A stretch of 64,000 nucleotides of DNA from an uncultured Nitrososphaerales archaeon (lineage in GTDB: Archaea; Thermoproteota; Nitrososphaeria; Nitrososphaerales; Nitrosocaldaceae). Below, piece after piece: positions 1 through 64,000 of this stretch (the first letter of the stretch is position 1; each line of letters begins with the position of its first letter). Made by a program: the position numbers and the translations under genes. The stretch lies in NCBI GenBank assembly GCA_938030895.1, contig CALHIV010000011.1, positions 62,001 to 126,000 of the forward strand, written 5' to 3'. The notes under the pieces were generated by a model. That model did not search any database and was not told where the DNA came from. It saw nothing but the letters and a program-made list of their open reading frames with translations.

Positions 1-4
1 TTTT

Positions 5-439
5 ATGCCAGAGAGTTACATGAGAGATCCAGAGGTATTCCCTGAGAGGGAGAATAGTCCAGGCACCATATATGTTGAGGCAGCAGACAAGGTTACCCTG
101 AAGAAGATCGGAGATATAACATTTGTAAATGCAAAGGATATACTTGGTATAATATACTCTAGCAAGAGTGGCAACACAAGGCTTATGTGGAGGCAGATAA
201 GGAGGAGGATAGGTAAGGTCACTGGTACAGCATCTGCCAATGCCCTAGTCAACCTAGTTGAGAGCGGTGTTCTAACAAAGGAATGGGTTGATGAGTATCT
301 AAGCAAGAGTGGGATGATGAAGGAGGGGGAGGGTAATAGTGAGGCTAGTGATAAGAGCGCTAGTAGTAGCAATAAGAGTGCAGATGTAAGTACAGAGGAT
401 GAGAGAGAGGAAGGGCAGGAAGCACGTATGAGCCTATGA
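5..439 (+). CDS. Hypothetical protein with Ser-rich tail
   Basis: I do not recognise this protein. Residues 20-105 are an ordered, Lys/Arg-containing region with alternating strand-like and helix-like stretches. From about residue 105 the protein becomes low complexity, rich in Ser, Lys, Glu and Asp. The frame is still open at the left edge of the window, so the first ATG may not be the true start and the gene may be truncated. No membrane segment or signal peptide is visible. The basic core could bind nucleic acid, but that is only a guess. Confidence 0.6.
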   Translation: MPESYMRDPEVFPERENSPGTIYVEAADKVTLKKIGDITFVNAKDILGIIYSSKSGNTRLMWRQIRRRIGKVTGTASANALVNLVESGVLTKEWVDEYLSKSGMMKEGEGNSEASDKSASSSNKSADVSTEDEREEGQEARMSL

Positions 440-506
440 CTAAGTGTAAAAAGATGGGCGTTGTTATATTGGAGATACAGCCAGTGCAGTCAGTAGTTGT
501 AGACGG

Positions 507-932
507 CTATTTGATAGGTGAACCTCTACTCGTGCCCTCTCCCTTCTCGCCTACCTTCTTTCTTTCTTCTTGCCTCTCCTTCCTCGCAATACTCAAGATA
601 TATGATGCTAGTCCTATATATGCTCCTTGCATAATCTGTGTTGCTATACCAAATTCATTTATGGGTAATGCTCTCTCTGTTACTGGGTTTGGGAATCTAG
701 TTATAGTCCATAGTGCAATCAATGCAGCGTTACCACCAATACCTATGTAGAGCCAGTAACTTGGCCATCGCTTGATCGATGGTATGATCCAGAATAACTG
801 AGCAACTCCTGCTACCAAGAATAGTATCGCTGCAGGGAAGAACCTATCCCATAGCATAGGTGCCATCACCAGATGTATAATCCCTGCTACCCCTATGGTT
901 GCTGCTGATGCGTAATATACTATCTTGCCCAT
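507..932 (-). CDS. Small four-helix membrane protein
   Basis: This 141-residue protein has four hydrophobic segments (about residues 6-25, 32-52, 60-80 and 100-118), short loops and a very basic/acidic cytosolic tail (RKERQEERKK). No catalytic motif is evident and I cannot name a family. A TATA-like box (AAATATATCTTA on the minus strand) lies about 25 bases before the ATG, so the transcript is probably leaderless. It precedes a PH-like protein gene on the same strand, with about 90 bases between them. Function unknown, membrane location clear. Confidence 0.65.
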   Translation of the reverse strand: MGKIVYYASAATIGVAGIIHLVMAPMLWDRFFPAAILFLVAGVAQLFWIIPSIKRWPSYWLYIGIGGNAALIALWTITRFPNPVTERALPINEFGIATQIMQGAYIGLASYILSIARKERQEERKKVGEKGEGTSRGSPIK

Positions 933-1022
933 ACTGTACTGTTACATTAAGATATATTTCAATTTTGTGGTGTATCACTCTAATCATTGAATTGACGATT
1001 CTGATAATTATAATATTATTTG

Positions 1023-1517
1023 TTATACCATGTATTTTTTAACTAGGGCTATCCATCTACCCCAGTCTACATGCTTATACTCAACCGGATCGGCAACTGG
1101 ATACCTTATCCAGGATCTTACTACTGTGAAGGTGTAACTCTTACTATTACCATAATCATCCCTGAATACCAGATTCAAAGTACTCCCATAGCGTTTCTCT
1201 TCATAACTCATATCAATTATATTCTCTAATGGTATGTTAAGGTTCTTCGTTTTGTAACTCTCAAGATCACTGTAGAGCATATCTAGCGTATAAGCCTTGG
1301 ATAACCTAACAGGGTCTCTCGATCTATGTAGTTCTTTAACCTGTGCATCAACCTCCCTCTTCCATACATCCACACTCATACCTGTCCTTGAGATGAATGC
1401 TACCCTCTTACTTGTAAGTACAAGTATCCCTTCTCTACCCCGCTTCATGAACCCCTGCTCGCCTCCCCATACAGAGTATAGTGTAGAGAGTATCCTCTCC
1501 TCTCCTCCACCATCCAT
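1023..1517 (-). CDS. PH/GRAM-like domain protein
   Basis: This 164-residue soluble protein is rich in predicted beta strands. The pattern of strands before a C-terminal amphipathic helix resembles bacterial PH or GRAM-like domains: GILVLTSKRVAFIS, then IPLENIIDMSYEEKRYGSTLNLVF, cited here only as positions 30-43 and about 95-118. The fold assignment is an inference from the LTSKRVAFI strand pair typical of such domains, not from a known orthologue. A TATA-like CTATTTAATAA precedes the ATG by about 30 bases on the minus strand. No partner is suggested by the neighbours. Confidence 0.6.
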   Translation of the reverse strand: MDGGGEERILSTLYSVWGGEQGFMKRGREGILVLTSKRVAFISRTGMSVDVWKREVDAQVKELHRSRDPVRLSKAYTLDMLYSDLESYKTKNLNIPLENIIDMSYEEKRYGSTLNLVFRDDYGNSKSYTFTVVRSWIRYPVADPVEYKHVDWGRWIALVKKYMV

Positions 1518-1777
1518 ACCCTGTTATACTCTGATAGGGTTATTAAATAGACTGTTGCAACGGTTTAATAGGTGAATTCTAGATCCGTTTAACCTATATA
1601 CGTTATTGGCTGAAGAATATTCTAATAATGGTTTATTATATTATATATTCCTATATCCATTCCATCGTCTGCTTTATAAATGATTAATAAATATATCTAG
1701 CATCGTCTTGCAAATATATGATAATATCAAGGATTAAGAAAGTAATCAAATTTAGCAGTTATCTTCAAATTATCTAC
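1518..1777. other. AT-rich divergent intergenic region
   Basis: Between the PH-like gene and amt lie almost 300 bases of AT-rich sequence. I see no open frame with coding character, no tRNA and no convincing C/D-box RNA. The left part holds the promoter of the PH-like gene and the right end holds the amt promoter. Confidence 0.5.
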
Positions 1778-1812
1778 AAAATATTTTTATCATATGATTA
1801 CCAAATGGTAAT
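1778..1812 (+). promoter_or_regulatory. amt promoter with inverted repeat at the start site
   Basis: A TATA-like AAATATTTTTA is centred near 1783, about 26-30 bases before the amt ATG. Directly before that ATG is a perfect inverted repeat, ATTACC-AAAT-GGTAAT (1797-1812). It covers the expected transcription start, so it could be an operator that blocks initiation, or a very short 5' hairpin. The repeat is seen directly, its regulatory role is inferred. Confidence 0.55.
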
Positions 1813-3240
1813 ATGCGCAGTACTCTAGTAATGGCAGCAATAGTTGCATTAATGGTAGCATTTACTGTAACAGAGCAACTTGCATTTGCTGCACATGGGA
1901 GAGAGGTTAAACCAAACGATAATGGAAGCATACCGTTCGTAGAGCCAGATCAGAACCCACATGAATGCTGGACACCTGAAGGAGATCCATGCCCAATAGA
2001 TAGAGGGGATACAGCGTGGATGCTAACTGCGAGTGCTCTAGTGCTCTTCATGACCCCTGGAGTAGCCTTCTTCTATGGAGGATTGGCAAGGAGCAAGAAT
2101 GTAGTCTCTACAATAGGGATGTGCTTCATAGTTATAGGAATAATAAGTGTCCAATGGGTACTCTACGGCTACAGTCTAGCGTTTGGACCACCAACTGAAG
2201 GTGTACACAACTTCGTTGGAGACTTTTCATATGCATTGCTTAACGGTGTATCGCACGAGGCACCCCTAGGCGACTATGAGTCTGGTACATGGATGAGTAT
2301 ACCACACCAGACATTCATGATATTCCAAGCAATGTTCGCAATAATAACCCCAGCGCTGATAGTTGGAGGTTTGATTGATAGGATAAAGTTCAGTGCATTC
2401 GTGATATTCATAGTGTTGTGGGCAACATTCGTGTACGATCCAGTAGCACACTGGGTATGGGGTGGTGGCTTCCTCATGGATCTAGGAGCATTGGACTATG
2501 CTGGAGGGACTGTAGTACACATAACATCTGGCTGGAGTGCGCTTGCTGGTGCGCTGATACTGGGGAGGAGGATAGGTTATGGTAAGGTAGCAATGGAGAG
2601 TCATAACGTGCCAATGGTTGTTCTAGGGGCATCTATACTCTGGTTTGGATGGTTCGGGTTCAACGCTGGTAGTGGTTTAGCAGCAGATGGTAGAGATACT
2701 AGTGCATTTGTGGTTACAAATACAGCAACTGCGATGGCCTCTCTTGCATGGGTATTCATGAGCTGGGCGCATACAGGTAAGCCAAGCATAGTTGGTGCTG
2801 CAAGTGGAGCAGTGGCAGGTTTAGTTGCTATAACCCCAGCCTCAGGCTTCGTAGGGATCATGGGTGCCATAATAATAGGACTTGCAGCAGGGATAATATG
2901 CTATGCATGTGTAGTCTTCAAGAATAGGAGGAGATGGGACGATGCACTGGATGTATGGGGAATACATGGTATGGGTGGTACTGCAGGTGCCATATTGACG
3001 GGTGTACTTGCAAATGAGCATATAGGCGGTGTTGCTGGTGGATGGGAGGGTAACTATATGCAGATAGCCATAAATGCTCTAGGCGCTGGTGTCAGCATAG
3101 CATACGCATTCGGCTTAACACTGCTAATACTGAAGGTTATGGATATAGTATGGCCTGGAGGGATAAGGGTTACACCAAGGGAGGAGGAGATCGGTCTAGA
3201 TATAGCACAGCATGGAGAGAAGGCATACGCAACTGCATAG
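1813..3240 (+). CDS. amt: Ammonium transporter, Amt/Mep/Rh family
   Basis: This protein moves ammonium/ammonia across the cytoplasmic membrane. It has a cleavable-looking signal peptide (cut near LAFA-AHG, residue 27), then a roughly 35-residue extracellular segment with Cys52 and Cys60, then about eleven membrane helices. Family hallmarks are FFYGGLARSKN after helix 1, the twin pore histidines in DPVAHWVWGGG (His213) and DVWGIHGMGG (His385), and a short cytosolic C-terminus. The length, 475 residues, is normal for archaeal Amt with a signal sequence. No GlnK/PII gene lies next to it. In ammonia oxidisers such proteins supply substrate or nitrogen for assimilation. Transcript is expected to be nearly leaderless. 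Confidence 0.97.
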   Translation: MRSTLVMAAIVALMVAFTVTEQLAFAAHGREVKPNDNGSIPFVEPDQNPHECWTPEGDPCPIDRGDTAWMLTASALVLFMTPGVAFFYGGLARSKNVVSTIGMCFIVIGIISVQWVLYGYSLAFGPPTEGVHNFVGDFSYALLNGVSHEAPLGDYESGTWMSIPHQTFMIFQAMFAIITPALIVGGLIDRIKFSAFVIFIVLWATFVYDPVAHWVWGGGFLMDLGALDYAGGTVVHITSGWSALAGALILGRRIGYGKVAMESHNVPMVVLGASILWFGWFGFNAGSGLAADGRDTSAFVVTNTATAMASLAWVFMSWAHTGKPSIVGAASGAVAGLVAITPASGFVGIMGAIIIGLAAGIICYACVVFKNRRRWDDALDVWGIHGMGGTAGAILTGVLANEHIGGVAGGWEGNYMQIAINALGAGVSIAYAFGLTLLILKVMDIVWPGGIRVTPREEEIGLDIAQHGEKAYATA

Positions 3241-3269
3241 GCATAGCAAGAGCCTTACAGAGATAGAAG

Positions 3270-3305
3270 AGAAGGTTACATAATACCTTCTTCCTTTATT
3301 TTCTA
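3270..3305 (+). terminator. Probable amt terminator hairpin
   Basis: Thirty bases after the amt stop is an inverted repeat AGAAGGT/ACCTTCT with an 8-base loop, followed by a T-rich stretch. Archaeal termination mainly needs the T-rich tract, so the hairpin may be secondary. Confidence 0.45.
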
Positions 3306-3370
3306 TAATATCTATCCCTATCCATATACACCATCTCATCTAACCAGACTTAAATATTCCCGATGTGAGA

Positions 3371-3419
3371 TATATGTATGGGATGGTATGGGGTTGTATG
3401 GGTTGATATGGGATGGTAA
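3371..3419. repeat. Imperfect GGTATG-type tandem repeat
   Basis: Repeated variants of TATGGG(A/T)TGGTATGGG occupy the region directly before the next gene. A similar GGTATG-rich tract precedes cbiG near 33.2 kb. Such tracts could affect expression by slippage. No role is shown. Confidence 0.5.
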
Positions 3420-4060
3420 GTAAAAGGATACTGATAGAGTTGAGTATATTATCCATGATAGTACTTACATTGTTTGAGATAGTCCTACTTACTAGTAACT
3501 CACCATCGATATTTAGACTAGTGTACATGACTGTCCCTATGCTTACAGTACCTATAGTGCTAGCGGTTGTATGGAAGAGATCTTTTGCTACAGTTATAAT
3601 GGCTATAGGAGTACTATGCATACTTGGCTCTATGATCCTCTTACCTTATATGCTCTCCATAGGGAGTATAGAAGAGGATAGATTCTACGTAATATCACTC
3701 AGATCATTCCTATTGGGCATAGCAATGGTTGTAATAAGCATGATCATGGTGTACAGACCAGAGTTGCTCTATGTCAAGAATAGGCCAAGGGATGATGGTG
3801 AAGGAGAAGATAGTATAAAGGTATGGGATGGTAAGAGTAGTGATGGTAGGGGTGGTGGTAGGATGGTTAATGGTACATTACTCATACCATTACGTAAGCT
3901 GCTTAATGATAGAGAGATCATGCTTCTATCAGTGTATAGGTATATAGTTGTGATTATAGATGGTAAGACATACTTGGTATCTCCAGATGATTACGTGCCT
4001 ATAGGCAGTGTGGTGGTTAGGAGGGATGGTATGTTTATGGGAGTGCGCAAGGCGTTATAG
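3413..4060 (+). CDS. Membrane protein with cytosolic C-terminal domain
   Basis: Unrecognised protein of 215 residues. It has four hydrophobic segments in the first 120 residues (around 8-27, 32-50, 58-80 and 93-115), a charged glycine-rich linker (about 125-150), and a C-terminal domain of about 65 residues. The C-terminal part, with strand-like stretches such as YIVVIIDGKTYLVSPDDY, looks like a small beta-barrel ligand or membrane-surface domain. Start at the ATG that lies within the GGTATG repeats. No operon partner is visible, since the amt terminator lies upstream and the next gene is on the other strand. Confidence 0.6.
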   Translation: MVSKRILIELSILSMIVLTLFEIVLLTSNSPSIFRLVYMTVPMLTVPIVLAVVWKRSFATVIMAIGVLCILGSMILLPYMLSIGSIEEDRFYVISLRSFLLGIAMVVISMIMVYRPELLYVKNRPRDDGEGEDSIKVWDGKSSDGRGGGRMVNGTLLIPLRKLLNDREIMLLSVYRYIVVIIDGKTYLVSPDDYVPIGSVVVRRDGMFMGVRKAL

Positions 4061-4157
4061 TAATAGGTTAGAGCACTTGATGATATAATATATACATAAA
4101 GAGGAAGAGTGAGAGGAAAGAAATGGGTGACTAGTAGTTACTGCTAACTACAGCCTT

Positions 4158-4307
4158 CTATACCTTCTCCTCTTCTCTCTCTTCTCCCTTTGTACCTCTA
4201 CTGATCCCTTCCCTACCCCTAGATGCTCTTATACTGAACCATATTGCTGTAGATACCGCAAAGGTACCAGCCATAGTATACATATGTGCTATGAACGCCT
4301 CAGCCAT
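4158..4307 (-). CDS. Small single-pass membrane protein (49 aa)
   Basis: Short open frame starting MAEAFIAHMYTMAGTFAVST, with one hydrophobic helix (about residues 5-27, including AVSTAIWFSI) and then a highly charged tail of Arg, Lys and Glu (GKGEEREEEKV-like). A TATA-like AATCTAATAT on the minus strand is centred about 26 bases before its ATG, the same spacing as for established genes in this window. That is the main reason to believe it. Similar small single-helix proteins are common in archaeal membrane complexes. Which complex, if any, is unknown. Confidence 0.45.
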   Translation of the reverse strand: MAEAFIAHMYTMAGTFAVSTAIWFSIRASRGREGISRGTKGEEREEEKV

Positions 4308-4444
4308 TACAAATATTATGGTATCTAGATATATTAGATTTAGTTAGTATATGATATATCCTCACGATACTTTTCTACTTTCGCTAGATATGATAAATAT
4401 CCATAATATTCTATAAATAGATATTATCATATCAAGAGTCATGA

Positions 4445-4617
4445 TGGGGCCGCGGGGATTTGAACCCCGGACCGCCAGCGCTCCAGCACTTTGAGCATGG
4501 TCCCCAGGCTCACCACCATTACTGCCATCTACCCATCCAGCCATATCATAGTTCTGGTATCCTAGACCAAGCTCTCCGCCAGCATGCATATCAATGCATA
4601 CTGTAGACGACGGCCCC
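4445..4617 (-). tRNA. tRNA-Pro(GGG) candidate with three introns
   Basis: On the minus strand the ends form a perfect acceptor stem (GGGGCCG/CGGCCCC, discriminator A, no encoded CCA) and a perfect T arm (CGGGG-TTCAAAT-CCCCG). The 173 bases are about 97 too long. Removing 4573-4603 (D loop), 4509-4553 (anticodon stem) and 4480-4500 (after the anticodon loop) leaves 76 bases. These have a D stem GTCT/GGAT, a perfect anticodon stem CCAGC/GCTGG and loop CTGGGGA, that is anticodon GGG with G37, as in proline tRNAs. The D-loop intron folds into a 10-bp hairpin with loop TGAT. Splice points may shift by a base or two. That it is a tRNA is secure, the three-intron model and the anticodon are inference. 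Confidence 0.75.
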
Positions 4618-4640
4618 TCCTTATCCCTCTACCTACAACT

Positions 4641-5609
4641 CTATTTATAAAATTTTAAATCGAGTAGGGCAAGGAGTTCATTGAACCTCTCTCTATTCAT
4701 CTCTAACCTGTACCTCCTCAAGGCATCGATCGCCTCATCCCTTCTAGCATATAGATTGAGTATATCTACCAATACTCTACTGCCCCTTCCAAATAAGATG
4801 TAACTTACTGCAGATGTTACGTTCGCTACCCTTCTAGTTGTGCTTGAACTCTCAAAGTCTATTATGTATGGTGCTCCCTTGCTTATCATCACATGCCTAC
4901 TCATATTACTCAACTCACCATGGTCAAGCCCTATGCTATCTAGAAGGAAGCACTGCTCAAGGATATTACTCAGTATAGATCTTATATGAGCAAGATAGTT
5001 GTTGTTGTTATTCTTATTATTGTTGCTATTCTTGTTGTTATTATTGTTGTTATTATTGCTCTCCAATTCCTTAACCAACTCAACCATATGTATACCATCT
5101 ATCAACTCCATAGCAAGGAGGTTCCTGCTGTATGATATGAGTCGTGGACCGATACCAACCCTATTAGCTATGGTAAGCATATCTGCTTCATGCTCCATAC
5201 TTGCTCTACCAGAATCGCTCCTCATCATCTTCAACGCTACAACGGTCTCAGCATCATAAAAGGAATGGTCCTCTACATCATTACTATCGCTCCTATAGGC
5301 TCTATTACTACACCTATCGAGTAGTGCCTTTACCACTATACTGGTACAACCTTTACCAAGAACGTTCAACCCATGTATAACAACATTGCCCTCAAGCAGT
5401 ATCCCCTTCACACCAAGTGCTTCCATCTCTCTAACCTTTGCCCTTGCATCCTCTAGAGCAGTGTTATCACTGTAAGGATATTCTATTAGGTGGATGAAGG
5501 GTTCCCTGAGCAAGTACCCGATCGGTACTATATTACTATTGTTGCTATTGCTAGTACTATTGCTGTTGCTGTTGTTACTGCTATTGCTATTGCTATTGCT
5601 ATTACTCAT
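4641..5609 (-). CDS. Predicted Ser/Thr protein kinase, RIO-like (COG2112 type)
   Basis: Small atypical kinase-fold protein. Visible elements are a lysine in VVALKMM (ATP anchoring), a catalytic-loop-like LDHGELSNMSRHVM, and a metal-site-like YIIDFES. This matches the archaeal COG2112 group related to RIO and lipopolysaccharide kinases. Two low-complexity inserts break it: an N-terminal Ser/Asn run and an Asn/Lys run between the lobes, both encoded by trinucleotide repeats. The start used overlaps the end of the CCA-adding enzyme gene by 8 bases (ATGAGTAA), suggesting translational coupling. An ATG seven codons further upstream is the alternative. Substrate unknown; linkage suggests a tRNA-related role. 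Confidence 0.75.
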   Translation of the reverse strand: MSNSNSNSNSSNNSNSNSTSNSNNSNIVPIGYLLREPFIHLIEYPYSDNTALEDARAKVREMEALGVKGILLEGNVVIHGLNVLGKGCTSIVVKALLDRCSNRAYRSDSNDVEDHSFYDAETVVALKMMRSDSGRASMEHEADMLTIANRVGIGPRLISYSRNLLAMELIDGIHMVELVKELESNNNNNNNNKNSNNNKNNNNNYLAHIRSILSNILEQCFLLDSIGLDHGELSNMSRHVMISKGAPYIIDFESSSTTRRVANVTSAVSYILFGRGSRVLVDILNLYARRDEAIDALRRYRLEMNRERFNELLALLDLKFYK

Positions 5610-7143
5610 CTGCAAATGCAAACCTATCATTTACAAGCATATACTCTATTATCTTCTTTGCTATAGATGCTATACTACTGCTCATGTAACCAGCCTTTAC
5701 ATCTACTCCTTCCCCTCCCCTTTCTATTTCTACTTCTCTTTCTCTTTCTCTTTCTACTTCTCCTTCTACTTCTCTTTCTAGAACCTCATCCCCTGTGAAT
5801 ATCCTGAATCCGTTAACCCTTATATCGTCTAAAAGCCCTTTGCTTATCCCGCTACTCTCTAAGCCCTTGTCCATGATATGGCTGAGCAGATCCTTGGCAT
5901 TATGAAACCTCCTCTCTACCAATGCAAGTAACCTACCGTCCTCATCGTTTATCCATAGTAGTGTACTCCTATTCTTTGAGATGAACCTCTCAGCATTATG
6001 CCTATCGAATACCTTTGGCCCCTGCTTAACCACTAGACGTGGTATAGTTGGAGATTCTAGCATGAAGGATATGAATGCATTTGAGCCATCTGTGTAGCAT
6101 GTGTATCTTAAGACCTTAAAATCGTTGATGGAGAGTTGCCTTACTATAGCATGGGTACTGCTCTTCAACTGACCCCATATTATATCCTCGCTCCTTGGTT
6201 TGTGCTTAAAGTATACTATGATGATGTTGCTGAGATTGCTACGCTCCATCGTGATGATCCTACTAGGCTCATAGGTAGTATATGTGAAGTAGTCTATGCT
6301 AGGCTTCCTAAGGAAGTTCCTTGCTGAGAGTATGAACCTACCAACGCTCTCGTACGATATTGCTAAGCCAAGGTTCCTGTTAGGATCAACAGGATCCAGT
6401 ATTATTATAGGACTACCGTTGCCCCTACTATCATCTCCTCTCTCCTTCTGACCTCTAATCTCTACCCTTGAACCATCATCCATAACACTTGATGCTATAA
6501 CCTCCCTCTCTCTCCATCTAGATGCGCTCTCTAATGTGTTAAGGAAGGAGCCATACCTTAGTATGAGAACCTCACAGACATAGCCAGAGAACCCCTGTAC
6601 TGCTATCTCTGCGCCATACACACCTATCACCTTCATGAACCTCTTGAGCAGTCTAACCTCCCTCCTCTTTGCATCATCTAGGGCATTGAGCATATACTCT
6701 GTATGATACGGACTTCTATCTGCTGCGCTCCTCCATCTACCTATCTCAACATCATAGCATGGTACTATATTGACTCTAACACCATCTACCCTAGCCTCAA
6801 CATAAGGGTGCTGTGCATATCTAAGGTAAGGACTATGCTCATGCAATGCCCTCAATCCAACATCTATAGCGATATGCTCGAACCTCTCCTCATCAACATC
6901 TGGTCTTACCTTCAGGAATATATCAAGATCAACACTCTCAGCAAGCCAAGTATCCTTTGCGTATGAACCAACAAGGATAACATCCCTAACCTCTCTGCTA
7001 TACTCTGCTGCAATATCCCTTACCCTCTTGAGGTAGATCTCTGCTATAGAGTCTATCCTTGCTCTATCAGCCTTACTTGGTTCTACAAGCTTGTACGCTT
7101 CCCTAATGATATTGCCAAGTTCGGTTGGTTGCATAGGTTGCAT
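5602..7143 (-). CDS. cca: CCA-adding enzyme (archaeal class I tRNA nucleotidyltransferase)
   Basis: Adds CCA to tRNA 3' ends using CTP and ATP, without a nucleic-acid template. The nucleotidyltransferase core is clear: LVGSYAKDTWLAESVDLDIF (residues 57-76) with catalytic Asp72 and Asp74, and a third acidic residue expected in NIVPCYDVE. The middle and tail regions follow the archaeal class. Length is 513, somewhat long because of a Glu/Arg/Val repeat insert near residues 460-485. Since the intron-bearing tRNA nearby has no encoded CCA, the enzyme is needed for it. It is downstream of thpR (61-base gap) and overlaps the kinase gene, so the three probably form one transcript. Confidence 0.95.
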   Translation of the reverse strand: MQPMQPTELGNIIREAYKLVEPSKADRARIDSIAEIYLKRVRDIAAEYSREVRDVILVGSYAKDTWLAESVDLDIFLKVRPDVDEERFEHIAIDVGLRALHEHSPYLRYAQHPYVEARVDGVRVNIVPCYDVEIGRWRSAADRSPYHTEYMLNALDDAKRREVRLLKRFMKVIGVYGAEIAVQGFSGYVCEVLILRYGSFLNTLESASRWREREVIASSVMDDGSRVEIRGQKERGDDSRGNGSPIIILDPVDPNRNLGLAISYESVGRFILSARNFLRKPSIDYFTYTTYEPSRIITMERSNLSNIIIVYFKHKPRSEDIIWGQLKSSTHAIVRQLSINDFKVLRYTCYTDGSNAFISFMLESPTIPRLVVKQGPKVFDRHNAERFISKNRSTLLWINDEDGRLLALVERRFHNAKDLLSHIMDKGLESSGISKGLLDDIRVNGFRIFTGDEVLEREVEGEVEREREREVEIERGGEGVDVKAGYMSSSIASIAKKIIEYMLVNDRFAFADE

Positions 7144-7204
7144 ATCTTATCCTATCCTATACTCTCTTCCTTCATTTAACTCAACCTCTATATCATAAGA
7201 TGAG

Positions 7205-7804
7205 TTATGCAATACCTTTTATACTGAACATATCGGTGTATACAGGACCTTCCTGTCTCAGGTCACTCTTCTTCACCTTTATCTCATCAAGTATATCATG
7301 ACCAAAGTATCTATCACCATATCTCCTTATGGTAGTGGAGATGATCTCACCAATACTCTCTCCTGTGATCGACCTTCTTGCTCTCATTAGCATACTACTA
7401 CCCTCCTTAACCCTAAGGAGTGTTATATGAGGGGTGAACTGCTTATCGCTCTTGAAGCCCAGAGGCTTCAATCTATCCTCAACCTCCCTTGCTATACCTG
7501 TGAGTCTTGATGCAGCATTAGGGTCAACGCCAACCCAGATAATCCGAGGATGCTTTATGCTGGGGAATACACCTATACCCTTGTATGCAACGCTCACTGG
7601 TTCAAATACCATGCTGGAGAGCCTCTCCTTCACCCTCTCAAGCATTATAGAGTCTATCTCTCCAAGAAATAGTAGTGTAAAGTGTAACTGCTCCTTGCTC
7701 ACTGGTCTTGCATCCAGCCCTAGACTTAGGAACTCTCTCTGCACAGTGAGCATACTCCCTATCGAGTCCTCATCCTTGACATCCATTGCAATAAATGTAC
7801 GCAT
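7205..7804 (-). CDS. thpR: RNA 2',3'-cyclic phosphodiesterase (LigT/ThpR)
   Basis: Two-histidine phosphoesterase that opens 2',3'-cyclic phosphate ends on RNA, such as those made in tRNA splicing. The twin H-x-T motifs are present: HFTLLFLG (His41/Thr43) and HITLLRV (His126/Thr128). Length, 199 residues, is normal. It lies just upstream of the CCA-adding enzyme on the same strand, a sensible pairing of tRNA end-processing functions beside a tRNA with introns. Start is the ATG giving MRTFIAMDV, the usual beginning of the family. Confidence 0.92.
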   Translation of the reverse strand: MRTFIAMDVKDEDSIGSMLTVQREFLSLGLDARPVSKEQLHFTLLFLGEIDSIMLERVKERLSSMVFEPVSVAYKGIGVFPSIKHPRIIWVGVDPNAASRLTGIAREVEDRLKPLGFKSDKQFTPHITLLRVKEGSSMLMRARRSITGESIGEIISTTIRRYGDRYFGHDILDEIKVKKSDLRQEGPVYTDMFSIKGIA

Positions 7805-7892
7805 ACTATGCTGTAATTATAGTCTGACTTATATAGGCCTAACTCACTCGTTCTACAAAGGCTATAATAACGCTTAGAGGGAGATCATAAGG

Positions 7893-8531
7893 ATGAAGGA
7901 TAGACCCCTCATAGTCTGTATAACTGGTCTACCTGGTGCAGGCAAGACTACGGTAGCGAATGCACTAAAGGATATAGGCTTCACAGTGATGAGCATGGGT
8001 GATGTTGTGAGGAGGGAGGCTGAGAGGAGGGGGTTGGAGCTTACAGATGCTAACCTAGGAAGGGTTATGCTTGAGTTGAGGAGCATCCATGGACCAGATG
8101 CAATAGCCATTCTAGTTGGTGAAGATATAAAGAGATTGAATGATAGGAGTAAGGGTAGTGATAAGAGTAACGATGGTAGTGGGAGCACTTACGACTATCG
8201 TACATGCTACTTTGCTATCGATGGACTAAGGAGTATCAGGGAGGCTGAGAGGCTCAAGGAGTATGGTATAGTTAAGGTACTTGCAGTTCATGCATCAAGA
8301 GAGAGGAGGTTCAACTTCCTTGTTAAGAGGGGGAGGAGTGATGCACCATCTGATATCAAGGAGTTCGATTCAAGGGATAGGAGAGAGATGGACGTTGGTA
8401 TAGCAGAGGCTATAGTATTATCAGATGCCATAGTCAGCAATGATACAACCATAGATGAACTGGTAAGGCATGCTCTAACCATAGTTAAATCCTGGATCGA
8501 AGAGTATGATAAGGACTGCAAGAGTAGGTAA
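7893..8531 (+). CDS. UPF0200-type nucleoside/adenylate kinase-like P-loop protein
   Basis: P-loop kinase with Walker A GLPGAGKTT (residues 12-20) near the N-terminus, followed by a dephospho-CoA/adenylate-kinase-like pattern (VVRREAERRG, GPDAIAILVGEDI, FAIDGLRSIREAE, VLAVHASRERRF). This is the archaeal UPF0200 family, fused to UPF0201 in some archaea. Here the UPF0201 gene is the next one, which supports the call. A Ser/Asp/Gly/Asn-rich insert (about residues 86-108) interrupts the fold and is encoded by trinucleotide repeats. Substrate is not known with certainty. Confidence 0.85.
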   Translation: MKDRPLIVCITGLPGAGKTTVANALKDIGFTVMSMGDVVRREAERRGLELTDANLGRVMLELRSIHGPDAIAILVGEDIKRLNDRSKGSDKSNDGSGSTYDYRTCYFAIDGLRSIREAERLKEYGIVKVLAVHASRERRFNFLVKRGRSDAPSDIKEFDSRDRREMDVGIAEAIVLSDAIVSNDTTIDELVRHALTIVKSWIEEYDKDCKSR

Positions 8532-8535
8532 GCGC

Positions 8536-8606
8536 AAGATGATATGATATTAATGATATGATTTATATGATTTATATGATATGATTTATATGATCATCAT
8601 GATCAT
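8536..8606. repeat. TATATGATT tandem repeats and a palindrome
   Basis: Several copies of TGATTTATA/TGATATGA are followed by a near-perfect 17-base palindrome, ATGATCAT-C-ATGATCAT (8590-8606). The palindrome is about 55 bases before the UPF0201 start and 20 bases before its TATA-like box, a position where an activator or repressor dimer could bind. Confidence 0.5.
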
Positions 8607-8659
8607 GGTTAAAGAGCAGTATACAAACTTATTAACTCTATTGTTACTATGTATTAATA

Positions 8660-9079
8660 ATGGCTGAGACAGGTTCAGGATCATCAATGCTAGAGGTTGA
8701 ATGTGAATGTAATATCTACCCATCTGAGGATCTGAACAAGGTTATAAAGGCTATAAAGAATGTGATAGATGTGCCTGAGGTTGTGCATGGGGATGGTATA
8801 GTTAGGGCAAAGGCCATAGTTGGTATGGATTCACTATCAAATATGAAGAGGCAGATACGATCAAGGCAGGTGATGGATACGTTCAGGAGGATAATGCTTG
8901 AGAATGAGAGCAAGGATGGTTATTCTACATGGCTGTACCTTAACAAGCAGGCTGCATATGCTGGCTCCATAGTTGTATGCGAAGATGCAGATGAGTCTCC
9001 ATTGGGGCCTATAAGGCTAGTTATAAAGGGTAGAGGCATGAAGGTTAGGAAGGTTATAGACTGGCTTACAAGATGCTGA
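8660..9079 (+). CDS. UPF0201 family RNA-associated protein
   Basis: 139-residue protein whose first half (LEVECECNIYPSEDLNKVIKAI region) is the typical opening of archaeal UPF0201, a small alpha/beta protein with a ferredoxin-like part and a charged C-terminal half. The family is fused to UPF0200 in some archaea and has been tied to RNA metabolism. The exact activity is not known. TATA-like AACTTATTA is centred about 28 bases before the ATG, so it has its own leaderless promoter although it follows UPF0200. Confidence 0.85.
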   Translation: MAETGSGSSMLEVECECNIYPSEDLNKVIKAIKNVIDVPEVVHGDGIVRAKAIVGMDSLSNMKRQIRSRQVMDTFRRIMLENESKDGYSTWLYLNKQAAYAGSIVVCEDADESPLGPIRLVIKGRGMKVRKVIDWLTRC

Positions 9080-9165
9080 ATTAACTGACAGCAATAGCAT
9101 ACAGATTACTGATTACAGATCGATAATGATAACTGACTATCGTTATAATGATAATGGACCTCAAT

Positions 9166-10077
9166 CTATGGGTAAGGCACCTCTATAACCATCATATCCT
9201 CTGCTGCAATAACGTTGCTATGCACAGTGGACGCCTCCTTAACCAACTTGCTCACATCATCGTACCTTGCACTAAAATGTGTAAGCACTAACATCTTAGC
9301 ACCAGTGCTAGAAGCAAGTTCCGCAGCCTCTCTGGCGGTTGAGTGCATGGTCTCTAATGCTCTATCCTTCTCATCCTCGCTGAATGTTGAGTCGAATATG
9401 AGGAGATCACAGCCCTTGAAGAACTCCTCAAGCCTCTTGTTTGCCCTAGTATCTCCAGATATTCCTATCCTTCTACCCTTCCTCTTAGGTCCTGTAACAT
9501 CACTTGATCTTACTAGCCTTCCATTAACGATGACATCATCACCGTGCTGTAGCCTATGCCATAACCTGCCTTTAGGGACCCCTAACTCTATAGCCTTCTC
9601 AGGATAGAATATGCCAGGCCTATCATGCTCCTCTAGGCAGTATGCGTAAGAGTGTACTGTATGCTCTGCACTACATGCCTTGATGGTGTACTCCTTCTCC
9701 TCCACAACCACACCCTCCCTTACTTCTTTAAAGTATACATCGTACGTAAGGTTGATGTTAAGTAGCCTTGTATTCACATCTATATACTCCTTCAATACCC
9801 CCGGCCCATATATGTAGAGAGGCGTATCTCTACCATTCAATGCTAGGGTCTGCATGAAACCTAGTAAGCCTAGTACGTGATCACTATGCATATGGGTTAT
9901 GAATACCTTCATGCCTCTATTCATGCCTAGACCACTCTGTAGGAAGTTCCTCTGCATCCCTTCTCCAGCATCAAATATGAAGAGTTCGCCACCTCTCTGC
10001 ACTACTATGGATGTTAAGCCTCTCTTCGATGTTGGTACTGCAGATGATGTGCCTAGGAAGACTATCCTAAGCTGCAT
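9166..10077 (-). CDS. rnz: Ribonuclease Z (tRNA 3' processing endonuclease)
   Basis: Zn-dependent metallo-beta-lactamase-fold nuclease that cuts 3' trailers from pre-tRNA, giving the end on which the CCA-adding enzyme acts. The motif THMHSDH (His62, His64, Asp66, His67) is intact, as are AEHTVHS and later HFSARYDD. The start is at MQLRIVFLGTSSAVP, which is how the family begins. A longer in-frame extension upstream would run into prs and is hydrophobic, so I reject it. The gene starts 13 bases after the prs stop codon and is the last gene of the queC-queE-folE-prs-rnz run. Confidence 0.95.
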   Translation of the reverse strand: MQLRIVFLGTSSAVPTSKRGLTSIVVQRGGELFIFDAGEGMQRNFLQSGLGMNRGMKVFITHMHSDHVLGLLGFMQTLALNGRDTPLYIYGPGVLKEYIDVNTRLLNINLTYDVYFKEVREGVVVEEKEYTIKACSAEHTVHSYAYCLEEHDRPGIFYPEKAIELGVPKGRLWHRLQHGDDVIVNGRLVRSSDVTGPKRKGRRIGISGDTRANKRLEEFFKGCDLLIFDSTFSEDEKDRALETMHSTAREAAELASSTGAKMLVLTHFSARYDDVSKLVKEASTVHSNVIAAEDMMVIEVPYP

Positions 10078-10090
10078 AGGTACCAACCTA

Positions 10091-11086
10091 CTAATATGTG
10101 GATATGCTACTACTGCTGCTACTGCTCTTACTACTACTGCCTTCATTACCACTGCTATTGAGTATGCTAAGCAATGCTGATGCTGCCAATGGAGCAACAT
10201 CTACTATCCTACTTACCTTATTTGGTATAGTATTTGTAGCAGCCACATCACTTGCTCCACTCTCCTTTATCTTCTCGAGCGCGCCATTGAGCATGAGTGC
10301 ATGAGTACATGTAACATGCACCCTCTTGCATCCATACCCAAGCAGTGCTCTTGCAGCTTCCACAACACTGCTACCAGTGCTTATCATATCGTCCACAACT
10401 ATTGCTATCTTACCATTCAGAGTATCCTTCATCTTGTTAAGCATATCATAATCAATATTTACGCTCCCAGTAATCCTATCCCTGCTCTTCCTTAACGCTA
10501 TGGAGTTGCACCTGAGTATCCTTGCAAATGCCTCAGCCCTCTCTACGCCCCCAGCATCTGGTGATACACTTACAACATCATCAACATCTACACCCTCCTC
10601 TGCAAGTCTATCCTTGAAGTACTCAGCAAGCAGTGGTACTGCGGATATGTTATGCACAGGTATGGTGAAGTATGATAATGCCAGTCTGCTATGTGCATCG
10701 AATGTTACAATGGCATCGATACCATATGATGAGATTATGCCTGCTATAGTCTCTATGCTAACCACTTCACCAGCAAGGAACTCCCTATCCTGCCTTGCAT
10801 AGCCTAGATAGGGTATCACTGCAACTACTCTAGATGCTACCTTGCTGACCTTGGATAGCATGAAGAATAGCTGCATTGTATGAGTATCCACTGGGGGGTA
10901 TGTTGATTGTACGACTACCACATCCTCTCCATCAAGGGGTTCTGCTATCCTTATCTTGCTCTCGCCATCTGGGAATACTCTTAGATCAACATCAACAAGC
11001 CTTGTATGCTCATTACCAGCAAGTATATCTGCTATACCCTTTGCAAGATCTCTAGAGGCTGGACCTGCCAATATGCTTATACCCAT
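10091..11086 (-). CDS. prs: Ribose-phosphate pyrophosphokinase (PRPP synthetase)
   Basis: Makes PRPP from ribose 5-phosphate and ATP, for nucleotide and other pathways. Landmarks are LRVFPDGESKIRI near residue 40, the flexible-loop region GYARQDREF, the PRPP-binding loop IVVDDMISTGSS and the SPDAGGVERA stretch. Length is 331, with the last 25 residues a Ser-rich low-complexity tail (SSSKSSSSSSS) encoded by AGT-type repeats that other family members lack. It sits between folE and rnz on the same strand with short gaps, so co-transcription is likely. Confidence 0.95.
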   Translation of the reverse strand: MGISILAGPASRDLAKGIADILAGNEHTRLVDVDLRVFPDGESKIRIAEPLDGEDVVVVQSTYPPVDTHTMQLFFMLSKVSKVASRVVAVIPYLGYARQDREFLAGEVVSIETIAGIISSYGIDAIVTFDAHSRLALSYFTIPVHNISAVPLLAEYFKDRLAEEGVDVDDVVSVSPDAGGVERAEAFARILRCNSIALRKSRDRITGSVNIDYDMLNKMKDTLNGKIAIVVDDMISTGSSVVEAARALLGYGCKRVHVTCTHALMLNGALEKIKESGASDVAATNTIPNKVSRIVDVAPLAASALLSILNSSGNEGSSSKSSSSSSSISTY

Positions 11087-11109
11087 GTATCGATCTAATA
11101 TGCTATATC

Positions 11110-11856
11110 TTATATACCATACATCCTTGCACTGCTACTACTGCTATCTCTTAGCAATAAGAGTATCTGTTCCCTAAGGTCCTTATTCTCAAACTCTCCC
11201 CTGTATGCTATTGTGAGTATCCTACTGTTGTTCTTGACCCCACGCATACGCATACACATGTGATCACCTTCAACCACGACAACTACACCTTTAACCTTGT
11301 CCTTCAACTCATCTGCTATCTGCTTGGTCATCCTCTCCTGTATCTGGAGCCTCTTTGAATACTTCTCTACGAGCCTTACAAGCTTTGATATACCGAATAC
11401 CTTCCCATCTGGTATATAGGCTATATGCACCTTACCGAAGAATGGGAGTATATGATGCTCACACATGCTATAGAACTGTATCTCCCTTGCCACTACAACA
11501 TCGCTCTCCTCAGTGAATGTAACATCCAACTCAGAGTCCATGTTATAGCCAGAGAAGATCTCAGCATACATCTCAGCAACCCTCTCTGGTGTATCGGCCA
11601 ACCCCTCTCTGTCTGGATCCTCCCCAAGCTCTATAAGCAGTTGTCTTATTAGCCTCTTTATCCTTGCTGTAGAGTACCTTCTATTTATGTTACCATTGCT
11701 ATAGTTAGAGGCCTTCCCTTTACTACTATCGCCATCAGCATTCTTACTTTTAACCTTCACATCCATCACACTACCTTTACTACTACTATCCATCTCACCA
11801 CTACCAGCACCGCCTTTGCCCTTACCCCTACCTTTACCTCTACCATCATCACTCAT
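11110..11856 (-). CDS. folE: GTP cyclohydrolase I type, first step to 7-deazaguanines
   Basis: Zn enzyme that converts GTP to dihydroneopterin triphosphate. Zn ligands sit in SMCEHHILPFFG and HMCMRMRG, and KVFGISKLVRLVEKYSKRLQ and RLQIQERMTKQI are canonical. The catalytic domain is preceded by about 70 residues of Ser/Lys/Gly/Asp low complexity, unusual for FolE. Its ATG overlaps the queE stop (ATGA), so start and coupling are well supported. Linkage to queE and queC places it in preQ0 synthesis for archaeosine in tRNA rather than folate. The next enzyme of the pathway, a QueD/PTPS-like protein, is not in this window. Confidence 0.93.
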   Translation of the reverse strand: MSDDGRGKGRGKGKGGAGSGEMDSSSKGSVMDVKVKSKNADGDSSKGKASNYSNGNINRRYSTARIKRLIRQLLIELGEDPDREGLADTPERVAEMYAEIFSGYNMDSELDVTFTEESDVVVAREIQFYSMCEHHILPFFGKVHIAYIPDGKVFGISKLVRLVEKYSKRLQIQERMTKQIADELKDKVKGVVVVVEGDHMCMRMRGVKNNSRILTIAYRGEFENKDLREQILLLLRDSSSSSARMYGI

Positions 11857-12578
11857 GGTATACCCATCACCTTGTGGATCTGTGGTATTATCCTTACATC
11901 AGGATAGTATTGATGTACTGTATCGTACAATGCTAGCATATACTCTAGCGTAGGCTCATTGATACCGGTACCATTCACTGGTTGAAGTACAAACCCATCT
12001 ATAGCCTTGCTTATTGCAGCATCCTCAAATATCATCCTTACCAGTTCCTCTATATCCTCTCTCCTGCTTAGACTACTAACCACTACCTTTATGTATGTTG
12101 CCTTCCCACTCTTAATAGCATGCTTAAGGCATAACAACTCATTCTCAACCAATCTATTGTAATGCTTCTCATCTATAGCATGAGAGTCATTCAACTTGAA
12201 CTCTACCTTGCATATATCTATGTAGGGCAATACATGTAGGAACCTTGATGCATCGTAGCAGGATGACTCCAGATACGTCTTGAGCATAAGATCGTCCCTT
12301 ACATACCTTGCAAGTTCCCTAACCGCCTCATGTTGTAGCAGTGGTTCACCTCCAGTAAAGTTCACCTTGAATGTATTATTCTCAACCTTCTTCTTAATGA
12401 GTGCCTTAGCATCATCTATATCGTAGTATATACCATTACCAATCTCTAAGGCATAGGGGGTATCACAATAGAAGCATCTAAGAGGGCATCCAGCAAGCCT
12501 AACGAAGAGGGTCTTAGTCCCTATGTATATCCCTTCCCCTTCTATGCTGGTGAAGACCTCGCTTATACTTACCCTCAA
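11853..12578 (-). CDS. queE: 7-carboxy-7-deazaguanine synthase, radical SAM
   Basis: Radical SAM enzyme that contracts carboxy-tetrahydropterin to CDG in preQ0 synthesis. The cluster motif CPLRCFYCDT follows AG, as in QueE, with the preceding EGIYIGTKTLFVRLAG region and the FTGGEPLLQ SAM-binding strand. Length 241 is typical. It overlaps folE by four bases and follows queC by 18 bases, forming a compact deazaguanine operon. Confidence 0.95.
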   Translation of the reverse strand: MRVSISEVFTSIEGEGIYIGTKTLFVRLAGCPLRCFYCDTPYALEIGNGIYYDIDDAKALIKKKVENNTFKVNFTGGEPLLQHEAVRELARYVRDDLMLKTYLESSCYDASRFLHVLPYIDICKVEFKLNDSHAIDEKHYNRLVENELLCLKHAIKSGKATYIKVVVSSLSRREDIEELVRMIFEDAAISKAIDGFVLQPVNGTGINEPTLEYMLALYDTVHQYYPDVRIIPQIHKVMGIP

Positions 12579-12596
12579 CTCTAACCTAACCTGAGA

Positions 12597-13343
12597 TTAA
12601 CCTTGAGGGATCTTATTTAAACTAATGGTTCTAGCATATATAGTCTTATCCTCTATACCTGCGATCTTGAATGAACCGATCCTGTTTATACATGACTCAC
12701 AGGAGCCACAGTGGGAGTAGATCCTCTTACCATCAACCTTAACCTCTACACCATTGGTATAGCAGCTCCATGTCTCGAATATCTTATCGCCAAGGACCCT
12801 GTAGCCTATCCTTACAAGATCTGCCTTGCTTAAGCCATCCACTGCAGGGCTCCATATCCTAAGCCTCTTCCTCAATCCCTGCTCTATCCCATCCATCTCT
12901 GCAAGGTTCAAGGTATCTTCCATCCTCTTCACGAACTCTACCCTGCAGTCTGGATAGTTCTTCTCATCATCTGTATGTGCACCATATGCTACTAGAGTAG
13001 CATCGATGCTGAATGCCCATGCCCCTGCTATAGAGAGGAAGACAGCATTCCTAACTGGCACCACTATGCTGTAATCGAACCTAGAAGGGATTGTGTCCGA
13101 TCCATCATCACGGGTTAGCAGATTGCTATCCCTGTAGAGCGACTTCATGAAGCCTATATCCACTACTCTGTGATCCCTAACCCCTGTGTACTCTGCAACC
13201 ATTCTAGCCCTCTCAACCTCCATCCTGCTCTTCTGCCCATAGTAGAATGTTATGGCATAGAGCTCATAACCCTGCTCCTTAAGGTATGCTAATGTACATG
13301 CAGAGTCAAGCCCTCCACTAAGTATGCATACAGCCTTAGCCAT
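12597..13343 (-). CDS. queC: 7-cyano-7-deazaguanine (preQ0) synthase
   Basis: ATP-dependent enzyme that turns CDG and ammonia into preQ0, the base inserted by archaeal TGT for archaeosine. It has the PP-loop LSGGLDSACTLAYL (residues 8-21), the FYYGQKSRMEVERA stretch and the C-terminal Zn-binding cysteines in HCGSCESCINR plus an upstream Cys. First gene of the five-gene minus-strand run; a TATA-like ATCTTTA lies about 26 bases before its ATG. No riboswitch-like structure is seen in the short leader. Confidence 0.95.
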   Translation of the reverse strand: MAKAVCILSGGLDSACTLAYLKEQGYELYAITFYYGQKSRMEVERARMVAEYTGVRDHRVVDIGFMKSLYRDSNLLTRDDGSDTIPSRFDYSIVVPVRNAVFLSIAGAWAFSIDATLVAYGAHTDDEKNYPDCRVEFVKRMEDTLNLAEMDGIEQGLRKRLRIWSPAVDGLSKADLVRIGYRVLGDKIFETWSCYTNGVEVKVDGKRIYSHCGSCESCINRIGSFKIAGIEDKTIYARTISLNKIPQG

Positions 13344-13611
13344 GCTGAGTGTTTATTGTATGGTAAAGATTAACTTAACTCTTGTTATATGGAATATTAT
13401 GCTCGTATATGACAAAAGATATGCCGTGGTTGGCAATCTAACTGTAGAAAACCTATAGAGACAAATGATAATTATAATTATAATGATAATTAAAGTATGT
13501 TAGTGGAAAAGTACTCGATATGTATGGTAGATATCCTAAAGGAGCAATGCATGTTAGAGATGAATAGGGGCTAGCAACAACCTTATATCATATCACTTTA
13601 TTAACGAATGC
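13344..13611. promoter_or_regulatory. Divergent intergenic region, queC and radical SAM promoters
   Basis: AT-rich spacer with a TATA-like box for each flanking gene: one about 26 bases before queC, the other (TTATATCAT) centred about 24 bases before the radical SAM gene. The middle contains ATAATTATAATTATAATGATAATTA simple sequence (its core is short AT repeats). I see no gene in it. Confidence 0.5.
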
Positions 13612-14658
13612 ATGGATAAGGCAAGAATGATTAAGGTACTTGCTAGATGGTCCATAAATAGGCTCCAAGGCAAACGGAGACCTCTAATAGCAGTCTTCAG
13701 CATGACCCATTACTGTAACTACTACTGTGCAATGTGTCCATTCGGTGACCCTGATAAGGATGCGCAGATAAGGTTAGCAATGCATAGGGATCTTAGCACT
13801 GAGCAATGGAAGCGTATAATGAGCAAGGTTGCTCCCTATGTAATATGGAGCATAGTTGAGGGAGGAGAGCCTACAAGCAGGAAGGATATACTTGAACTCC
13901 TAGAGCATCTTAAGGGTTTAGGCTTACCAGTCACAATGATAACCAATGGCTCATTGCTGCACACTCTAGACCTTGATAGGCTTAAGTACTGTGTAGATTA
14001 TATCTGTCTAAGCATAGACTCTCTAAAGCAAGAGTCGTACTGTAAGGTTAGAGGTGTAAAGCCTGAGGTATTCGATAGGGTTATGAGTAACCTGATGCTA
14101 CTAAACGATTATGGTATAAGGCATTACATAAACTCAGTCATCACAAAGTGGAATACTGAGGAGTTCATAACGCAGGAGTACTTTGATATAGCAAAGAGCC
14201 TAGGACTGAAGACTGTAAGCATGACATTCGTTGAGGATAGATCAGATGTAAACTATTCATTGCTCCCAGATAGACCAACTATGGTTAAGGTATGCAAAAG
14301 CATACTAGATTACATGAAGAGGAGTGATGAGCCATTCATCCTGATACCACCATTATACTGGGAGCAGATAATCGCTCATGGTAGGGTGCTATTCGATGAG
14401 TGTGGTGTATGGAAGAGCATATTCATTAACGCAGATGGTACTGTGATGGCACCATGCTGGAAGTACAAGGATAATGCATATAGCATTCTAGAGCATGATG
14501 TTGATTATATATGGAGTAGAGAGGAGTGGGATGAGGTTAAGAACTGTAAAGAGTGTGATCTTCTAGCGTGTATATGGTACTCATCCCAGAGTACTACTGT
14601 GCTAGCAAATGGGTATATGCGTGGGATAAGGATGCTTGTGAGGAGGCATCTAGGCTAG
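13612..14658 (+). CDS. Radical SAM/SPASM-like protein of unknown substrate
   Basis: The N-terminal half is a radical SAM domain with cluster motif CNYYCAMCPFG (CxxxCxxC, residues 37-44) and a GGEPTSR SAM-binding element. The C-terminal part has several further cysteines (DECGVW, APCWKY, NCKECDLLACIW) that look like a SPASM-type auxiliary cluster domain. Such proteins modify peptides, sugars or cofactors. No precursor peptide or partner gene is evident nearby: the flanking genes are queC, on the other strand, and a transporter. A leaderless promoter precedes the ATG. Confidence 0.8.
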   Translation: MDKARMIKVLARWSINRLQGKRRPLIAVFSMTHYCNYYCAMCPFGDPDKDAQIRLAMHRDLSTEQWKRIMSKVAPYVIWSIVEGGEPTSRKDILELLEHLKGLGLPVTMITNGSLLHTLDLDRLKYCVDYICLSIDSLKQESYCKVRGVKPEVFDRVMSNLMLLNDYGIRHYINSVITKWNTEEFITQEYFDIAKSLGLKTVSMTFVEDRSDVNYSLLPDRPTMVKVCKSILDYMKRSDEPFILIPPLYWEQIIAHGRVLFDECGVWKSIFINADGTVMAPCWKYKDNAYSILEHDVDYIWSREEWDEVKNCKECDLLACIWYSSQSTTVLANGYMRGIRMLVRRHLG

Positions 14659-14770
14659 GCTAGACTAAATAATCAATAGCATGCTTGGTGTATAATAATC
14701 TATATGGAGTACATTTCACAAGAATTAGTTAGTGAGATATTTATATGACAAAATATAATATCACTGAGTC

Positions 14771-15817
14771 ATGGTAGTAGATGGTCTAGTAGTTCAGATA
14801 GCAACACTTACTGCACTGATAACTATACCAGTTGTATCAAAGAAGATCGAACATAATATAGAGTACTTCTTCCTTGCAGTAGGGATTGTGTCGGTAAGCA
14901 TAGTGGGGCTATGGTCTACACATTTGCTTGAAGAGGCCCTCTTACATCCTGTTATGATAGGTAATATCCCAATAGGGATAACACAGGTTGTGCTTGTTGC
15001 AGGGTTAATCTTCTACTACAACAAGGATAGGGTTGCAAGGTTTGCATTCCGGCTGAAGAACCCTCTTATACTTGCAGGGATGGTCTTTGCATTAGGTATA
15101 GCATCAAGCATAATATCTGCCATAGTTGCATCAGCCATCCTTGCTGAACTACTAGCATTATCACAGTTCCCTAGAAGTATCAAGGTGAAGGTTGCTGTAG
15201 CATCTGCATTCGCAATAGGCATTGGGGCTGCGCTCTTACCCCTTGGTGAACCACTCTCTACAATAGCAATAGCAAAGTTGAAGGGAGAGCCTTACAATGC
15301 AACGTTCACATTCCTACTAGATAATCTATGGGATCTAGTCATACCTCTAGTAGCGGTATTCTCTCTACTAGCATACTTTTATGCAAAGCGTACTAGCAAA
15401 GATGCATACATAGCGGAGTATGAGACCAGCGTTAAGGAGGTTGTGATGAGGGCAGTGAGGATATATGCATTCATATTTGGTCTAACACTGCTGGGAGAGT
15501 TCTTCAAACCATTGGCAGAGCCTATCGCTGCTCTAGGCATTACAACACTCTACCTCTTCGGTATACTATCTGCAGTAGCAGATAATGCAACGCTTACTGC
15601 AGCACTTGTAAGCCCAGAGATGGAGTTGGGTGAGATAAGGGCCTTCATGATCTCACTAGTTATATCTGGGGGCCTGCTTATACCTGGGAATGTACCAAAC
15701 ATAATATTTGCAAACATCCTCAAGATAGGATTCAAGGAGTGGGCCAGGCTTGCTATGCCAGTCGGTATAGCAGTATTCATCGCTGCTGGTGCAGTAATAA
15801 TCGGTCTGGGTCTTTGA
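14771..15817 (+). CDS. Predicted cation transporter (DUF1646-like)
   Basis: About ten hydrophobic helices over 348 residues. Conserved-looking intramembrane motifs (LPLGEPLSTIA near residue 157, SAVADNATLTAALVSPEM and GGLLIPGNVPNIIFA in the C-terminal third) give the two-repeat layout of the ion transporter superfamily. I assign it to the DUF1646 predicted cation transporters of archaea, from memory of these motifs. The transported ion is unknown. Own promoter with TATA-like ATATTTATATG some 30 bases before the ATG. Confidence 0.75.
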   Translation: MVVDGLVVQIATLTALITIPVVSKKIEHNIEYFFLAVGIVSVSIVGLWSTHLLEEALLHPVMIGNIPIGITQVVLVAGLIFYYNKDRVARFAFRLKNPLILAGMVFALGIASSIISAIVASAILAELLALSQFPRSIKVKVAVASAFAIGIGAALLPLGEPLSTIAIAKLKGEPYNATFTFLLDNLWDLVIPLVAVFSLLAYFYAKRTSKDAYIAEYETSVKEVVMRAVRIYAFIFGLTLLGEFFKPLAEPIAALGITTLYLFGILSAVADNATLTAALVSPEMELGEIRAFMISLVISGGLLIPGNVPNIIFANILKIGFKEWARLAMPVGIAVFIAAGAVIIGLGL

Positions 15818-15904
15818 TCTATAATCTAATTAATTAATTAATTAGTCCCTACTTACTTACCGTATCTACTATAAAACCTCTCATCGATAACCTCCTTGTG
15901 GCAG

Positions 15905-16918
15905 TCATCTGCATTCAAGTATAGATGCCCCATCCGCCACATTACATCTCTTAACATAACACTCTATGCCCTTACTTGAGTATGCAGTCGATACAGCCTT
16001 GACTATCTCATTCATCTCCCTCTCTGCTATTATAAGTATGGATGGACCTGCTCCACTTATAGTCACTGCCAACGCACCAGCCTCCAGCGCTACCCTCTTA
16101 ACATGATCATATAATGGGATAAGATGCATCCTTGCTGGTTCAATGACCACATCCCTCATAATTGCATCTGCTATAAGCCTAACATCTTTCTTCAGGAACC
16201 CTGTAGCCAGCATTGTAGCATTTGCCACATTATTGACCAGTTGCCCTAATGTGACCTTCTCTGGTAACACGCTTCTAGCAACACCTGTCTTCCCCTTTGG
16301 TACAGTAACCTTTGGTGTTGCTACACAGAGCACTAGATCCTCAGGAGGTTCTATCTTCACTGCCTTTAACGGCTCCTGCCTTACAATCACAAACCCACCA
16401 AAGAGGGATGCTGCAACATTATCATAATGTACAGTGCCAGCAGATGCCATCTCGCCTTGTGCAGCATGCCTTAAGAGTGTAATATCATCAAGCTCTAATC
16501 CATACATAGCATCAAGAGCTTTAACGGCAGCAACAGCAGAAGCAGCACTGCTCCCAAGCCCGTATCCTGCTGGTATGCCCTTGTTGATCCTAACCCTTAT
16601 CCTATCTCTTATGTTGTATGCCTCCATCATGCTCAATAGTGCTAGACCAGCAGAGTTATGCTCTGCATTAGATGGTATATACTCAGCATTCATACTCAAA
16701 CCCTGTACCTCTATAGTAAGTGAGGCTATACTGGAGGCATCATCATTGCTATTGTTATTGCTATTGCTATTGTTATCACCCTTATCATCAAGTACCAACT
16801 CAACCTCATCGCTATAAGCATCCAATGCAAGTCCAAAGACATCGAACCCAGGGCCTAGATTTGCTGTTGATGCTGGTGCAACTGCCCTAACTTGCCTATA
16901 CAATGCCTTTACAGTCAT
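15905..16918 (-). CDS. thrB: Homoserine kinase (GHMP family)
   Basis: Phosphorylates homoserine in threonine synthesis. The N-terminal APASTANLGPGFDVFGLALD is diagnostic, the GHMP ATP-binding loop is GIPAGYGLGSSAASAVAA, and the C-terminal AVTISGAGPSILI is conserved. Within the N-terminal domain, an Asn/Ser/Asp run (about residues 47-62) is an added low-complexity loop. The ATG overlaps the stop of the GPN GTPase gene by four bases (ATGA), so the two are translated together. Cytosolic. Confidence 0.95.
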   Translation of the reverse strand: MTVKALYRQVRAVAPASTANLGPGFDVFGLALDAYSDEVELVLDDKGDNNSNSNNNSNDDASSIASLTIEVQGLSMNAEYIPSNAEHNSAGLALLSMMEAYNIRDRIRVRINKGIPAGYGLGSSAASAVAAVKALDAMYGLELDDITLLRHAAQGEMASAGTVHYDNVAASLFGGFVIVRQEPLKAVKIEPPEDLVLCVATPKVTVPKGKTGVARSVLPEKVTLGQLVNNVANATMLATGFLKKDVRLIADAIMRDVVIEPARMHLIPLYDHVKRVALEAGALAVTISGAGPSILIIAEREMNEIVKAVSTAYSSKGIECYVKRCNVADGASILECR

Positions 16919-17676
16919 TGCTCAGCATCCTCCCCTTCCTTTAGCATCCTTGCGAGTGCGCCTGCAAGATTGACCATCCCTTCATATGTGATGCTAGATA
17001 CTGCTAATAAACCCATTGATATCCCTTGCCTCCTCAAGCCTCTAAGTATGGATATCCCAAGCATATAGAGTTCGCTATCCTTCTCCATCTGTAGGGCATA
17101 CTCGAGCTTTGCAGGGTCGGCAGAGCACTCTATCAACTCAATGAGTTTATCCTTCTTGATGAGGTCTATCTTTGAGAGTATGTTCACCTGTGCTACTCCA
17201 AGCCTCAACCTTATCGATGCTGCAAGCAGTGCTATTGAGAGCATGTTCAATGGAGAGTTTGTAAGCATTGGGTCGAAGAGGAATACAGATGCTTTTGCAT
17301 CGCATCTAAACTCTTTAGCAAATATAACTCCACTAGCTCTATAAGCAAATAACTCCAGTTGCCCAGGAGTATCGACTATGACATAATCAGGGTTCAACTC
17401 ATCAACCTCCCTCTGTATCTCATCTAGTCTATCTGCTATGAGATCGCTCGCAAGTATGAGTGCGCCATTTGGGCCGAGCCTGTACTTACTCATTATCTCA
17501 TCTATGCTCACATAGCTCCTAACATCGACATCAGGCTCGTATGGTAGATCTATAACCCCTGGGTCTAGATTCAGGGTTATGGCATATGCGCCTTTGTTAG
17601 CATACCACTCAACCAGTCTAGCCGTTAGCGTTGATTTACCTGACCCTGCAGTACCAAGCATAAGTATAGCATACAT
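16915..17676 (-). CDS. GPN-loop GTPase
   Basis: Walker A GTAGSGKST (residues 8-16) and the defining Gly-Pro-Asn triplet in LGPNGALIL (68-70), with DYVIVDTPGQLE as the Walker B/G3 region and NILSKIDL as the specificity motif. Eukaryotic relatives (Gpn1-3) help RNA polymerase II assembly; the archaeal protein's role is not settled. Length 253 is normal. It shares a bidirectional AT box (ATTAAATAATTT, near 17704) with the flippase-like gene on the other strand. Confidence 0.92.
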   Translation of the reverse strand: MYAILMLGTAGSGKSTLTARLVEWYANKGAYAITLNLDPGVIDLPYEPDVDVRSYVSIDEIMSKYRLGPNGALILASDLIADRLDEIQREVDELNPDYVIVDTPGQLELFAYRASGVIFAKEFRCDAKASVFLFDPMLTNSPLNMLSIALLAASIRLRLGVAQVNILSKIDLIKKDKLIELIECSADPAKLEYALQMEKDSELYMLGISILRGLRRQGISMGLLAVSSITYEGMVNLAGALARMLKEGEDAEQ

Positions 17677-17730
17677 ATATCTAGGAGCAGGCGAAGGTAA
17701 ATTATTTAATCTTTGTCTGGGATTATTAGG

Positions 17731-18750
17731 GTGAGGTGGATGAGGAGGGGGTTAGGGAGGGTAATAGCTATAGTAGCAAGTGTGGTACCATTGATAATAA
17801 TAAGCCTACTCCTAGATCTCAAAGTTGAGGATATACTCTCAATAGGCTTGTTCCCTTTCATCACATCCTGTTTGGTAGCAGTAGCTAAGCTCTTCATGCA
17901 GGGCTTGAGGTTCCACTACTATGTTAGATCATTCGTAGGCAGCAATGTTGCAAATCTACAGAAGAATGTGCAGGTAAGGATGGGGAGTGAGTTCGTTACC
18001 CTAACTACACCTGCATACACAGGAGGGGAATGGATTAGGGTTGCATGGCTACACAAGAATGGAGTGCATTCGGGTAAAGGGTTATGGATAATAACCATTG
18101 AGATAATAAGCGATGTACTAGTAGGGAGTACCCTAGCATATATAGCAATGGTTGTGGCCTTTGGTGCCCATAACTATGTGATATCTAGTGCTATACTGCT
18201 CATAACCACGCCTGTATTTGTCTCATACCTTGTCCTACTAACATTATCAGCAAGGAGGATCATACAGATGCCTAGGTTCACCAAACCATTACTTACAAAG
18301 CTCTTTGGTGGAGATAAAGGAGAACGATGGACCAATATTATGAACGATAGTCTTAGAGTACTGTGCGAGATGTCGAGGATATACCTTAGGAGATCGTCAT
18401 TAAGGGTATTTGCTGTAGGGCTTGCACTGACATTTGCTGGGGCATCACTACATGCTCTAACATTCATGATAATAGCAGGTACAAAGGCATCTATAGGCTT
18501 CTTCGAGTCGCTTATAATGGTTGCTGCTGCAATATCCATAGGAACCATACCGATAAGCCCTGGAGGCTCTGGACTCACAGAGTTAGGGATAGCGTACTAT
18601 CTTAACACGTTCAGCATAGACCCAGCAGTATTTGGGAACGTGATTGTAGCATGGAGGATAGCATCGTACCATGTACCTCTCTTCGTCAGCTGGGTACTCC
18701 TTATCCGTTCTTTAGGTGGAAGGGGTAATATTATCAATAATAGTAGTTAA
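17731..18750 (+). CDS. Flippase-like integral membrane protein (UPF0104/YbhN type)
   Basis: About eight membrane helices and the family's late motif PISPGGSGLTELGIAYYL (around residue 280), with TPAYTGGEWIRV earlier. This is the UPF0104 family, which includes flippase-like and lysyl-phosphatidylglycerol synthase transmembrane domains and archaeal glycosylation partners. The start is uncertain: a TATA-like box centred at 17704 puts the transcription start at the GTG chosen here. A TTG 18 bases earlier and an ATG 9 bases later are alternatives. The substrate is unknown; it may handle isoprenoid-linked sugars or lipids. Confidence 0.82.
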   Translation: MRWMRRGLGRVIAIVASVVPLIIISLLLDLKVEDILSIGLFPFITSCLVAVAKLFMQGLRFHYYVRSFVGSNVANLQKNVQVRMGSEFVTLTTPAYTGGEWIRVAWLHKNGVHSGKGLWIITIEIISDVLVGSTLAYIAMVVAFGAHNYVISSAILLITTPVFVSYLVLLTLSARRIIQMPRFTKPLLTKLFGGDKGERWTNIMNDSLRVLCEMSRIYLRRSSLRVFAVGLALTFAGASLHALTFMIIAGTKASIGFFESLIMVAAAISIGTIPISPGGSGLTELGIAYYLNTFSIDPAVFGNVIVAWRIASYHVPLFVSWVLLIRSLGGRGNIINNSS

Positions 18751-18875
18751 TAGTAGTTAAGCATGATGCTATGCTAATACTGCTATGTTATGTTATAGAT
18801 ACCTCTTATAGATAGAGAGCGAGTGATATACCATATAACTCATATACCATATAGGTAGAATGAATCAGTAGGCAT

Positions 18876-21080
18876 ATGGCTACACATGAACCCAAACTTG
18901 TACGTACCCTAGGTCTACTCGATGTGATAATGATAGGCGTAGCAGCCATGATCGGAGGAGCGATGTTTGTGCTTGTAGGCCCTGCCATAGGGCTTGCTGG
19001 CCCTGCTGTAGTTATAGCATTCCTTCTCAATGCTGTGATAACCATGTTCACGGCAATGTCATATGCAGAGTTAGGCTCCTCCATACCAGAGGTTGGGGGA
19101 GGCTACAGGTGGATAAGGGAAGGGTTACCCAGACCAATGCCATTCATAAATGGTTGGTTGGGATGGTTTGCACATATAGTTGCTACAAGCCTATATGCTG
19201 TTAGCTTCGGCACATTTATGCAGGGTCTGCTCTCTCTAACAGGCATAGATCTAGGAGATGGCGATAAGTTATTTGCTACCATAGCAATAGTTACGCTAGC
19301 ATATGTTAACTTTAAGGGTACCTCACCAACAGGTAAAGCAGGTAATATCATCACATTATCGCAGATGGCAGTAGCACTAGCATTCATAGTCTCTGGCCTT
19401 TACATAATGAGCGTAAAGCCTGATTGGACCGTTCAGTTCTCTGACTTTGTACCTATGGGCATCGCTGGTATACTTGCTGCCATGGCATTAACATTCATAG
19501 CATTTGAAGGCTACGAGGTTATAGTACAGGCTGGGGAGGAGGTGAGGAACCCAAGGAGGAATATACCTATAGCGATATTCGTCTCTATAGCATGCGTAGT
19601 AACAATCTACAGCCTAATGGCTGTAACTGCCATTGGTGCTAGCGATCCAGGCTCAGATATACCAACATGGAGGTTCATAGGTATGCATGGTGAACTTGGT
19701 ATAATGAGGGCCGCTGATACATTCATACCATTCGGCTCGCTCATGGTACTTGCTGGAGGTATGGTATCTATGCTCGCTGCTCTCAATGCAAGTATCTTCT
19801 CCTCAGCAAGGGTAGCCCTTGCCATGGGCAGGTACTATAACTTGCCCCATATACTCAGCATGATACACACAAAGAATAGAACCCCATATTTAGCAATAAC
19901 AGTCTCAGCAGGTATAACGCTACTTATTGCATACTTCTTCCCCTTGCAGGATATAGCAAAGGCAGCAGGATTGATCTTCCTTGTAATCTTTGCACAAGTT
20001 AATGCTGCTGTGATAAACATAAGGAGGCTGTATGGTGAGAAGTTAGAGTACGGCTTCAAGATACCGTTATTCCCAGCTATACCTATAATAGGTATCCTCC
20101 TGAATATAGCATTAGCATTATACATAATCGTAACCCAGCCTATAAGCTTGGTTGTGATGATCATATGGGTTGCAATAGGACTACTGATGTACAGAGTTTA
20201 CTCATTCAAGCAGGAGGTTGAGCATATGGCTCCTCTCCTTACATCTACTGGCTACCTTGAGAGGAAGGACTTTAGGGTACTCGTGCAGTACATGCCAGAG
20301 GATCCCATAAAGATGATAAGGTATGCTATGATGGTAGCAGAGGCCTCAGATGGAGAGGTTAACATACTTAGAGTGATAACTGTACCATACCAGATGCCTC
20401 TATCCACAGGTGTAGCATTCGTTGATGATGCCATAAGATCGTTCGTACCAGTAAGGAGCATACTAGAGGAGAGGAAGGTACCATACCATTATCTACCAAG
20501 GATAGCACATGATGCAACAGATGCTATACTTGCCAGTGTTGAGGAGCAGAGGATAGATCTTCTAGTACATGAGTTTGATAGCTTTAGGCGTAATAGGAGA
20601 CTCCAGATGCTACTAACCTCTGATGTAATGATAGTCAAGGATGTGAAGGGTATCGATGGGATCAAGAGGGTACTAGCATTCTATGATGATGAAGGAGAGC
20701 ACTCAAGGCTTGTACTCAAGGCGCTTGCATGGCTCAAGGATGCAGAGAAGAGTGTAGTCTACCTATCTAGGTTAGAGGGTATAGAGTATGTTAACGAGAA
20801 GGATAGGCTGAAGGCCCATGGTTATGATGTTGTAGAGGTTTCAATACCAGATAGGGTGAGTGATAGATGGTTATCTAATCTTATGCTCGAGAAGGTCAAG
20901 GCATATGAACCAGATATGATAGTGCTACCTGCTACCTTGTTGGGTATAGATGTAATAAACAGTACTAACATTACTAGAGCATTGGATATGGTCGATTGTA
21001 ATGCAATAGTTGTAAGGCATTTCACCATACATGCAATGCATCGAGCCAAGGTCATACTCAAGAGGATACTCCAGAGATGA
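18876..21080 (+). CDS. APC-family amino acid permease with C-terminal USP-like domains
   Basis: Residues 1-450 form an amino-acid/polyamine/organocation transporter of about twelve helices: MIGGAMFVLVGPAIGLAGPA is the unwound helix-1 region, FEGYEVIVQAGEEVRNPRRN is the typical loop after helix 6. From about 455 to 734 lie two alpha/beta segments resembling universal stress protein domains (RVLVQYMPEDP..., then RVLAFYDDEGEHS... ending in NAIVVRHF). The fusion of an APC permease to USP domains is known in bacteria and archaea and may sense nucleotides or stress. Substrate unknown. Confidence 0.88.
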   Translation: MATHEPKLVRTLGLLDVIMIGVAAMIGGAMFVLVGPAIGLAGPAVVIAFLLNAVITMFTAMSYAELGSSIPEVGGGYRWIREGLPRPMPFINGWLGWFAHIVATSLYAVSFGTFMQGLLSLTGIDLGDGDKLFATIAIVTLAYVNFKGTSPTGKAGNIITLSQMAVALAFIVSGLYIMSVKPDWTVQFSDFVPMGIAGILAAMALTFIAFEGYEVIVQAGEEVRNPRRNIPIAIFVSIACVVTIYSLMAVTAIGASDPGSDIPTWRFIGMHGELGIMRAADTFIPFGSLMVLAGGMVSMLAALNASIFSSARVALAMGRYYNLPHILSMIHTKNRTPYLAITVSAGITLLIAYFFPLQDIAKAAGLIFLVIFAQVNAAVINIRRLYGEKLEYGFKIPLFPAIPIIGILLNIALALYIIVTQPISLVVMIIWVAIGLLMYRVYSFKQEVEHMAPLLTSTGYLERKDFRVLVQYMPEDPIKMIRYAMMVAEASDGEVNILRVITVPYQMPLSTGVAFVDDAIRSFVPVRSILEERKVPYHYLPRIAHDATDAILASVEEQRIDLLVHEFDSFRRNRRLQMLLTSDVMIVKDVKGIDGIKRVLAFYDDEGEHSRLVLKALAWLKDAEKSVVYLSRLEGIEYVNEKDRLKAHGYDVVEVSIPDRVSDRWLSNLMLEKVKAYEPDMIVLPATLLGIDVINSTNITRALDMVDCNAIVVRHFTIHAMHRAKVILKRILQR

Positions 21081-21139
21081 GTAGCACTACTCTAGTCCCT
21101 CCCTCACTTCCTTCCTCCCTCCCTCCATCCCTTCCCTCA

Positions 21140-21547
21140 TTAACTCTCCATCTCTCCCTCCTCTACCTCTCTACCCCCTACATAACTCACATCCTCGAGA
21201 GGCTCTAACGAGTGTAGTTCGAACCTATAGACCCCATCTATGCTAAGGTTGAAGTTCTTCCTAAGATACTCTGCAAGTCTATCACTTATAGATGCCTTCA
21301 TTACCCTCAGTCTATACGTGTAGACTATGCCCTTCTTGAACTCATCCATTCTTAGAAGATCGCTCACTCTAGCAGTCACTATATGCTTCCCATTTGGGAG
21401 CCTCTCATAGAAGTTTATATCAACTAGCCTAGAATTCTGATCTATATCAAGGAAGTAACCTGTGCCCTCCCACTCATCCTCTAATCTGAAACTTGAGTCC
21501 GTTATAGAGTTTATCTCATCCTCAGCCCACTTTGGTAGTTCGCTCAT
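21140..21547 (-). CDS. Hypothetical acidic soluble protein
   Basis: 135 residues with no membrane segment. A beta-rich middle (YFLDIDQNSRLVDINFYERL, then HIVTARVSDLLRM) is followed by a helix and a final strand (GVYRFELHSLEPLE) and an acidic tail. I do not recognise the family. TATA-like TAATATTAAT is centred about 27 bases before the ATG. It converges on the permease gene, with about 60 bases of CT-rich sequence between that could terminate both. Confidence 0.6.
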   Translation of the reverse strand: MSELPKWAEDEINSITDSSFRLEDEWEGTGYFLDIDQNSRLVDINFYERLPNGKHIVTARVSDLLRMDEFKKGIVYTYRLRVMKASISDRLAEYLRKNFNLSIDGVYRFELHSLEPLEDVSYVGGREVEEGEMES

Positions 21548-21829
21548 AACATAAGATTACTTTTAGCCATATTAATATTAAACCGTATCCTTCTGTAGGA
21601 GATCTGCTATATTACTCTATAGTATAATATAGTATAATGGAATGGAATGGTTATGGTTATGGTTATACCATCTAACAGACAGCCTAACTAGCAACTAAAC
21701 CATTATACTAACACTATACTATACTAATACTTCTATATTCGATAGTTGGTTGGTCTATCAGTTATACTACCGTTCACTTCTAACTCTACCTATCCTACTA
21801 CCTCCACCTACCTCTCTACCATTACCATT
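21548..21829. other. Repeat-containing intergenic region
   Basis: Contains short tandem units (GGAAT x2-3 and GGTTAT x3 around 21638-21664, TACTA/ATACT runs near 21700-21735). I see no coding sequence. Open frames here are rich in Leu, Pro and Tyr from the repeats and are not credible. Confidence 0.4.
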
Positions 21830-22018
21830 CTACTTCTTACTCATCCACCATTCTAGATACTCCGATTCCTTGCTGCCCTTCTTCCTAGGTCTCAACCTAT
21901 CCCTTATATCATCAAGCTGCTCCCTTGTTACATATAGCCCGCAGTTCTTGCATATGAAGTGCTTAGTGCTAACCTCATACAGCAGACTCCCATTGCACTC
22001 AGGGCATGTATTTGTCAA
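21830..22018 (-). CDS. Small zinc-ribbon protein
   Basis: About 62 residues with a CPEC...CKNCG zinc ribbon, followed by a basic helix (REQLDDIRDRLRPRKKG) and a C-terminal EYLEWWMSKK. The TATA-like TTTTATAT is centred about 26 bases before a TTG, which is the start chosen here (a leaderless transcript). The ATG nine bases earlier would lie too close to the TATA box. Probably nucleic-acid or protein binding, role unknown. Confidence 0.7.
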   Translation of the reverse strand: MTNTCPECNGSLLYEVSTKHFICKNCGLYVTREQLDDIRDRLRPRKKGSKESEYLEWWMSKK

Positions 22019-22132
22019 CGACAGCATTACAGTACACACATATAAAAATCCTTGTTACTACAGTAGAGTTCATCTACAAGAGATAGGTACTGAAGCAAGT
22101 TTAATTAACCAATATACACTAATCTAATTAGG

Positions 22133-23935
22133 TTGGATACAGAGAGTATAGTAGCGCTGATACTCAAGCATAGACCAGATCTAAGTAGGGAGGATATATT
22201 GGGCATGGCTAGGGCTAAGATGGAGAAGATAGGTGCTGGGTACCTGACTGAACAGGGGGCCCTATTCCTTGTAGCAGCAGATCTAGGCATAAGGATAGAT
22301 GAGGAGATGGGCAGGATGAGGATAGGTGGTAATGGAGGAAGAGGAGAGATGATCACTGCACTTAAGGACCTCTACTCTGGTGCAAGGGATGTTAGCGTAG
22401 TTGCTAGGGTCATGAAGATATACCCAGTGAAGAGGTATAGCAGGAAGAGTGATGGAGCAGTATCAAAGTTGAGGAGGCTTGTAGTCTATGATAATGAGAA
22501 GAGTATGAGTGTGAACCTCTGGGATGATGCAGCAGATACCATTGAGAGGTTTGGTATAAAGGCTGGGGATGCTATAAAGATATCAAGGGCGTATGTGAAG
22601 AGCGGGCTTGATGGCAGTACTCTAGTGATAAATACTGGTATGAAGAGTTGTGTAGAACCTATTGGTCTTGATGTAGATAGTAGCATAGGCGTAGAGATAA
22701 AGAGGCTTGAGGATATGGCAATCGATGTTAGCGATATCGTATATGGTGGAGAGGAAGCAAAGGGGGATAACCTAGTAGTTACAGGTATACTATACTCCAA
22801 TCCTATAATCTCTACCTATAGGAATAAGGATGGTGAAGAGAGTAGGGTTATGAGCATGCTACTCCAAGGTAGTATGTCTAAGGTTAGGGTAGTTGTATGG
22901 GACCTTAACTATGCGAACCTAGCAAGGATGATGCCCCTAAACTCCAAGATCATGGTTACTGGTATCAGGGTTAGGCGTGATAGCGATAGGGTAGAACTCC
23001 ATGGTGATTCTGGGAGCATAATAAAGACTCTCAAGCATGGATGGAGGTATAATAGCACTAGCAGTGATAGAGAGGCTAGTGATGATGGTGATGAGGATTA
23101 CTTGGAGTTGATCAGACTAAAGGTACTTGCCATAGATAATGGTAGTGGCGAGGCTGGGTATGGTACTGATAGCAGTGGTGGTAGTAACAGTGGCAGTAGT
23201 GGTAGTGGTAGTAGTGGTAGTAGTGGTAGTGGTAGTGGTAGATATGCCATAGTGATGGTCGATTCTGAAGAGGCTAACTATGATGATACTGGGTCTACAC
23301 GCTCACCTTTGTATCTCTTGGATATCTCATCGCTTACTGATGATAGGGTTGTATTGAGGGAGGGTATGAGCATAGAATGCATACCTAGTAGGTTCTTAGG
23401 CTACACGATATACTTGGATGAGGACTCGTATATAGCGGTTAGAGAGGAGTACGATCCCAATGATAAGGGTGATATAACTGGAACCAGAACTAGATACAGA
23501 TACGAGCCTATAAGTAAGATAGTAGATCTTGAGAGGGAGGAGGGGGAGGAGAATCTACACGCTGTTGAGGCTATAGTGCTAACCATACCTAGGGTAGATG
23601 AGGTGAGGAGGAGAGATGGGAGTATAGGTAGGCGTGTAGAGGTTCTGATAGGGGATGATACAAGGGAGGCTAGGCTCATTGCATGGGATAAACAGGTAGA
23701 GAGGATAGAGGTTCTGAGGGTTGGTGAGAGGGTGAGACTCTATGGTGTTGTTGCTAGAAGGAGAACTATAACCAAGAGGGGCGATGATAGCAGTAATAGG
23801 AGTAGTAGTGATAGTACTGATGATTACAGTGATCTCTATAGTAATGATGGTGGCAATACCGAGAGTGATAGCAATAGCAGTTATGTGTATGAACTCCATG
23901 TAAGACCTTTCACCATAATAAGGCATATTGGTTAG
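22133..23935 (+). CDS. OB-fold single-stranded DNA-binding protein (RPA-like)
   Basis: Replication protein A-like protein with an N-terminal helical region (HRPDLSREDILGMARAKMEK type) and several OB folds. Recognisable pieces are VVARVMKIYPVKRYSRKSDG, RRLVVYDNEKSMSVNLWDD and the last fold with RRVEVLIGDDTREARLIAWD. A Gly/Ser linker (about residues 340-366) and a Ser/Asn/Asp insert near 550-580 come from AGT-type repeats. The start is a TTG at the predicted transcription start (TTAATTAAC box about 28 bases earlier). No other start codon fits the conserved N-terminus. Acts in replication and repair, fitting the Lhr and RadB-like neighbours. Confidence 0.88.
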   Translation: MDTESIVALILKHRPDLSREDILGMARAKMEKIGAGYLTEQGALFLVAADLGIRIDEEMGRMRIGGNGGRGEMITALKDLYSGARDVSVVARVMKIYPVKRYSRKSDGAVSKLRRLVVYDNEKSMSVNLWDDAADTIERFGIKAGDAIKISRAYVKSGLDGSTLVINTGMKSCVEPIGLDVDSSIGVEIKRLEDMAIDVSDIVYGGEEAKGDNLVVTGILYSNPIISTYRNKDGEESRVMSMLLQGSMSKVRVVVWDLNYANLARMMPLNSKIMVTGIRVRRDSDRVELHGDSGSIIKTLKHGWRYNSTSSDREASDDGDEDYLELIRLKVLAIDNGSGEAGYGTDSSGGSNSGSSGSGSSGSSGSGSGRYAIVMVDSEEANYDDTGSTRSPLYLLDISSLTDDRVVLREGMSIECIPSRFLGYTIYLDEDSYIAVREEYDPNDKGDITGTRTRYRYEPISKIVDLEREEGEENLHAVEAIVLTIPRVDEVRRRDGSIGRRVEVLIGDDTREARLIAWDKQVERIEVLRVGERVRLYGVVARRRTITKRGDDSSNRSSSDSTDDYSDLYSNDGGNTESDSNSSYVYELHVRPFTIIRHIG

Positions 23936-23963
23936 TAGTAAAGGAAGATGCTATTTAGCGATG

Positions 23964-24007
23964 CTTATCTGTTAACTAGTTTAACAATACTTATCTGTTA
24001 ACTAGTT
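23964..24007. repeat. 18-base perfect direct repeat
   Basis: CTTATCTGTTAACTAGTT occurs twice with a period of 26 bases, in the gap between the convergent rpa-like and lhr genes. Each copy includes the palindromic GTTAAC. Nothing else is seen in this gap. Confidence 0.6.
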
Positions 24008-24099
24008 CGTATATGTAACTAACCTATTAATTACTTGTTTGCTTATTTGCTTGCTTATTATTACAATTAATATAATCACTATAAACACTACGAACCCCG

Positions 24100-27000
24100 T
24101 TAATCATCCCAGAACCCTCTAGTCGTTATATACTGCCTCTCAGCCTCATAGATGTACTTCAGTAATATCTCATCCTGCTCATAAGCATAGTTCCTTAGTA
24201 TCCTCGCTGCAGTATCAACCCCTATACCATATCCAGATAGTACGAGTAGTGCCCTTCTCCCAAATGTATGCACCAGGGATGCGGACTTCCATGCCCTCCT
24301 AAACCTATGCTCTTGCTCACTATCAAGTCTAGCATTCCTCACCTTTAGTAGTATAGCATTGTATGTATCATCATCGTATGGGTGTATTGCAGCAACTATC
24401 CTTGAGTTGCACTTCAGGCATGTTATCTGCTCTGGAGCGTTAAAGACCTCGACTATACTGGTTGATGCACATTTGAGGCATACAAGCCTATGCTTACTCT
24501 TCATAAGCCTATCCTTTACCATCTCCATCACTGCCTGCTCGTTACTCAACGGGTTTGAATACGCTCCAACCTTGGTCATGTTCCTATCCATTATAGGCTC
24601 TGCTAGAGAGGAGAATGCACTATAACCGTTGCTATTACTATCAGTACCCCCTCTAACATCCCTCCATACTATCTTGAACCTCCCATCCCTCAACCCCTCT
24701 ATTATGCCCTTTGTACCATCAACATCGTACTTCTCATGCAGTACCTCTCGTAACGCTTCCCTAACTATCGGAGTATTAGCATATCTCTCATAGATCATCC
24801 TTGCTATCCTCTTATCATACATGGCATTGGCATCAATAAGACCAAAGCGTTTCGCTACATTCCATATACACCAACTGAGGTTATGTGTATCCTTGAGTGA
24901 TGCCCTTATTATCCCTTCAACATCGTAATCATCGAGCAAGCAGTTGATGATATGCTTCTTGTCTATCCTTGCTGTTGAACTGAGCACTATCCTATAAGCA
25001 TCAGATCTTACATTAACTATATACCCAAGGCTTGATGATATTATGGTTGATAACAACGATGCTAATGTGTTGTTTATCCTCGTGCCTAAACATGCATGTA
25101 TGATCACAAGGTTAGGAGAGTACTCTATAACGAATCTCTTATCATCTGGTATTATATTACCCAACTCCCTATATGCATCAATCAGTACAGTGCTCTTTAC
25201 ACAATCGATCTTACCTTGCACTACAAGCCTCCTCATCTTGCCTACAAGTTGTGCAGTTGTATAATCAACTGGTATCATCTCACCGCTCCAGTATGGTACG
25301 TTCATACTCATCGCATGGTAAGGCTCAACATTAACCCTCATCTTGGTATAATCTACTGCAAGTATCCTCCACTGCATACCCTTGAGTATGAAGATATTGC
25401 CCTGCTCCCCATAATCTCCTACAAACTCCTGATCTAGAGAACCTACAAGCCTGTTGCTTATGGTATCTACAACATCGAACTTTACTACATCTGGTATCAT
25501 GGATGAGTTATCATAGTAGTATGCTCTAGCCCTTGCTACCTTGAATACCAACCTATCCCTATCAAATCTAACTATACCATTCTTGCTGAGGAGTTCTAGG
25601 CAATCTATTATATCATGGATGCTGAGACTCCTGAAGTGGTAGGCCCTCCTGAACAATGCAAAGGCTTCATCTACGCTAACCTCATCCTTCTCCTTCTCCT
25701 TCCCCTTCACCTTCACTCCTTTACCATACCCATGGTATCCTCTGATATGATCATCATCAGTATCATCATCCCTATTGTAACGCTCCAAGGCTAGCCCTAC
25801 AAGATGGTGTGCAACTACATCTAGAGGGGAGTCATGGATCCTCTGCTCCTCAACATCCATCTTTGTAAGCCTCTTGAGTATTGCAAGCGCCTCGATCTCA
25901 TCATCTGCACTATTAGTGAATATTACCCCCCTCGCAGATTCTCTAGATCTGTGCCTACTCCTCCCTATCCTCTGGGCCATCTTGGATACCTGCCTAGGGG
26001 AGCCGTAGTGTATAACTGTGCTTATAGAGCCAACATCTATACCAAGCTCTAGGGATGATGTGCACACAACAAGATTAGTCTTTGGTGCATCATTATAATG
26101 ATCATCGTTATAACCATTGCCATCCTCACCGCTCTTATAACCATCCCTACCCCTAAGCCTGCTCTCAGTCTCCTCCCTAACTACTCTAGAGAGTGAACCA
26201 TGGTGTACATCTACATTTATTGTAGGATCGTTGATAGCCTCTTCACGCATTATGGTTGCGATGTACTCTGCCTCATCCCTAGTATTTGTGAATAGGAGTA
26301 TCGATTCCCTATTCTCATTAGCCTTGTTGCTCTTTATATATCCTATCATATGCTTTACTACATCAGTTATTGGTGCATCTATATACACTACATCGATATC
26401 ATACTTGCGGAGCGAGTCATCGACTATCACTGCACACTTGTTCCTTCTCTCACTCCTATTGGTATCATAACCATCATTGTCACATCTAGCACTATCTCTA
26501 ACATATGATATGAACTTCGCTGCAGTATCTAGATTGCCTAGCGTTGCACTCAACCCTACCCTTACCACCCTTCTATCCGATAACCTCTCAACCCTCTCGA
26601 GGCTCAAGGCTAGGTGTGCTCCACGCTTGTTCGCTAGCAGTTCATGCAACTCATCTATGACTATCCATTCTAGGCTATGCATTGCCTTAGCCATCTTCCC
26701 TACCAGGATTATTGCTAGGGTCTCTGGAGTAGTTATGAGTACATCTGGAGGATCATCCTGTATCTTCCTCCTCCTATAACTACTTGTATCACCATGCCTA
26801 ACAGCGATGCTCAGACCTAGCATCTCAGCATAGCGTAGAAGCCTTCTAAGCATATCCCTATTCAATGCCCTCAACGGGGTTATGTAGAGTGCCTTCACCC
26901 CTTTGGACTTGACCTTAACCTTCTCATCATTACCATTGGCCTCTGCTACCATGGTTAGTATGGGTATCATTGCAGCCTCCGTCTTCCCTGAGCCAGTGGG

Positions 27001-27180
27001 TGCCACTATGAGCGAATCCCTCTTTCTAGCAAGGATGGGTATGCTCTTCCTCTGTATAGGTGTTAGTCTAGAGTAGCCTAACCTACTGAAGTTTTCTAGT
27101 ATCTTGCTCTCTAACTTACTGTAATGATCTTCTGTAAAGTAATGGTGCCTATCTACAATATATGGTCCATTGCTACTCAT
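24100..27180 (-). CDS. Lhr-type superfamily 2 helicase
   Basis: Large DExH ATP-dependent helicase (1026 residues). Walker A is PTGSGKTEA (61-69), motif II is DELH in VIDELHELL, motif VI QRIGRSRHRSR; TSSLELGIDVG is also typical. The long C-terminal half matches Lhr-core proteins, ending with a CLKC...CLKC zinc ribbon near residue 905-935. Two Lys/Glu and Asp-rich inserts are low complexity. Lhr proteins act in DNA repair and 3'-5' translocation on DNA or RNA:DNA hybrids. It converges with the RPA-like gene. Confidence 0.92.
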   Translation of the reverse strand: MSSNGPYIVDRHHYFTEDHYSKLESKILENFSRLGYSRLTPIQRKSIPILARKRDSLIVAPTGSGKTEAAMIPILTMVAEANGNDEKVKVKSKGVKALYITPLRALNRDMLRRLLRYAEMLGLSIAVRHGDTSSYRRRKIQDDPPDVLITTPETLAIILVGKMAKAMHSLEWIVIDELHELLANKRGAHLALSLERVERLSDRRVVRVGLSATLGNLDTAAKFISYVRDSARCDNDGYDTNRSERRNKCAVIVDDSLRKYDIDVVYIDAPITDVVKHMIGYIKSNKANENRESILLFTNTRDEAEYIATIMREEAINDPTINVDVHHGSLSRVVREETESRLRGRDGYKSGEDGNGYNDDHYNDAPKTNLVVCTSSLELGIDVGSISTVIHYGSPRQVSKMAQRIGRSRHRSRESARGVIFTNSADDEIEALAILKRLTKMDVEEQRIHDSPLDVVAHHLVGLALERYNRDDDTDDDHIRGYHGYGKGVKVKGKEKEKDEVSVDEAFALFRRAYHFRSLSIHDIIDCLELLSKNGIVRFDRDRLVFKVARARAYYYDNSSMIPDVVKFDVVDTISNRLVGSLDQEFVGDYGEQGNIFILKGMQWRILAVDYTKMRVNVEPYHAMSMNVPYWSGEMIPVDYTTAQLVGKMRRLVVQGKIDCVKSTVLIDAYRELGNIIPDDKRFVIEYSPNLVIIHACLGTRINNTLASLLSTIISSSLGYIVNVRSDAYRIVLSSTARIDKKHIINCLLDDYDVEGIIRASLKDTHNLSWCIWNVAKRFGLIDANAMYDKRIARMIYERYANTPIVREALREVLHEKYDVDGTKGIIEGLRDGRFKIVWRDVRGGTDSNSNGYSAFSSLAEPIMDRNMTKVGAYSNPLSNEQAVMEMVKDRLMKSKHRLVCLKCASTSIVEVFNAPEQITCLKCNSRIVAAIHPYDDDTYNAILLKVRNARLDSEQEHRFRRAWKSASLVHTFGRRALLVLSGYGIGVDTAARILRNYAYEQDEILLKYIYEAERQYITTRGFWDD

Positions 27181-27362
27181 AATAGTAATCCAACCTATTT
27201 AATGATATATAGGAGAGAGATATATATGAGTAGTTACCTACTTACCATTAACTGCTAAATACAGGTTGACGATGTGATATAAGGCAATAAAATGATATTA
27301 TATTATATTATAGATATTATATGAGACAATAAAAACGTGTATCAAAAAAGTGGGTTAGATGC

Positions 27363-28289
27363 TTATGGGTAATTCATCTTGAATCTGCTCATCGCTACTG
27401 CTATACCTGCTATGGAGGCGAATACAATGACTATACCTATTGGGAACTCTGGCACAACAGATATGCTCAAGGCTGATTTGCCACTATGCTTTGTATCGAA
27501 CGGCTTGTTTATACCAGTGCCCAGTACATTTATATCTATTGTGTATGCCCCTGTGCTTGTAAAGTTAACCTTCTGCTCTGCCTTACCATCATGTGTATGC
27601 TGCTCAGTCTTTTTAACAATGGTATTACCTTTAGCATCAACCACAGCAAAGTCGTAATTGACATGCTCTATCAACTTGCCACTGGCAGGGTCTTTGAAGT
27701 TTATATTGAAGGTCACCTCCTGTGGTGGATCAATAGTTAGCATGTTATCTGTAGCAGTACCAGCACTGAATCCAATCTCGACCTTAACTGAGTTGTTATC
27801 AGTAGCCAAGGTTATAAGCCTAGTCTCTTGAGGTGGAGCAGCCTCAACAACTACTCTGCCTATCATCCATGGATGTACATAGCATACATAGGGATGCTCA
27901 CCAGGCTCTTCAAGTACAACGCTCCACTTGCCATTTGGTAGCACTAGACCGCTGTCGAACTTCTTGTCACCTAACTTCCATGTTGATGCATCTAGAGGGT
28001 TGCTTGCAAATGTTATTGCGTGGCTTGCTGTATCCTTGTTCACGAATGTTACAGTGCTACCTGCTGGCACTGTTAGTGTTGATGGTTTGAAGCACTTATC
28101 GCTTAACATCTTTGTCCAATCACCAGTTGCTGAGTATGCTGGGTTACAAGCCATATTCTGTGAACCTACTGGCATCTCTATGGTGAACTCTGCTGCACTT
28201 GCCTGCTTGCTCCCTCCATAAAGCACTAGCGATGTTACTGCTATCAGCATTCCTATAGTAAGAATACTCTTGCTACTATTGTACTTCAT
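27363..28289 (-). CDS. Secreted blue-copper (cupredoxin) protein with PEFG-like tail
   Basis: A signal peptide (cut near ASA-AEF, about residue 33) is followed by a plastocyanin-like domain with a full type 1 copper site: His90 in TASHAITF, then Cys136, His139 and Met142 in CYVHPWMIG. A second beta domain follows (about 155-275). The C-terminus is VPEFPIG plus a hydrophobic helix and basic tail, a PEFG-CTERM-like archaeosortase signal known from Thaumarchaeota. The protein is probably an extracellular electron carrier anchored at the surface. Start is the ATG about 28 bases after a TTTAAG box; a TTG five codons upstream is less likely. Confidence 0.92.
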   Translation of the reverse strand: MKYNSSKSILTIGMLIAVTSLVLYGGSKQASAAEFTIEMPVGSQNMACNPAYSATGDWTKMLSDKCFKPSTLTVPAGSTVTFVNKDTASHAITFASNPLDASTWKLGDKKFDSGLVLPNGKWSVVLEEPGEHPYVCYVHPWMIGRVVVEAAPPQETRLITLATDNNSVKVEIGFSAGTATDNMLTIDPPQEVTFNINFKDPASGKLIEHVNYDFAVVDAKGNTIVKKTEQHTHDGKAEQKVNFTSTGAYTIDINVLGTGINKPFDTKHSGKSALSISVVPEFPIGIVIVFASIAGIAVAMSRFKMNYP

Positions 28290-28373
28290 TGTTGTACTAT
28301 TCAAGTGACCAATACTTAAAGCTTACAGGTTATATAACATGTTGAGATAATCAAACATCATAACTATAATAGA

Positions 28374-29249
28374 TTAGAGATCGACTATTCCTCTCTCGAC
28401 TATACTGAAATATGCTATATTATCCCTTGATAATGGCTGTAGTAGGGTTGCTCTGAATATATTCCCTAGCACCTTCTCTTTATTGGCTACAATCCATGAA
28501 TTATTGCTCATACTCAACCTCTCAAGCCTAACCTTAAAGTGCGCAAACATAGATACAGATCTATCCATTATCTGCCTCTCCTCCCTCCCTCCTCCTTCTG
28601 AGTCAGAGGTAATGGCATCAACCCCAACATTATGCTCATCCTTTATGCTAGAGGCTACACCGTTTGTTACTATTATAGCAGTATTCCTCAATACTGCTCT
28701 AAGAGCGAGTTCATGCATAAATCTCATCAACCTAAAGTGCCCCTCAGCACTCTTACTCCCATACTCTAACCTGAATAACGATGGAGAGTCCTCCACTACA
28801 AGTAAGGATAGATCATGCTTATTGTAGATGCTATCTACATCCACTAGAGAGTTGAATACATCGTCAGTGTTGTATGCCCTCTTTACATAGATCCTATCCA
28901 TGATAATAGACATAGCATCATCTGGATAATACACAGCAGTACCATGTCTAGATACGCCCAAATCCCTCCTATTACTACCAGCATAAGTACTGCTATGGTT
29001 CCCATCGCTCTCTTCATGGATGGTAGCCTTGACCATCTCTAGCATCCTTTCAGGTCTAAAGTCACCCTTTGCATCTATTATCACTACCCTTGCCCTATCC
29101 TTAGCCATTGCAGAGTTCAGCGCCAACTGTATGCATAGTTGTGTCTTCCCAGAGCCTGATGCACCAAATACAGAGTAGAGTAGACCCCTTCTGATGCCGC
29201 CTAGCAGCAGTGCATCCAATGCCCTTGACCCTGTACTCACCAACCTCAT
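28374..29249 (-). CDS. RadB/KaiC-like RecA-fold ATPase
   Basis: Opens with STGSRALDALLLGGIRRGLLYSVFG, the usual lead to Walker A GASGSGKTQ. Walker B is SLLVVEDSP. There is no N-terminal helix-hairpin-helix domain as in RadA, so it is closer to the RadB-like paralogues that modulate recombination or chromosome functions. The C-terminal segment includes HFKVRLERLSMSNNSWIV, typical of the last strands of the fold. It is divergent from the Lsm gene with only about 54 bases between starts; both use the same AT box. Confidence 0.82.
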   Translation of the reverse strand: MRLVSTGSRALDALLLGGIRRGLLYSVFGASGSGKTQLCIQLALNSAMAKDRARVVIIDAKGDFRPERMLEMVKATIHEESDGNHSSTYAGSNRRDLGVSRHGTAVYYPDDAMSIIMDRIYVKRAYNTDDVFNSLVDVDSIYNKHDLSLLVVEDSPSLFRLEYGSKSAEGHFRLMRFMHELALRAVLRNTAIIVTNGVASSIKDEHNVGVDAITSDSEGGGREERQIMDRSVSMFAHFKVRLERLSMSNNSWIVANKEKVLGNIFRATLLQPLSRDNIAYFSIVERGIVDL

Positions 29250-29303
29250 ACAAGAGATAACACACTAGTAAGATTTTTATCTTGGGGTAGACTCATCTTA
29301 CGA

Positions 29304-29570
29304 GTGAAGTCTTTGTCAAACCAACAGCAGCAGCACCCAAAGAAACCATTGGTGGTACTACAGAGGGCAATAAACAAGAAGGTATCTGTTAGGCTGAAGA
29401 ATGAGGCTGAGTATAGAGGGAAGATGAGCAATGTTGACTCTTACATGAACCTCATCCTCGAGGACGCTGAAGAGTTCAATGGCTCAACCCATCTTGCAAA
29501 CTATGGCAAGGTTGTGATAAGGGGCAACAATGTGCTCTTTATAAGGCTTGAGGATGAACTAAGTCTGTAG
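29304..29570 (+). CDS. Sm-like archaeal protein (Lsm)
   Basis: 88-residue RNA-binding Lsm protein. Sm1 motif is VSVRLKNEAEYRGKMSNVDS with MNLILEDAEE, and Sm2 is GKVVIRGNNVLFIRL. Such proteins form heptameric rings binding U-rich RNA. The GTG start sits about 28 bases after the ATTTTTAT box, so the message is leaderless, and a Gln/His-rich N-terminal tail precedes the Sm fold. It is followed by metK, with a separate promoter between. Confidence 0.93.
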   Translation: MKSLSNQQQQHPKKPLVVLQRAINKKVSVRLKNEAEYRGKMSNVDSYMNLILEDAEEFNGSTHLANYGKVVIRGNNVLFIRLEDELSL

Positions 29571-29729
29571 CAAGGCAAGGCTGTAAATAGAGCAAACGAC
29601 ATCGATGAGAGCAAGAACAAGAGCAACTGCAACTGTAGTTAGGGATAGTTAGTAGTAGTGTAATACAATGTAATACAATACAAGGGAAGGGAGGAAGATT
29701 TTATAATACCCTTAAATGGTGTAGCAGTT

Positions 29730-30875
29730 ATGAAGCAACTCTTTACCTCAGAGTCTGTTACTGAAGGGCATCCAGACAAGGTATGCGATCATATAGCAGA
29801 TGCGATACTGGATGAGTATATAAGGCAAGATATGTATTCAAGGGTTGCAATAGAGATACTTGCTACTGCTGGGCTCATGATCGTTGCAGGGGAGGTTACA
29901 AGCAACGCACATGTAGATATCCCTAGTATTGTAAGACAGGTTGTACAGGATATAGGATATGGGGGTAGTGACTCTGGCCTAGACCTTGAGAGATGCAAGT
30001 TGATAACATCGCTCCATGAGCAGAGCCCCGATATAGCGATGGGCGTGGTTAGAGGGGATAATCTAGGTGCTGGAGATCAAGGCCTTATGTTTGGATACGC
30101 ATGCGATGAGACTGAGGAGTTGATGCCCATGCCCATAATGCTTGCAAACAAACTATGCATGAGGCTAGCAGAGTTGAGGAAGAAGAAGATCATACCATGG
30201 TTGATGCCAGATGGCAAATCCCAGGTTACCGTAGAGTATGATGGTGAAGGTATAGTAAAGGGTGTCAAGGCCATAGTGCTATCTGCCCAACATACTCCAG
30301 ATGTTGATATAGAGACTGTAAGGAAGGAGTTGATGGATAAGGTTATACGCCCAGTATGCAATGAGTTGATAGATAGCAGTACTAGATTCTACATAAACCC
30401 TACCGGGAGGTTCGTTATAGGAGGGCCAGCAGGGGATACTGGCTTGACAGGGAGGAAGGTTATAGTCGATACCTATGGAGGGGCATGCAAGCATGGAGGG
30501 GGAGCCTTCTCTGGCAAGGACCCAACCAAGGTTGATAGGAGCGCATCCTACATGATGAGATACATAGCGAAGAACATAGTTGCATCAGGGCTAGCAAGGA
30601 GGTGTGAACTGCAGGTAGCTTATGCGATAGGTGTTGCAGAGCCTATAGCACTATATGTTAATACATTCAACACAGGCAAGGTATCGGATGAAGAGTTGAG
30701 CCAACACATAATGAGGAACTTCGACCTCACACCAGCAGGGATAATAGACTTCCTCCAGTTGAGGAGGCCAATATACAGGAAGACATCGGTGTATGGGCAC
30801 TTCGGTAGGAATGAGCCAGAGTTCACGTGGGAGAGGCTGGATAGCGTAGATGTATTCAAGAGGCTAACAGTTTAG
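29730..30875 (+). CDS. metK: S-adenosylmethionine synthetase, bacterial/eukaryotic type
   Basis: Makes SAM from methionine and ATP. All motifs of the bacterial-type enzyme are present: [15 protein letters not shown] (residues 6-20), [16 protein letters not shown] (about 113-128), [21 protein letters not shown] and [13 protein letters not shown]. Length, 381, is typical. Most archaea instead carry a divergent archaeal MAT family, so this form is notable, although some archaeal lineages do have it. The SAM it makes serves the corrin methyltransferases nearby, as well as radical SAM enzymes. TATA-like TTTATAATA is centred about 28 bases before the ATG. Confidence 0.96.
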
Positions 30876-30896
30876 ATGAGCGAATAAAGCCATCCA

Positions 30897-30990
30897 TTTG
30901 TTATTATTATTATTGTTATTGCTATCGTTATTGTTATTATCATTGTTATCGTTATTATTATCATAATTATTGTAATTGTAATTGTAATTA
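30897..30990. repeat. ATT/GTT trinucleotide repeat tract
   Basis: About 90 bases of ATT, GTT, ATC and GTA-type triplets between the convergent metK and rio2 genes. This is the same kind of triplet expansion that encodes Asn/Ser runs inside genes here. No coding or RNA gene is seen. Confidence 0.6.
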
Positions 30991-31866
30991 ACACTCTTCA
31001 GACATGGTAACATAAGCCATAGCCTTGCTCAGATCATAGTCTAGATCGAACCTCTTGCTGAAGAAGCGTAGTATATTCTTCAGATCTCTCTCAAGTAACG
31101 CTCTAGCATTTGGATGTGTCCTAGCATCTACACTCTGAGGCCAGTCTATTATCCATATCTTACCATTCACGTCGTAGAGTACGTTATACTCGCTCAGATC
31201 AGCACTGATCAACCCTATAGAGTATGCTAACCTTATATTTCTTAGTATATCTTCAAGTACATATTTAGGATCGTCTAGGTTAGTGCACTCCACAAGCCTT
31301 AGACCTTCTACATACTCCATCACAAGAGCATGCCTTGCTAACGCTGTTGCCCTTGGTACATTAACACCTGCAGCCTTCAACCTCCTAAGGGAGTGAAACT
31401 CCATTCTAGCACTCTCTATGCTGGCAAGTAGCCAACTATGCACATCCTTGAGCATTCTCTTCCTTGCAATGCTCCTGAAGCTCACCCTTCCTATCCTGAA
31501 GAGCTTCACAGCAAGTACACTGCCATGGTCATCTATAGCCTCAACTACATCCGCCTCCTTCCCTATGCCTATAGTTCTACCTATGCTTGATATAACGCCT
31601 CTATCAGCAAGCTCCCTGAGTGCTAGAACATCCAGCCCTGCATATACTAGATGGTAGCCTCTACTATAACTCCTGTATATAAGGTTCTTCTCGTTGAGCT
31701 TGGTTAGAGCATACCTTACCCTGTCTATATGCATCTTTGCTCTTACTGCTAACTGCTCCTCGTCTATGCTCTCATGGTCCCTCATCATCATTACAAAGGC
31801 CTTGAGTACTCTAACCTCCTCATACCCAAGTTCCTTCACATGTCTTGCCATATCCAGCATTGACAT
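30988..31866 (-). CDS. rio2: RIO2-type atypical protein kinase
   Basis: An N-terminal winged-helix domain (residues 1-85) is followed by a RIO kinase domain: P-loop-like TIGIGKEADV (98-107), ATP-anchoring Lys121 in LAVKLFRIG, catalytic Asp in LISADLSEYNVLYD and metal site IIDWPQSVD. RIO2 acts in small ribosomal subunit maturation. The start chosen (MSMLDMARHVKELG) is the normal family beginning and lies about 28 bases after a TATA box. An in-frame extension upstream is Leu/Ser-rich, overlaps cbiD, and is rejected. Confidence 0.93.
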   Translation of the reverse strand: MSMLDMARHVKELGYEEVRVLKAFVMMMRDHESIDEEQLAVRAKMHIDRVRYALTKLNEKNLIYRSYSRGYHLVYAGLDVLALRELADRGVISSIGRTIGIGKEADVVEAIDDHGSVLAVKLFRIGRVSFRSIARKRMLKDVHSWLLASIESARMEFHSLRRLKAAGVNVPRATALARHALVMEYVEGLRLVECTNLDDPKYVLEDILRNIRLAYSIGLISADLSEYNVLYDVNGKIWIIDWPQSVDARTHPNARALLERDLKNILRFFSKRFDLDYDLSKAMAYVTMSEEC

Positions 31867-31922
31867 GTGATTCAGTCGAGCCCTCAATAATATAAAATAA
31901 ATAGGCTGGAGTGTAAACATGC
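31867..31922. promoter_or_regulatory. Shared bidirectional promoter, rio2 and cbiD
   Basis: A single AT tract (AATAATATAAAATAAATA, 31885-31903) provides TATA-like boxes on both strands. It is centred about 26 bases before the cbiD TTG and about 30 before the rio2 ATG. Only 56 bases separate the two starts. Confidence 0.5.
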
Positions 31923-33155
31923 TTGATAGATTATATGAGCGATGGTAAGACCGATGTAGATACCAACGTTGATGATCCCATACTAGAGGAGATAGAGCAG
32001 GAGTTGCCAGATGATATACTAGAGAAGAAGAGGAGAGGATTGTTAAGGACAGGTTACACAACTGGTACATGTGCAACGGCTGCAGCAAAAGCAGCATTAA
32101 TGGTACTCATGAGCATGGGTAGAGAGTTACCAACCAATGTAACTGTTACCTTACCAAAGGGTGAGAAGGCTACGCTACCTGTTAAGGAGTGCATATTTGC
32201 TACTGATGGTAATGGTTATGCTGTATGCACAGTGGTGAAGGATGCTGGCGATGACCCAGATGTTACACATGGAGCAGAGATAGTCGCTAGGGTTGAGTGG
32301 TTAGTAGATAAGCCCGAGACTATAGAGGTTACAGGGGGCAAAGGTGTAGGCATAGTGACAAAACCAGGGCTAGGCCTTGAGATAGGTAAGCATGCGATAA
32401 ACCCTACACCGATGCGTATGATAATCAATGCTGTTAGAGAGGTTGCATCTGAGCATCTTAAGAGCAAGGGTGTAAAGGTTACTGTATCAGTGCCTAGGGG
32501 AGAGGAGTTGGCTAAGCAGACGGATAACCCAAGGCTTGGTATAGTTGGGGGTATAAGCATCCTAGGTACCACAGGGATAGTCGTGCCATACTCTACAGCA
32601 TCGTTTGCAGCAAGTATAAGGCAATGCATAGATGTTGCAGTTGCAATGGGTGATGATACCATAGTCTTAACGACTGGGGGTAGGAGCGAGGATTTTGCTA
32701 AACGGATCATGCCAAACCTACCAGAGCACTGTTTTGTGCAGATGGGTGATTTTGTTGCATACTCTGTAAGACAGGCATCGATGAAGGGTATAAGGCATAT
32801 AGTGGTTGCTGGGTTCATAGGCAAACTCTCAAAGGTAGCAAAGGGTGTGAAGCAGACGCATGTAAAGGGCTCGCATGTAGATATGGAGTTCCTTGCAGAG
32901 ATCGCTAGAGAGTACTGTAATGCAGACCCTGAACTCCAAGAGAGGATAAGGGGTGCAAATACCGCAAGGCATGTTATGGAGATAGTTATGGAGAGCAGAT
33001 TGGAAGGTTACTTCAATACAATATGCAGTAAGGTATGTGAGAGGTTGAGTTCATACATAGATGGTAGAGCAGGTATAGAGTGTGTAATGTTTGATTTCGA
33101 TGGCAAGATAATAGGTAGAGCGAGTATGAGCATGAAGGAGGTACATATAATATAG
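31923..33155 (+). CDS. cbiD: Cobalt-precorrin-5B C1-methyltransferase
   Basis: Methylates C1 of the corrin ring in the anaerobic cobalamin pathway. LLRTGYTTGTCATAAAKAAL near residue 40 is the CbiD signature, and GGISILGTTGIVVPYS is also typical. Length about 410. The TTG start is placed at the predicted transcription start; an ATG four codons later is equally compatible with the protein. An acidic N-terminal tail of about 35 residues precedes the conserved part. First of four cobalamin genes in a row on this strand. Confidence 0.95.
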   Translation: MIDYMSDGKTDVDTNVDDPILEEIEQELPDDILEKKRRGLLRTGYTTGTCATAAAKAALMVLMSMGRELPTNVTVTLPKGEKATLPVKECIFATDGNGYAVCTVVKDAGDDPDVTHGAEIVARVEWLVDKPETIEVTGGKGVGIVTKPGLGLEIGKHAINPTPMRMIINAVREVASEHLKSKGVKVTVSVPRGEELAKQTDNPRLGIVGGISILGTTGIVVPYSTASFAASIRQCIDVAVAMGDDTIVLTTGGRSEDFAKRIMPNLPEHCFVQMGDFVAYSVRQASMKGIRHIVVAGFIGKLSKVAKGVKQTHVKGSHVDMEFLAEIAREYCNADPELQERIRGANTARHVMEIVMESRLEGYFNTICSKVCERLSSYIDGRAGIECVMFDFDGKIIGRASMSMKEVHII

Positions 33156-33182
33156 TATAATAGAGTAACTCTTTAATCAGAT

Positions 33183-33222
33183 GATGGTATGGTATGATAT
33201 GGTATGGTATGGTAGGATGGTG
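33183..33222. repeat. GGTATG/GATATG repeat before cbiG
   Basis: Short tandem copies of GGTATG and variants, between cbiD and cbiG, like the tract near 3.4 kb. No independent function is seen. Confidence 0.5.
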
Positions 33223-33262
33223 AATGATCGATGATGATAAGGTAAGGGTGGGAGGGATTATG

Positions 33263-34381
33263 ATGGATAGGAAGAGGGTTGCTATAATAGCTATAACTAA
33301 GCATGGGATAGAGATAGCATGTAGGTTGAAGGATGCCATGAAGGGATGGGATATCTATGCTCCGGAGAAGTTCAGAGCCTCTCTAGCTGATAAGGATAAG
33401 GAGAAGGATAAGGGTATTAAGGTGAACTGGTATAGCGAGCCTAGCGCAGCGCTAATAGCAGAGCTCTTCAACTCATACGATGCCCTAATCTGTATATTCT
33501 CTCTAGGTGCAGTGATAAGGATGATTGCACCATATATAAGGGATAAGAGGAGTGATCCTGCTGTTCTTGTAATAGATGATACTGCAAAGTTTGTAATAAG
33601 CGCACTATCTGGTCATATAGGAGGGGCTAATGCATTGGCAAGGTTAGTGGCAAGGATACTCAACGCAACCCCTGTTATAACAACAGCAGCAGATGCAAAT
33701 GAGACGATAGCAGTAGATCTACTGGGCAGTGAGTTTGGATGGAGTATAGATAAGGCTACAGAGCATAACATAACCATGTTGAGCGCTTCCATGGTCAATG
33801 AGGAGCCAATAGGCATATACCAGGATGCTGGAGAGCATCATGGGTTATGGTGGGGTAGAGAGCTGCCGAAGAATGTGAGGATATTCAATAGCATCGATGA
33901 ACTCTATGCCTCAGGGCTTAAAGCACTGATAATAACTGATAGGCTGATAGACCCTAGTTATAATGAACTCCTTGCTAGGGCAGTCTTATATAGGCCGAGG
34001 AGCCTAATCGTAGGGTTAGGGCTTCACTGGGATACAAGTAGTGATGAGATAGCAGAGGGTATAGAGCATACATTCAGGGATGCCATGTTGAGTATCAGTT
34101 CGATAAGGTGCATAGCAACCCTCGAGAGAGGGTATGAGATAATAGGCCTGAAGGAGTTCAGTGAGCATGCAAAGATACCAGTAGAGTACTATAGCAAGGA
34201 GCAACTTGCATCTATACAAGTGCCTAACCCATCAACCCTAGTAGAGAGGTATGAAGGGACCCCTAGCGTTGCAGAGGCAGCAGCACTTGCAGGTACGAAG
34301 TGCAAGGGCGAGTTGGTTGTACAGAAGCGCAAGTTCCCCCCGAATCTAACTGTTGCTGTTGCAAGGATCAGATATGTTTAG
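33263..34381 (+). CDS. cbiG: Cobalt-precorrin-5A hydrolase
   Basis: Opens the delta-lactone of cobalt-precorrin-5A with loss of a two-carbon unit. Landmarks are FSLGAVIRMIAPYIRDKRSD and FVISALSGHIGGANALA, plus the C-terminal RSLIVGLGLHWDTS domain with CIATLERGYEI. The start has a clear ribosome-binding site (GGAGG, 33251-33255) 7 bases before the ATG; this fits an internal operon position with no own leader. An ATG 13 codons upstream is weaker. Confidence 0.93.
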   Translation: MDRKRVAIIAITKHGIEIACRLKDAMKGWDIYAPEKFRASLADKDKEKDKGIKVNWYSEPSAALIAELFNSYDALICIFSLGAVIRMIAPYIRDKRSDPAVLVIDDTAKFVISALSGHIGGANALARLVARILNATPVITTAADANETIAVDLLGSEFGWSIDKATEHNITMLSASMVNEEPIGIYQDAGEHHGLWWGRELPKNVRIFNSIDELYASGLKALIITDRLIDPSYNELLARAVLYRPRSLIVGLGLHWDTSSDEIAEGIEHTFRDAMLSISSIRCIATLERGYEIIGLKEFSEHAKIPVEYYSKEQLASIQVPNPSTLVERYEGTPSVAEAAALAGTKCKGELVVQKRKFPPNLTVAVARIRYV

Positions 34382-34397
34382 TAGTTAGAGGTAGGCT

Positions 34398-35195
34398 ATG
34401 CTTATGAGCAGGATGAGGAATGGAATAATCCTAATAGATAGGGGTAGCAACGATCCAGATGTGCTGTTGGAACTGGAGGAGTTGTGCACATTAGTTAAGG
34501 ATGAGTGCGCATGTGAGCATGCAACGTTCGCACTCCTAGAGGTCACCTCGCCAACGATAGAGGATGCGTTCCTAGACTCTCTAGGCTGTGGTGTAGACCA
34601 TCTAACTATAGTGCCATACTTCCTCTATCCAGGATTGAAGATGAAGTCTGCTGTAAGCAAGAGTATGAGAGTAGCAAGGGAGTTGGGTGTTGAGTTCACT
34701 ATTACTGATTGTCTGAACTACCATGATCAGTTGATAGAACTTATCAAGGTAAGGATAGAGGAGGCTGCTTCTAGGCTAGGGGTGAGGGGTAGTAGTGCTA
34801 GCGGTAATACTGGTGCTGATGATGGGTACGATGTACTTCTCATCGGTCATGGGAGTAGTGATCAGGATGCAAGGAGGGTATTCAGGCTCATAGGGGAGAG
34901 GCTCAAGCAGTACTACAGGAGTGTTGGGATATGCTTCCTTGAGTTGGATGAGCCGAATATACATGATGGTATAAGGATGATGCTTGAGAGAGAGCCTAGA
35001 TCGTTGATACTCATGCCATACTTCCTCCATAATGGGGAGCATATGAAGCATGATATAAGGGAAGAGGTAGAGATGGCGTTGGAGGAGTTCAAGCCATCCT
35101 GTAACGTTCTGATGGCTAAACATCTAGGGGTCGATAGTAGGATAGCCAAGGTCATTGCAGATAGGGTTATGGAGGCTGAGTCTAGGCTATGTTAG
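34398..35195 (+). CDS. cbiX: Two-domain sirohydrochlorin cobaltochelatase (CbiX)
   Basis: Inserts Co2+ into sirohydrochlorin, the entry to the early-cobalt pathway. It has two CbiX-type domains in tandem joined by a Gly/Ser linker (about 128-140). In the C-terminal domain the metal-site pattern is intact: LLIGHGSSDQDA and MPYFLHNGEHMKH. In the N-terminal domain the equivalent places read LIDRGSNDPD and VPYFLYPGLKMK, so the metal-ligand histidines are lost. Catalysis is therefore probably in the C-terminal half. A ribosome-binding GAGGT precedes the ATG by about 6 bases. Confidence 0.88.
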   Translation: MLMSRMRNGIILIDRGSNDPDVLLELEELCTLVKDECACEHATFALLEVTSPTIEDAFLDSLGCGVDHLTIVPYFLYPGLKMKSAVSKSMRVARELGVEFTITDCLNYHDQLIELIKVRIEEAASRLGVRGSSASGNTGADDGYDVLLIGHGSSDQDARRVFRLIGERLKQYYRSVGICFLELDEPNIHDGIRMMLEREPRSLILMPYFLHNGEHMKHDIREEVEMALEEFKPSCNVLMAKHLGVDSRIAKVIADRVMEAESRLC

Positions 35196-35271
35196 TAGAT
35201 ATGGGTGATGGGAGAGGGAGGGAGTGAGAATGAATAGAAGGTAGAGGGGAGGAAGGAGGATAGATCAAGGG

Positions 35272-35928
35272 ATGAAAGGGGATGAGATAGAGGAGAGGAG
35301 CATGCAGATAATAGAGGAGGAGATAGGCAGCTCCAAATCAAACTATAGTAGTGATGAGTGGATAGTAGTAAGGAGGGTTATACATGCTACTGCTGACTTC
35401 GATTACGCTAGGAGTGAGCAAGATGCAATAATATTCAGCAGGAATGCCATAGCGGATGCACTACTTGCTATAGAGGATAGGTGTAGTATAGTATGTGATA
35501 CAGATATAATCCCTGCAGCACTTAACAGTAATGCGATTCGTACTCTGGGATTAAAGTGTATAGCCAAGATATCCGATCCATCGATAGTAGAGGAGGCTAG
35601 GAGGAGTAACAGGACTAGGGCAGAGGTTGCAATGAGAGCAATGCAAGATCATATAGGTGATGGTAGCATAGTTGCAGTAGGGAATGCGCCAACAGCACTA
35701 TATGAACTGATGAGGATGGTAAGAGATGGTAACGTTAAGCCAAATCTAGTTATAGCACTACCAGTAGGGTTTGTATCTGCTGTTGAGAGTAAGATTGCAT
35801 TTATAAGCACTGCAGAAGAGCATGGTATAGAGTATATATCCAACAGGGGAAGGAAGGGAGGGAGTACTGTGGTAGCATCCATACTTAATGCGCTCCTCAA
35901 GTTGTATATACAGAAGAAGTGGTTATGA
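35272..35928 (+). CDS. cbiC: Cobalt-precorrin-8 methylmutase
   Basis: Moves a methyl group from C11 to C12 to form cobyrinate. RRVIHATADFDY contains the catalytic His (His38), and VVCDTDIIPAALN-type and AVGNAPTALYEL stretches are family features, as is GFVSAVESK near the end. Length 218 is normal. Follows cbiX by about 75 purine-rich bases. Last cobalamin gene of this strand before the convergent cbiA. Confidence 0.94.
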   Translation: MKGDEIEERSMQIIEEEIGSSKSNYSSDEWIVVRRVIHATADFDYARSEQDAIIFSRNAIADALLAIEDRCSIVCDTDIIPAALNSNAIRTLGLKCIAKISDPSIVEEARRSNRTRAEVAMRAMQDHIGDGSIVAVGNAPTALYELMRMVRDGNVKPNLVIALPVGFVSAVESKIAFISTAEEHGIEYISNRGRKGGSTVVASILNALLKLYIQKKWL

Positions 35929-35998
35929 CTGTTGATGATTCTTCAGGCAAGACGATAACTATAGGTTCATACTACAATAAGATACACCTAATCACTTA

Positions 35999-37465
35999 TT
36001 ACCTTGATGAGTATCTCCTGCACAACTCTGTAAACCTCCTAGCGATATCCTTATTAATGAAGTGTAGATGCATGTATGATGCAAGCGTATTATGCACTAT
36101 GAACCCATCCCTCTTACCATCTATGCCCTTGCCTCTCAGCATCTCATATGCAAATATACTATCCTCTGCTATATCAACAAGCGTTGAGTAGTGGAACTCA
36201 TGCCCTCTAACTATACTGCCATTATCAGCAACTACACACGAGGAGGCATCTACTCTAGCCTCTGTATAGTTCAATGTAAGCCTCCTATCCATCATGCTTG
36301 TATCTGCATCTATTAGCCCAACCATATCATGCTTTGAGCCATCCAGATCTGTTATGCTCCTACTCAAATACATGAGCCCTCCACACTCAGCATATATTGG
36401 TATACCATCTTCAGCACCATCCTTTATCCTCTTCATCATCCTTGCATTACTTGCAAGTAGTGATGCAAGGACCTCTGGGAAGCCTCCCCCTATGTAGAGA
36501 CCATCGCACTCTGGAGGCTCTTCATCATGTATGGGACTGAAGTATACCAATTTAGCATACCTTGAGAGCATCTCTAGGTTATCAGCATAGTAGAAGTTGA
36601 ATGACTCATCGAGTGCAACCCCTATAGTAATATCCTTATCCCTTGAGCATGAATTAACTGCTGTTACTCCTCCATCAGCATAATCATAATAATCCGCCCC
36701 TCCCTTACTATTGTTGAGCATTAATGGTGCACTCTCCTTTACAATATCAAGTATCCTATCTATGTTGATATGCTCACTAACGTATCTTGCAGTTGCTAGA
36801 GCATCATCCTTAGCCTTTATACTCTCATAGATTGGTACGAGACCGAGATGCCTCTCCTTCAATCTCGTATCCTTGTTACGTTTCACAACACCAAGTACTG
36901 ATATACCCCTCTGCTCAAGCGCGTCCAAGCAGTACCTTGAGTGTCTATCCCCCGCTACATTGTTGAGTATAACACCCTTGACCTTTACTTCCCTGTTGAA
37001 CTCTATGAACCCTAAGGCCATGGCAGCAACAGATCTAGCAGCCTTGCCTGCATCTAGAACTAGTATGACTGGACTATCCAATAGGGTAGCGATATGTGCT
37101 GTGCTTGCATAATCATCTTTGCCAGAGAGGCCATCATAGAGTCCCATGACGCCCTCTATCACTGCTACCTCTGCACCACTTCTATGCATTGCGTTATTGA
37201 AGCCCTCTATCACACCATCCTCGCCCATAAGCCAAGGGTCTAGGTTCCTGCTCACTACTCCAGTAACAGCTGTATGATATGATGCATCTATATAATCAGG
37301 TCCAACCTTGAAGCCTTGGACCTTATAACCCTTCTCTTTTAGAGCATACATTATACCTATCGTTACACTTGTCTTTCCTACACCGCTACTAGTCCCTGCT
37401 ATAATTACTGAATGCTTCTTACTAACCTGCGATGCGCCATCTTTACCGATGCTATGCATATTCAT
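35999..37465 (-). CDS. cbiA: Cobyrinic acid a,c-diamide synthase
   Basis: ATP and glutamine-dependent amidase. The N-terminal P-loop domain has IIAGTSSGVGKTSVTIGI, and the C-terminal glutamine amidotransferase-like domain has LYIGGGFPEV and the nucleophilic Cys in YAECGGLMYLS. Length 488 is typical. It faces cbiC tail to tail. TATA-like box on the minus strand near 37484 would fit a leaderless start at the third codon (ATG at 37459) about as well as the first. Confidence 0.95.
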   Translation of the reverse strand: MNMHSIGKDGASQVSKKHSVIIAGTSSGVGKTSVTIGIMYALKEKGYKVQGFKVGPDYIDASYHTAVTGVVSRNLDPWLMGEDGVIEGFNNAMHRSGAEVAVIEGVMGLYDGLSGKDDYASTAHIATLLDSPVILVLDAGKAARSVAAMALGFIEFNREVKVKGVILNNVAGDRHSRYCLDALEQRGISVLGVVKRNKDTRLKERHLGLVPIYESIKAKDDALATARYVSEHINIDRILDIVKESAPLMLNNSKGGADYYDYADGGVTAVNSCSRDKDITIGVALDESFNFYYADNLEMLSRYAKLVYFSPIHDEEPPECDGLYIGGGFPEVLASLLASNARMMKRIKDGAEDGIPIYAECGGLMYLSRSITDLDGSKHDMVGLIDADTSMMDRRLTLNYTEARVDASSCVVADNGSIVRGHEFHYSTLVDIAEDSIFAYEMLRGKGIDGKRDGFIVHNTLASYMHLHFINKDIARRFTELCRRYSSR

Positions 37466-37504
37466 AAGTGGGTATAATTTTATTTAAACTTAGTATCATG
37501 CTGA

Positions 37505-37688
37505 AGGGATTATCAAGACCAAGATAATAATTACTTATACCTACCTATACTATCTATCTCTCTATCTATGGATTACCAATCTGATAAGATCACTATACTA
37601 TACCCAATCTAAAAGATCTAGTGCATCAGTGATAGATTAGATTATAGTATAAATAAACTATAGCCGGTTGAAGAAGATGTTATCTTGT
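37505..37688. repeat. Left copy of a diverged ~180-base direct repeat
   Basis: Shares collinear blocks with 38524-38698: AAGATAATAATTACT/AGATAATAATTACTG, CCAATCT, TAGATTAGATTATAGTATA (right copy TAGATTAGAATATAGTATA), then GTTGAA and TTATCTTG. Block spacing is nearly equal in both copies. The two copies flank the DUF3782-like gene. Confidence 0.55.
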
Positions 37689-37742
37689 AGTGATTAATTG
37701 GTTGATGGATAGATTGATTGATGGATGGATGAATGGATTGCC

Positions 37743-38480
37743 CTATGCCGTATAAACCTCTATACCCAATCTATTGCATGCAACTATAGCATCATCATCT
37801 ATGAATGATGTAACGAAGATTACCCTACTTATCTCCTTACCCTCCTTCTTCCTGTATAGTTCTGCCTTCTTCTTAAGCGTGAATGGATCGCTCCTCTTGA
37901 CATGCGATGTTACCTCTACTGCTATTATCTTGCTATCACTGATAACTATATCCATCTGTATATTGCTAGGATAACCATATACATAACCCTCATCATCATA
38001 AGCATTCCACTCACTTACTGTATAGCCTAACTCTTTCTGTATTATACCCTTCAATCCTTCCCTAACAGGCTGCTCATTCATTATACCCCATCTTGCACCT
38101 ACTGCTGATATCTTTAGATCTAAACGCATGAACCCTTCATTCATATCCCTCCTTAGCTGCTCTATACTCTCCCATACCCTCTTGAACTCCTCATCATGCC
38201 TTCTGAACCCTTCAAGCATATCCTGCCTTAGCCTATTCGTCTCTGCCCTTAGATCCCTTATCTCCTCCTCAACCTTAGCAAACCTCTCATTCATCTCAGT
38301 CTCTAACCTTAAGAACCTCTCATCAACCTTAGCAAACCTCTCCTCCATCCTCTCCTCTAATGCAACTATCCTATCCAAGATCTCTTTGTAGCCTATAGCT
38401 CCTGCTACAGCATGCCTAAACTCCTTATCCTCCTCAAGCATATCCAGAAGTCTCTTCTTCAACTCCTCATTGCTCTGCAT
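37743..38480 (-). CDS. Coiled-coil plus PD-(D/E)XK nuclease-like protein (DUF3782 type)
   Basis: Residues 20-125 form a long coiled coil of repeated heptads (ERFAKVDERFLRLETEM is one stretch). The C-terminal 110 residues resemble a restriction-endonuclease fold: MDIVISDSKIIAVEVTSH gives the D...ExT/K-like core (D, then E-V-T) and KKAELYRKKEGK follows. This architecture is the DUF3782 family, frequent in crenarchaea and thermophiles and often multi-copy. Start at MQSNEELKKRLLDML; a longer TTG-started version adds 15 unlikely residues. Lies between diverged direct repeats, suggesting mobility or duplication. Target unknown. Confidence 0.8.
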   Translation of the reverse strand: MQSNEELKKRLLDMLEEDKEFRHAVAGAIGYKEILDRIVALEERMEERFAKVDERFLRLETEMNERFAKVEEEIRDLRAETNRLRQDMLEGFRRHDEEFKRVWESIEQLRRDMNEGFMRLDLKISAVGARWGIMNEQPVREGLKGIIQKELGYTVSEWNAYDDEGYVYGYPSNIQMDIVISDSKIIAVEVTSHVKRSDPFTLKKKAELYRKKEGKEISRVIFVTSFIDDDAIVACNRLGIEVYTA

Positions 38481-38523
38481 AGGTAGAATTATGTTTAACC
38501 AGATATTAGGGATCTTGAGGTAC

Positions 38524-38698
38524 AAGGATTGTTAAGATAATAATTACTGATGCCTGTCTATGCTATATATACTTATATACTCTATATACGAACTCCCAAT
38601 CTAATGAGATATTAGAGGAGAAGAGTGGAGGAAAGGGACGTCCATAAATAAGCTAGATTAGAATATAGTATAGGTATCAGTTGAACAATATTATCTTG
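38524..38698. repeat. Right copy of the diverged direct repeat
   Basis: Partner of the repeat at 37505-37688, in the same orientation, just upstream of the DUF3782-like gene. It probably carries that gene's promoter, so the left copy may be the promoter remnant of a lost tandem duplicate. Confidence 0.55.
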
Positions 38699-38754
38699 AC
38701 AATCCCAATGCTGTGAGGGAACAATTATAGCGATGGTGTAGTAGTATATTCTGA

Positions 38755-39315
38755 ATGAGTGCTTATACCAGAATGGAAGGGTCAACAAGGAGAGGCCTCG
38801 TTATAGTCTACACCGGAAATGGTAAAGGCAAGACTACAGCAGCATTGGGCATGGCAGTGAGGGCTGTAGGCTATGGGATGAGGGTAGTTATGATACAGTT
38901 CATCAAGGGTTCTTGGCACTATGGTGAGATAGATGGTGCGTTGAGGTTAAAGCCTGAGTTCGAGCTTATAACTGCTGGTAGAGGTTTCGTGGGAATAATG
39001 GATGATGATCTACCAAGAGATATGCATGTTGCTGCTGCTAGAGAAGCACTAAAGGTTAGTAGGGAGATGCTTCTATCCAATATGTATGATATAGTTATAC
39101 TGGATGAGGTTAACTATGCTGTAAGGTTAGGACTTGTAAGCGTGGAGGATGTGTTAGACCTAATAAAGGTTAAGCCATATAGCACAACACTAGTGCTTAC
39201 AGGCAACTACGCAGATGAGAGGATAATAGATGAGGCTGATCTTGTAACCGAGATGAGGGAGATAAAACATCCATTCAAGAAGGGCATAAAGGCACTCAAA
39301 GGTATTGACTTTTAG
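38755..39315 (+). CDS. cobO: Cob(I)alamin adenosyltransferase, CobO/BtuR type
   Basis: Transfers the 5'-deoxyadenosyl group to cobalt. The P-loop YTGNGKGKTTAA (residues 19-30), the IQFIKGSWHYGE stretch, DIVILDEVNYA (Walker B) and LVLTGNYADERIIDEADLVTEM are diagnostic. It continues the cobalamin theme of the upstream cbi genes. The next gene, aIF2 alpha, starts about 44 bases downstream, so co-transcription is possible. Confidence 0.95.
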   Translation: MSAYTRMEGSTRRGLVIVYTGNGKGKTTAALGMAVRAVGYGMRVVMIQFIKGSWHYGEIDGALRLKPEFELITAGRGFVGIMDDDLPRDMHVAAAREALKVSREMLLSNMYDIVILDEVNYAVRLGLVSVEDVLDLIKVKPYSTTLVLTGNYADERIIDEADLVTEMREIKHPFKKGIKALKGIDF

Positions 39316-39358
39316 CAGTAGCAACATTAAATTACAGTTCTCAAGGGAAGGATATAGG

Positions 39359-40165
39359 ATGAAGTATCAAGAGGAGCAAGAACTGCCTGAGGAAGGAGAC
39401 CTTGTTATGGCTACTGTACAAGAGGTCTTCCCTCAAGGTGCATATGTTACACTGGATGAGTATGATGGGATGCTTGGATTCCTTCATGTATCGGAGATAG
39501 CAACAGGATGGATAAGGAACATAGAGCATTATGTTAGACCGAAGCAGAAGATCGTACTCAAGGTGATAAGGGTGAATAGTGCAAGGAGGGAGGTCGATCT
39601 CTCACTCAGGCAGGTTACACATGAGGAGAGGAGGCTCAAGGTCATGGAGGTCAAGAGGGCAGAGAAGGCTAGAGCATTCCTTAACCTGATAAGGGAGAAG
39701 TGCTCCAGTATAAGCGATGATGAGTTCGATAGATGTGTTAAGATGTTAAGGGATGAGTATCCATTGCTCTATGATATGTTTGAGGATGTGGCAAAGAAGG
39801 GCGCAAAGGCACTCGAGGGGCTCAACATCCCAAAGGAGGTACTCGATGCTATACTAGAGATAAGTAGCAAGATACCCCTCCCTAGGGTAGAGATTGGGGG
39901 TGTAATGGAGATAACATGCCCTAGAGGGGATGGTATAGATGTCATAAAGGATGTACTTACAAGTGTAGAGGGTAACAAGCATGGTACAGATGTGAGTATA
40001 ACTTATCTAGGTGCACCAAGGTATAGGATCGTTATAAGCGCAGATAACTTCAAGGTTGCAGAGAGGTCACTGAACTCCATCCTTAATAGTGTGCAGAAGG
40101 GTATAGAGAAGAAGGGAGGAACGTTCAAGTTCACTAGGGAGGAGTCAAGGAAGGGTGTAACATGA
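39359..40165 (+). CDS. eif2a: Translation initiation factor aIF2 subunit alpha
   Basis: S1/OB domain at the N-terminus (EEGDLVMATVQEVFPQGAYVTLDEYDG and FLHVSEIATGWIRNIEHYV regions), helical middle domain (EKARAFLNLIREKCSS) and C-terminal alpha/beta domain (HGTDVSITYLGAPRYRIVI). Binds aIF2 gamma and Met-tRNAi. Start at MKYQEEQELPEEGD, the family beginning; an in-frame TTG-led extension is rejected. Nop10 follows after 18 bases, the conserved archaeal gene order. Confidence 0.96.
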   Translation: MKYQEEQELPEEGDLVMATVQEVFPQGAYVTLDEYDGMLGFLHVSEIATGWIRNIEHYVRPKQKIVLKVIRVNSARREVDLSLRQVTHEERRLKVMEVKRAEKARAFLNLIREKCSSISDDEFDRCVKMLRDEYPLLYDMFEDVAKKGAKALEGLNIPKEVLDAILEISSKIPLPRVEIGGVMEITCPRGDGIDVIKDVLTSVEGNKHGTDVSITYLGAPRYRIVISADNFKVAERSLNSILNSVQKGIEKKGGTFKFTREESRKGVT

Positions 40166-40183
40166 TACCATGTTGATATTGGT

Positions 40184-40450
40184 ATGAAGCATCTGCTTAG
40201 GAAGTGTTTCAACTGCAACCTGTACACCTTGAAGCAGGAGTGCCCAAGATGTCATGGTGCAACACATGACCCACATCCTCCAAAGTTCTCCCCAGATGAT
40301 AGATATGCGAGGTATAGGATAGTGGATAGGTATAAGACTATTGGTAATGAGCAGGATGATGATGAGGAGGGGGTAGGGGATGAGAATAAGTATGAGGAAG
40401 AGGAGGAGTTAAGAGAAGATAGCAGAGATGCAGAAGAGACTATTCAATAA
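40184..40450 (+). CDS. nop10: H/ACA RNP protein Nop10
   Basis: The first 55 residues are archaeal Nop10: RKCFNCNLYTLKQECPRCHG (Zn ribbon) and HPPKFSPDDRYARYRI. Part of the pseudouridylation complex with Cbf5, Gar1 and L7Ae. The protein is longer than usual because of an acidic Glu/Asp tail of about 35 residues, again low complexity. Directly behind aIF2 alpha, with a purine-rich stop region after it. Confidence 0.95.
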   Translation: MKHLLRKCFNCNLYTLKQECPRCHGATHDPHPPKFSPDDRYARYRIVDRYKTIGNEQDDDEEGVGDENKYEEEEELREDSRDAEETIQ

Positions 40451-40495
40451 TAACATCTCTTAACATAACAAACAAAAAGGAGGGAGGAAGGATAA

Positions 40496-41191
40496 CTAGT
40501 AGTCATCCACAGGCTTCAGTATATGGACCTCACACTCATCCTTGATCATGTCCTTGAACCTCTCAGCATCCTTCTCAGAGCCTACTATTGTGCCATAGTG
40601 CATTGGTATAGCGATCCTTGGCTTAATCATCCTTACAGCCTCAACGGCCTCATCTGCAGTCATCACATATGTACCGCTAACAGGTAGCAACGCTATATCT
40701 ATATTTGAGAGGCGCCTCAACTCCTCTACAGCATCTGTATCCCCAGCATGGTATATCCTTACGTTATCGACCGTCACTACAAAACCTACCATCCCAGCAT
40801 CCTTTGGGTGGAACGGCCTTCTTGTATCTGGGTTTATCTTGTTTATATTGTACGCTGGTACAGCCTCTACTGCTGCTATGCCTTGCAGATCTACCTTATC
40901 TACCTTATCCCATGGCTTAACTATCCTCACTTCTTTAACCTTTACACCTTTCATCCCATTAGCACAACTCTTGGTAGTGACGAGCACGGTCTTATCTGCC
41001 GATACAACCTTAATTGCATCATCTACGCTTAGATGGTCGAAGTGCTCATGTGAGATGAGCAGTAGATCTGCCTTATCCCTAGCCTCCTTCCTCAACCTAT
41101 ATGGATCTATGTATATAACCTTGCCAGAACTGCTTATCTTGAAGGTATCATGTCCAAGCCATGCTATCCTTATACCTTGGTACTCAAGCAT
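40496..41191 (-). CDS. Metallo-beta-lactamase-fold hydrolase (UPF0173 type)
   Basis: Soluble hydrolase with SHEHFDHLS (HxHxDH), later HAGDT and MHYGT metal ligands. N-terminal IAWLGHDTFKISSSGKVIYI is the usual opening of UPF0173 proteins, widespread in archaea. Substrate unknown. It lies 34 bases after the PIN-domain gene on the same strand, so it is probably the last gene of the S6e-aIF2 gamma-PIN unit. Confidence 0.88.
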   Translation of the reverse strand: MLEYQGIRIAWLGHDTFKISSSGKVIYIDPYRLRKEARDKADLLLISHEHFDHLSVDDAIKVVSADKTVLVTTKSCANGMKGVKVKEVRIVKPWDKVDKVDLQGIAAVEAVPAYNINKINPDTRRPFHPKDAGMVGFVVTVDNVRIYHAGDTDAVEELRRLSNIDIALLPVSGTYVMTADEAVEAVRMIKPRIAIPMHYGTIVGSEKDAERFKDMIKDECEVHILKPVDDY

Positions 41192-41225
41192 GCCCTTACT
41201 TGCATCTTAATACTTAAAAACTATA

Positions 41226-41642
41226 CTATACTACTATAATCATATCATCCTGCAGGGTTACTATACCTGCACACCTGCCCCTCAATCTCTTAATCATCCC
41301 TTTATCGAGGGTTGCAACGTAGCATCTAGAGGATTCAGCATAACCAACTATAAGGTCATCCACCGTAGCACTACCATATCTCTCATCCCTCTTACCTGTA
41401 TACCCACTAAGATCTATAATACTGAACCTGAACCTTGCATCTCTTATCATCTGTAGTGCAGCCTCGGCTTCCTTTACCCTCTTAACACCCGCACTATCTG
41501 CTATCCTCTCAAGTTCTCTAACAACAACATCAGGGATGAGGAACTCAACCTTGCCCAGGTCAGCCTCAAGCCTCTCAATACCCTTTACAGGTCTGTTTGC
41601 TATCGTGATTAGGAAGCTTGTATCAACTAGGATGTTGACCAT
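41226..41642 (-). CDS. PIN-domain protein (Fcf1/VapC9-like)
   Basis: 138-residue PIN-fold protein. Acidic active-site positions can be seen in ILVDTSFLI (Asp7), VVRELERI (Glu), TVDDLIVGYAE (Asp-Asp) and ATLDKGMIKRL (Asp). Archaeal orthologues next to aIF2 gamma and S6e are thought to act in ribosome biogenesis or translation control rather than as toxins, and no antitoxin gene is adjacent. The gene order here supports that view. Confidence 0.88.
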   Translation of the reverse strand: MVNILVDTSFLITIANRPVKGIERLEADLGKVEFLIPDVVVRELERIADSAGVKRVKEAEAALQMIRDARFRFSIIDLSGYTGKRDERYGSATVDDLIVGYAESSRCYVATLDKGMIKRLRGRCAGIVTLQDDMIIVV

Positions 41643-41757
41643 ATAGTACTACCTTATCATTACAATGGCAACCACTTCCACACCACTGCAATCATCACCA
41701 CTCTACTATACTATACTCTACTATACTATAATTTAGGATAGATGGGCTCAGTATGAC

Positions 41758-43029
41758 TCATAGTATGACGCCAGCACCTATAAGCCTCCATCTATCTGCA
41801 ATCCTCCTACTTATTGCTACCCTACTCTTCGCTATAGTACAGACAGGTCTCTTCAGCTTCACTGTAAGCCTATCATCATGCACAGATCTGACTGCTGCTA
41901 GAACTGCAGTAGTACCTATGTTAAGCCTTAACTGCTCGTTGACCTTAACAGGTTCTACCTTGATCAGATCTTGTGTACCAACTGCAGTATCGAAGAGATC
42001 ACTCTCTATGGTGATCTCATCAAACTCCTCCGGCAGTCTACCAGGCTTACCAACTATAGAGCCTACAAGGGAGTCGCTCTTGGTATATGCTGGATCTAAC
42101 CTTGTGCCTATAGCTATAAGCCCTCCAGGTCTAACGAACTCTACCAACCCTGCCCCTGTTGCTAGGCTTGTGATCTTAGTGGTTATAGGTTCATATGAGG
42201 CATTCCTCTCATTGTATATCCCTGGCCTGATCTCTATCTCCTCTTCAACTCTCAACTCCCCCTGCTGTAGTGAGCCCCCGAGCACCCCTCCCTTAAGATC
42301 ACTTATCTTCGTTCCAGGCTTATTTACATCGAATGATCTTATCACATACATTATAGGCTCTGCTGAAGGGTTCCTAACAGGAGTGGGTATACTCTCCTCT
42401 ATAGCCTGTATGAGAGCATCTATGTTGACCTTCTGCTGTGCAGATACAGGTATTATCGGTATATCCTTATCCTCCTCCATGTACTCTGCTATAAACTGTT
42501 TTATGCTCTCATAGTTGGCCTTTGCCTCTTCATAATCAACGAGATCAACCTTGTTCTGAACCACTACTATACTCCTTATCCCTAGTATCTTCAATGCCAT
42601 CATATGCTCCCTGGTCTGTGGCTTCGGTACTGGTTCATTCGCTGCTATAACTAGCATTGCACCATCCATTAACGCTGCACCAGAAAGCATATTTGCCATC
42701 AGACTCTCATGCCCTGGAGAGTCTACGAAGCTAACAACTCTGCTCAACTCACATGCATTGCTACAGTTACTGCATAATGGGGATGTTGAAAAGCATTCAG
42801 GTGCATTGCATACCTTGCATTTATAGAATGCAGCATCTGCATAACCAACCTTTATAGTTATGCCCCTCTTCAACTCCTCGCTATGTGCGCTAGTCCATAC
42901 GCCCGTTATAGCTTCCACTAGCGTCGTCTTGCCATGATCAACATGGCCTGCAGTGCCTATGTTCACACATGGCTGATAACCGTACTTCTCTACATACCAG
43001 TCTGGAAGGGTATCTCTCCAGTTCAACAT
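41758..43029 (-). CDS. eif2g: Translation initiation factor aIF2 subunit gamma
   Basis: EF-Tu-like GTPase of the aIF2 heterotrimer. GTAGHVDHGKTTLVE is G1 (residues 25-39), VSFVDSPGHESLMANML is G3, VVVQNKVDL is G4. The Zn knuckle (CKVC...CSNC) typical of aIF2 gamma is in domain 1. Length 423 is normal. Between rps6e and the PIN gene, a conserved archaeal arrangement. Confidence 0.97.
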   Translation of the reverse strand: MLNWRDTLPDWYVEKYGYQPCVNIGTAGHVDHGKTTLVEAITGVWTSAHSEELKRGITIKVGYADAAFYKCKVCNAPECFSTSPLCSNCSNACELSRVVSFVDSPGHESLMANMLSGAALMDGAMLVIAANEPVPKPQTREHMMALKILGIRSIVVVQNKVDLVDYEEAKANYESIKQFIAEYMEEDKDIPIIPVSAQQKVNIDALIQAIEESIPTPVRNPSAEPIMYVIRSFDVNKPGTKISDLKGGVLGGSLQQGELRVEEEIEIRPGIYNERNASYEPITTKITSLATGAGLVEFVRPGGLIAIGTRLDPAYTKSDSLVGSIVGKPGRLPEEFDEITIESDLFDTAVGTQDLIKVEPVKVNEQLRLNIGTTAVLAAVRSVHDDRLTVKLKRPVCTIAKSRVAISRRIADRWRLIGAGVIL

Positions 43030-43153
43030 ACTTGCTAATGATGAGGGATGGTATTAACCTTTGTATAGTATCTAGCATCGTTGTATATTGGGCGAGTGTT
43101 TCTCTATTTATTGTATTTATTGATATGATATAATATGATTGATAGGCAGAGTC

Positions 43154-43597
43154 TCAGTTGCTCTGTTGAGTAGTAACCTTCTCTGTCCCTCCTTCCATCT
43201 CTCCCTCTCTTACCTGCCCTTTAACCTCTTGTACCGCTCCATCATCTCTCTTAGCCTCCTCAACCAATAACACAGCATTTATCTGGTATATATCCTCGCT
43301 TATAACATTCCCTCTAACCAACTTCCTTCTCCTCTCACCCTTACCAGCCTTCCTTAAACCTATGCCTTTGGTTAAGAGTACATACTTCTTCACAGCCCCA
43401 TGAACATCTGGCCTCATCGGTACCCCAGCCTTATCGCTCCCTCCGGTTATCCTTATCCTACCAGGCAGGCCTATAACAGTGGCATCGAAGGTATCGCCTA
43501 TCCTCAATCCTAGCAATGGCTTGGCTTGATCATCCTTTATCTCGTAGCTTGTACTCTTCCCATCTTTGCTACTAATCACGAGCTTGAAGTTGACCAC
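43154..43597 (-). CDS. rps6e: Ribosomal protein S6e
   Basis: Small-subunit protein; MVNFKLVISSKDGKSTSYEI, GLRIGDTFDATVIGLPG and GGSDKAGVPMRPDV match S6e. The body is about 112 residues, then a Glu/Gly/Gln-rich tail of about 33 not typical of the family. The start is a GTG, with a TTAATC box about 26 bases before it, so the transcript is probably leaderless. Confidence 0.95.
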   Translation of the reverse strand: MVNFKLVISSKDGKSTSYEIKDDQAKPLLGLRIGDTFDATVIGLPGRIRITGGSDKAGVPMRPDVHGAVKKYVLLTKGIGLRKAGKGERRRKLVRGNVISEDIYQINAVLLVEEAKRDDGAVQEVKGQVREGEMEGGTEKVTTQQSN

Positions 43598-43683
43598 TGT
43601 ACTTGCATTCCTATCTAGAGTTAATCAACCTTTCGACTACAAATATAATATAGATGGATAGATGGATCTCTATAGTAATTAAT

Positions 43684-43953
43684 ATGGATAGTAGGAAGGC
43701 TGTACTCTTCATCAGCAAGAGTGATAGCGAAGAGGATATAGCAAAGATTAGGGATATGCTCCTAAATGCAGGGATAGAGTTCGTTGAATACAATATAGAT
43801 GAGGAGCCAGCAGGATGCTGTGGTGGCTTTAGGACAGAGACACCAGCATTATTTGCTCCAGAGGGTATATTCAGGGGGGTTGATGGGATAGCAAGGTACA
43901 TAAAGGCAAGGATGGATGGTTCTCTATACAGCGGTGAGAGTGCTTATTGGTAA
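43684..43953 (+). CDS. Thioredoxin/glutaredoxin-fold small protein
   Basis: About 89 residues. A strand (KAVLFISKSD), helix, strand (FVEYNIDEE) and a TPALF element with a plausible cis-proline suggest the thioredoxin fold. Cys-Cys occurs in PAGCCGGFRTETPALF rather than in the usual CxxC near the N-terminus, so redox chemistry by the standard mechanism is doubtful. Start at MDSRKAVLF, about 12 bases after the predicted transcription start; an ATG ten codons earlier is the alternative. No operon partner. Confidence 0.7.
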   Translation: MDSRKAVLFISKSDSEEDIAKIRDMLLNAGIEFVEYNIDEEPAGCCGGFRTETPALFAPEGIFRGVDGIARYIKARMDGSLYSGESAYW

Positions 43954-44137
43954 GGTAAGGTAAGGTAAAGTAGTATTATTAGTATTTAAAATATTTTATT
44001 AATATTAATATTATGTGTTATTAGTGTTATACCAATACCGATACCAATCCATATTATCGGTAATAGCACTTCATGCCTCGTATATCACATTATCTTGTGG
44101 ATTAATAATCTGCTAGCTCTCTAGCATAGTTAATACA

Positions 44138-44314
44138 TTAGATCTTATCCTGCCCATTCAGCATAAACTCTTCCACCATACTGTATATTCTATCCTTCAT
44201 CTTCTCCAGATATGCATCATACTCATCCTCATAACCACAATCACACACAACTCTACTCATATCATCCAAGACTCTAGCCCTCTTATTGCATATAGGGCAC
44301 TTTGCCTCCAGCAT
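44138..44314 (-). CDS. Small zinc-ribbon protein
   Basis: About 58 residues with CPIC...CDCGYED, then a helical tail (AYLEKMKDRIYSMVEEFM). The start MLEAKCPICN lies about 26 bases after a TTTATAAT box, which overlaps the end of the upstream glycosyltransferase gene. An ATG two codons earlier also fits. Role unknown; zinc ribbons of this size are often subunits or adaptors. Confidence 0.65.
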   Translation of the reverse strand: MLEAKCPICNKRARVLDDMSRVVCDCGYEDEYDAYLEKMKDRIYSMVEEFMLNGQDKI

Positions 44315-44345
44315 GTTCATATTATGTGTAAGAAGATTATAAAGA

Positions 44346-45737
44346 CTATCCCACTGGAGGATATACATCCTTCTCTCTACTCTCCTTATATGCCCACCTC
44401 ACTCCTCTACCCTCATGCTTGGTCTTCTCCCAGAATATATCCTTGAATATGCACTGATATACTGCTCTAGATGCTGCTATAGGCATCATAATGTTCATAT
44501 ACACGAATGCAAGCAGTGGATCTAATGCCTTGCACCCTATCCCTTCCTTTAGCGCCCCTTTGAATAGTGTAGAGTAGTATATTACATTGAAGAGCAAGGG
44601 TATTAGAGCAAAGGAAGGGAATAGATCTGTTGTTATACCACTAGCAAGTATATTGAACCCCTCTAGGAGCCAGAGTATGGTGAATGAGTATGCTACATAG
44701 TTTAACATCACTATCAATGGTGCTATAAGCATAAAGATAGTTGCTATAACATTTGCAAGGCCTATCCTCTTTACTGTTGATATCTTTAACATAATTGGTA
44801 TATACTTCCATAGACTCTGCAGCCATCCTCTATACCATCTTGTCCTCTGCTTGAGCCATGCTTTGAACGTTGTTGGTGCCTCCTCCCATTGCCTCGCATC
44901 TATTAGGCATATTCTCTTGTTGGAGAGCATGAGCCTTATTGCAAGCTCAGCATCCTCAGCAAGGTTTGTAGGATCCCAGCCACCAACCTCCATCAGTGCT
45001 CCTCTACTTATGTAGTTGCCTGTACCACCTAGGGGTGTATACACCCTCAACTTGGATCTTGCATTAAGCCATATCCTGAACCAACCAGCATACTCCATAG
45101 CAAATAGCCTTGGTATCCATCCATCATTAGCATTACCTATCCTGAGCATGGCCTGAACTGTATCATAACCATGATCTACTATCGCAGAGGCAACCTTCTT
45201 GAGCAGATCCACCTCAACTATATCTTCTGCATCCACAACCCCTATGATCTCACCAGTAGAGAGTGCTAGAGCATCGTTCAATGCACTTGGCTTTGTTGGG
45301 AAGTAGTTCTTGCGCATGAGTATCTTCACATTCTCCGGGTACCTCTGCTGGTAGTATAACGCAATCCTAGCCATATCCTCATCCTCAGTAACCACTATAA
45401 CCTCCTTCTTATGCATAGGATAGTCTGTGTTGAGCAGACATGTCTCTATGGTCCTACTCAGTATTGGCTCTTGCCTTACAGGTATTATCATAGATATCTT
45501 TGGATATGAAGAGGGGTAGTGATAGGAATATGGGTGCCTTGCCTTGTTTGCAAGGGGATTGAACGGTCTGCTTAACCCATGAATCGATAGGATGAGATGG
45601 TATACGCCCCATATAGTGTAGAGGATGATCATCACATATACTATGATCTCCAATGATTCTCTAGTGGCCAATATTATTACAAGTAGTAGGGATGTTATGA
45701 AGAGCAGGAAGATGGATACCTTATATCTGATCCTCAA
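44346..45737 (-). CDS. Membrane glycosyltransferase family 2
   Basis: Two N-terminal helices (residues 8-45), a cytosolic GT-A domain and three or more C-terminal helices, like processive cellulose- or hyaluronan-synthase-type enzymes. Motifs are IPVRQEP, VVDAEDIV (DxD-like), NLAEDAELAIRL and KQRTRWYRGW (QxxRW). The sugar and product are unknown; surface polysaccharide or glycolipid is likely. It overlaps the 3' end of the TackOD1-like gene by 17 bases, so the two are coupled. Confidence 0.9.
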   Translation of the reverse strand: MRIRYKVSIFLLFITSLLLVIILATRESLEIIVYVMIILYTIWGVYHLILSIHGLSRPFNPLANKARHPYSYHYPSSYPKISMIIPVRQEPILSRTIETCLLNTDYPMHKKEVIVVTEDEDMARIALYYQQRYPENVKILMRKNYFPTKPSALNDALALSTGEIIGVVDAEDIVEVDLLKKVASAIVDHGYDTVQAMLRIGNANDGWIPRLFAMEYAGWFRIWLNARSKLRVYTPLGGTGNYISRGALMEVGGWDPTNLAEDAELAIRLMLSNKRICLIDARQWEEAPTTFKAWLKQRTRWYRGWLQSLWKYIPIMLKISTVKRIGLANVIATIFMLIAPLIVMLNYVAYSFTILWLLEGFNILASGITTDLFPSFALIPLLFNVIYYSTLFKGALKEGIGCKALDPLLAFVYMNIMMPIAASRAVYQCIFKDIFWEKTKHEGRGVRWAYKESREKDVYPPVG

Positions 45738-46635
45738 CCATCCTCAAGACCTCCTTCACTATCAGTTCTGATAGCCTCAAACCATCCTTATTGTAGAGAA
45801 TCCTTATCCTTGATGTGTTGAATGTAGCAAGTATATTAGCATCTATTGGTTTATCTGTCACAACTATGCTCAATACATTGGGTAGATCTATACTCCTAGC
45901 AATTATCTTGAACCACTGTACTGCATCGTTAGGGTTTGGCATGTGATCTATTACTACATTCCTATCTACATCTTTGATCATGAACGGGATGATATGTACT
46001 ACCCCGCTAGTACCAGTTACCTTACAGAGTACATCTGCATCAAGACCGTAATCCTTGAGCGTCTTTGTAGCAGTAACAAGTTCTTCATACATCTTTGCTA
46101 GATTGTTTGCCATACTGCTAACCTTGTAACCCTCAACTATAACCATGTTAAGATCATAGATGTTGGATACATGACCGTTATCACACTCAACCTTTATCAC
46201 AGGGTACTGGGTTATGAACTTGCACTTCTCACACCTGAACCCGAATCCTGGTCTACCGTAGTCTATACCTACCTTGCTCAACTGCTTCCCACATTTTGGG
46301 CATGTGTATAGTGAATCGCCATGTTTAAACTCCTCAGCAGGAGCTATATGGTTACACTCATAATGTACTATCATATCATCTTTGGTTAGAATGCTGCCCT
46401 TACATGTAGGGCATTCGAAGATGATATGCAATGCTGTGCTATTACATACGCTGCATGCTGGGTATGAGTATCTAGATGTTGTTATCAATAGATCGTTCTC
46501 CTTGTACTCATTGATCTTCTCCGGGGTAAGCTCAATACCATTGATATCATAGAGTAAGCCAAGGTTCTTGATCTTAGGCCTTATCTCTCCATCACCTATA
46601 GATCTCAATGCTAAGAGTATTATGTTGATATCCAC
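45721..46635 (-). CDS. TackOD1-like multi-zinc-ribbon signalling protein
   Basis: 304 residues. The first two thirds contain at least four CxxC knuckles (CSVC, CPTC, CPKC, CEKC) plus a Cys/His in YECNHIAPAEEF. The region GFGFRCEKCKF and YNLNMVIVEGY-like ending match what is known of the thaumarchaeal output domain TackOD1. The C-terminal 100 residues look like an alpha/beta domain (VVHIIPFMIKD, VLSIVVTDKP). The start is a GTG at the predicted transcription start. Coupled to the glycosyltransferase, it may sense a signal that controls surface glycan synthesis; that is inference. Confidence 0.65.
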   Translation of the reverse strand: MDINIILLALRSIGDGEIRPKIKNLGLLYDINGIELTPEKINEYKENDLLITTSRYSYPACSVCNSTALHIIFECPTCKGSILTKDDMIVHYECNHIAPAEEFKHGDSLYTCPKCGKQLSKVGIDYGRPGFGFRCEKCKFITQYPVIKVECDNGHVSNIYDLNMVIVEGYKVSSMANNLAKMYEELVTATKTLKDYGLDADVLCKVTGTSGVVHIIPFMIKDVDRNVVIDHMPNPNDAVQWFKIIARSIDLPNVLSIVVTDKPIDANILATFNTSRIRILYNKDGLRLSELIVKEVLRMVEDQI

Positions 46636-46702
46636 AATGGTAGGATTAAGGGCTAAACTATTATAGGTTTGAATGTGATGAGTATAACAAACATATAGAT
46701 AA

Positions 46703-46744
46703 ATAGATAGATTGCTCTTACCTAGATAGATAGATTGCTCTTAC
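46703..46744. repeat. 19-base direct repeat
   Basis: ATAGATAGATTGCTCTTAC occurs twice, 23 bases apart, at the end of the Lrp-like gene and before the TackOD1 promoter. The second copy includes the stop region of the Lrp-like gene. Confidence 0.5.
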
Positions 46745-47628
46745 TCATCATCTCTATTATGAAGCATATGGTCTATAACCTTGCCTATCCACTCATCCAT
46801 CCATTGCACCCTCTGTGCTATGAAGAAGTCAACATTAGCAACCCCATCTATACTTCTAGCCCTCCTTATCAGCTCGTTCATATCCTCTACACTCTCGCTA
46901 TAGAGCACTCCAACAAGCCTATTCTGTGATACAGGGATGAATGGCATCAGTAGGTTGTTATCCAATGCGCTACCCAACCTGCTCATAACCTTGCTATTAT
47001 TGGAATCGTTCAACGTTATTATCATACTGAAGTTTATGAACCCTCTCATAGCAGATGGGTTTATGAGTACTGTGAAGTGAAGTATATTGCTATTGAGCAT
47101 GTAATCTAACCTCCTCTTAACTGTACGTGTGGATATGTTCAGCCTAGATGCTATAGACTTTATGCTTGCTCTAGGCTCTATGAGCAGTTCCCTTATTATC
47201 CTGAGATCATTACGTAGGAGCCTCCTAGGCATGGCATACATGCTTGATGTGTAGAGCACTGTATGAGGTTGAAGTACAACTTGGAGTAGATCTATCCTCT
47301 CCTTAAGGATACCCTTGCTTGCAAGGCCAAATACAGTTATGTCCCCAACGCATGTAACGCTCATCAGAATATTGCCAAGTAACCTCAGCCTCTCCATCAC
47401 TTGAGCCTCGTTACCATTATGCTTCACAGCAAGGTGGATCATGTTGTAGCCTAGGGCAGTGATATCTATGCTTGCTATGAACCTAGTTATTAGACCAGTG
47501 TTAAGCATGTTAAGCACTCTACTCCTAACTGTACTGGTGCTTAGACCTACCCTTCTACCTATGCTATTGTAAGATGCCCTACCATCCATCAGTAGTGCTC
47601 TTAGTATGGCCAGATCCTTACAGTCCAC
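46741..47628 (-). CDS. Lrp/AsnC-family regulator with two HTH domains
   Basis: Residues 1-60 form an AsnC-type winged helix (DLAILRALLMDGRASYNSIG, then VGLSTSTVRSRV). A second winged helix occurs near 140-185 (IIRELLIEPRASIKSIA, LNISTRTVKRRLD), each followed by an alpha/beta segment, so the protein looks like two tandem Lrp units. The GTG start is about 26 bases after a TAATATATT box. It is divergent from the ABC system, with under 90 bases between starts, and may regulate it. Confidence 0.85.
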   Translation of the reverse strand: MDCKDLAILRALLMDGRASYNSIGRRVGLSTSTVRSRVLNMLNTGLITRFIASIDITALGYNMIHLAVKHNGNEAQVMERLRLLGNILMSVTCVGDITVFGLASKGILKERIDLLQVVLQPHTVLYTSSMYAMPRRLLRNDLRIIRELLIEPRASIKSIASRLNISTRTVKRRLDYMLNSNILHFTVLINPSAMRGFINFSMIITLNDSNNSKVMSRLGSALDNNLLMPFIPVSQNRLVGVLYSESVEDMNELIRRARSIDGVANVDFFIAQRVQWMDEWIGKVIDHMLHNRDDE

Positions 47629-47714
47629 AGTTCAATATACGACATCCTACTAATATATTTGTCTATAATTTACGGAAGAAGTTATATATTAGAAAAGTTA
47701 TGTACAATCATAGG

Positions 47715-48410
47715 ATGAGTTCAGGTCTCGTATTAAGGGCAGAGAACCTAAGTAAGGTCTACAATGGGGGTTATGTCAGGGTTACAGCGCTGAAGAATGT
47801 TAATATTGATATTGAGAGGGGGGAGTTTGTAACTATAATAGGCCCATCTGGATCTGGCAAGTCTACACTACTCAATCTGCTTGGTGCACTAGATAGGCCA
47901 ACATCTGGCAAGGTGTACATAGATGGTATAGATATATACTCCTATGATGATAGTAAACTAGCCATAATAAGGAACAGGAAGATGGGGTTCATATTCCAAG
48001 CATTTAACCTGATAAACAGGACTACAGTGCTTAGGAATGTTGAGATGCCTGCTATAATTGCAGGTGTACCAAAGGATCTTAGAAGAGCAAGAGCGATGCA
48101 GTTGCTCAAGATGTTAGGGATTGAGGATAAGGCTGACTTTAGACCCATATCGCTCTCTGGAGGGCAGCAGCAGAGGGTTGCAATCGCTAGAGCATTGATG
48201 AACGATCCAGCGATAATACTTGCTGATGAGCCTACTGGTAACCTCGATAGTAAGACTGGCTTAGAGGTTATAGAACTCCTAAACACTCTATGCAGTAAGT
48301 ATAAGAAGACGGTTATAATGGTAACACATAACCTTGAGCATGCAAGTATGAGCACTAGGTCGATATACATAAGGGATGGGATGATAGAGAAGGAGGTTGT
48401 TTACCAATGA
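47715..48410 (+). CDS. ABC transporter ATPase, MacB/LolD type
   Basis: 231-residue nucleotide-binding subunit: Walker A GPSGSGKST (43-51), Q-loop FIFQAFNLI, signature LSGGQQQR, Walker B AIILADEPTGNLDS, H-loop VTHN. The family energises FtsX-like permeases that extract or export lipoproteins, peptides or lipids. The start follows a TTATATATT box by about 28 bases; an ATG five codons upstream is also possible. Its stop overlaps the next gene by four bases (ATGA). Confidence 0.95.
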   Translation: MSSGLVLRAENLSKVYNGGYVRVTALKNVNIDIERGEFVTIIGPSGSGKSTLLNLLGALDRPTSGKVYIDGIDIYSYDDSKLAIIRNRKMGFIFQAFNLINRTTVLRNVEMPAIIAGVPKDLRRARAMQLLKMLGIEDKADFRPISLSGGQQQRVAIARALMNDPAIILADEPTGNLDSKTGLEVIELLNTLCSKYKKTVIMVTHNLEHASMSTRSIYIRDGMIEKEVVYQ

Positions 48411-50179
48411 TCGGTCTAAAGCATTATAGGCATAAGGGTGGTAGAGGCAGTAGTCCTAGCACTAGCATGCTCTATCCATCCATTATGCTCATACTACTAA
48501 TATCCTCCACACTACCAGTCTCTGCAGTACCAGAGCCTAGGAGCCCTGAAGAGTGCCCAAGCATAAAGATAGTTGGTAGCCCTAGCCCATGCGAGGTAGA
48601 GCAACAGGAGATTAGCAAGGAGGTGAAGTTCGTTAACCTGTACTTTGGTGATCCCAATACAATCGTTAACGGATTCCCTGTTAAGGTCGAGATGGCACCT
48701 AACGATGGTGTTGGCACACTTGTAGCTGTTATGGCAAACTCTGGGGCATTCGAACTGACAGGGCTAAGGGCATGGCTCTATCTGCCAGTAGGCTTCGAGG
48801 CCTATGGTAGAGGGGAGAATGAGCCAGCATTCGATACCTATGACTTCACTGTAGCAAGGGGAGGCACATTCTACTTCGAGTTCCCTGTAAGGGTTAAGGA
48901 GGGTGTAGCGTTAGGCATCCATCAGGCATGGATGCGTGTTGAGTACTACAGATCGCATGATGTTGGGCTTCACTTCAGGAACTTCAATGTTGAGTTCATG
49001 CTTACTGGGAGAAGCATAATAGATGCTAGAAGTGAGAGTATTGTGATAACCCCTGGAAGGGATAACCCTGTTAGGTTAAGTCTATCTAATAAGGGTAGTG
49101 CACCAGCATCTGGTGTTAAAGCAACTCTAACATCAACAGGTGCATTACTCAATACTGGAGGGGGTAGTGTATGGAGCCTAGGTAGTATAGAGCCAGGAGA
49201 GAGCAAGCATATAGACCTCATGCTATATGCAAACCCTAACCTAGCAAATACCTTACAGCCTATACAGATAGATCTCGAGTATAGGGACTCTTATGGGCAG
49301 AGTAAGCATGAACATGTGGTTATAAACCTCTTTGTTAGGGGGAGTATGAGTAGTGCAGATCTCAGGGTTGCATCAGAACGTTACATCATAGAGACTATAA
49401 AGAAGAACGATCTTGCAATAATAGTAAGCAATATAGGCAATGAGAGTGCTAAAGGTGTAGAGGTTGTTGTAAATAGTATGGCTCTCAGCAATACACCATT
49501 GAGTATAGTTGATGGTGATGGCTACTATAAGCTTGGCGATATAATGCAAGGAGAGAGTAGAAGGATAAACATAAGTCTCTTCGCTAGCAATGATGCAAAC
49601 AACAAGACATTCGATATACCCATAAGGATAACCTATCTCGATGCTACTGGAGGCTTGCATAGTATAGAGAGGAGCATAAGTGTATATGCACTTGGGGGTG
49701 CAAGTATAAGGATGTACGATCTCAGCATAACATACATAGGCAATGAGCCTAACCTTACAGGATATCTACTTAACGAGGGTTCAGATACCGCATTCTTCAC
49801 AAGCGTTGAGTTGCTTGAAGATACGTTCAGACCAATAGTAGGAGCACAGTATCTGGGCGATCTACTAGTTAATTCACCATTACCATTCAATATACCAATT
49901 AGTAGTGATACTGATACCCCAGGGCTCTATAATGTTAAGGTTAAGATCTACTACAAGGATGCTGTTAGGAATGCTCATGAGTTGGTACTCGATGGTAAGG
50001 TCTACTACTCCCCAGTCAGGGCATCAACGATGGATAGTAGTGGTAATACATCGCTCCTACCAACAGGTATACAATCTCCAGCAAGTGTACTACTCATAGG
50101 TGTTGCTGGGGCTGCTATAGCAGGCTACATAGCATGGAGGAGACGCAATAGGAGTAGGTTAGAGGAGATCAAGATCTAG
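48407..50179 (+). CDS. Extracellular CARDB/S-layer-like protein of the ABC system
   Basis: Signal peptide (hydrophobic stretch about residues 22-40, ending VSAVPEP), then about 500 residues of repeated beta-sandwich domains of the CARDB/NEW3 kind: SNKGSAPASGVKATL, SNIGNESAKGVEVVV and LNEGSDTAFFTSVEL begin similar repeats. A C-terminal helix (SVLLIGVAGAAIAGYIAW) with a basic stop-transfer anchors it. It lies between the ATPase and permease genes with overlap or a one-base gap, so it is probably the external part of the transporter. Confidence 0.85.
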   Translation: MIGLKHYRHKGGRGSSPSTSMLYPSIMLILLISSTLPVSAVPEPRSPEECPSIKIVGSPSPCEVEQQEISKEVKFVNLYFGDPNTIVNGFPVKVEMAPNDGVGTLVAVMANSGAFELTGLRAWLYLPVGFEAYGRGENEPAFDTYDFTVARGGTFYFEFPVRVKEGVALGIHQAWMRVEYYRSHDVGLHFRNFNVEFMLTGRSIIDARSESIVITPGRDNPVRLSLSNKGSAPASGVKATLTSTGALLNTGGGSVWSLGSIEPGESKHIDLMLYANPNLANTLQPIQIDLEYRDSYGQSKHEHVVINLFVRGSMSSADLRVASERYIIETIKKNDLAIIVSNIGNESAKGVEVVVNSMALSNTPLSIVDGDGYYKLGDIMQGESRRINISLFASNDANNKTFDIPIRITYLDATGGLHSIERSISVYALGGASIRMYDLSITYIGNEPNLTGYLLNEGSDTAFFTSVELLEDTFRPIVGAQYLGDLLVNSPLPFNIPISSDTDTPGLYNVKVKIYYKDAVRNAHELVLDGKVYYSPVRASTMDSSGNTSLLPTGIQSPASVLLIGVAGAAIAGYIAWRRRNRSRLEEIKI

Positions 50180-50180
50180 A

Positions 50181-51425
50181 ATGGATATAATAAAGATAAC
50201 ACAACTTGCATTCGATGCCCTTAGAGAACGTAAGATAAGATCCATCCTTACCATACTTATGGTAACTACTGGTACAAGCCTACTCATAGCGGTTAATGGT
50301 CTTACAACTGGGTTCCTTGCATTCGCTGATAAGCAGTTCAGTATGCTTGCACCAAACGTTATATTTGTAAGCCCAGCACCAACAACGAGTGGAGGGTTAG
50401 GAGGGGGGCCACCTCCAGCACCCAAGATAGTATTGACCTCTGTTGTTGTTGATAGGATAAAGAATCTCCCTACAGTTAGCGATGCTATACCAAACTACAC
50501 TGGTACAGTAACCATAGAGTCTAGGGGCAAGATACAGAATGCTAGGGTATTCGCTCAGGATGCTACAAAGATATACTCGATTGCTCCGGGGATAGAGTTC
50601 GATGAAGGTTCTATAGTAAGCAATAGTCAATCATCTATAATAATATCTGAGAGGATAGCAAGGCCTCCTGGGGAGACTGTACCGTTTGCAACCCTTGGCC
50701 AGACAGTAGTTGTAAAGTACACCTATGTAGATGAGGATGGAGAGAGGAAGACTAACTCGAGGACTCTAGTCGTTAGGGGCATATTCAAGTTGACTGGTAA
50801 CCCAACGATAGATGGTGCTGTCATAATGCATCCAGATGTTGCTAACATGCTCATGAATAAGAAGAACAGGTATGATGGTATAGTTGTACTAGCAAGGAAC
50901 AGTGATCTGGTTGAGGATGTTGAGGATGGGATAAGGAGGCTATATGGTAACGATCTTGGTATAACCTCATCCAAGGTTATACTGACAACGATAAGGCAGT
51001 TCATAGGAGGGATAACAACATTCCTCTTCAGCATAGCAGTGATCTCGCTCATAGTTGGTGCTATAGGGATAATTACTACGCTATACACCTCAGTCCTTGA
51101 GAGAACAAGGGAGATAGGGATACTCAAGGCTATCGGGGCGCAGAAGAAGCATATACTACTGCTATTCCTCATGGAGGCTCTAATAATAGGGAGCATAGGT
51201 GCTGTTGTAGGTATACCATTGGGTATGGCTGGGGGGGATCTACTCTCCAACCTTGCACCAGGGAATAGGGAAGCACCCCCAGAGTCCAGATCTAGACCAT
51301 TGTATACAGTTGAGGATATAACTAGGGTCTGTGCACTATCGATTGGTTTGAGTGCAGTCTCTGGCCTCTATCCCTCATTCAGGGCAAGTAGGCTTGATCC
51401 TATAGTTGCATTAGGCAGACTCTAG
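50181..51425 (+). CDS. ABC transporter permease, MacB/FtsX type
   Basis: One N-terminal helix (ILTILMVTTGTSLLIAVNGL), a large external domain (about 55-270) and three C-terminal helices with LERTREIGILKAIGAQ and the final YPSFRASRLDPIVALGRL, all characteristic of MacB-type permeases. Length 414 is normal. A Gly/Pro stretch (GGLGGGPPPAPK) near residue 70 is unusual. Forms a complex with the preceding ATPase. Confidence 0.93.
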   Translation: MDIIKITQLAFDALRERKIRSILTILMVTTGTSLLIAVNGLTTGFLAFADKQFSMLAPNVIFVSPAPTTSGGLGGGPPPAPKIVLTSVVVDRIKNLPTVSDAIPNYTGTVTIESRGKIQNARVFAQDATKIYSIAPGIEFDEGSIVSNSQSSIIISERIARPPGETVPFATLGQTVVVKYTYVDEDGERKTNSRTLVVRGIFKLTGNPTIDGAVIMHPDVANMLMNKKNRYDGIVVLARNSDLVEDVEDGIRRLYGNDLGITSSKVILTTIRQFIGGITTFLFSIAVISLIVGAIGIITTLYTSVLERTREIGILKAIGAQKKHILLLFLMEALIIGSIGAVVGIPLGMAGGDLLSNLAPGNREAPPESRSRPLYTVEDITRVCALSIGLSAVSGLYPSFRASRLDPIVALGRL

Positions 51426-51501
51426 TCAGATAAAATTAATTAGAATGAATGAATTAATGAATGAATAAATCTACTCTCTAACCATATCTAGATGAATGTG
51501 A

Positions 51502-51885
51502 ATGGATAGAGCAGATGCAAGAGAATGGTTAAGGGCCAAGGGATGGCAGTATGCTGATGGTAGGTTATCAAAGCAGTATGCTCTAGGATCGTTCATGGAA
51601 GCAATAGAGTTCGTTAATGATATAGCAGCAGTGGTAGAGGGTAAGAAAGTAAGTAAGTACCCTACCATAACACTTGAGGGTAAGAGCGTTATGCTACTCT
51701 TAGCAGATGATGCAAGTATTTCTATTGCTATAGCAAGGCTAGTGGATGAGTTGTATGAGGTGAACTATGCTAGCAACGATGAAGATAAGGAGGATGAACT
51801 ACTCAAGCAGGAGGAGGAGCGAGAGAGGGCAAGGTTCAGGAGCAGAGGACCGTATAGAAAGTCATCTAGCGCTGGTCTGAGATGA
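51502..51885 (+). CDS. Degenerate pterin carbinolamine dehydratase-like protein
   Basis: The first 90 residues follow the PCD fold (LSKQYALGSFMEAIEFVNDIAAVVEGKKVSKYP pattern at positions 22-54, then strands TLEGKSVMLLLADDASISIA and LVDELYEV). In true PCD the loop carries catalytic His-His-Pro and a later His. Here the loop reads SKYP and the TH position reads ADD, so dehydratase activity is unlikely. A charged, Arg-rich tail follows. It may be a binding protein derived from PCD. Own promoter, no clear operon partner. Confidence 0.6.
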   Translation: MDRADAREWLRAKGWQYADGRLSKQYALGSFMEAIEFVNDIAAVVEGKKVSKYPTITLEGKSVMLLLADDASISIAIARLVDELYEVNYASNDEDKEDELLKQEEERERARFRSRGPYRKSSSAGLR

Positions 51886-51966
51886 TTAGATAGTGATAAT
51901 AGTAGTAGTAGTGATACGAGGTAATAAGATAAGATAAATAGATAAATAAAATATCTTATGTCTAAT

Positions 51967-52004
51967 CTATTATAGAGCGGGGTTGCTATTATAGAGCGGG
52001 ATTG
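51967..52004. repeat. Tandem 19-base duplication at the tRNA-Gly 5' end
   Basis: CTATTATAGAGCGGGGTTG is followed at once by CTATTATAGAGCGGGATTG, one mismatch. The second copy contains the first nine bases of the tRNA and its 10-base leader. The first is therefore a partial duplicate of the gene start. Confidence 0.8.
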
Positions 52005-52070
52005 GTCTAGTGGTTAGGATGTTGGCTTCCCAAGCCAATGGCGCGGGTTCGAATCCCGCATCCCGCACCA
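51996..52070 (+). tRNA. tRNA-Gly(CCC)
   Basis: Acceptor stem GCGGGAT/ATCCCGC, discriminator A with CCA encoded, D arm GTCT...GGAT-type, anticodon stem TTGGC/GCCAA with loop TTCCCAA (anticodon CCC), and T arm CGGG-TTCGAAT-CCCG. No intron. The CCA at its end may be genuine or chance. Confidence 0.95.
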
Positions 52071-52180
52071 AACCCTCGTTTCCAACTATTATAAAAGAAT
52101 GGATAGGAATATTATGTAAATAAAAGAAGGGAATACAGTGCAGGTTAGATGCTGTATAACTATATTTGTTATTACCTCCT

Positions 52181-52266
52181 AAATTGAACTATGATGGTAT
52201 TGAAAGTTCATCTACGTCTATATTCTTTCTTAGTTTATTTGAATCGAACTATAATAGGATTGAAAT
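52181..52266. CRISPR. Two-repeat CRISPR-like relic
   Basis: Two 26-base units exactly 60 bases apart: 52181-52206 (core TTGAACTATGATGGTATTGA) and 52241-52266 (core TCGAACTATAATAGGATTGA), 20 of 26 bases identical. Both end in ATTGAAA plus one base, as many archaeal CRISPR repeats do. The 34-base unique stretch between is spacer-sized. No cas gene or leader is visible and no third copy fits the period. It could be a decayed end of an array or a coincidence. Confidence 0.4.
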
Positions 52267-53748
52267 CTACTCCTGTTCAACAGGTAATGTTGCCACACCA
52301 AATATCTCTGGATGAAGATCGTGTATTATCTCGAGTTCCCTAAATATATCTATTGCAGATTTTGTGATCTTATGTGCCTCTTCAGGGTTTACGCCAGTAA
52401 CCTCAGTCCTATCCGGATGATACTTTATCATTATCTTCCTGAACCTTGCAACTACATCGTGCCATTTCGCATCTGCTGGAAGTCCAACCCCTTCCCACGT
52501 GAGCATTTCAAGCAATCTATTCTTCCTCTCGAATATTCTCTCAATCTCCATACTCTCCAATTCTATAACCTTCTCCCTAGGTCGCTCAGCCTTCTTGTTG
52601 AATATGAAGTGCCATCTCCCCAATGTTCTGGTATCCTTCTCCTCTATACTAGCATTGATATCCTCTCCAGATAGGTGCAACCTTATCAGATCCCATATCT
52701 CCTCGTAGTATGTATCTTCCAGATACCTCCAGTTGACCCTCCTCCTCTTCTCCTCCCATACCTCTCTTATCCTTGCCTTCTCCCTAGGGTAGAGTATCCC
52801 TAATGCTATCCTCAAGAGTGTCCACTCCAACTGCTTCTCTCTCCTCATCCTATCCCTCCTCTCCATCTCCTCAGCACTAAACATACTTACGTTATCAAGT
52901 ATTATTGCCTTGGATGTCTCGCTTATCTCTGTTGTAGCAGTGTCTAGGAAGCTCTGATCCCTCTCTATAACCTTGCCATGATGGAGTGTATGGTGTATCT
53001 CTAACCAACTAGAGTCCTTGAGGAAGTCGAACCATGCATTAAGGTATCCCCTTAAAGCTATCATAGCCTTCCTCTGATTCTCGTACGAACCTGCCCATAT
53101 ACCCCTGCTTGTATACTCGGCCCATTCCCTTAGATTCGATGCTAGAGCATCATTTGGATCGAATAGCCTGCTAACCTCCCTTGCCTTTGCTAGTCCAGCA
53201 TTAATGTAGAGTGTAAGCATATATGCTATGCTTGATGAGAAGAGTAGGGTGAATGCATCTATACCCTTGCCATTCACATCATGGATGCGAGGGTCGGCCC
53301 TCCAGGCCTCGAGCAGACCATAACCATAGAATATCTCATTGCTACTAGGGTTGGCCAGTGAGGCGATGTAGCATGTAGGATCGTTGAAGAGTATGAATGG
53401 ACTAGCATACCTATCCCCAGTGCATAGAATCCTTATCCTACCCTTGGAGAGGTCATCGAAGGCCTTGTAGAACTCTCTGCTCTTACCCCCGAGGATACCT
53501 ACTATGGGATCATTAGCCTTCTTGAATAGATCCAAGCCTATACCGCTAAGCATACCCATGCTACTCCTCCATTCCATAACCCCTCTCATATGATCTATGG
53601 CAGAGCGAATATACTCGTAGAAGGAGTCATCCTGTAGGCTATCCTTATCCTTGCCCCATACTAGCACATACTCTACCTTACCTTTAGCACTCCTCATCAT
53701 AGAGGTCAGCTCCTCAGCCATTATACTGCCCTCGCCTAGGTAGAGCAA
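52267..53748 (-). CDS. Large protein with C-terminal J domain
   Basis: 493 residues. The last 75 are a J domain: WHDVVARFRKIMIKYHPDR with the HPD motif at about residue 444, preceded by the linker helix KNRLLEMLTWEGV. The first 170 residues are a mixed alpha/beta region (VEYVLVWGKD, RIRILCTGDRYASPFILF, NEIFYGYGLLEAW) that I cannot place. A faint resemblance to a PLD/TrmB-like ligand domain is only a guess. The middle is helical and charged (MERRDRMRREKQLEW). The J domain implies recruitment of DnaK/Hsp70. The TTG start is about 27 bases after TTTATATAAA; an ATG nine codons later is the alternative. Confidence 0.75.
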   Translation of the reverse strand: MLYLGEGSIMAEELTSMMRSAKGKVEYVLVWGKDKDSLQDDSFYEYIRSAIDHMRGVMEWRSSMGMLSGIGLDLFKKANDPIVGILGGKSREFYKAFDDLSKGRIRILCTGDRYASPFILFNDPTCYIASLANPSSNEIFYGYGLLEAWRADPRIHDVNGKGIDAFTLLFSSSIAYMLTLYINAGLAKAREVSRLFDPNDALASNLREWAEYTSRGIWAGSYENQRKAMIALRGYLNAWFDFLKDSSWLEIHHTLHHGKVIERDQSFLDTATTEISETSKAIILDNVSMFSAEEMERRDRMRREKQLEWTLLRIALGILYPREKARIREVWEEKRRRVNWRYLEDTYYEEIWDLIRLHLSGEDINASIEEKDTRTLGRWHFIFNKKAERPREKVIELESMEIERIFERKNRLLEMLTWEGVGLPADAKWHDVVARFRKIMIKYHPDRTEVTGVNPEEAHKITKSAIDIFRELEIIHDLHPEIFGVATLPVEQE

Positions 53749-53806
53749 CAGTTACTCTATCCCATCTCGTTTATATAAAACATATTACTGTACCTCTGCT
53801 AGTGCT

Positions 53807-54205
53807 ATGGGTAATATAAGATTGGATAGGGAGGGTACAAGTACAGGTATAGATACAGGTACAAGTACAGGTATTCTAGAGACCATACTCAAGATGCAGA
53901 GAGAGTACATGGAGATGATCAAGGATGATGGTAGGTTGGGTAAGAGCAGAGAGGAGAGGATATCCCAACTATGCACTGCAATAATACATGAAGCCTGCGA
54001 GTTGCAGGATCTAACAGGCTGGAAGTGGTGGAAGAAGAGGAGAGATCATGTATTCGATGAGGAGAAGGCGAAGGAGGAGTTGATAGATATCTGGCACTTT
54101 GTTATACAGGCTACGATAGAGCTTGGTATGGATGCTAATGACGTTCTCAACGCATATACAAGGAAGAATATTATAAATAGGGAGAGGCAGTTGGAGGGCT
54201 ACTAG
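53807..54205 (+). CDS. All-alpha dUTPase/MazG-like nucleotide pyrophosphatase
   Basis: 132 residues. After a Thr/Gly/Ser-rich N-terminal 20 residues, the helices carry HEACELQDLTGWKWWKK and EELIDIWHFVIQATIELGM, which give the EExxE-like and ExxD metal motifs of dimeric dUTPases. YTRKNIINRERQ at the end is also typical. It probably hydrolyses dUTP or related nucleotides to keep uracil out of DNA. It is divergent from the J-domain gene. Confidence 0.82.
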   Translation: MGNIRLDREGTSTGIDTGTSTGILETILKMQREYMEMIKDDGRLGKSREERISQLCTAIIHEACELQDLTGWKWWKKRRDHVFDEEKAKEELIDIWHFVIQATIELGMDANDVLNAYTRKNIINRERQLEGY

Positions 54206-54406
54206 TACTATTATTGCCACTGTTAATGAGTGGCCTTCTTGCATTTGCGTATGGTATCTACCAATACTACTCTTGCCAGCAACATCGACTGATTTAGAGC
54301 AAGTACAAGAGCAAGGGAATATAAGATAGATATTAGCAAATAGTAGCAAATAGACTCGCTACCAGATCATGCTACCAGATCAGTTGCATAACGAATGAGG
54401 GGCAGG
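54206..54406. other. Intergenic region, nothing recognised
   Basis: Spacer between the convergent dUTPase-like and LEA-2-like genes. No credible frame, tRNA or strong hairpin seen. Confidence 0.4.
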
Positions 54407-54919
54407 TTAGAACTGCTCATCGAATTGGACTGGTATTATGCTCCATGCAGTCTCTATCTCTGCAGTGCCCTTGATACTCCAATCAACACCATTCACATCA
54501 CCCCTTATGAGTTTATTCCATGAACTATCGATGCTGGGCGAGTAGTTGAACGTAAAGTCACTGCTCAGTGTTGTTGTCTGTCTAGTGAAGATCGGAGGTC
54601 TACCTACCAATGCGACGTCCTCATATGAGAGGAAGTTCTTCCCGAGTGTAACACCATCCACACTAACCTCATAATCTATCTTGGATACGGTGACTATCTT
54701 ATCGGTATTGTTAGTTATGCCAAAGTTTATGGTTATAGTCATCTTGTTGTTGTTGAAGTCAACATCCTTTATGCTAACTCCCTGTATGCGTATCTTTACG
54801 GCCTCTGATATCTCCCCCTCCTCTATAACCGTTCTATACCATGCAGCCATGAATATAGCTACCATTACTACTGCTGCTCCTACCACGACCATCTTGCCTC
54901 TCCTTCCTAAGGTCAGCAA
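54407..54919 (-). CDS. Membrane-anchored LEA-2/WHy-like domain protein
   Basis: An N-terminal anchor helix (VVVGAAVVMVAIFMAAWY) preceded by Arg/Arg/Lys, then a beta-rich domain of about 125 residues. ITINFGITNNTDKIVTVSKI followed by YEVSVDGVTLG is the signature-like core of LEA-2/WHy domains, which occur in archaeal stress and surface proteins. The TTG start is about 28 bases after an AAATAATAA box; an internal ATG nine codons later with GGAGAGG ahead of it is the alternative. Likely faces the outside. Confidence 0.75.
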   Translation of the reverse strand: MLTLGRRGKMVVVGAAVVMVAIFMAAWYRTVIEEGEISEAVKIRIQGVSIKDVDFNNNKMTITINFGITNNTDKIVTVSKIDYEVSVDGVTLGKNFLSYEDVALVGRPPIFTRQTTTLSSDFTFNYSPSIDSSWNKLIRGDVNGVDWSIKGTAEIETAWSIIPVQFDEQF

Positions 54920-55049
54920 CTCAGACCGATCTAATTATAGTAGGGGTTATTATTTATCTTTGCCTTGCTTACATTACATTATCTTATCTCTACCTTACCT
55001 CTATGATTCATGCAAGGTTATTATATTGCTATAAGGATTATCATTAATA

Positions 55050-55511
55050 TTGCTTATACACGAAGCGTTGATAACATGGGCACATCTGCTCGCTGCAAGC
55101 ATATGGGTTGGAGGCACGCTCTTCCTAGGCCTAGTTATTGCTCCAGTGCTTAGATCTGATCTTAACGATATTCAGAGGTTCAATCTAACTGTTAGGATAG
55201 GGAAGAGGTTCAACAAGGTTGCTGTACCTACAATAGCGGTACTTTTAGCAACAGGTGTATACAAGGCAGCAACAGTATCAGAGTTCTTGCTTGGCACTAT
55301 GTATGGGAGCATACTCTTCGTTAAGGTAGGGGTTGTGATCTCAATGCTTATAACTTGGCTAGTTCATGCAAAGGTCTCCAATGTAAATATAGATGTAAAC
55401 GATTCTGTAAACCTTATAAGGGTTAGGAGAAGAGCAGTACTACTTGGGAACATGCTTGCTGCTCAATCTGTTACAGTACTCTTCCTTGCTGCCATGCTAG
55501 ATTCATTCTAA
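55050..55511 (+). CDS. CopD/DUF2269-like four-helix membrane protein
   Basis: 153 residues with four membrane helices: TWAHLLAASIWVGGTLFLGLV first, then AVPTIAVLLATGVYKA, ILFVKVGVVISMLITWLVHA and GNMLAAQSVTVLFLAAM. HLLAASIWVGG is typical of CopD-type copper resistance proteins, where the His may bind metal or haem. The TTG start is at the predicted transcription start (TTATTATATT box about 26 bases earlier) and no ATG is available before the helices. A copper role would suit a blue-copper organism but is not shown. Confidence 0.75.
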   Translation: MLIHEALITWAHLLAASIWVGGTLFLGLVIAPVLRSDLNDIQRFNLTVRIGKRFNKVAVPTIAVLLATGVYKAATVSEFLLGTMYGSILFVKVGVVISMLITWLVHAKVSNVNIDVNDSVNLIRVRRRAVLLGNMLAAQSVTVLFLAAMLDSF

Positions 55512-55520
55512 CCTAATCTA

Positions 55521-55560
55521 GAGCATAGATAGGATGGATAGGATGGATAGGATGGATAGG
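55521..55560. repeat. GGATAGGATG tandem repeat
   Basis: Four near-identical GGATGGATA/GGATAG units between the convergent CopD-like and rtcA genes. No other feature seen in the gap. Confidence 0.6.
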
Positions 55561-55561
55561 A

Positions 55562-56632
55562 TTATGCAGGCTCTATAGTAACCTGATATACACTCATACC
55601 ATTATTACTCCTCTTCTCTATACTATACTTGCATGAGGTTATCCTGCTAGCAGTGTATAGATTGGTATCAAGGTGCATGGATACACTACTGACTGTATAC
55701 CTTGATGTACCATCTGCAAGGCTCAATGGTAGCACAAGCATGTCTGCAAGGTTTGTGTCTACAGTTGCATTACTCGTATATGACTCAAGAAACTTGGAGG
55801 CTGCAGATGCACCTACCTCCTCTGCCCTCTTACCCTTCTCCCCTATCGCATCCCCTCCTATGAAAGGTCCGTAATCGCTACTGCAGTAAACCAGCAGGGA
55901 TGAGCCTGGTGATGCTGCTGGCTCTAGCGATGCTGATGTATGAGCGCATCTGACCCCTTCCCTCTCAAGCCTTGCAAGTGCACCTGCAACCTGACGCTCC
56001 GCAACATGTCTTGGTAGGTTAGAGCATACACTAACTATCCTTGCATCAAGCCGTGGAGCACTAACCAGATCCATAGCCTTAACCCTAGTGCATGGTTCTA
56101 TGGATACATGTACTACACCTCCACCTATAGGGTAGTAACCCCTCCTCTCAACAGATATGCTGAACTCTATGCCTAGGGCTTTGAATGCTGGTTTAACCAC
56201 ATGCCTCATATAGTCCAATGTTGGACTCCACTTCACATCTGTACCTCCAACGATCTCCATCCCAAGCCTCTTCCCAGATATGCTTACAGCAGGTATCAAT
56301 GCTTGGAGGATCAGGGTTATGCTACCTGCAGTCCCTATATCGATCCTCTTCTTGCTACTTGTGCTATTGCTCTCCATCTCCATTGGTAAGAACCTTATCG
56401 TGCTAGAGCCTACCTCAACATTCTCTGCTCTTGCATTGAATATCTCTGCAAGTATCTTCACCGCAGCAGCATGCTGTGGTCTAAGCCCAGGATTGGGTCT
56501 CTTTGCCCTTATGTTAAATACCTCTATCGGTCTCTTGGTTATGACAGAGAGTGCTATAGCGGTTCTAAGTATCTGCCCCCCTCCCTCTCCATAAGATCCA
56601 TCTATCCTTATGATCTCCATGCCATGACCCAT
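55562..56632 (-). CDS. rtcA: RNA 3'-terminal phosphate cyclase
   Basis: Converts RNA 3'-phosphate to 2',3'-cyclic phosphate via an adenylylated His. IDGSYGEGGGQILRTAIALS opens the protein, with RPNPGLRPQHAAAVKIL, GTAGSITLILQALIP and VGASAASKFLE also matching RtcA. Length 356 is normal. The start may be four codons later at MEIIRIDGSYGEG. It complements thpR at 7.5 kb, which acts on such cyclic ends. Confidence 0.95.
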   Translation of the reverse strand: MGHGMEIIRIDGSYGEGGGQILRTAIALSVITKRPIEVFNIRAKRPNPGLRPQHAAAVKILAEIFNARAENVEVGSSTIRFLPMEMESNSTSSKKRIDIGTAGSITLILQALIPAVSISGKRLGMEIVGGTDVKWSPTLDYMRHVVKPAFKALGIEFSISVERRGYYPIGGGVVHVSIEPCTRVKAMDLVSAPRLDARIVSVCSNLPRHVAERQVAGALARLEREGVRCAHTSASLEPAASPGSSLLVYCSSDYGPFIGGDAIGEKGKRAEEVGASAASKFLESYTSNATVDTNLADMLVLPLSLADGTSRYTVSSVSMHLDTNLYTASRITSCKYSIEKRSNNGMSVYQVTIEPA

Positions 56633-56705
56633 CCTATCACTGCAGATTTAACTACCTTTGCATTGTAGGTTTATTTATTTAGAGGTATGCTCACGAATCT
56701 ACTAT

Positions 56706-57266
56706 ATGAAGGGACTGCTTGTAGGGAGGTTCCAGCCATTCCACCTTGGGCATCTTAGTGCTGTAGAGTATGCCTTGAATATGGTAGATACGCTCTGGAT
56801 AGTTATAGGCTCTGCGGATAAGAGCCATGAGCCTAGGAACCCATTCACAGCAGGTGAGAGGTTGGAGATGATAAAGTATGCACTAGATACGCATGGGATA
56901 GATGCTAAGAGATGGCATGCAGTACCTGTCTATGATGCTAACATACACTACCTCTGGATCACACAAGTTAACATGCTAGTGCCTAGATATGATGTTGTCT
57001 TCACCAACGATAGATTCAGCATCATGCTATTCGAGGAGTATGGAAGGGGCAAGGAGGTTAGATCTGTGCCTCTACTCAACAGGGTAGAGTTCTCTGGAAC
57101 TGAGGTTAGGAGGAGGATTGCCCAGGGGGAGGATTGGAGGAGTATAGTACCAGAGCAGGTAGCAAGGGTTATAGATGAGATAGATGGTGTAAGGAGGGTA
57201 AGAGCACTTCATAGCATAGATGGTTCTGCTCATAAACATGATCATGGCATACATAATAATGGGTAA
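56706..57266 (+). CDS. nadM: Nicotinamide-nucleotide adenylyltransferase
   Basis: Archaeal NMN adenylyltransferase of NAD synthesis. LLVGRFQPFHLGHLSAVEYA carries the (H/T)xGH-type motif, NPFTAGERLEMI binds NMN, and FSGTEVRRRIAQGEDW is the C-terminal ATP motif. The body is 170 residues, with a His/Asn/Gly tail. TATA-like TTTATTTATTT is centred about 28 bases before the ATG; a longer in-frame version is rejected. Confidence 0.95.
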   Translation: MKGLLVGRFQPFHLGHLSAVEYALNMVDTLWIVIGSADKSHEPRNPFTAGERLEMIKYALDTHGIDAKRWHAVPVYDANIHYLWITQVNMLVPRYDVVFTNDRFSIMLFEEYGRGKEVRSVPLLNRVEFSGTEVRRRIAQGEDWRSIVPEQVARVIDEIDGVRRVRALHSIDGSAHKHDHGIHNNG

Positions 57267-57330
57267 CACCTGCTGTAATTAGCATACCATAGCAATAGGT
57301 TTATGTAAGAGTACAGGCAAACTCTTGCCT

Positions 57331-58452
57331 ATGATGTATCCACCAGAGTATCTAGTGATGATCCCTGGACCAACGAATGTACCATACAGGGTTATGCAGG
57401 CCATGCTTGCACCTATAATAAACCATAGGAGCGATGACTTTAGAGTATTGCATAGATCGCTGCAGGAGAAGCTAAAGCATGTATTCCAGACGGAGAATGA
57501 TATAATCGTATTGACTACAAGTGGTACTGGAGCAGTCGAGGCATCTGTAGTCAATCTTATACGTAAAGGAGATAGGGTGTTGATCCCAGTCAATGGGGAG
57601 TTCAGTGAGAGATTGGCAAAGATGATAGAACTTGCTGGAGGAGAGGCTATAAAGGTTAGAGCGCCATATGGTAGCATACCATCCTATGAGCAGGTTAAGG
57701 AGGCATATGATAATAACAAGGATATAAAGGCATTATATGTTGTTTATAATGAGACCTCTACAGGTACAAGGATAACGTGGCTTGACAGGGTTAAGGATCT
57801 AGTAGCAAGGGACGACTCTTACTTCATAGTAGATGCTGTATCCAATCTGGGCGGTGATGATCTGCCAGTGGATAGATGGGGTGTTGATATATGTGTTACA
57901 GCAAGCCAGAAGTGCCTTGCTGCACCACCAGGCGTTGCGCCACTCTCATTGAGTAAGAGAGCCATAAAGTTCATGAAGGATAACCCTCCAAACACACTGT
58001 ACCTTAACCTGCCAAGGTACCTGAAGTACTATGAGGAGAATGCAGAGACACCATTCACGCCAGCACTGCCATTGTACTTTGCGCTACATGAAGCACTAAC
58101 CATAATAGAGGAGGAGGGTCTTGACTCAAGGATAAACAGGCATAAAGAGTGTGCTAAGGTATTCTACGATAATCTAGCAAAGATGGGGTTCGAGCACTTT
58201 GCTGAGCAGTCATGCAGATCATATACAGTGATAGCACTAAAGTACCCAGATGGGTTAGATGATAAGAGGTTCAGGAGCACTCTGGCAAATGAGTTCAAAG
58301 TGTTAGTAGCTGGGGGATTCGGCGAGTTGAAGGGTAAGATATGGAGGATAGGCTGTATGGGCGAGGTCAATGGCTACCATGTCAAGAGGACCCTCTCATC
58401 TATAGCATCAACACTGGAGATGTTGAATGTAAAGGCTACCCCTATAGCCTGA
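57331..58452 (+). CDS. Class V aminotransferase (serine-/alanine-glyoxylate type)
   Basis: PLP enzyme. IPGPTNVPYRVMQAM near the start, TTSGTGAVEASVVNL, FIVDAVSNLGGDDLPVD and the PLP lysine in TASQKCLAAPPG match the alanine-glyoxylate/serine-pyruvate aminotransferase group. Length about 374. The substrates could be glyoxylate, alanine or serine, which sequence cannot decide. A TTG two codons upstream coincides with the predicted transcription start and is a possible alternative. Confidence 0.9.
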   Translation: MMYPPEYLVMIPGPTNVPYRVMQAMLAPIINHRSDDFRVLHRSLQEKLKHVFQTENDIIVLTTSGTGAVEASVVNLIRKGDRVLIPVNGEFSERLAKMIELAGGEAIKVRAPYGSIPSYEQVKEAYDNNKDIKALYVVYNETSTGTRITWLDRVKDLVARDDSYFIVDAVSNLGGDDLPVDRWGVDICVTASQKCLAAPPGVAPLSLSKRAIKFMKDNPPNTLYLNLPRYLKYYEENAETPFTPALPLYFALHEALTIIEEEGLDSRINRHKECAKVFYDNLAKMGFEHFAEQSCRSYTVIALKYPDGLDDKRFRSTLANEFKVLVAGGFGELKGKIWRIGCMGEVNGYHVKRTLSSIASTLEMLNVKATPIA

Positions 58453-58610
58453 TATTTTAATACTGATGATGGTAGGGTTATGGTAAGGTAGGGTTATGGT
58501 AGTGGTAATAGTGCACATCCCATCCTATGACCTTACCCGCTATATCCCTATCATCCTCGATCACAACCATTGGTTTAAGATTAATAAGGGAGCATCATAA
58601 AGCCATATGC

Positions 58611-59441
58611 ATGCCATTCAGTAAGGGTTCTCTACTACTTGTGGATTACACTGCTACAGTGAAGGATACAAATGAGGTTATAGATACAACTAGTGAGGAG
58701 GAGGCAAAGAAGCATAACATCCACGACCCTAACAGGGTGTATGAACCTAGGCTTGTATCGGTTGGTGATGGCTGGGTACTGAAGGGATTCGATGAAGCGT
58801 TGCTCAACGCAAACCTGAATGAGGAGATTACAGTAGATATACAGCCAGAGAAGGCATTTGGTGTTAGAGATCCAAACAAGGTTAGACTCATCCCATTAAG
58901 GAAGTTAGGGGAGAAAGCAGATGAGGTGAATGTTGGCGATATGATAGAGATAGATAATAGGGTAGGGATAATAAGATCGATAAGTTCTGGAAGGGTACAG
59001 ATAGACTTCAACCATAGGCTTGCTGGTAGGACTATAACGTATAGATTCAAGGTACTCAAGATGCTTGAGGATGATATGGAGAAGGTAACTGCGCTGATAA
59101 GGAGGAGACTCCCAGTAGATGTAAATAAACTAGGTCTGTCGCTAAACTCTCCTACTGGTACTCTAGAGGTTCTGATACCAAAGGAGTACTATATGCAGGA
59201 GGGTCTGCAGGTTATAAAGCGTGCTATAGCCAATGATATCTTCAGGTATGTACAGAATGTAAAGGGCATAAGGTTCGTAGAGGTGTATGAGAGGGAAGAG
59301 ACTAAGAAGGAGGGAGAGGGGGAGGGAGAGAAGGAGAAGGTTGAAGGGCGAGAGCATACAACTGTAGAAGAGAAGGGGCGAGAGCAGGTGCAGGCACAAC
59401 AGCAAGAACAGCAGGTACAGATACAAACAGAGGAGAGATGA
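58611..59441 (+). CDS. FKBP-type peptidyl-prolyl isomerase with extended C-terminus
   Basis: An archaeal SlyD-like FKBP: GSLLLVDYTATVKDTNEVID, GWVLKGFDEALLNANLNEEI, PEKAFGVRDPNKV and DFNHRLAGRTITYRFKVLKM are present, with the insert-in-flap domain between. A further alpha/beta region (about residues 155-240) is found in long archaeal FKBPs. The last 45 residues are Glu/Lys/Gln-rich low complexity. The start MPFSKG is about 28 bases after an ATTAATAA box. Cytosolic folding catalyst. Confidence 0.92.
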   Translation: MPFSKGSLLLVDYTATVKDTNEVIDTTSEEEAKKHNIHDPNRVYEPRLVSVGDGWVLKGFDEALLNANLNEEITVDIQPEKAFGVRDPNKVRLIPLRKLGEKADEVNVGDMIEIDNRVGIIRSISSGRVQIDFNHRLAGRTITYRFKVLKMLEDDMEKVTALIRRRLPVDVNKLGLSLNSPTGTLEVLIPKEYYMQEGLQVIKRAIANDIFRYVQNVKGIRFVEVYEREETKKEGEGEGEKEKVEGREHTTVEEKGREQVQAQQQEQQVQIQTEER

Positions 59442-59590
59442 TACGAGTAGGGCGATCCAATATAGGCATAGATAGCGTATAGATAGATAGATAGAGATAG
59501 TGTATAGATAACTATGCTGAGAGCAGCAAGAGAGGGGAAGTTAATAAGATGGAGAATCATTATCCCATATAACTAGTGTAGGAAAGGGGA

Positions 59591-60532
59591 ATGAGTACAA
59601 GATCTTGCACATATTGTAATGCTGAGAGCGTATACCATAGGAGATACTCTGGGGAGTATCTCTGCTCTAGATGCTTCACCAGATCTGTGCAGAGGAAGGT
59701 TGCTAGGACCATCTCAAGATACTCTATGATCAAGCATGGGGATAGGGTTGCTGTTGCTGTCTCTGGTGGCAAGGATAGCCTAACCCTTCTCCATATACTG
59801 AGCAAGAGTGCTAAGAGGCATGGTAATGAACTTGTAGCAATAACTATAGATGAGGGTATAACAGGCTATAGGGATGAGTCATTGAGGATTGCAAGGGAGT
59901 TCGCATCAATGCTAGGGATCGAGCATATAACCATACCATACAAGGAGCTGTTTGGCAACACGCTTGAGGAGGTACTCAAAGCAAGGGATGAGAAGGCTCT
60001 CAGGATGAGCTCATGCTCGATATGTGGAACGTTCAGGAGGAGGGCAATGGATACAGCTGCAAAGGTCGCTGATGCAAATGTCCTAGCGACTGCCCATAAC
60101 CTAGATGATATGCTCCAGACGTTCATAATAAACATCTCTGCTGGGGATGTGGAGAGGATAGCATGGATGTACCCTGAGCCTGTAGAGTATGCAGATGGGT
60201 TAAGGAAGATAAAGCCATTACTCGAGGTCTATGAGCATGAGATAGCATTCTATGCCCTGATCAACGATATACCATTCCAGAGCGAGCAGTGCCCATACAT
60301 GAACGAGGGTATAAGGAGTAGTATAAGGGAGTTTCTTAACACTCTAGAGCAGAGGCATGCTGGTATAAAGTACAATATGCTCAACAGCATACTGAAGGTA
60401 TCCAAGGTACTTAGGGATAATATGGAGTTCAAGAGGAATAGATGTAGTATATGCTCTAGGGAGTGTAGTAATGATGATGGGATATGCTCATCGTGTATGC
60501 TTGTTATAAGGTTAGATGATGGTAGTAAGTAG
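59591..60532 (+). CDS. ttuA: tRNA 2-thiolation enzyme, TtuA/Ncs6 (NcsA) type
   Basis: Thiolates uridine in tRNA with sulfur from a ubiquitin-like carrier. An N-terminal zinc ribbon (CTYC...CSRC), the PP-loop AVSGGKDSLTLLHIL, SCSICGTFRRRAMD (catalytic/cluster Cys pair), ATAHNLDDMLQTF and a C-terminal zinc site (CSIC...CSSC) are all present. Length 313 is normal. A GGGG-rich stretch precedes the ATG. Part of the tRNA modification content of the window. Confidence 0.94.
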   Translation: MSTRSCTYCNAESVYHRRYSGEYLCSRCFTRSVQRKVARTISRYSMIKHGDRVAVAVSGGKDSLTLLHILSKSAKRHGNELVAITIDEGITGYRDESLRIAREFASMLGIEHITIPYKELFGNTLEEVLKARDEKALRMSSCSICGTFRRRAMDTAAKVADANVLATAHNLDDMLQTFIINISAGDVERIAWMYPEPVEYADGLRKIKPLLEVYEHEIAFYALINDIPFQSEQCPYMNEGIRSSIREFLNTLEQRHAGIKYNMLNSILKVSKVLRDNMEFKRNRCSICSRECSNDDGICSSCMLVIRLDDGSK

Positions 60533-60536
60533 AGGG

Positions 60537-60647
60537 GTAGAGGAGGGATAGGGGTATAGAGTAGAGGAGGGATAGAGGTAGGGGTAGAGATTATTCTAAA
60601 GAAATTGCTATCTTTCATGCTTCAGGCATAGAGTAGAGGAGGGATAG
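60537..60647. repeat. GTAGAGGAGGGATAG repeated three times
   Basis: The 15-base unit occurs at 60537, 60561 and 60633 in a G/A-rich tract after ttuA. One strand is G-rich (AGGGATAGGGGTA) and might form unusual structure. No gene seen. Confidence 0.6.
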
Positions 60648-60743
60648 GGGTAGAGGTATTTGATGGTGGTTTATACATTTAGAGATAGAGATAAGTAAGA
60701 TACTGCTCTAAAGATTTAATATAGCGACCTCTTAAGGTTGGGT

Positions 60744-61916
60744 ATGAAGCGGGTAATATTTTACACTGGTAAGGGAGGAACAGGTAAGACTGTAACCTCC
60801 TGTGCCACAGCATTAGCATGCTCAAACCTAGGCTATAGAGTATTACTCATGTCTACAGATCCAGCACATACGCTAAGTGATGCGTTCAATATGCACATAG
60901 GGAATGAGTATACTTTAGTGAAGGATAACCTCTATGCGATACAGATAGATCCTGTGATTGAGATAAACAAACAGTATCAGCAACTCCTAGCATATCTTGC
61001 ATCACTCTTCTCCTCCAGAGGTATAGATGAGACTATAGCATATGAGATAGCCATGCTCCCTGGGATGACACAACTATTCTCCATGCTAAGGCTTGAGGAG
61101 TTATCCTACAGCAATGAGTACGATCTCGTGATTCTTGATATGATGGCATCTGGTGAAGCATTGAGGTACCTCTACCTCCCAAAGTTGGTTGGGAGCCTGA
61201 GTAGGAGGCTCTTCAACTTCGCAGGGCTATTCAGTGGTATTGCAAGGCTCCTAGAGCCTATAGCAAAGATGCCTGCACCCTCATCCGATGTGATCAAGAC
61301 CGAGGTTGAGCTTATAGGAAGGCTTGAGAGGTTAGCAGAGATACTCAAGGATAGGGAGAGGTGTAGTGTAAGGTTAGTAGCTAATCCAGATCTATTCAGT
61401 ATAGAGAATGCAAAGAGAGCACTGATGTCTGCAAATCTATTTGGGCTAAACGTCGACCTTGCGGTTATAAACAAGATAATGCCAAGGGTAGATGAACCAT
61501 ACTTTACTGAGTGGATAAGACAGCAAGAGGCGTATGTGAAGGATGCTGAGATGAACTTCTACCCCATCCCTATAAGGAGAGCAAGGTTATTCGAGAGCGA
61601 GTTGAGAGGCGTAGAGATGCTCAATAGATATGCTAGGGAACTCTTTGGGGATGACGATCCAGCAAAGGTGTACTTCAAGGAGGATATATTTGCCTTTGAG
61701 CATAATGGAGAGAGGTTCAATATGAGGTTTAGGGTACCATTCACTGAGAAGGACGATTTTGAGTTGGAGCGTATAGGAGATCAGTTGACCATCAGGGTTA
61801 AGGGTGCCATAGGTAATATAGTGAATATAGTACCATTACCATCTGCTACTGTGGGGATGAGGCTCTCCAAGGCAAGACTACAGGGTTCAGAGCTGATAGT
61901 TACGTTTGAGCATTGA
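60744..61916 (+). CDS. ArsA/Get3-family ATPase with C-terminal HSP20-like domain
   Basis: N-terminal deviant Walker A GKGGTGKTVTS (residues 10-20), then STDPAHTLSDAF (switch I) and VILDMMASGEAL (switch II, where classical ArsA has DTAPTG). The final 80 residues form an alpha-crystallin/HSP20-like beta sandwich (FRVPFTEKDDFELERIG...SELIVTFEH), as in the ArsA-HSP20 architecture. No arsenite-binding cysteines or ars genes are nearby. A chaperone or targeting role is as likely as metal transport. The ATG is about 27 bases after a GATTTAAT box. Confidence 0.88.
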   Translation: MKRVIFYTGKGGTGKTVTSCATALACSNLGYRVLLMSTDPAHTLSDAFNMHIGNEYTLVKDNLYAIQIDPVIEINKQYQQLLAYLASLFSSRGIDETIAYEIAMLPGMTQLFSMLRLEELSYSNEYDLVILDMMASGEALRYLYLPKLVGSLSRRLFNFAGLFSGIARLLEPIAKMPAPSSDVIKTEVELIGRLERLAEILKDRERCSVRLVANPDLFSIENAKRALMSANLFGLNVDLAVINKIMPRVDEPYFTEWIRQQEAYVKDAEMNFYPIPIRRARLFESELRGVEMLNRYARELFGDDDPAKVYFKEDIFAFEHNGERFNMRFRVPFTEKDDFELERIGDQLTIRVKGAIGNIVNIVPLPSATVGMRLSKARLQGSELIVTFEH

Positions 61917-61954
61917 TTATATGGTAAGATGCAATAATATTGTTATGGCTATGG

Positions 61955-62176
61955 TTATTCTACCCTTACCCTCTCCCTTACAGGTTTACTTGCTTCGCTC
62001 TCAAGGAACTCAACATACTTGCTAAGCCATGAGCCTACCAACTTGTTGAGTAATAACAGTATCCTTGCATGCAGTATAAGCATGGATATACCTGTATCAA
62101 ATGTTAACCCTATTAGTGATGATACTGTATCTTTACCCATCTGCTTACTCTCATTCATAGATAACATCATCCCCAC
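61955..62176 (-). CDS. Small hypothetical protein behind purC-like gene
   Basis: About 70 residues. One moderately hydrophobic helix (LTFDTGISMLILHARILLLL) is followed by LVGSWLSKYVEFLESEAS and a basic end. It starts 6 bases after the stop of the PurC-like gene, so it would be translated from the same message. No known family. Coding potential is moderate; the alternative is a chance frame. Confidence 0.4.
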   Translation of the reverse strand: MGMMLSMNESKQMGKDTVSSLIGLTFDTGISMLILHARILLLLNKLVGSWLSKYVEFLESEASKPVRERVRVE

Positions 62177-62182
62177 ACATAT

Positions 62183-63331
62183 TCATAAACTTTCCATCGG
62201 TAGAAGGTTACCCCTGTTCAGATGCTCTAACACATAGAGTTCTGATGCAACCTCTGCAATCGGTCTAACCAATACACCAGTAGCATTGACTATCTCTGCT
62301 CTCTTGCTGCTCCATAGCGATGCGAATGAGAGCATACAGTCTGTGTATGCAGATATAACATCCCTAGGCATCATTGGAGGTAGATCTGCCTTACCTGTAG
62401 TATATAGTTGCTTCCATCCATTATCTATATACCAGTTCCTGAGGAACTGCTTACTCACATCAACCATATGCCTGCTCTTCCTACCCAACACATCCCTTAC
62501 AGCATTGATCTTTGATGCATCTAACCTCCACCTATCCATGTAGAACTCAAGGAACCTCTCAACCATATCAATGTCCCTTATCTCAAGCATATACCTATCC
62601 TCCTCTGGATTCCCAAACGTATCTGCTAACCCTACATTACCATCAGAATCAACGTAGATCTCATACTTGCCATCGAACCTCAAGAGACCTTTACTCTCAG
62701 CATATCTAGAGATTAGGAATGTGCACTCTTTTATAAGTTCGTGTGCCCTACTCCACTGCTCATCTGTAAGCCTTGATCTCATCCTTGCTTCATCCCTGCT
62801 CAGGCTTATATCCCCTCTCTTATCGTATTTGGTTGTGTATGATAAGATGAGTTCACCTCCCGCTGATGCTGGTATCAACTCCCCTCCCTCAGGCATACTT
62901 GTGAACCCATAAGCTCTGTAGTCCTTCTTACCATGCCTTATATCTGAGAGTAATGATGACCTTGGATGTAGATAATAGTTGAATATGAACTCAAGATCTA
63001 CCATCCTATTCCTTGTCCCTATCTCTATGCTCATCTGATCAAGGGGGATCTCCCTCCCTGGTACCCTAACCACATGGACCTTACATCCATGCTCTACAGC
63101 CTCTATGAAGCATGTCCTTATACCAGCATCCCTAGCAAGCTCAAAACTCTTATTTATTATGTAGCGCATGGCTAAACCCTTATGTGGTATAGAGAATGGC
63201 CACTTACCCCTAACCTTGTAATCGAATATGGAGAATGTATCCTTTGGTATGAAGTACCCTATACCCATCTCATCGCCTTTGGGCTCTACCTCTATAAGCA
63301 GATCCTTGGATGAACCTTCTACCCTTATCAT
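62183..63331 (-). CDS. purC: SAICAR synthetase-like protein (PurC family)
   Basis: Looks like phosphoribosylaminoimidazole-succinocarboxamide synthase: SSKDLLIEVEP, then FIPKDTFSIFDYKVRGKW (PurC has DRISAFD here), VPGREIPLDQMSIEIGTRNRM, and GLADTFGNPEEDRYML, equivalent to the LIDE...TPDSSR metal-loop region. At 382 residues it is longer than bacterial PurC (about 240) and diverged, like eukaryote-type or archaeal long forms. It probably acts in purine synthesis but a changed specificity is possible. TATA-like TTTAATACTA is about 26 bases before the ATG. Confidence 0.7.
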   Translation of the reverse strand: MIRVEGSSKDLLIEVEPKGDEMGIGYFIPKDTFSIFDYKVRGKWPFSIPHKGLAMRYIINKSFELARDAGIRTCFIEAVEHGCKVHVVRVPGREIPLDQMSIEIGTRNRMVDLEFIFNYYLHPRSSLLSDIRHGKKDYRAYGFTSMPEGGELIPASAGGELILSYTTKYDKRGDISLSRDEARMRSRLTDEQWSRAHELIKECTFLISRYAESKGLLRFDGKYEIYVDSDGNVGLADTFGNPEEDRYMLEIRDIDMVERFLEFYMDRWRLDASKINAVRDVLGRKSRHMVDVSKQFLRNWYIDNGWKQLYTTGKADLPPMMPRDVISAYTDCMLSFASLWSSKRAEIVNATGVLVRPIAEVASELYVLEHLNRGNLLPMESL

Positions 63332-63403
63332 GATGAGATCAAAGTTACCATAGTATTAAAAACCTACTGAAGGTTTTAATAATGCGCCGTAGGTAACAGG
63401 ATC

Positions 63404-63781
63404 ATGCCCATACCCGTTGCTGAACTTGATGAGTCGAATGATCCAGTGCTCATAATCAAAGAGTTCCTCAAGAGGAATAGTGATGAGGCATGGACGCAGG
63501 AGGAGATAAGCGAATATACTGGGCTAGATATGACTACTGTGTACCAGATATGCCAGATGCTCAGGACGAGGTATGTAGAATCTATAGCAAAGGAGGAGTA
63601 CTTCCCCATAAAGGCTGTAGAGCGGTATGGACAGACCTACTATGCATGGAACTCTAAGGTTAAGGGCAAGGGTGCAAAGGCTACAAGGAAGGGGAGAGGT
63701 AGGAAGAGTGCTTCAGGTAATGGGAGTGGTAACGGCACTATAGATGCCCATCCTCCTCAGGATAGTGTATCTCCACAATGA
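63404..63781 (+). CDS. Small winged-helix protein with basic tail
   Basis: Residues 15-80 form a winged-helix fold (DPVLIIKEFLKRNSDEAWTQ, then EISEYTGLDMTTVYQICQML as the recognition helix region). A Lys/Arg/Gly-rich tail and a Ser/Asn/Gly end follow, both low complexity. Probable DNA-binding protein, role unknown. GGTTTTAAT is centred about 27 bases before the ATG, close to the promoter of the divergent PurC-like gene. Confidence 0.75.
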   Translation: MPIPVAELDESNDPVLIIKEFLKRNSDEAWTQEEISEYTGLDMTTVYQICQMLRTRYVESIAKEEYFPIKAVERYGQTYYAWNSKVKGKGAKATRKGRGRKSASGNGSGNGTIDAHPPQDSVSPQ

Positions 63782-63944
63782 CGTTGAATCCATATTCCCT
63801 CAGCCTTCCCTGCAGATAGTTAGCAAACTTGTCGAGGTATGTATGCCCTCTAACCCTTAACAGCCCTTGCATAACATTGCCCATATCATCTATGAAGTAG
63901 ATATCTATGCTGATTGTGAAGAACCTCCAACCCATACTCTCCAT
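63738..63944 (-). CDS. Small hypothetical protein, overlapping ends
   Basis: 68 residues, starting MESMGWRFFTISIDIYFIDD, with strand-helix-strand character (VMQGLLRVRG, YLDKFANYLQGRLREYGFNV, IVEIHYPEEDG). It overlaps the tail of the winged-helix gene by 44 bases and the partial gene upstream by about 40, so one of these boundaries may be wrong; a later ATG (fourth codon) reduces the overlap slightly. The regular hydrophobic pattern argues for a real gene. Confidence 0.5.
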   Translation of the reverse strand: MESMGWRFFTISIDIYFIDDMGNVMQGLLRVRGHTYLDKFANYLQGRLREYGFNVIVEIHYPEEDGHL

Positions 63945-64000
63945 GGGTTGCTGAATGTGAGGTAACTATCTCTATGCAGCTTTGCCTCCAGATCCCTTAT
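63905..64000 (-). CDS. Partial gene at right edge (C-terminal 31 residues)
   Basis: An open frame enters from the right edge and ends at 63905. The end includes LEAKLHRDSYLTFSNPWRVW, a helix then an aromatic-rich stretch. Too short to assign. It overlaps the 68-residue gene in another frame. Confidence 0.3.
   Translation of the reverse strand: MRDLEAKLHRDSYLTFSNPWRVWVGGSSQSA

Follow-up and report, generated by a model that had tools for sequence, protein, structure and literature searches.

What does a stretch of DNA encode when its ends form the stems of a tRNA but it is far too long to be one? This question is raised by positions 4445-4617 of a 64,000-nucleotide stretch from an uncultured thermophilic, ammonia-oxidising archaeon, a Nitrosocaldus of the family Nitrosocaldaceae (contig CALHIV010000011.1; the whole stretch is hereafter called the window), where an initial annotation made from the sequence alone had proposed a tRNA-Pro(GGG) apparently split by three introns. 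Our comparative analysis of the gene's anatomy, its conservation, the pairing at its splice sites and the enzyme genes of the genome indicates that the locus is almost certainly a functional single-copy tRNA-Pro(GGG) gene with splicing-endonuclease introns at 13/14, 30/31 and 37/38.

Detection and anatomy of the gene

ARAGORN and Rfam, run with default settings over the whole window, missed the Pro-GGG gene and reported a tRNA-Gly only. The intron mode of ARAGORN returned a false 2.6-kb tRNA-Leu(caa), which joined the 3' end of the gene to distant sequence. We used a spliced alignment in which the profile was built from two intron-free orthologs only (L046 and L049); introns were penalised, and a 4-bp splice helix earned a bonus. 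The window gene scored 65.8 and was divided by three introns at the sites given above. When its interior was shuffled, with the 5' strand of the acceptor stem and the sequence from the last exons onward left intact, the maximum score was 51.6 (n=250), full-gene shuffles reached at most 24.8 (n=150), and other stretches of the window at most 25.4 (n=199). A chance origin of the three-intron match is excluded by the shuffle controls.

The four exons, when joined, gave a complete cloverleaf of 76 nt, which ARAGORN called as tRNA-Pro(ggg). The proposed three-intron gene is thus borne out by intron-free orthologs, by conservation in seven Nitrosocaldaceae, by pairing and by shuffling; the coordinates, the lengths of the three segments and of the product, the anticodon with G37, and the placing of one intron in the D loop and of the others in the anticodon stem and just after the loop were all as annotated. 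The strand, which had not been given, is the minus strand. The first intron carries the inner 10-bp hairpin ascribed to it (CAGTATGCAT/ATGCATGCTG).

Table 1. Parts and neighbours of the tRNA-Pro(GGG) gene in window coordinates.
Feature	Position	Strand	Description
tRNA-Pro(GGG) gene	4445-4617	-	173 nt, three introns
exon 1	4605-4617	-	tRNA positions 1-13, GGGGCCGTCGTCT; same in 7/7 Nitrosocaldaceae; spliced alignment
intron 1	4574-4604	-	31 nt, Sprinzl 13/14, D loop; splice-motif pairing, central helix U8-U11 with GCGG
exon 2	4554-4573	-	positions 14-30 including 17a, 20a and 20b, AGCTTGGTCTAGGATACCAG; same in 6/6 Nitrosocaldus
intron 2	4509-4553	-	45 nt, 30/31, anticodon stem; central helix UACC:GGUG
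exon 3	4502-4508	-	positions 31-37, CCTGGGG, anticodon GGG and G37; spliced alignment, intron-free orthologs
intron 3	4481-4501	-	21 nt, canonical 37/38; central helix CUGG:CUGG (two G-U pairs)
exon 4	4445-4480	-	positions 38-73, CGCTGGCGGTCCGGGGTTCAAATCCCCGCGGCCCCA, T arm and 3' acceptor strand; same in 6/6 Nitrosocaldus; recovered by spliced query
TATA-box-like TTTTATAAA	4644-4652	-	about 31 nt upstream of G1; kept in 6/6 Nitrosocaldus
RIO-like protein	4641-5630	-	upstream of tRNA
archaeal CCA-adding enzyme	5602-7143	-	upstream of tRNA
RNA 2',3'-cyclic phosphodiesterase	7205-7804	-	upstream of tRNA
RNase Z	9166-10200	-	upstream of tRNA

The gene adjoins a run of tRNA- and RNA-processing genes together with that of the RIO-like protein (4641-10200, all on the minus strand), and the TATA-like box sits within the last codons of the RIO-like ORF. 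Low-complexity insertions were seen between 4999 and 5781, as Asn/Ser codon repeats in the RIO-like ORF and as Glu/Arg runs at the end of the CCA-enzyme ORF.

Conservation, splice-site pairing and alternative readings

The family was sampled with seven genomes, six Nitrosocaldus species including that of the window and one of the sister genus Nitrosothermus. All seven gave a match, and each resolved into three introns by spliced alignment, at the same three positions in Nitrosothermus as in Nitrosocaldus. The exons are identical across the six Nitrosocaldus species; the loops and lengths of the introns vary. Intron 1 spans 28-33 nt in congeners and 22 nt in Nitrosothermus, intron 2 spans 25-47 nt among Nitrosocaldus and 13 nt in Nitrosothermus, and intron 3 spans 20-27 nt in congeners and 12 nt in Nitrosothermus, where it carries CUAG. 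A box C/D RNA within intron 2 was considered and rejected, because the loop is unconserved and, in relatives, shortened to 25 or 13 nt. Since three introns are present in every sampled genome, the triple-intron state is at least as old as the family ancestor, as sampled. The predicted triple-intron trait is therefore one of the Nitrosocaldaceae, beyond the window genome alone.

The central helix of 4 bp between exon and intron pairs for all three introns in 7/7 species, G-U pairs included. Changes on both sides of these helices were found: in intron 2, A26-U is replaced by G26-C (TACC:GGTG to TGCC:GGCG), with UGCC:GGCG in Nitrosothermus, and relatives with the 30/31 intron replace C27-G by U27-A (UGUC:GACG). 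At 37/38, C32-G becomes U32-A in one ortholog (UUGG:CCAA, L052), another showing CUGG:CCAG (L135), and the 13/14 intron of a more distant family has ACGG where the window gene has GCGG. The search for bulge-helix-bulge (BHB) motifs that the initial annotation had suggested thus yielded BHB-type pairing at the splice sites throughout the family, with compensatory changes across the order. In intron 3, tRNA positions 32-35 pair with CTGG of the intron; pairing of the first anticodon bases with the intron belongs to the textbook BHB at 37/38 (PMC4090602).

Some of the motifs are relaxed, intron 1 having no outer helix and intron 3 having a bulge enlarged to 4 nt in addition to its two G-U central pairs. 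The modelled motif of intron 1 lies at most 1.4 kcal/mol above the minimum-energy fold, and those of introns 2 and 3 lie about 4.5-6 kcal/mol above it; the minimum-energy folds alone show no ideal motif for introns 2 and 3. Introns 2 and 3 would therefore be relaxed substrates, of the kind that two-subunit splicing endonucleases accept (PMC4090602). With such relaxed forms included, the gene has the 4-bp central helix and the predicted cleavage sites in 3-nt bulges of an archaeal BHB-intron tRNA, and once the introns are removed, the cloverleaf of a single isoacceptor is fully restored. Because an A is repeated at the D-loop junction, this junction is ambiguous by one nucleotide, cuts at 13/14 and at 14/15 giving the same product; we prefer 13/14 because only this cut yields the 4-bp central helix. 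For intron 3, a cut at 38/39 was rejected on inspection as the helix fails.

Searching the window genome, which is 98.7% complete, for another Pro-GGG gene, an intact copy of which had been named as a possible refutation, we found none. Its other proline tRNAs are Pro-CGG (L012), which is uninterrupted, and Pro-TGG (L125; G000:C4, about 761-910, minus strand), which also carries an insertion in the D arm. Near-identical introns of 37 and 36 nt are present in tRNA-Ala(TGC) and tRNA-Ala(CGC) (L014 and L015), a likeness that suggests gene duplication or intron copying.

If the locus were a decayed or disrupted pseudogene and an intact Pro-GGG gene lay elsewhere, the silence of the standard tRNA finders would be easily understood, but the exons would hardly stay the same in six species while the introns drift, nor would pairing at the splice sites be kept by compensatory changes, and the near-complete genome holds no further Pro-GGG. 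Conservation has for the most part refuted this reading already, and we consider it highly improbable. A real three-intron tRNA-Pro(GGG) in which one junction lies at least one nucleotide away from our model is also unlikely, if less so: the repeated A at the D-loop junction and the weak pairing of intron 3 speak for it, but the sequence of the product is fixed by the intron-free orthologs, making alternatives that change the product unlikely.

The introns might in addition serve a purpose beyond being removed, for example by keeping mobile elements from integrating into the tRNA gene or by yielding intron RNAs with a function of their own. In Thaumarchaeota, tRNA genes are a frequent target of mobile elements, accounting for 39 of 68 defined integration sites (PMC6563490), and intron gain as a protection was proposed earlier (PMC3293823). 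However, no intron interrupts the 3' part most used as an attachment site, here the 36 nt that follow intron 3, and the intron loops are unconserved. We regard such an added purpose as doubtful, though slightly less so than a misplaced junction; it would come on top of a functional gene with three spliced introns and not replace it.

Processing enzymes and a proposed maturation pathway

The window genome encodes two proteins of the EndA family (PF01974), of 197 and 226 aa. The 197-aa protein has the Tyr/His/Lys catalytic residues, and its closest archaeal structures are 3p1z and 3ajv (best E 5e-44, for 3p1z, a splicing endonuclease of known structure); the 226-aa protein is without the His. 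This pair is predicted to form an endonuclease of the two-subunit type able to cut non-canonical sites. There is one RtcB gene (E 3e-183), whose product is the predicted exon ligase. The RtcB gene and that of the catalytic EndA subunit are about 4.5 kb or less apart (G000:C4:72119-76523).

Transcription, cleavage, the order of removal and ligation we infer as follows. The precursor would be transcribed from the conserved TATA box, and a heteromeric (alpha-beta)2 tRNA splicing endonuclease would cut at bulge-helix-bulge or relaxed motifs, after which RtcB would join the four exons. The 30/31 intron is probably removed before the 37/38 intron: the motif at 37/38 relies on the anticodon stem for support, and this stem is complete only after C31 joins G30. 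CCA would then be added by the CCA-adding enzyme, since none is encoded in the window gene. The three nucleotides after A73 are TCA in the window genome (4442-4444) versus CCA in 5/5 congeners.

Orthologs in the order and known multi-intron tRNAs

Intron-free Pro-GGG orthologs are found in the order (L046, L049, L069 and L140), and L046 and L049 have the same 76-nt layout as the spliced window product. Orthologs with one intron carry it in the D arm at 13/14 (L037, L038) or near 15/16 (L043), in the anticodon stem at 29/30 (L040, L041, L045, L134) or 30/31 (L039, L060, L131-L133), at 37/38 (L052, L135), or at 45/46 (L136, L137). Another ortholog, L130, appears to have two introns. The introns of L136 (G156) and L137 (G069) are identical over 21 nt in genomes assigned to two different families, possibly through transfer or contamination.

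In a MAG of another family of the order (G022), the Pro-GGG gene L050 (G022:C30, minus strand, 178 nt; the whole gene is also in L098) has predicted introns of 49, 16, 17 and 20 nt at 15/16, 20b/21, 30/31 and 37/38, and its spliced product is called tRNA-Pro(ggg) by ARAGORN. It is the sole Pro-GGG seen there, the other proline genes being TGG and CGG (L076, L101); G033, the one further genome sampled from the same family, gave no readable Pro-GGG. A single D-arm intron in L050 was rejected, as neither flank supplies G18-G19. With the D-arm insert shuffled, 0 of 400 shuffles reached the real score, by a small margin (71.8 against 69.0). We treat the four-intron L050 as a candidate only, because its D-arm intron pair rests on one MAG and on this modest margin. 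The sites and counts of introns differ among the orthologs, and position and number are therefore evolving within one isoacceptor. It is somewhat more probable than not that, within the order, introns accumulate preferentially in tRNA-Pro(GGG) as a hotspot, ranging from zero through three introns (Nitrosocaldaceae) to four (L050), the last of which would lie above the published maximum.

Two accounts put the number of introns that archaeal tRNA genes carry at up to three (PMC8450103; PMC4033280), and triple-intron tRNAs are known from Pyrobaculum (PMC4390854). The closest likeness is tRNA-Pro(UGG) of Pyrobaculum islandicum, an archaeal proline tRNA that likewise has one canonical and two non-canonical BHB introns (PMC4390854, PMC4090602), but its non-canonical sites are 25/26 and 56/57, as opposed to 13/14 and 30/31 here, and both isoacceptor and phylum differ. 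Pyrobaculum calidifontis tRNA-Glu(UUC) also has three introns, but it is a different tRNA and again from Thermoproteales (PMC4390854). In the related lineage of Caldiarchaeum subterraneum, Leu(UAA), "Glu(CUG)" (as printed) and Thr(GGU) carry multiple introns at canonical and non-canonical sites, including the D arm; these are other tRNAs, and a three-intron Pro-GGG was not reported (PMC3293823). The tRNAscan-SE 2.0 account models thaumarchaeal non-canonical tRNA introns, of the same phylum and kind as ours, and counts 107 non-canonical introns, but in the part available names no Nitrosocaldus Pro-GGG case (PMC8450103). The literature searched, with partial coverage, contained no description of the Nitrosocaldus gene. 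The N. cavascurensis genome paper lists 29 tRNA genes, and the window genome has 29 above the Rfam cut-off; the equal count suggests, by inference, that disrupted tRNA genes were missed in that paper too.

A triple-intron tRNA in a thaumarchaeon had been expected to be notable. It was indeed found in such a lineage, but the case is less exceptional than expected because multiple non-canonical introns in Thaumarchaeota are already acknowledged (PMC8450103). Multi-intron tRNAs are thus of a kind already known from Thermoproteales and, with less description so far, from Thaumarchaeota, and the window gene is a new, family-conserved case. The practical lesson is that default ARAGORN and Rfam scans miss the gene in this window. 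The four introns of L050, if true, would exceed the archaeal maximum of three published so far. The orthologs have introns at overlapping sites, in numbers of zero, one, probably two, three and apparently four, which makes it directly testable in what order and by what mechanism introns were gained. For the Nitrosocaldaceae, the finding means that a triple-intron tRNA has been stably retained across a whole thaumarchaeal family and is not a peculiarity of Thermoproteales.
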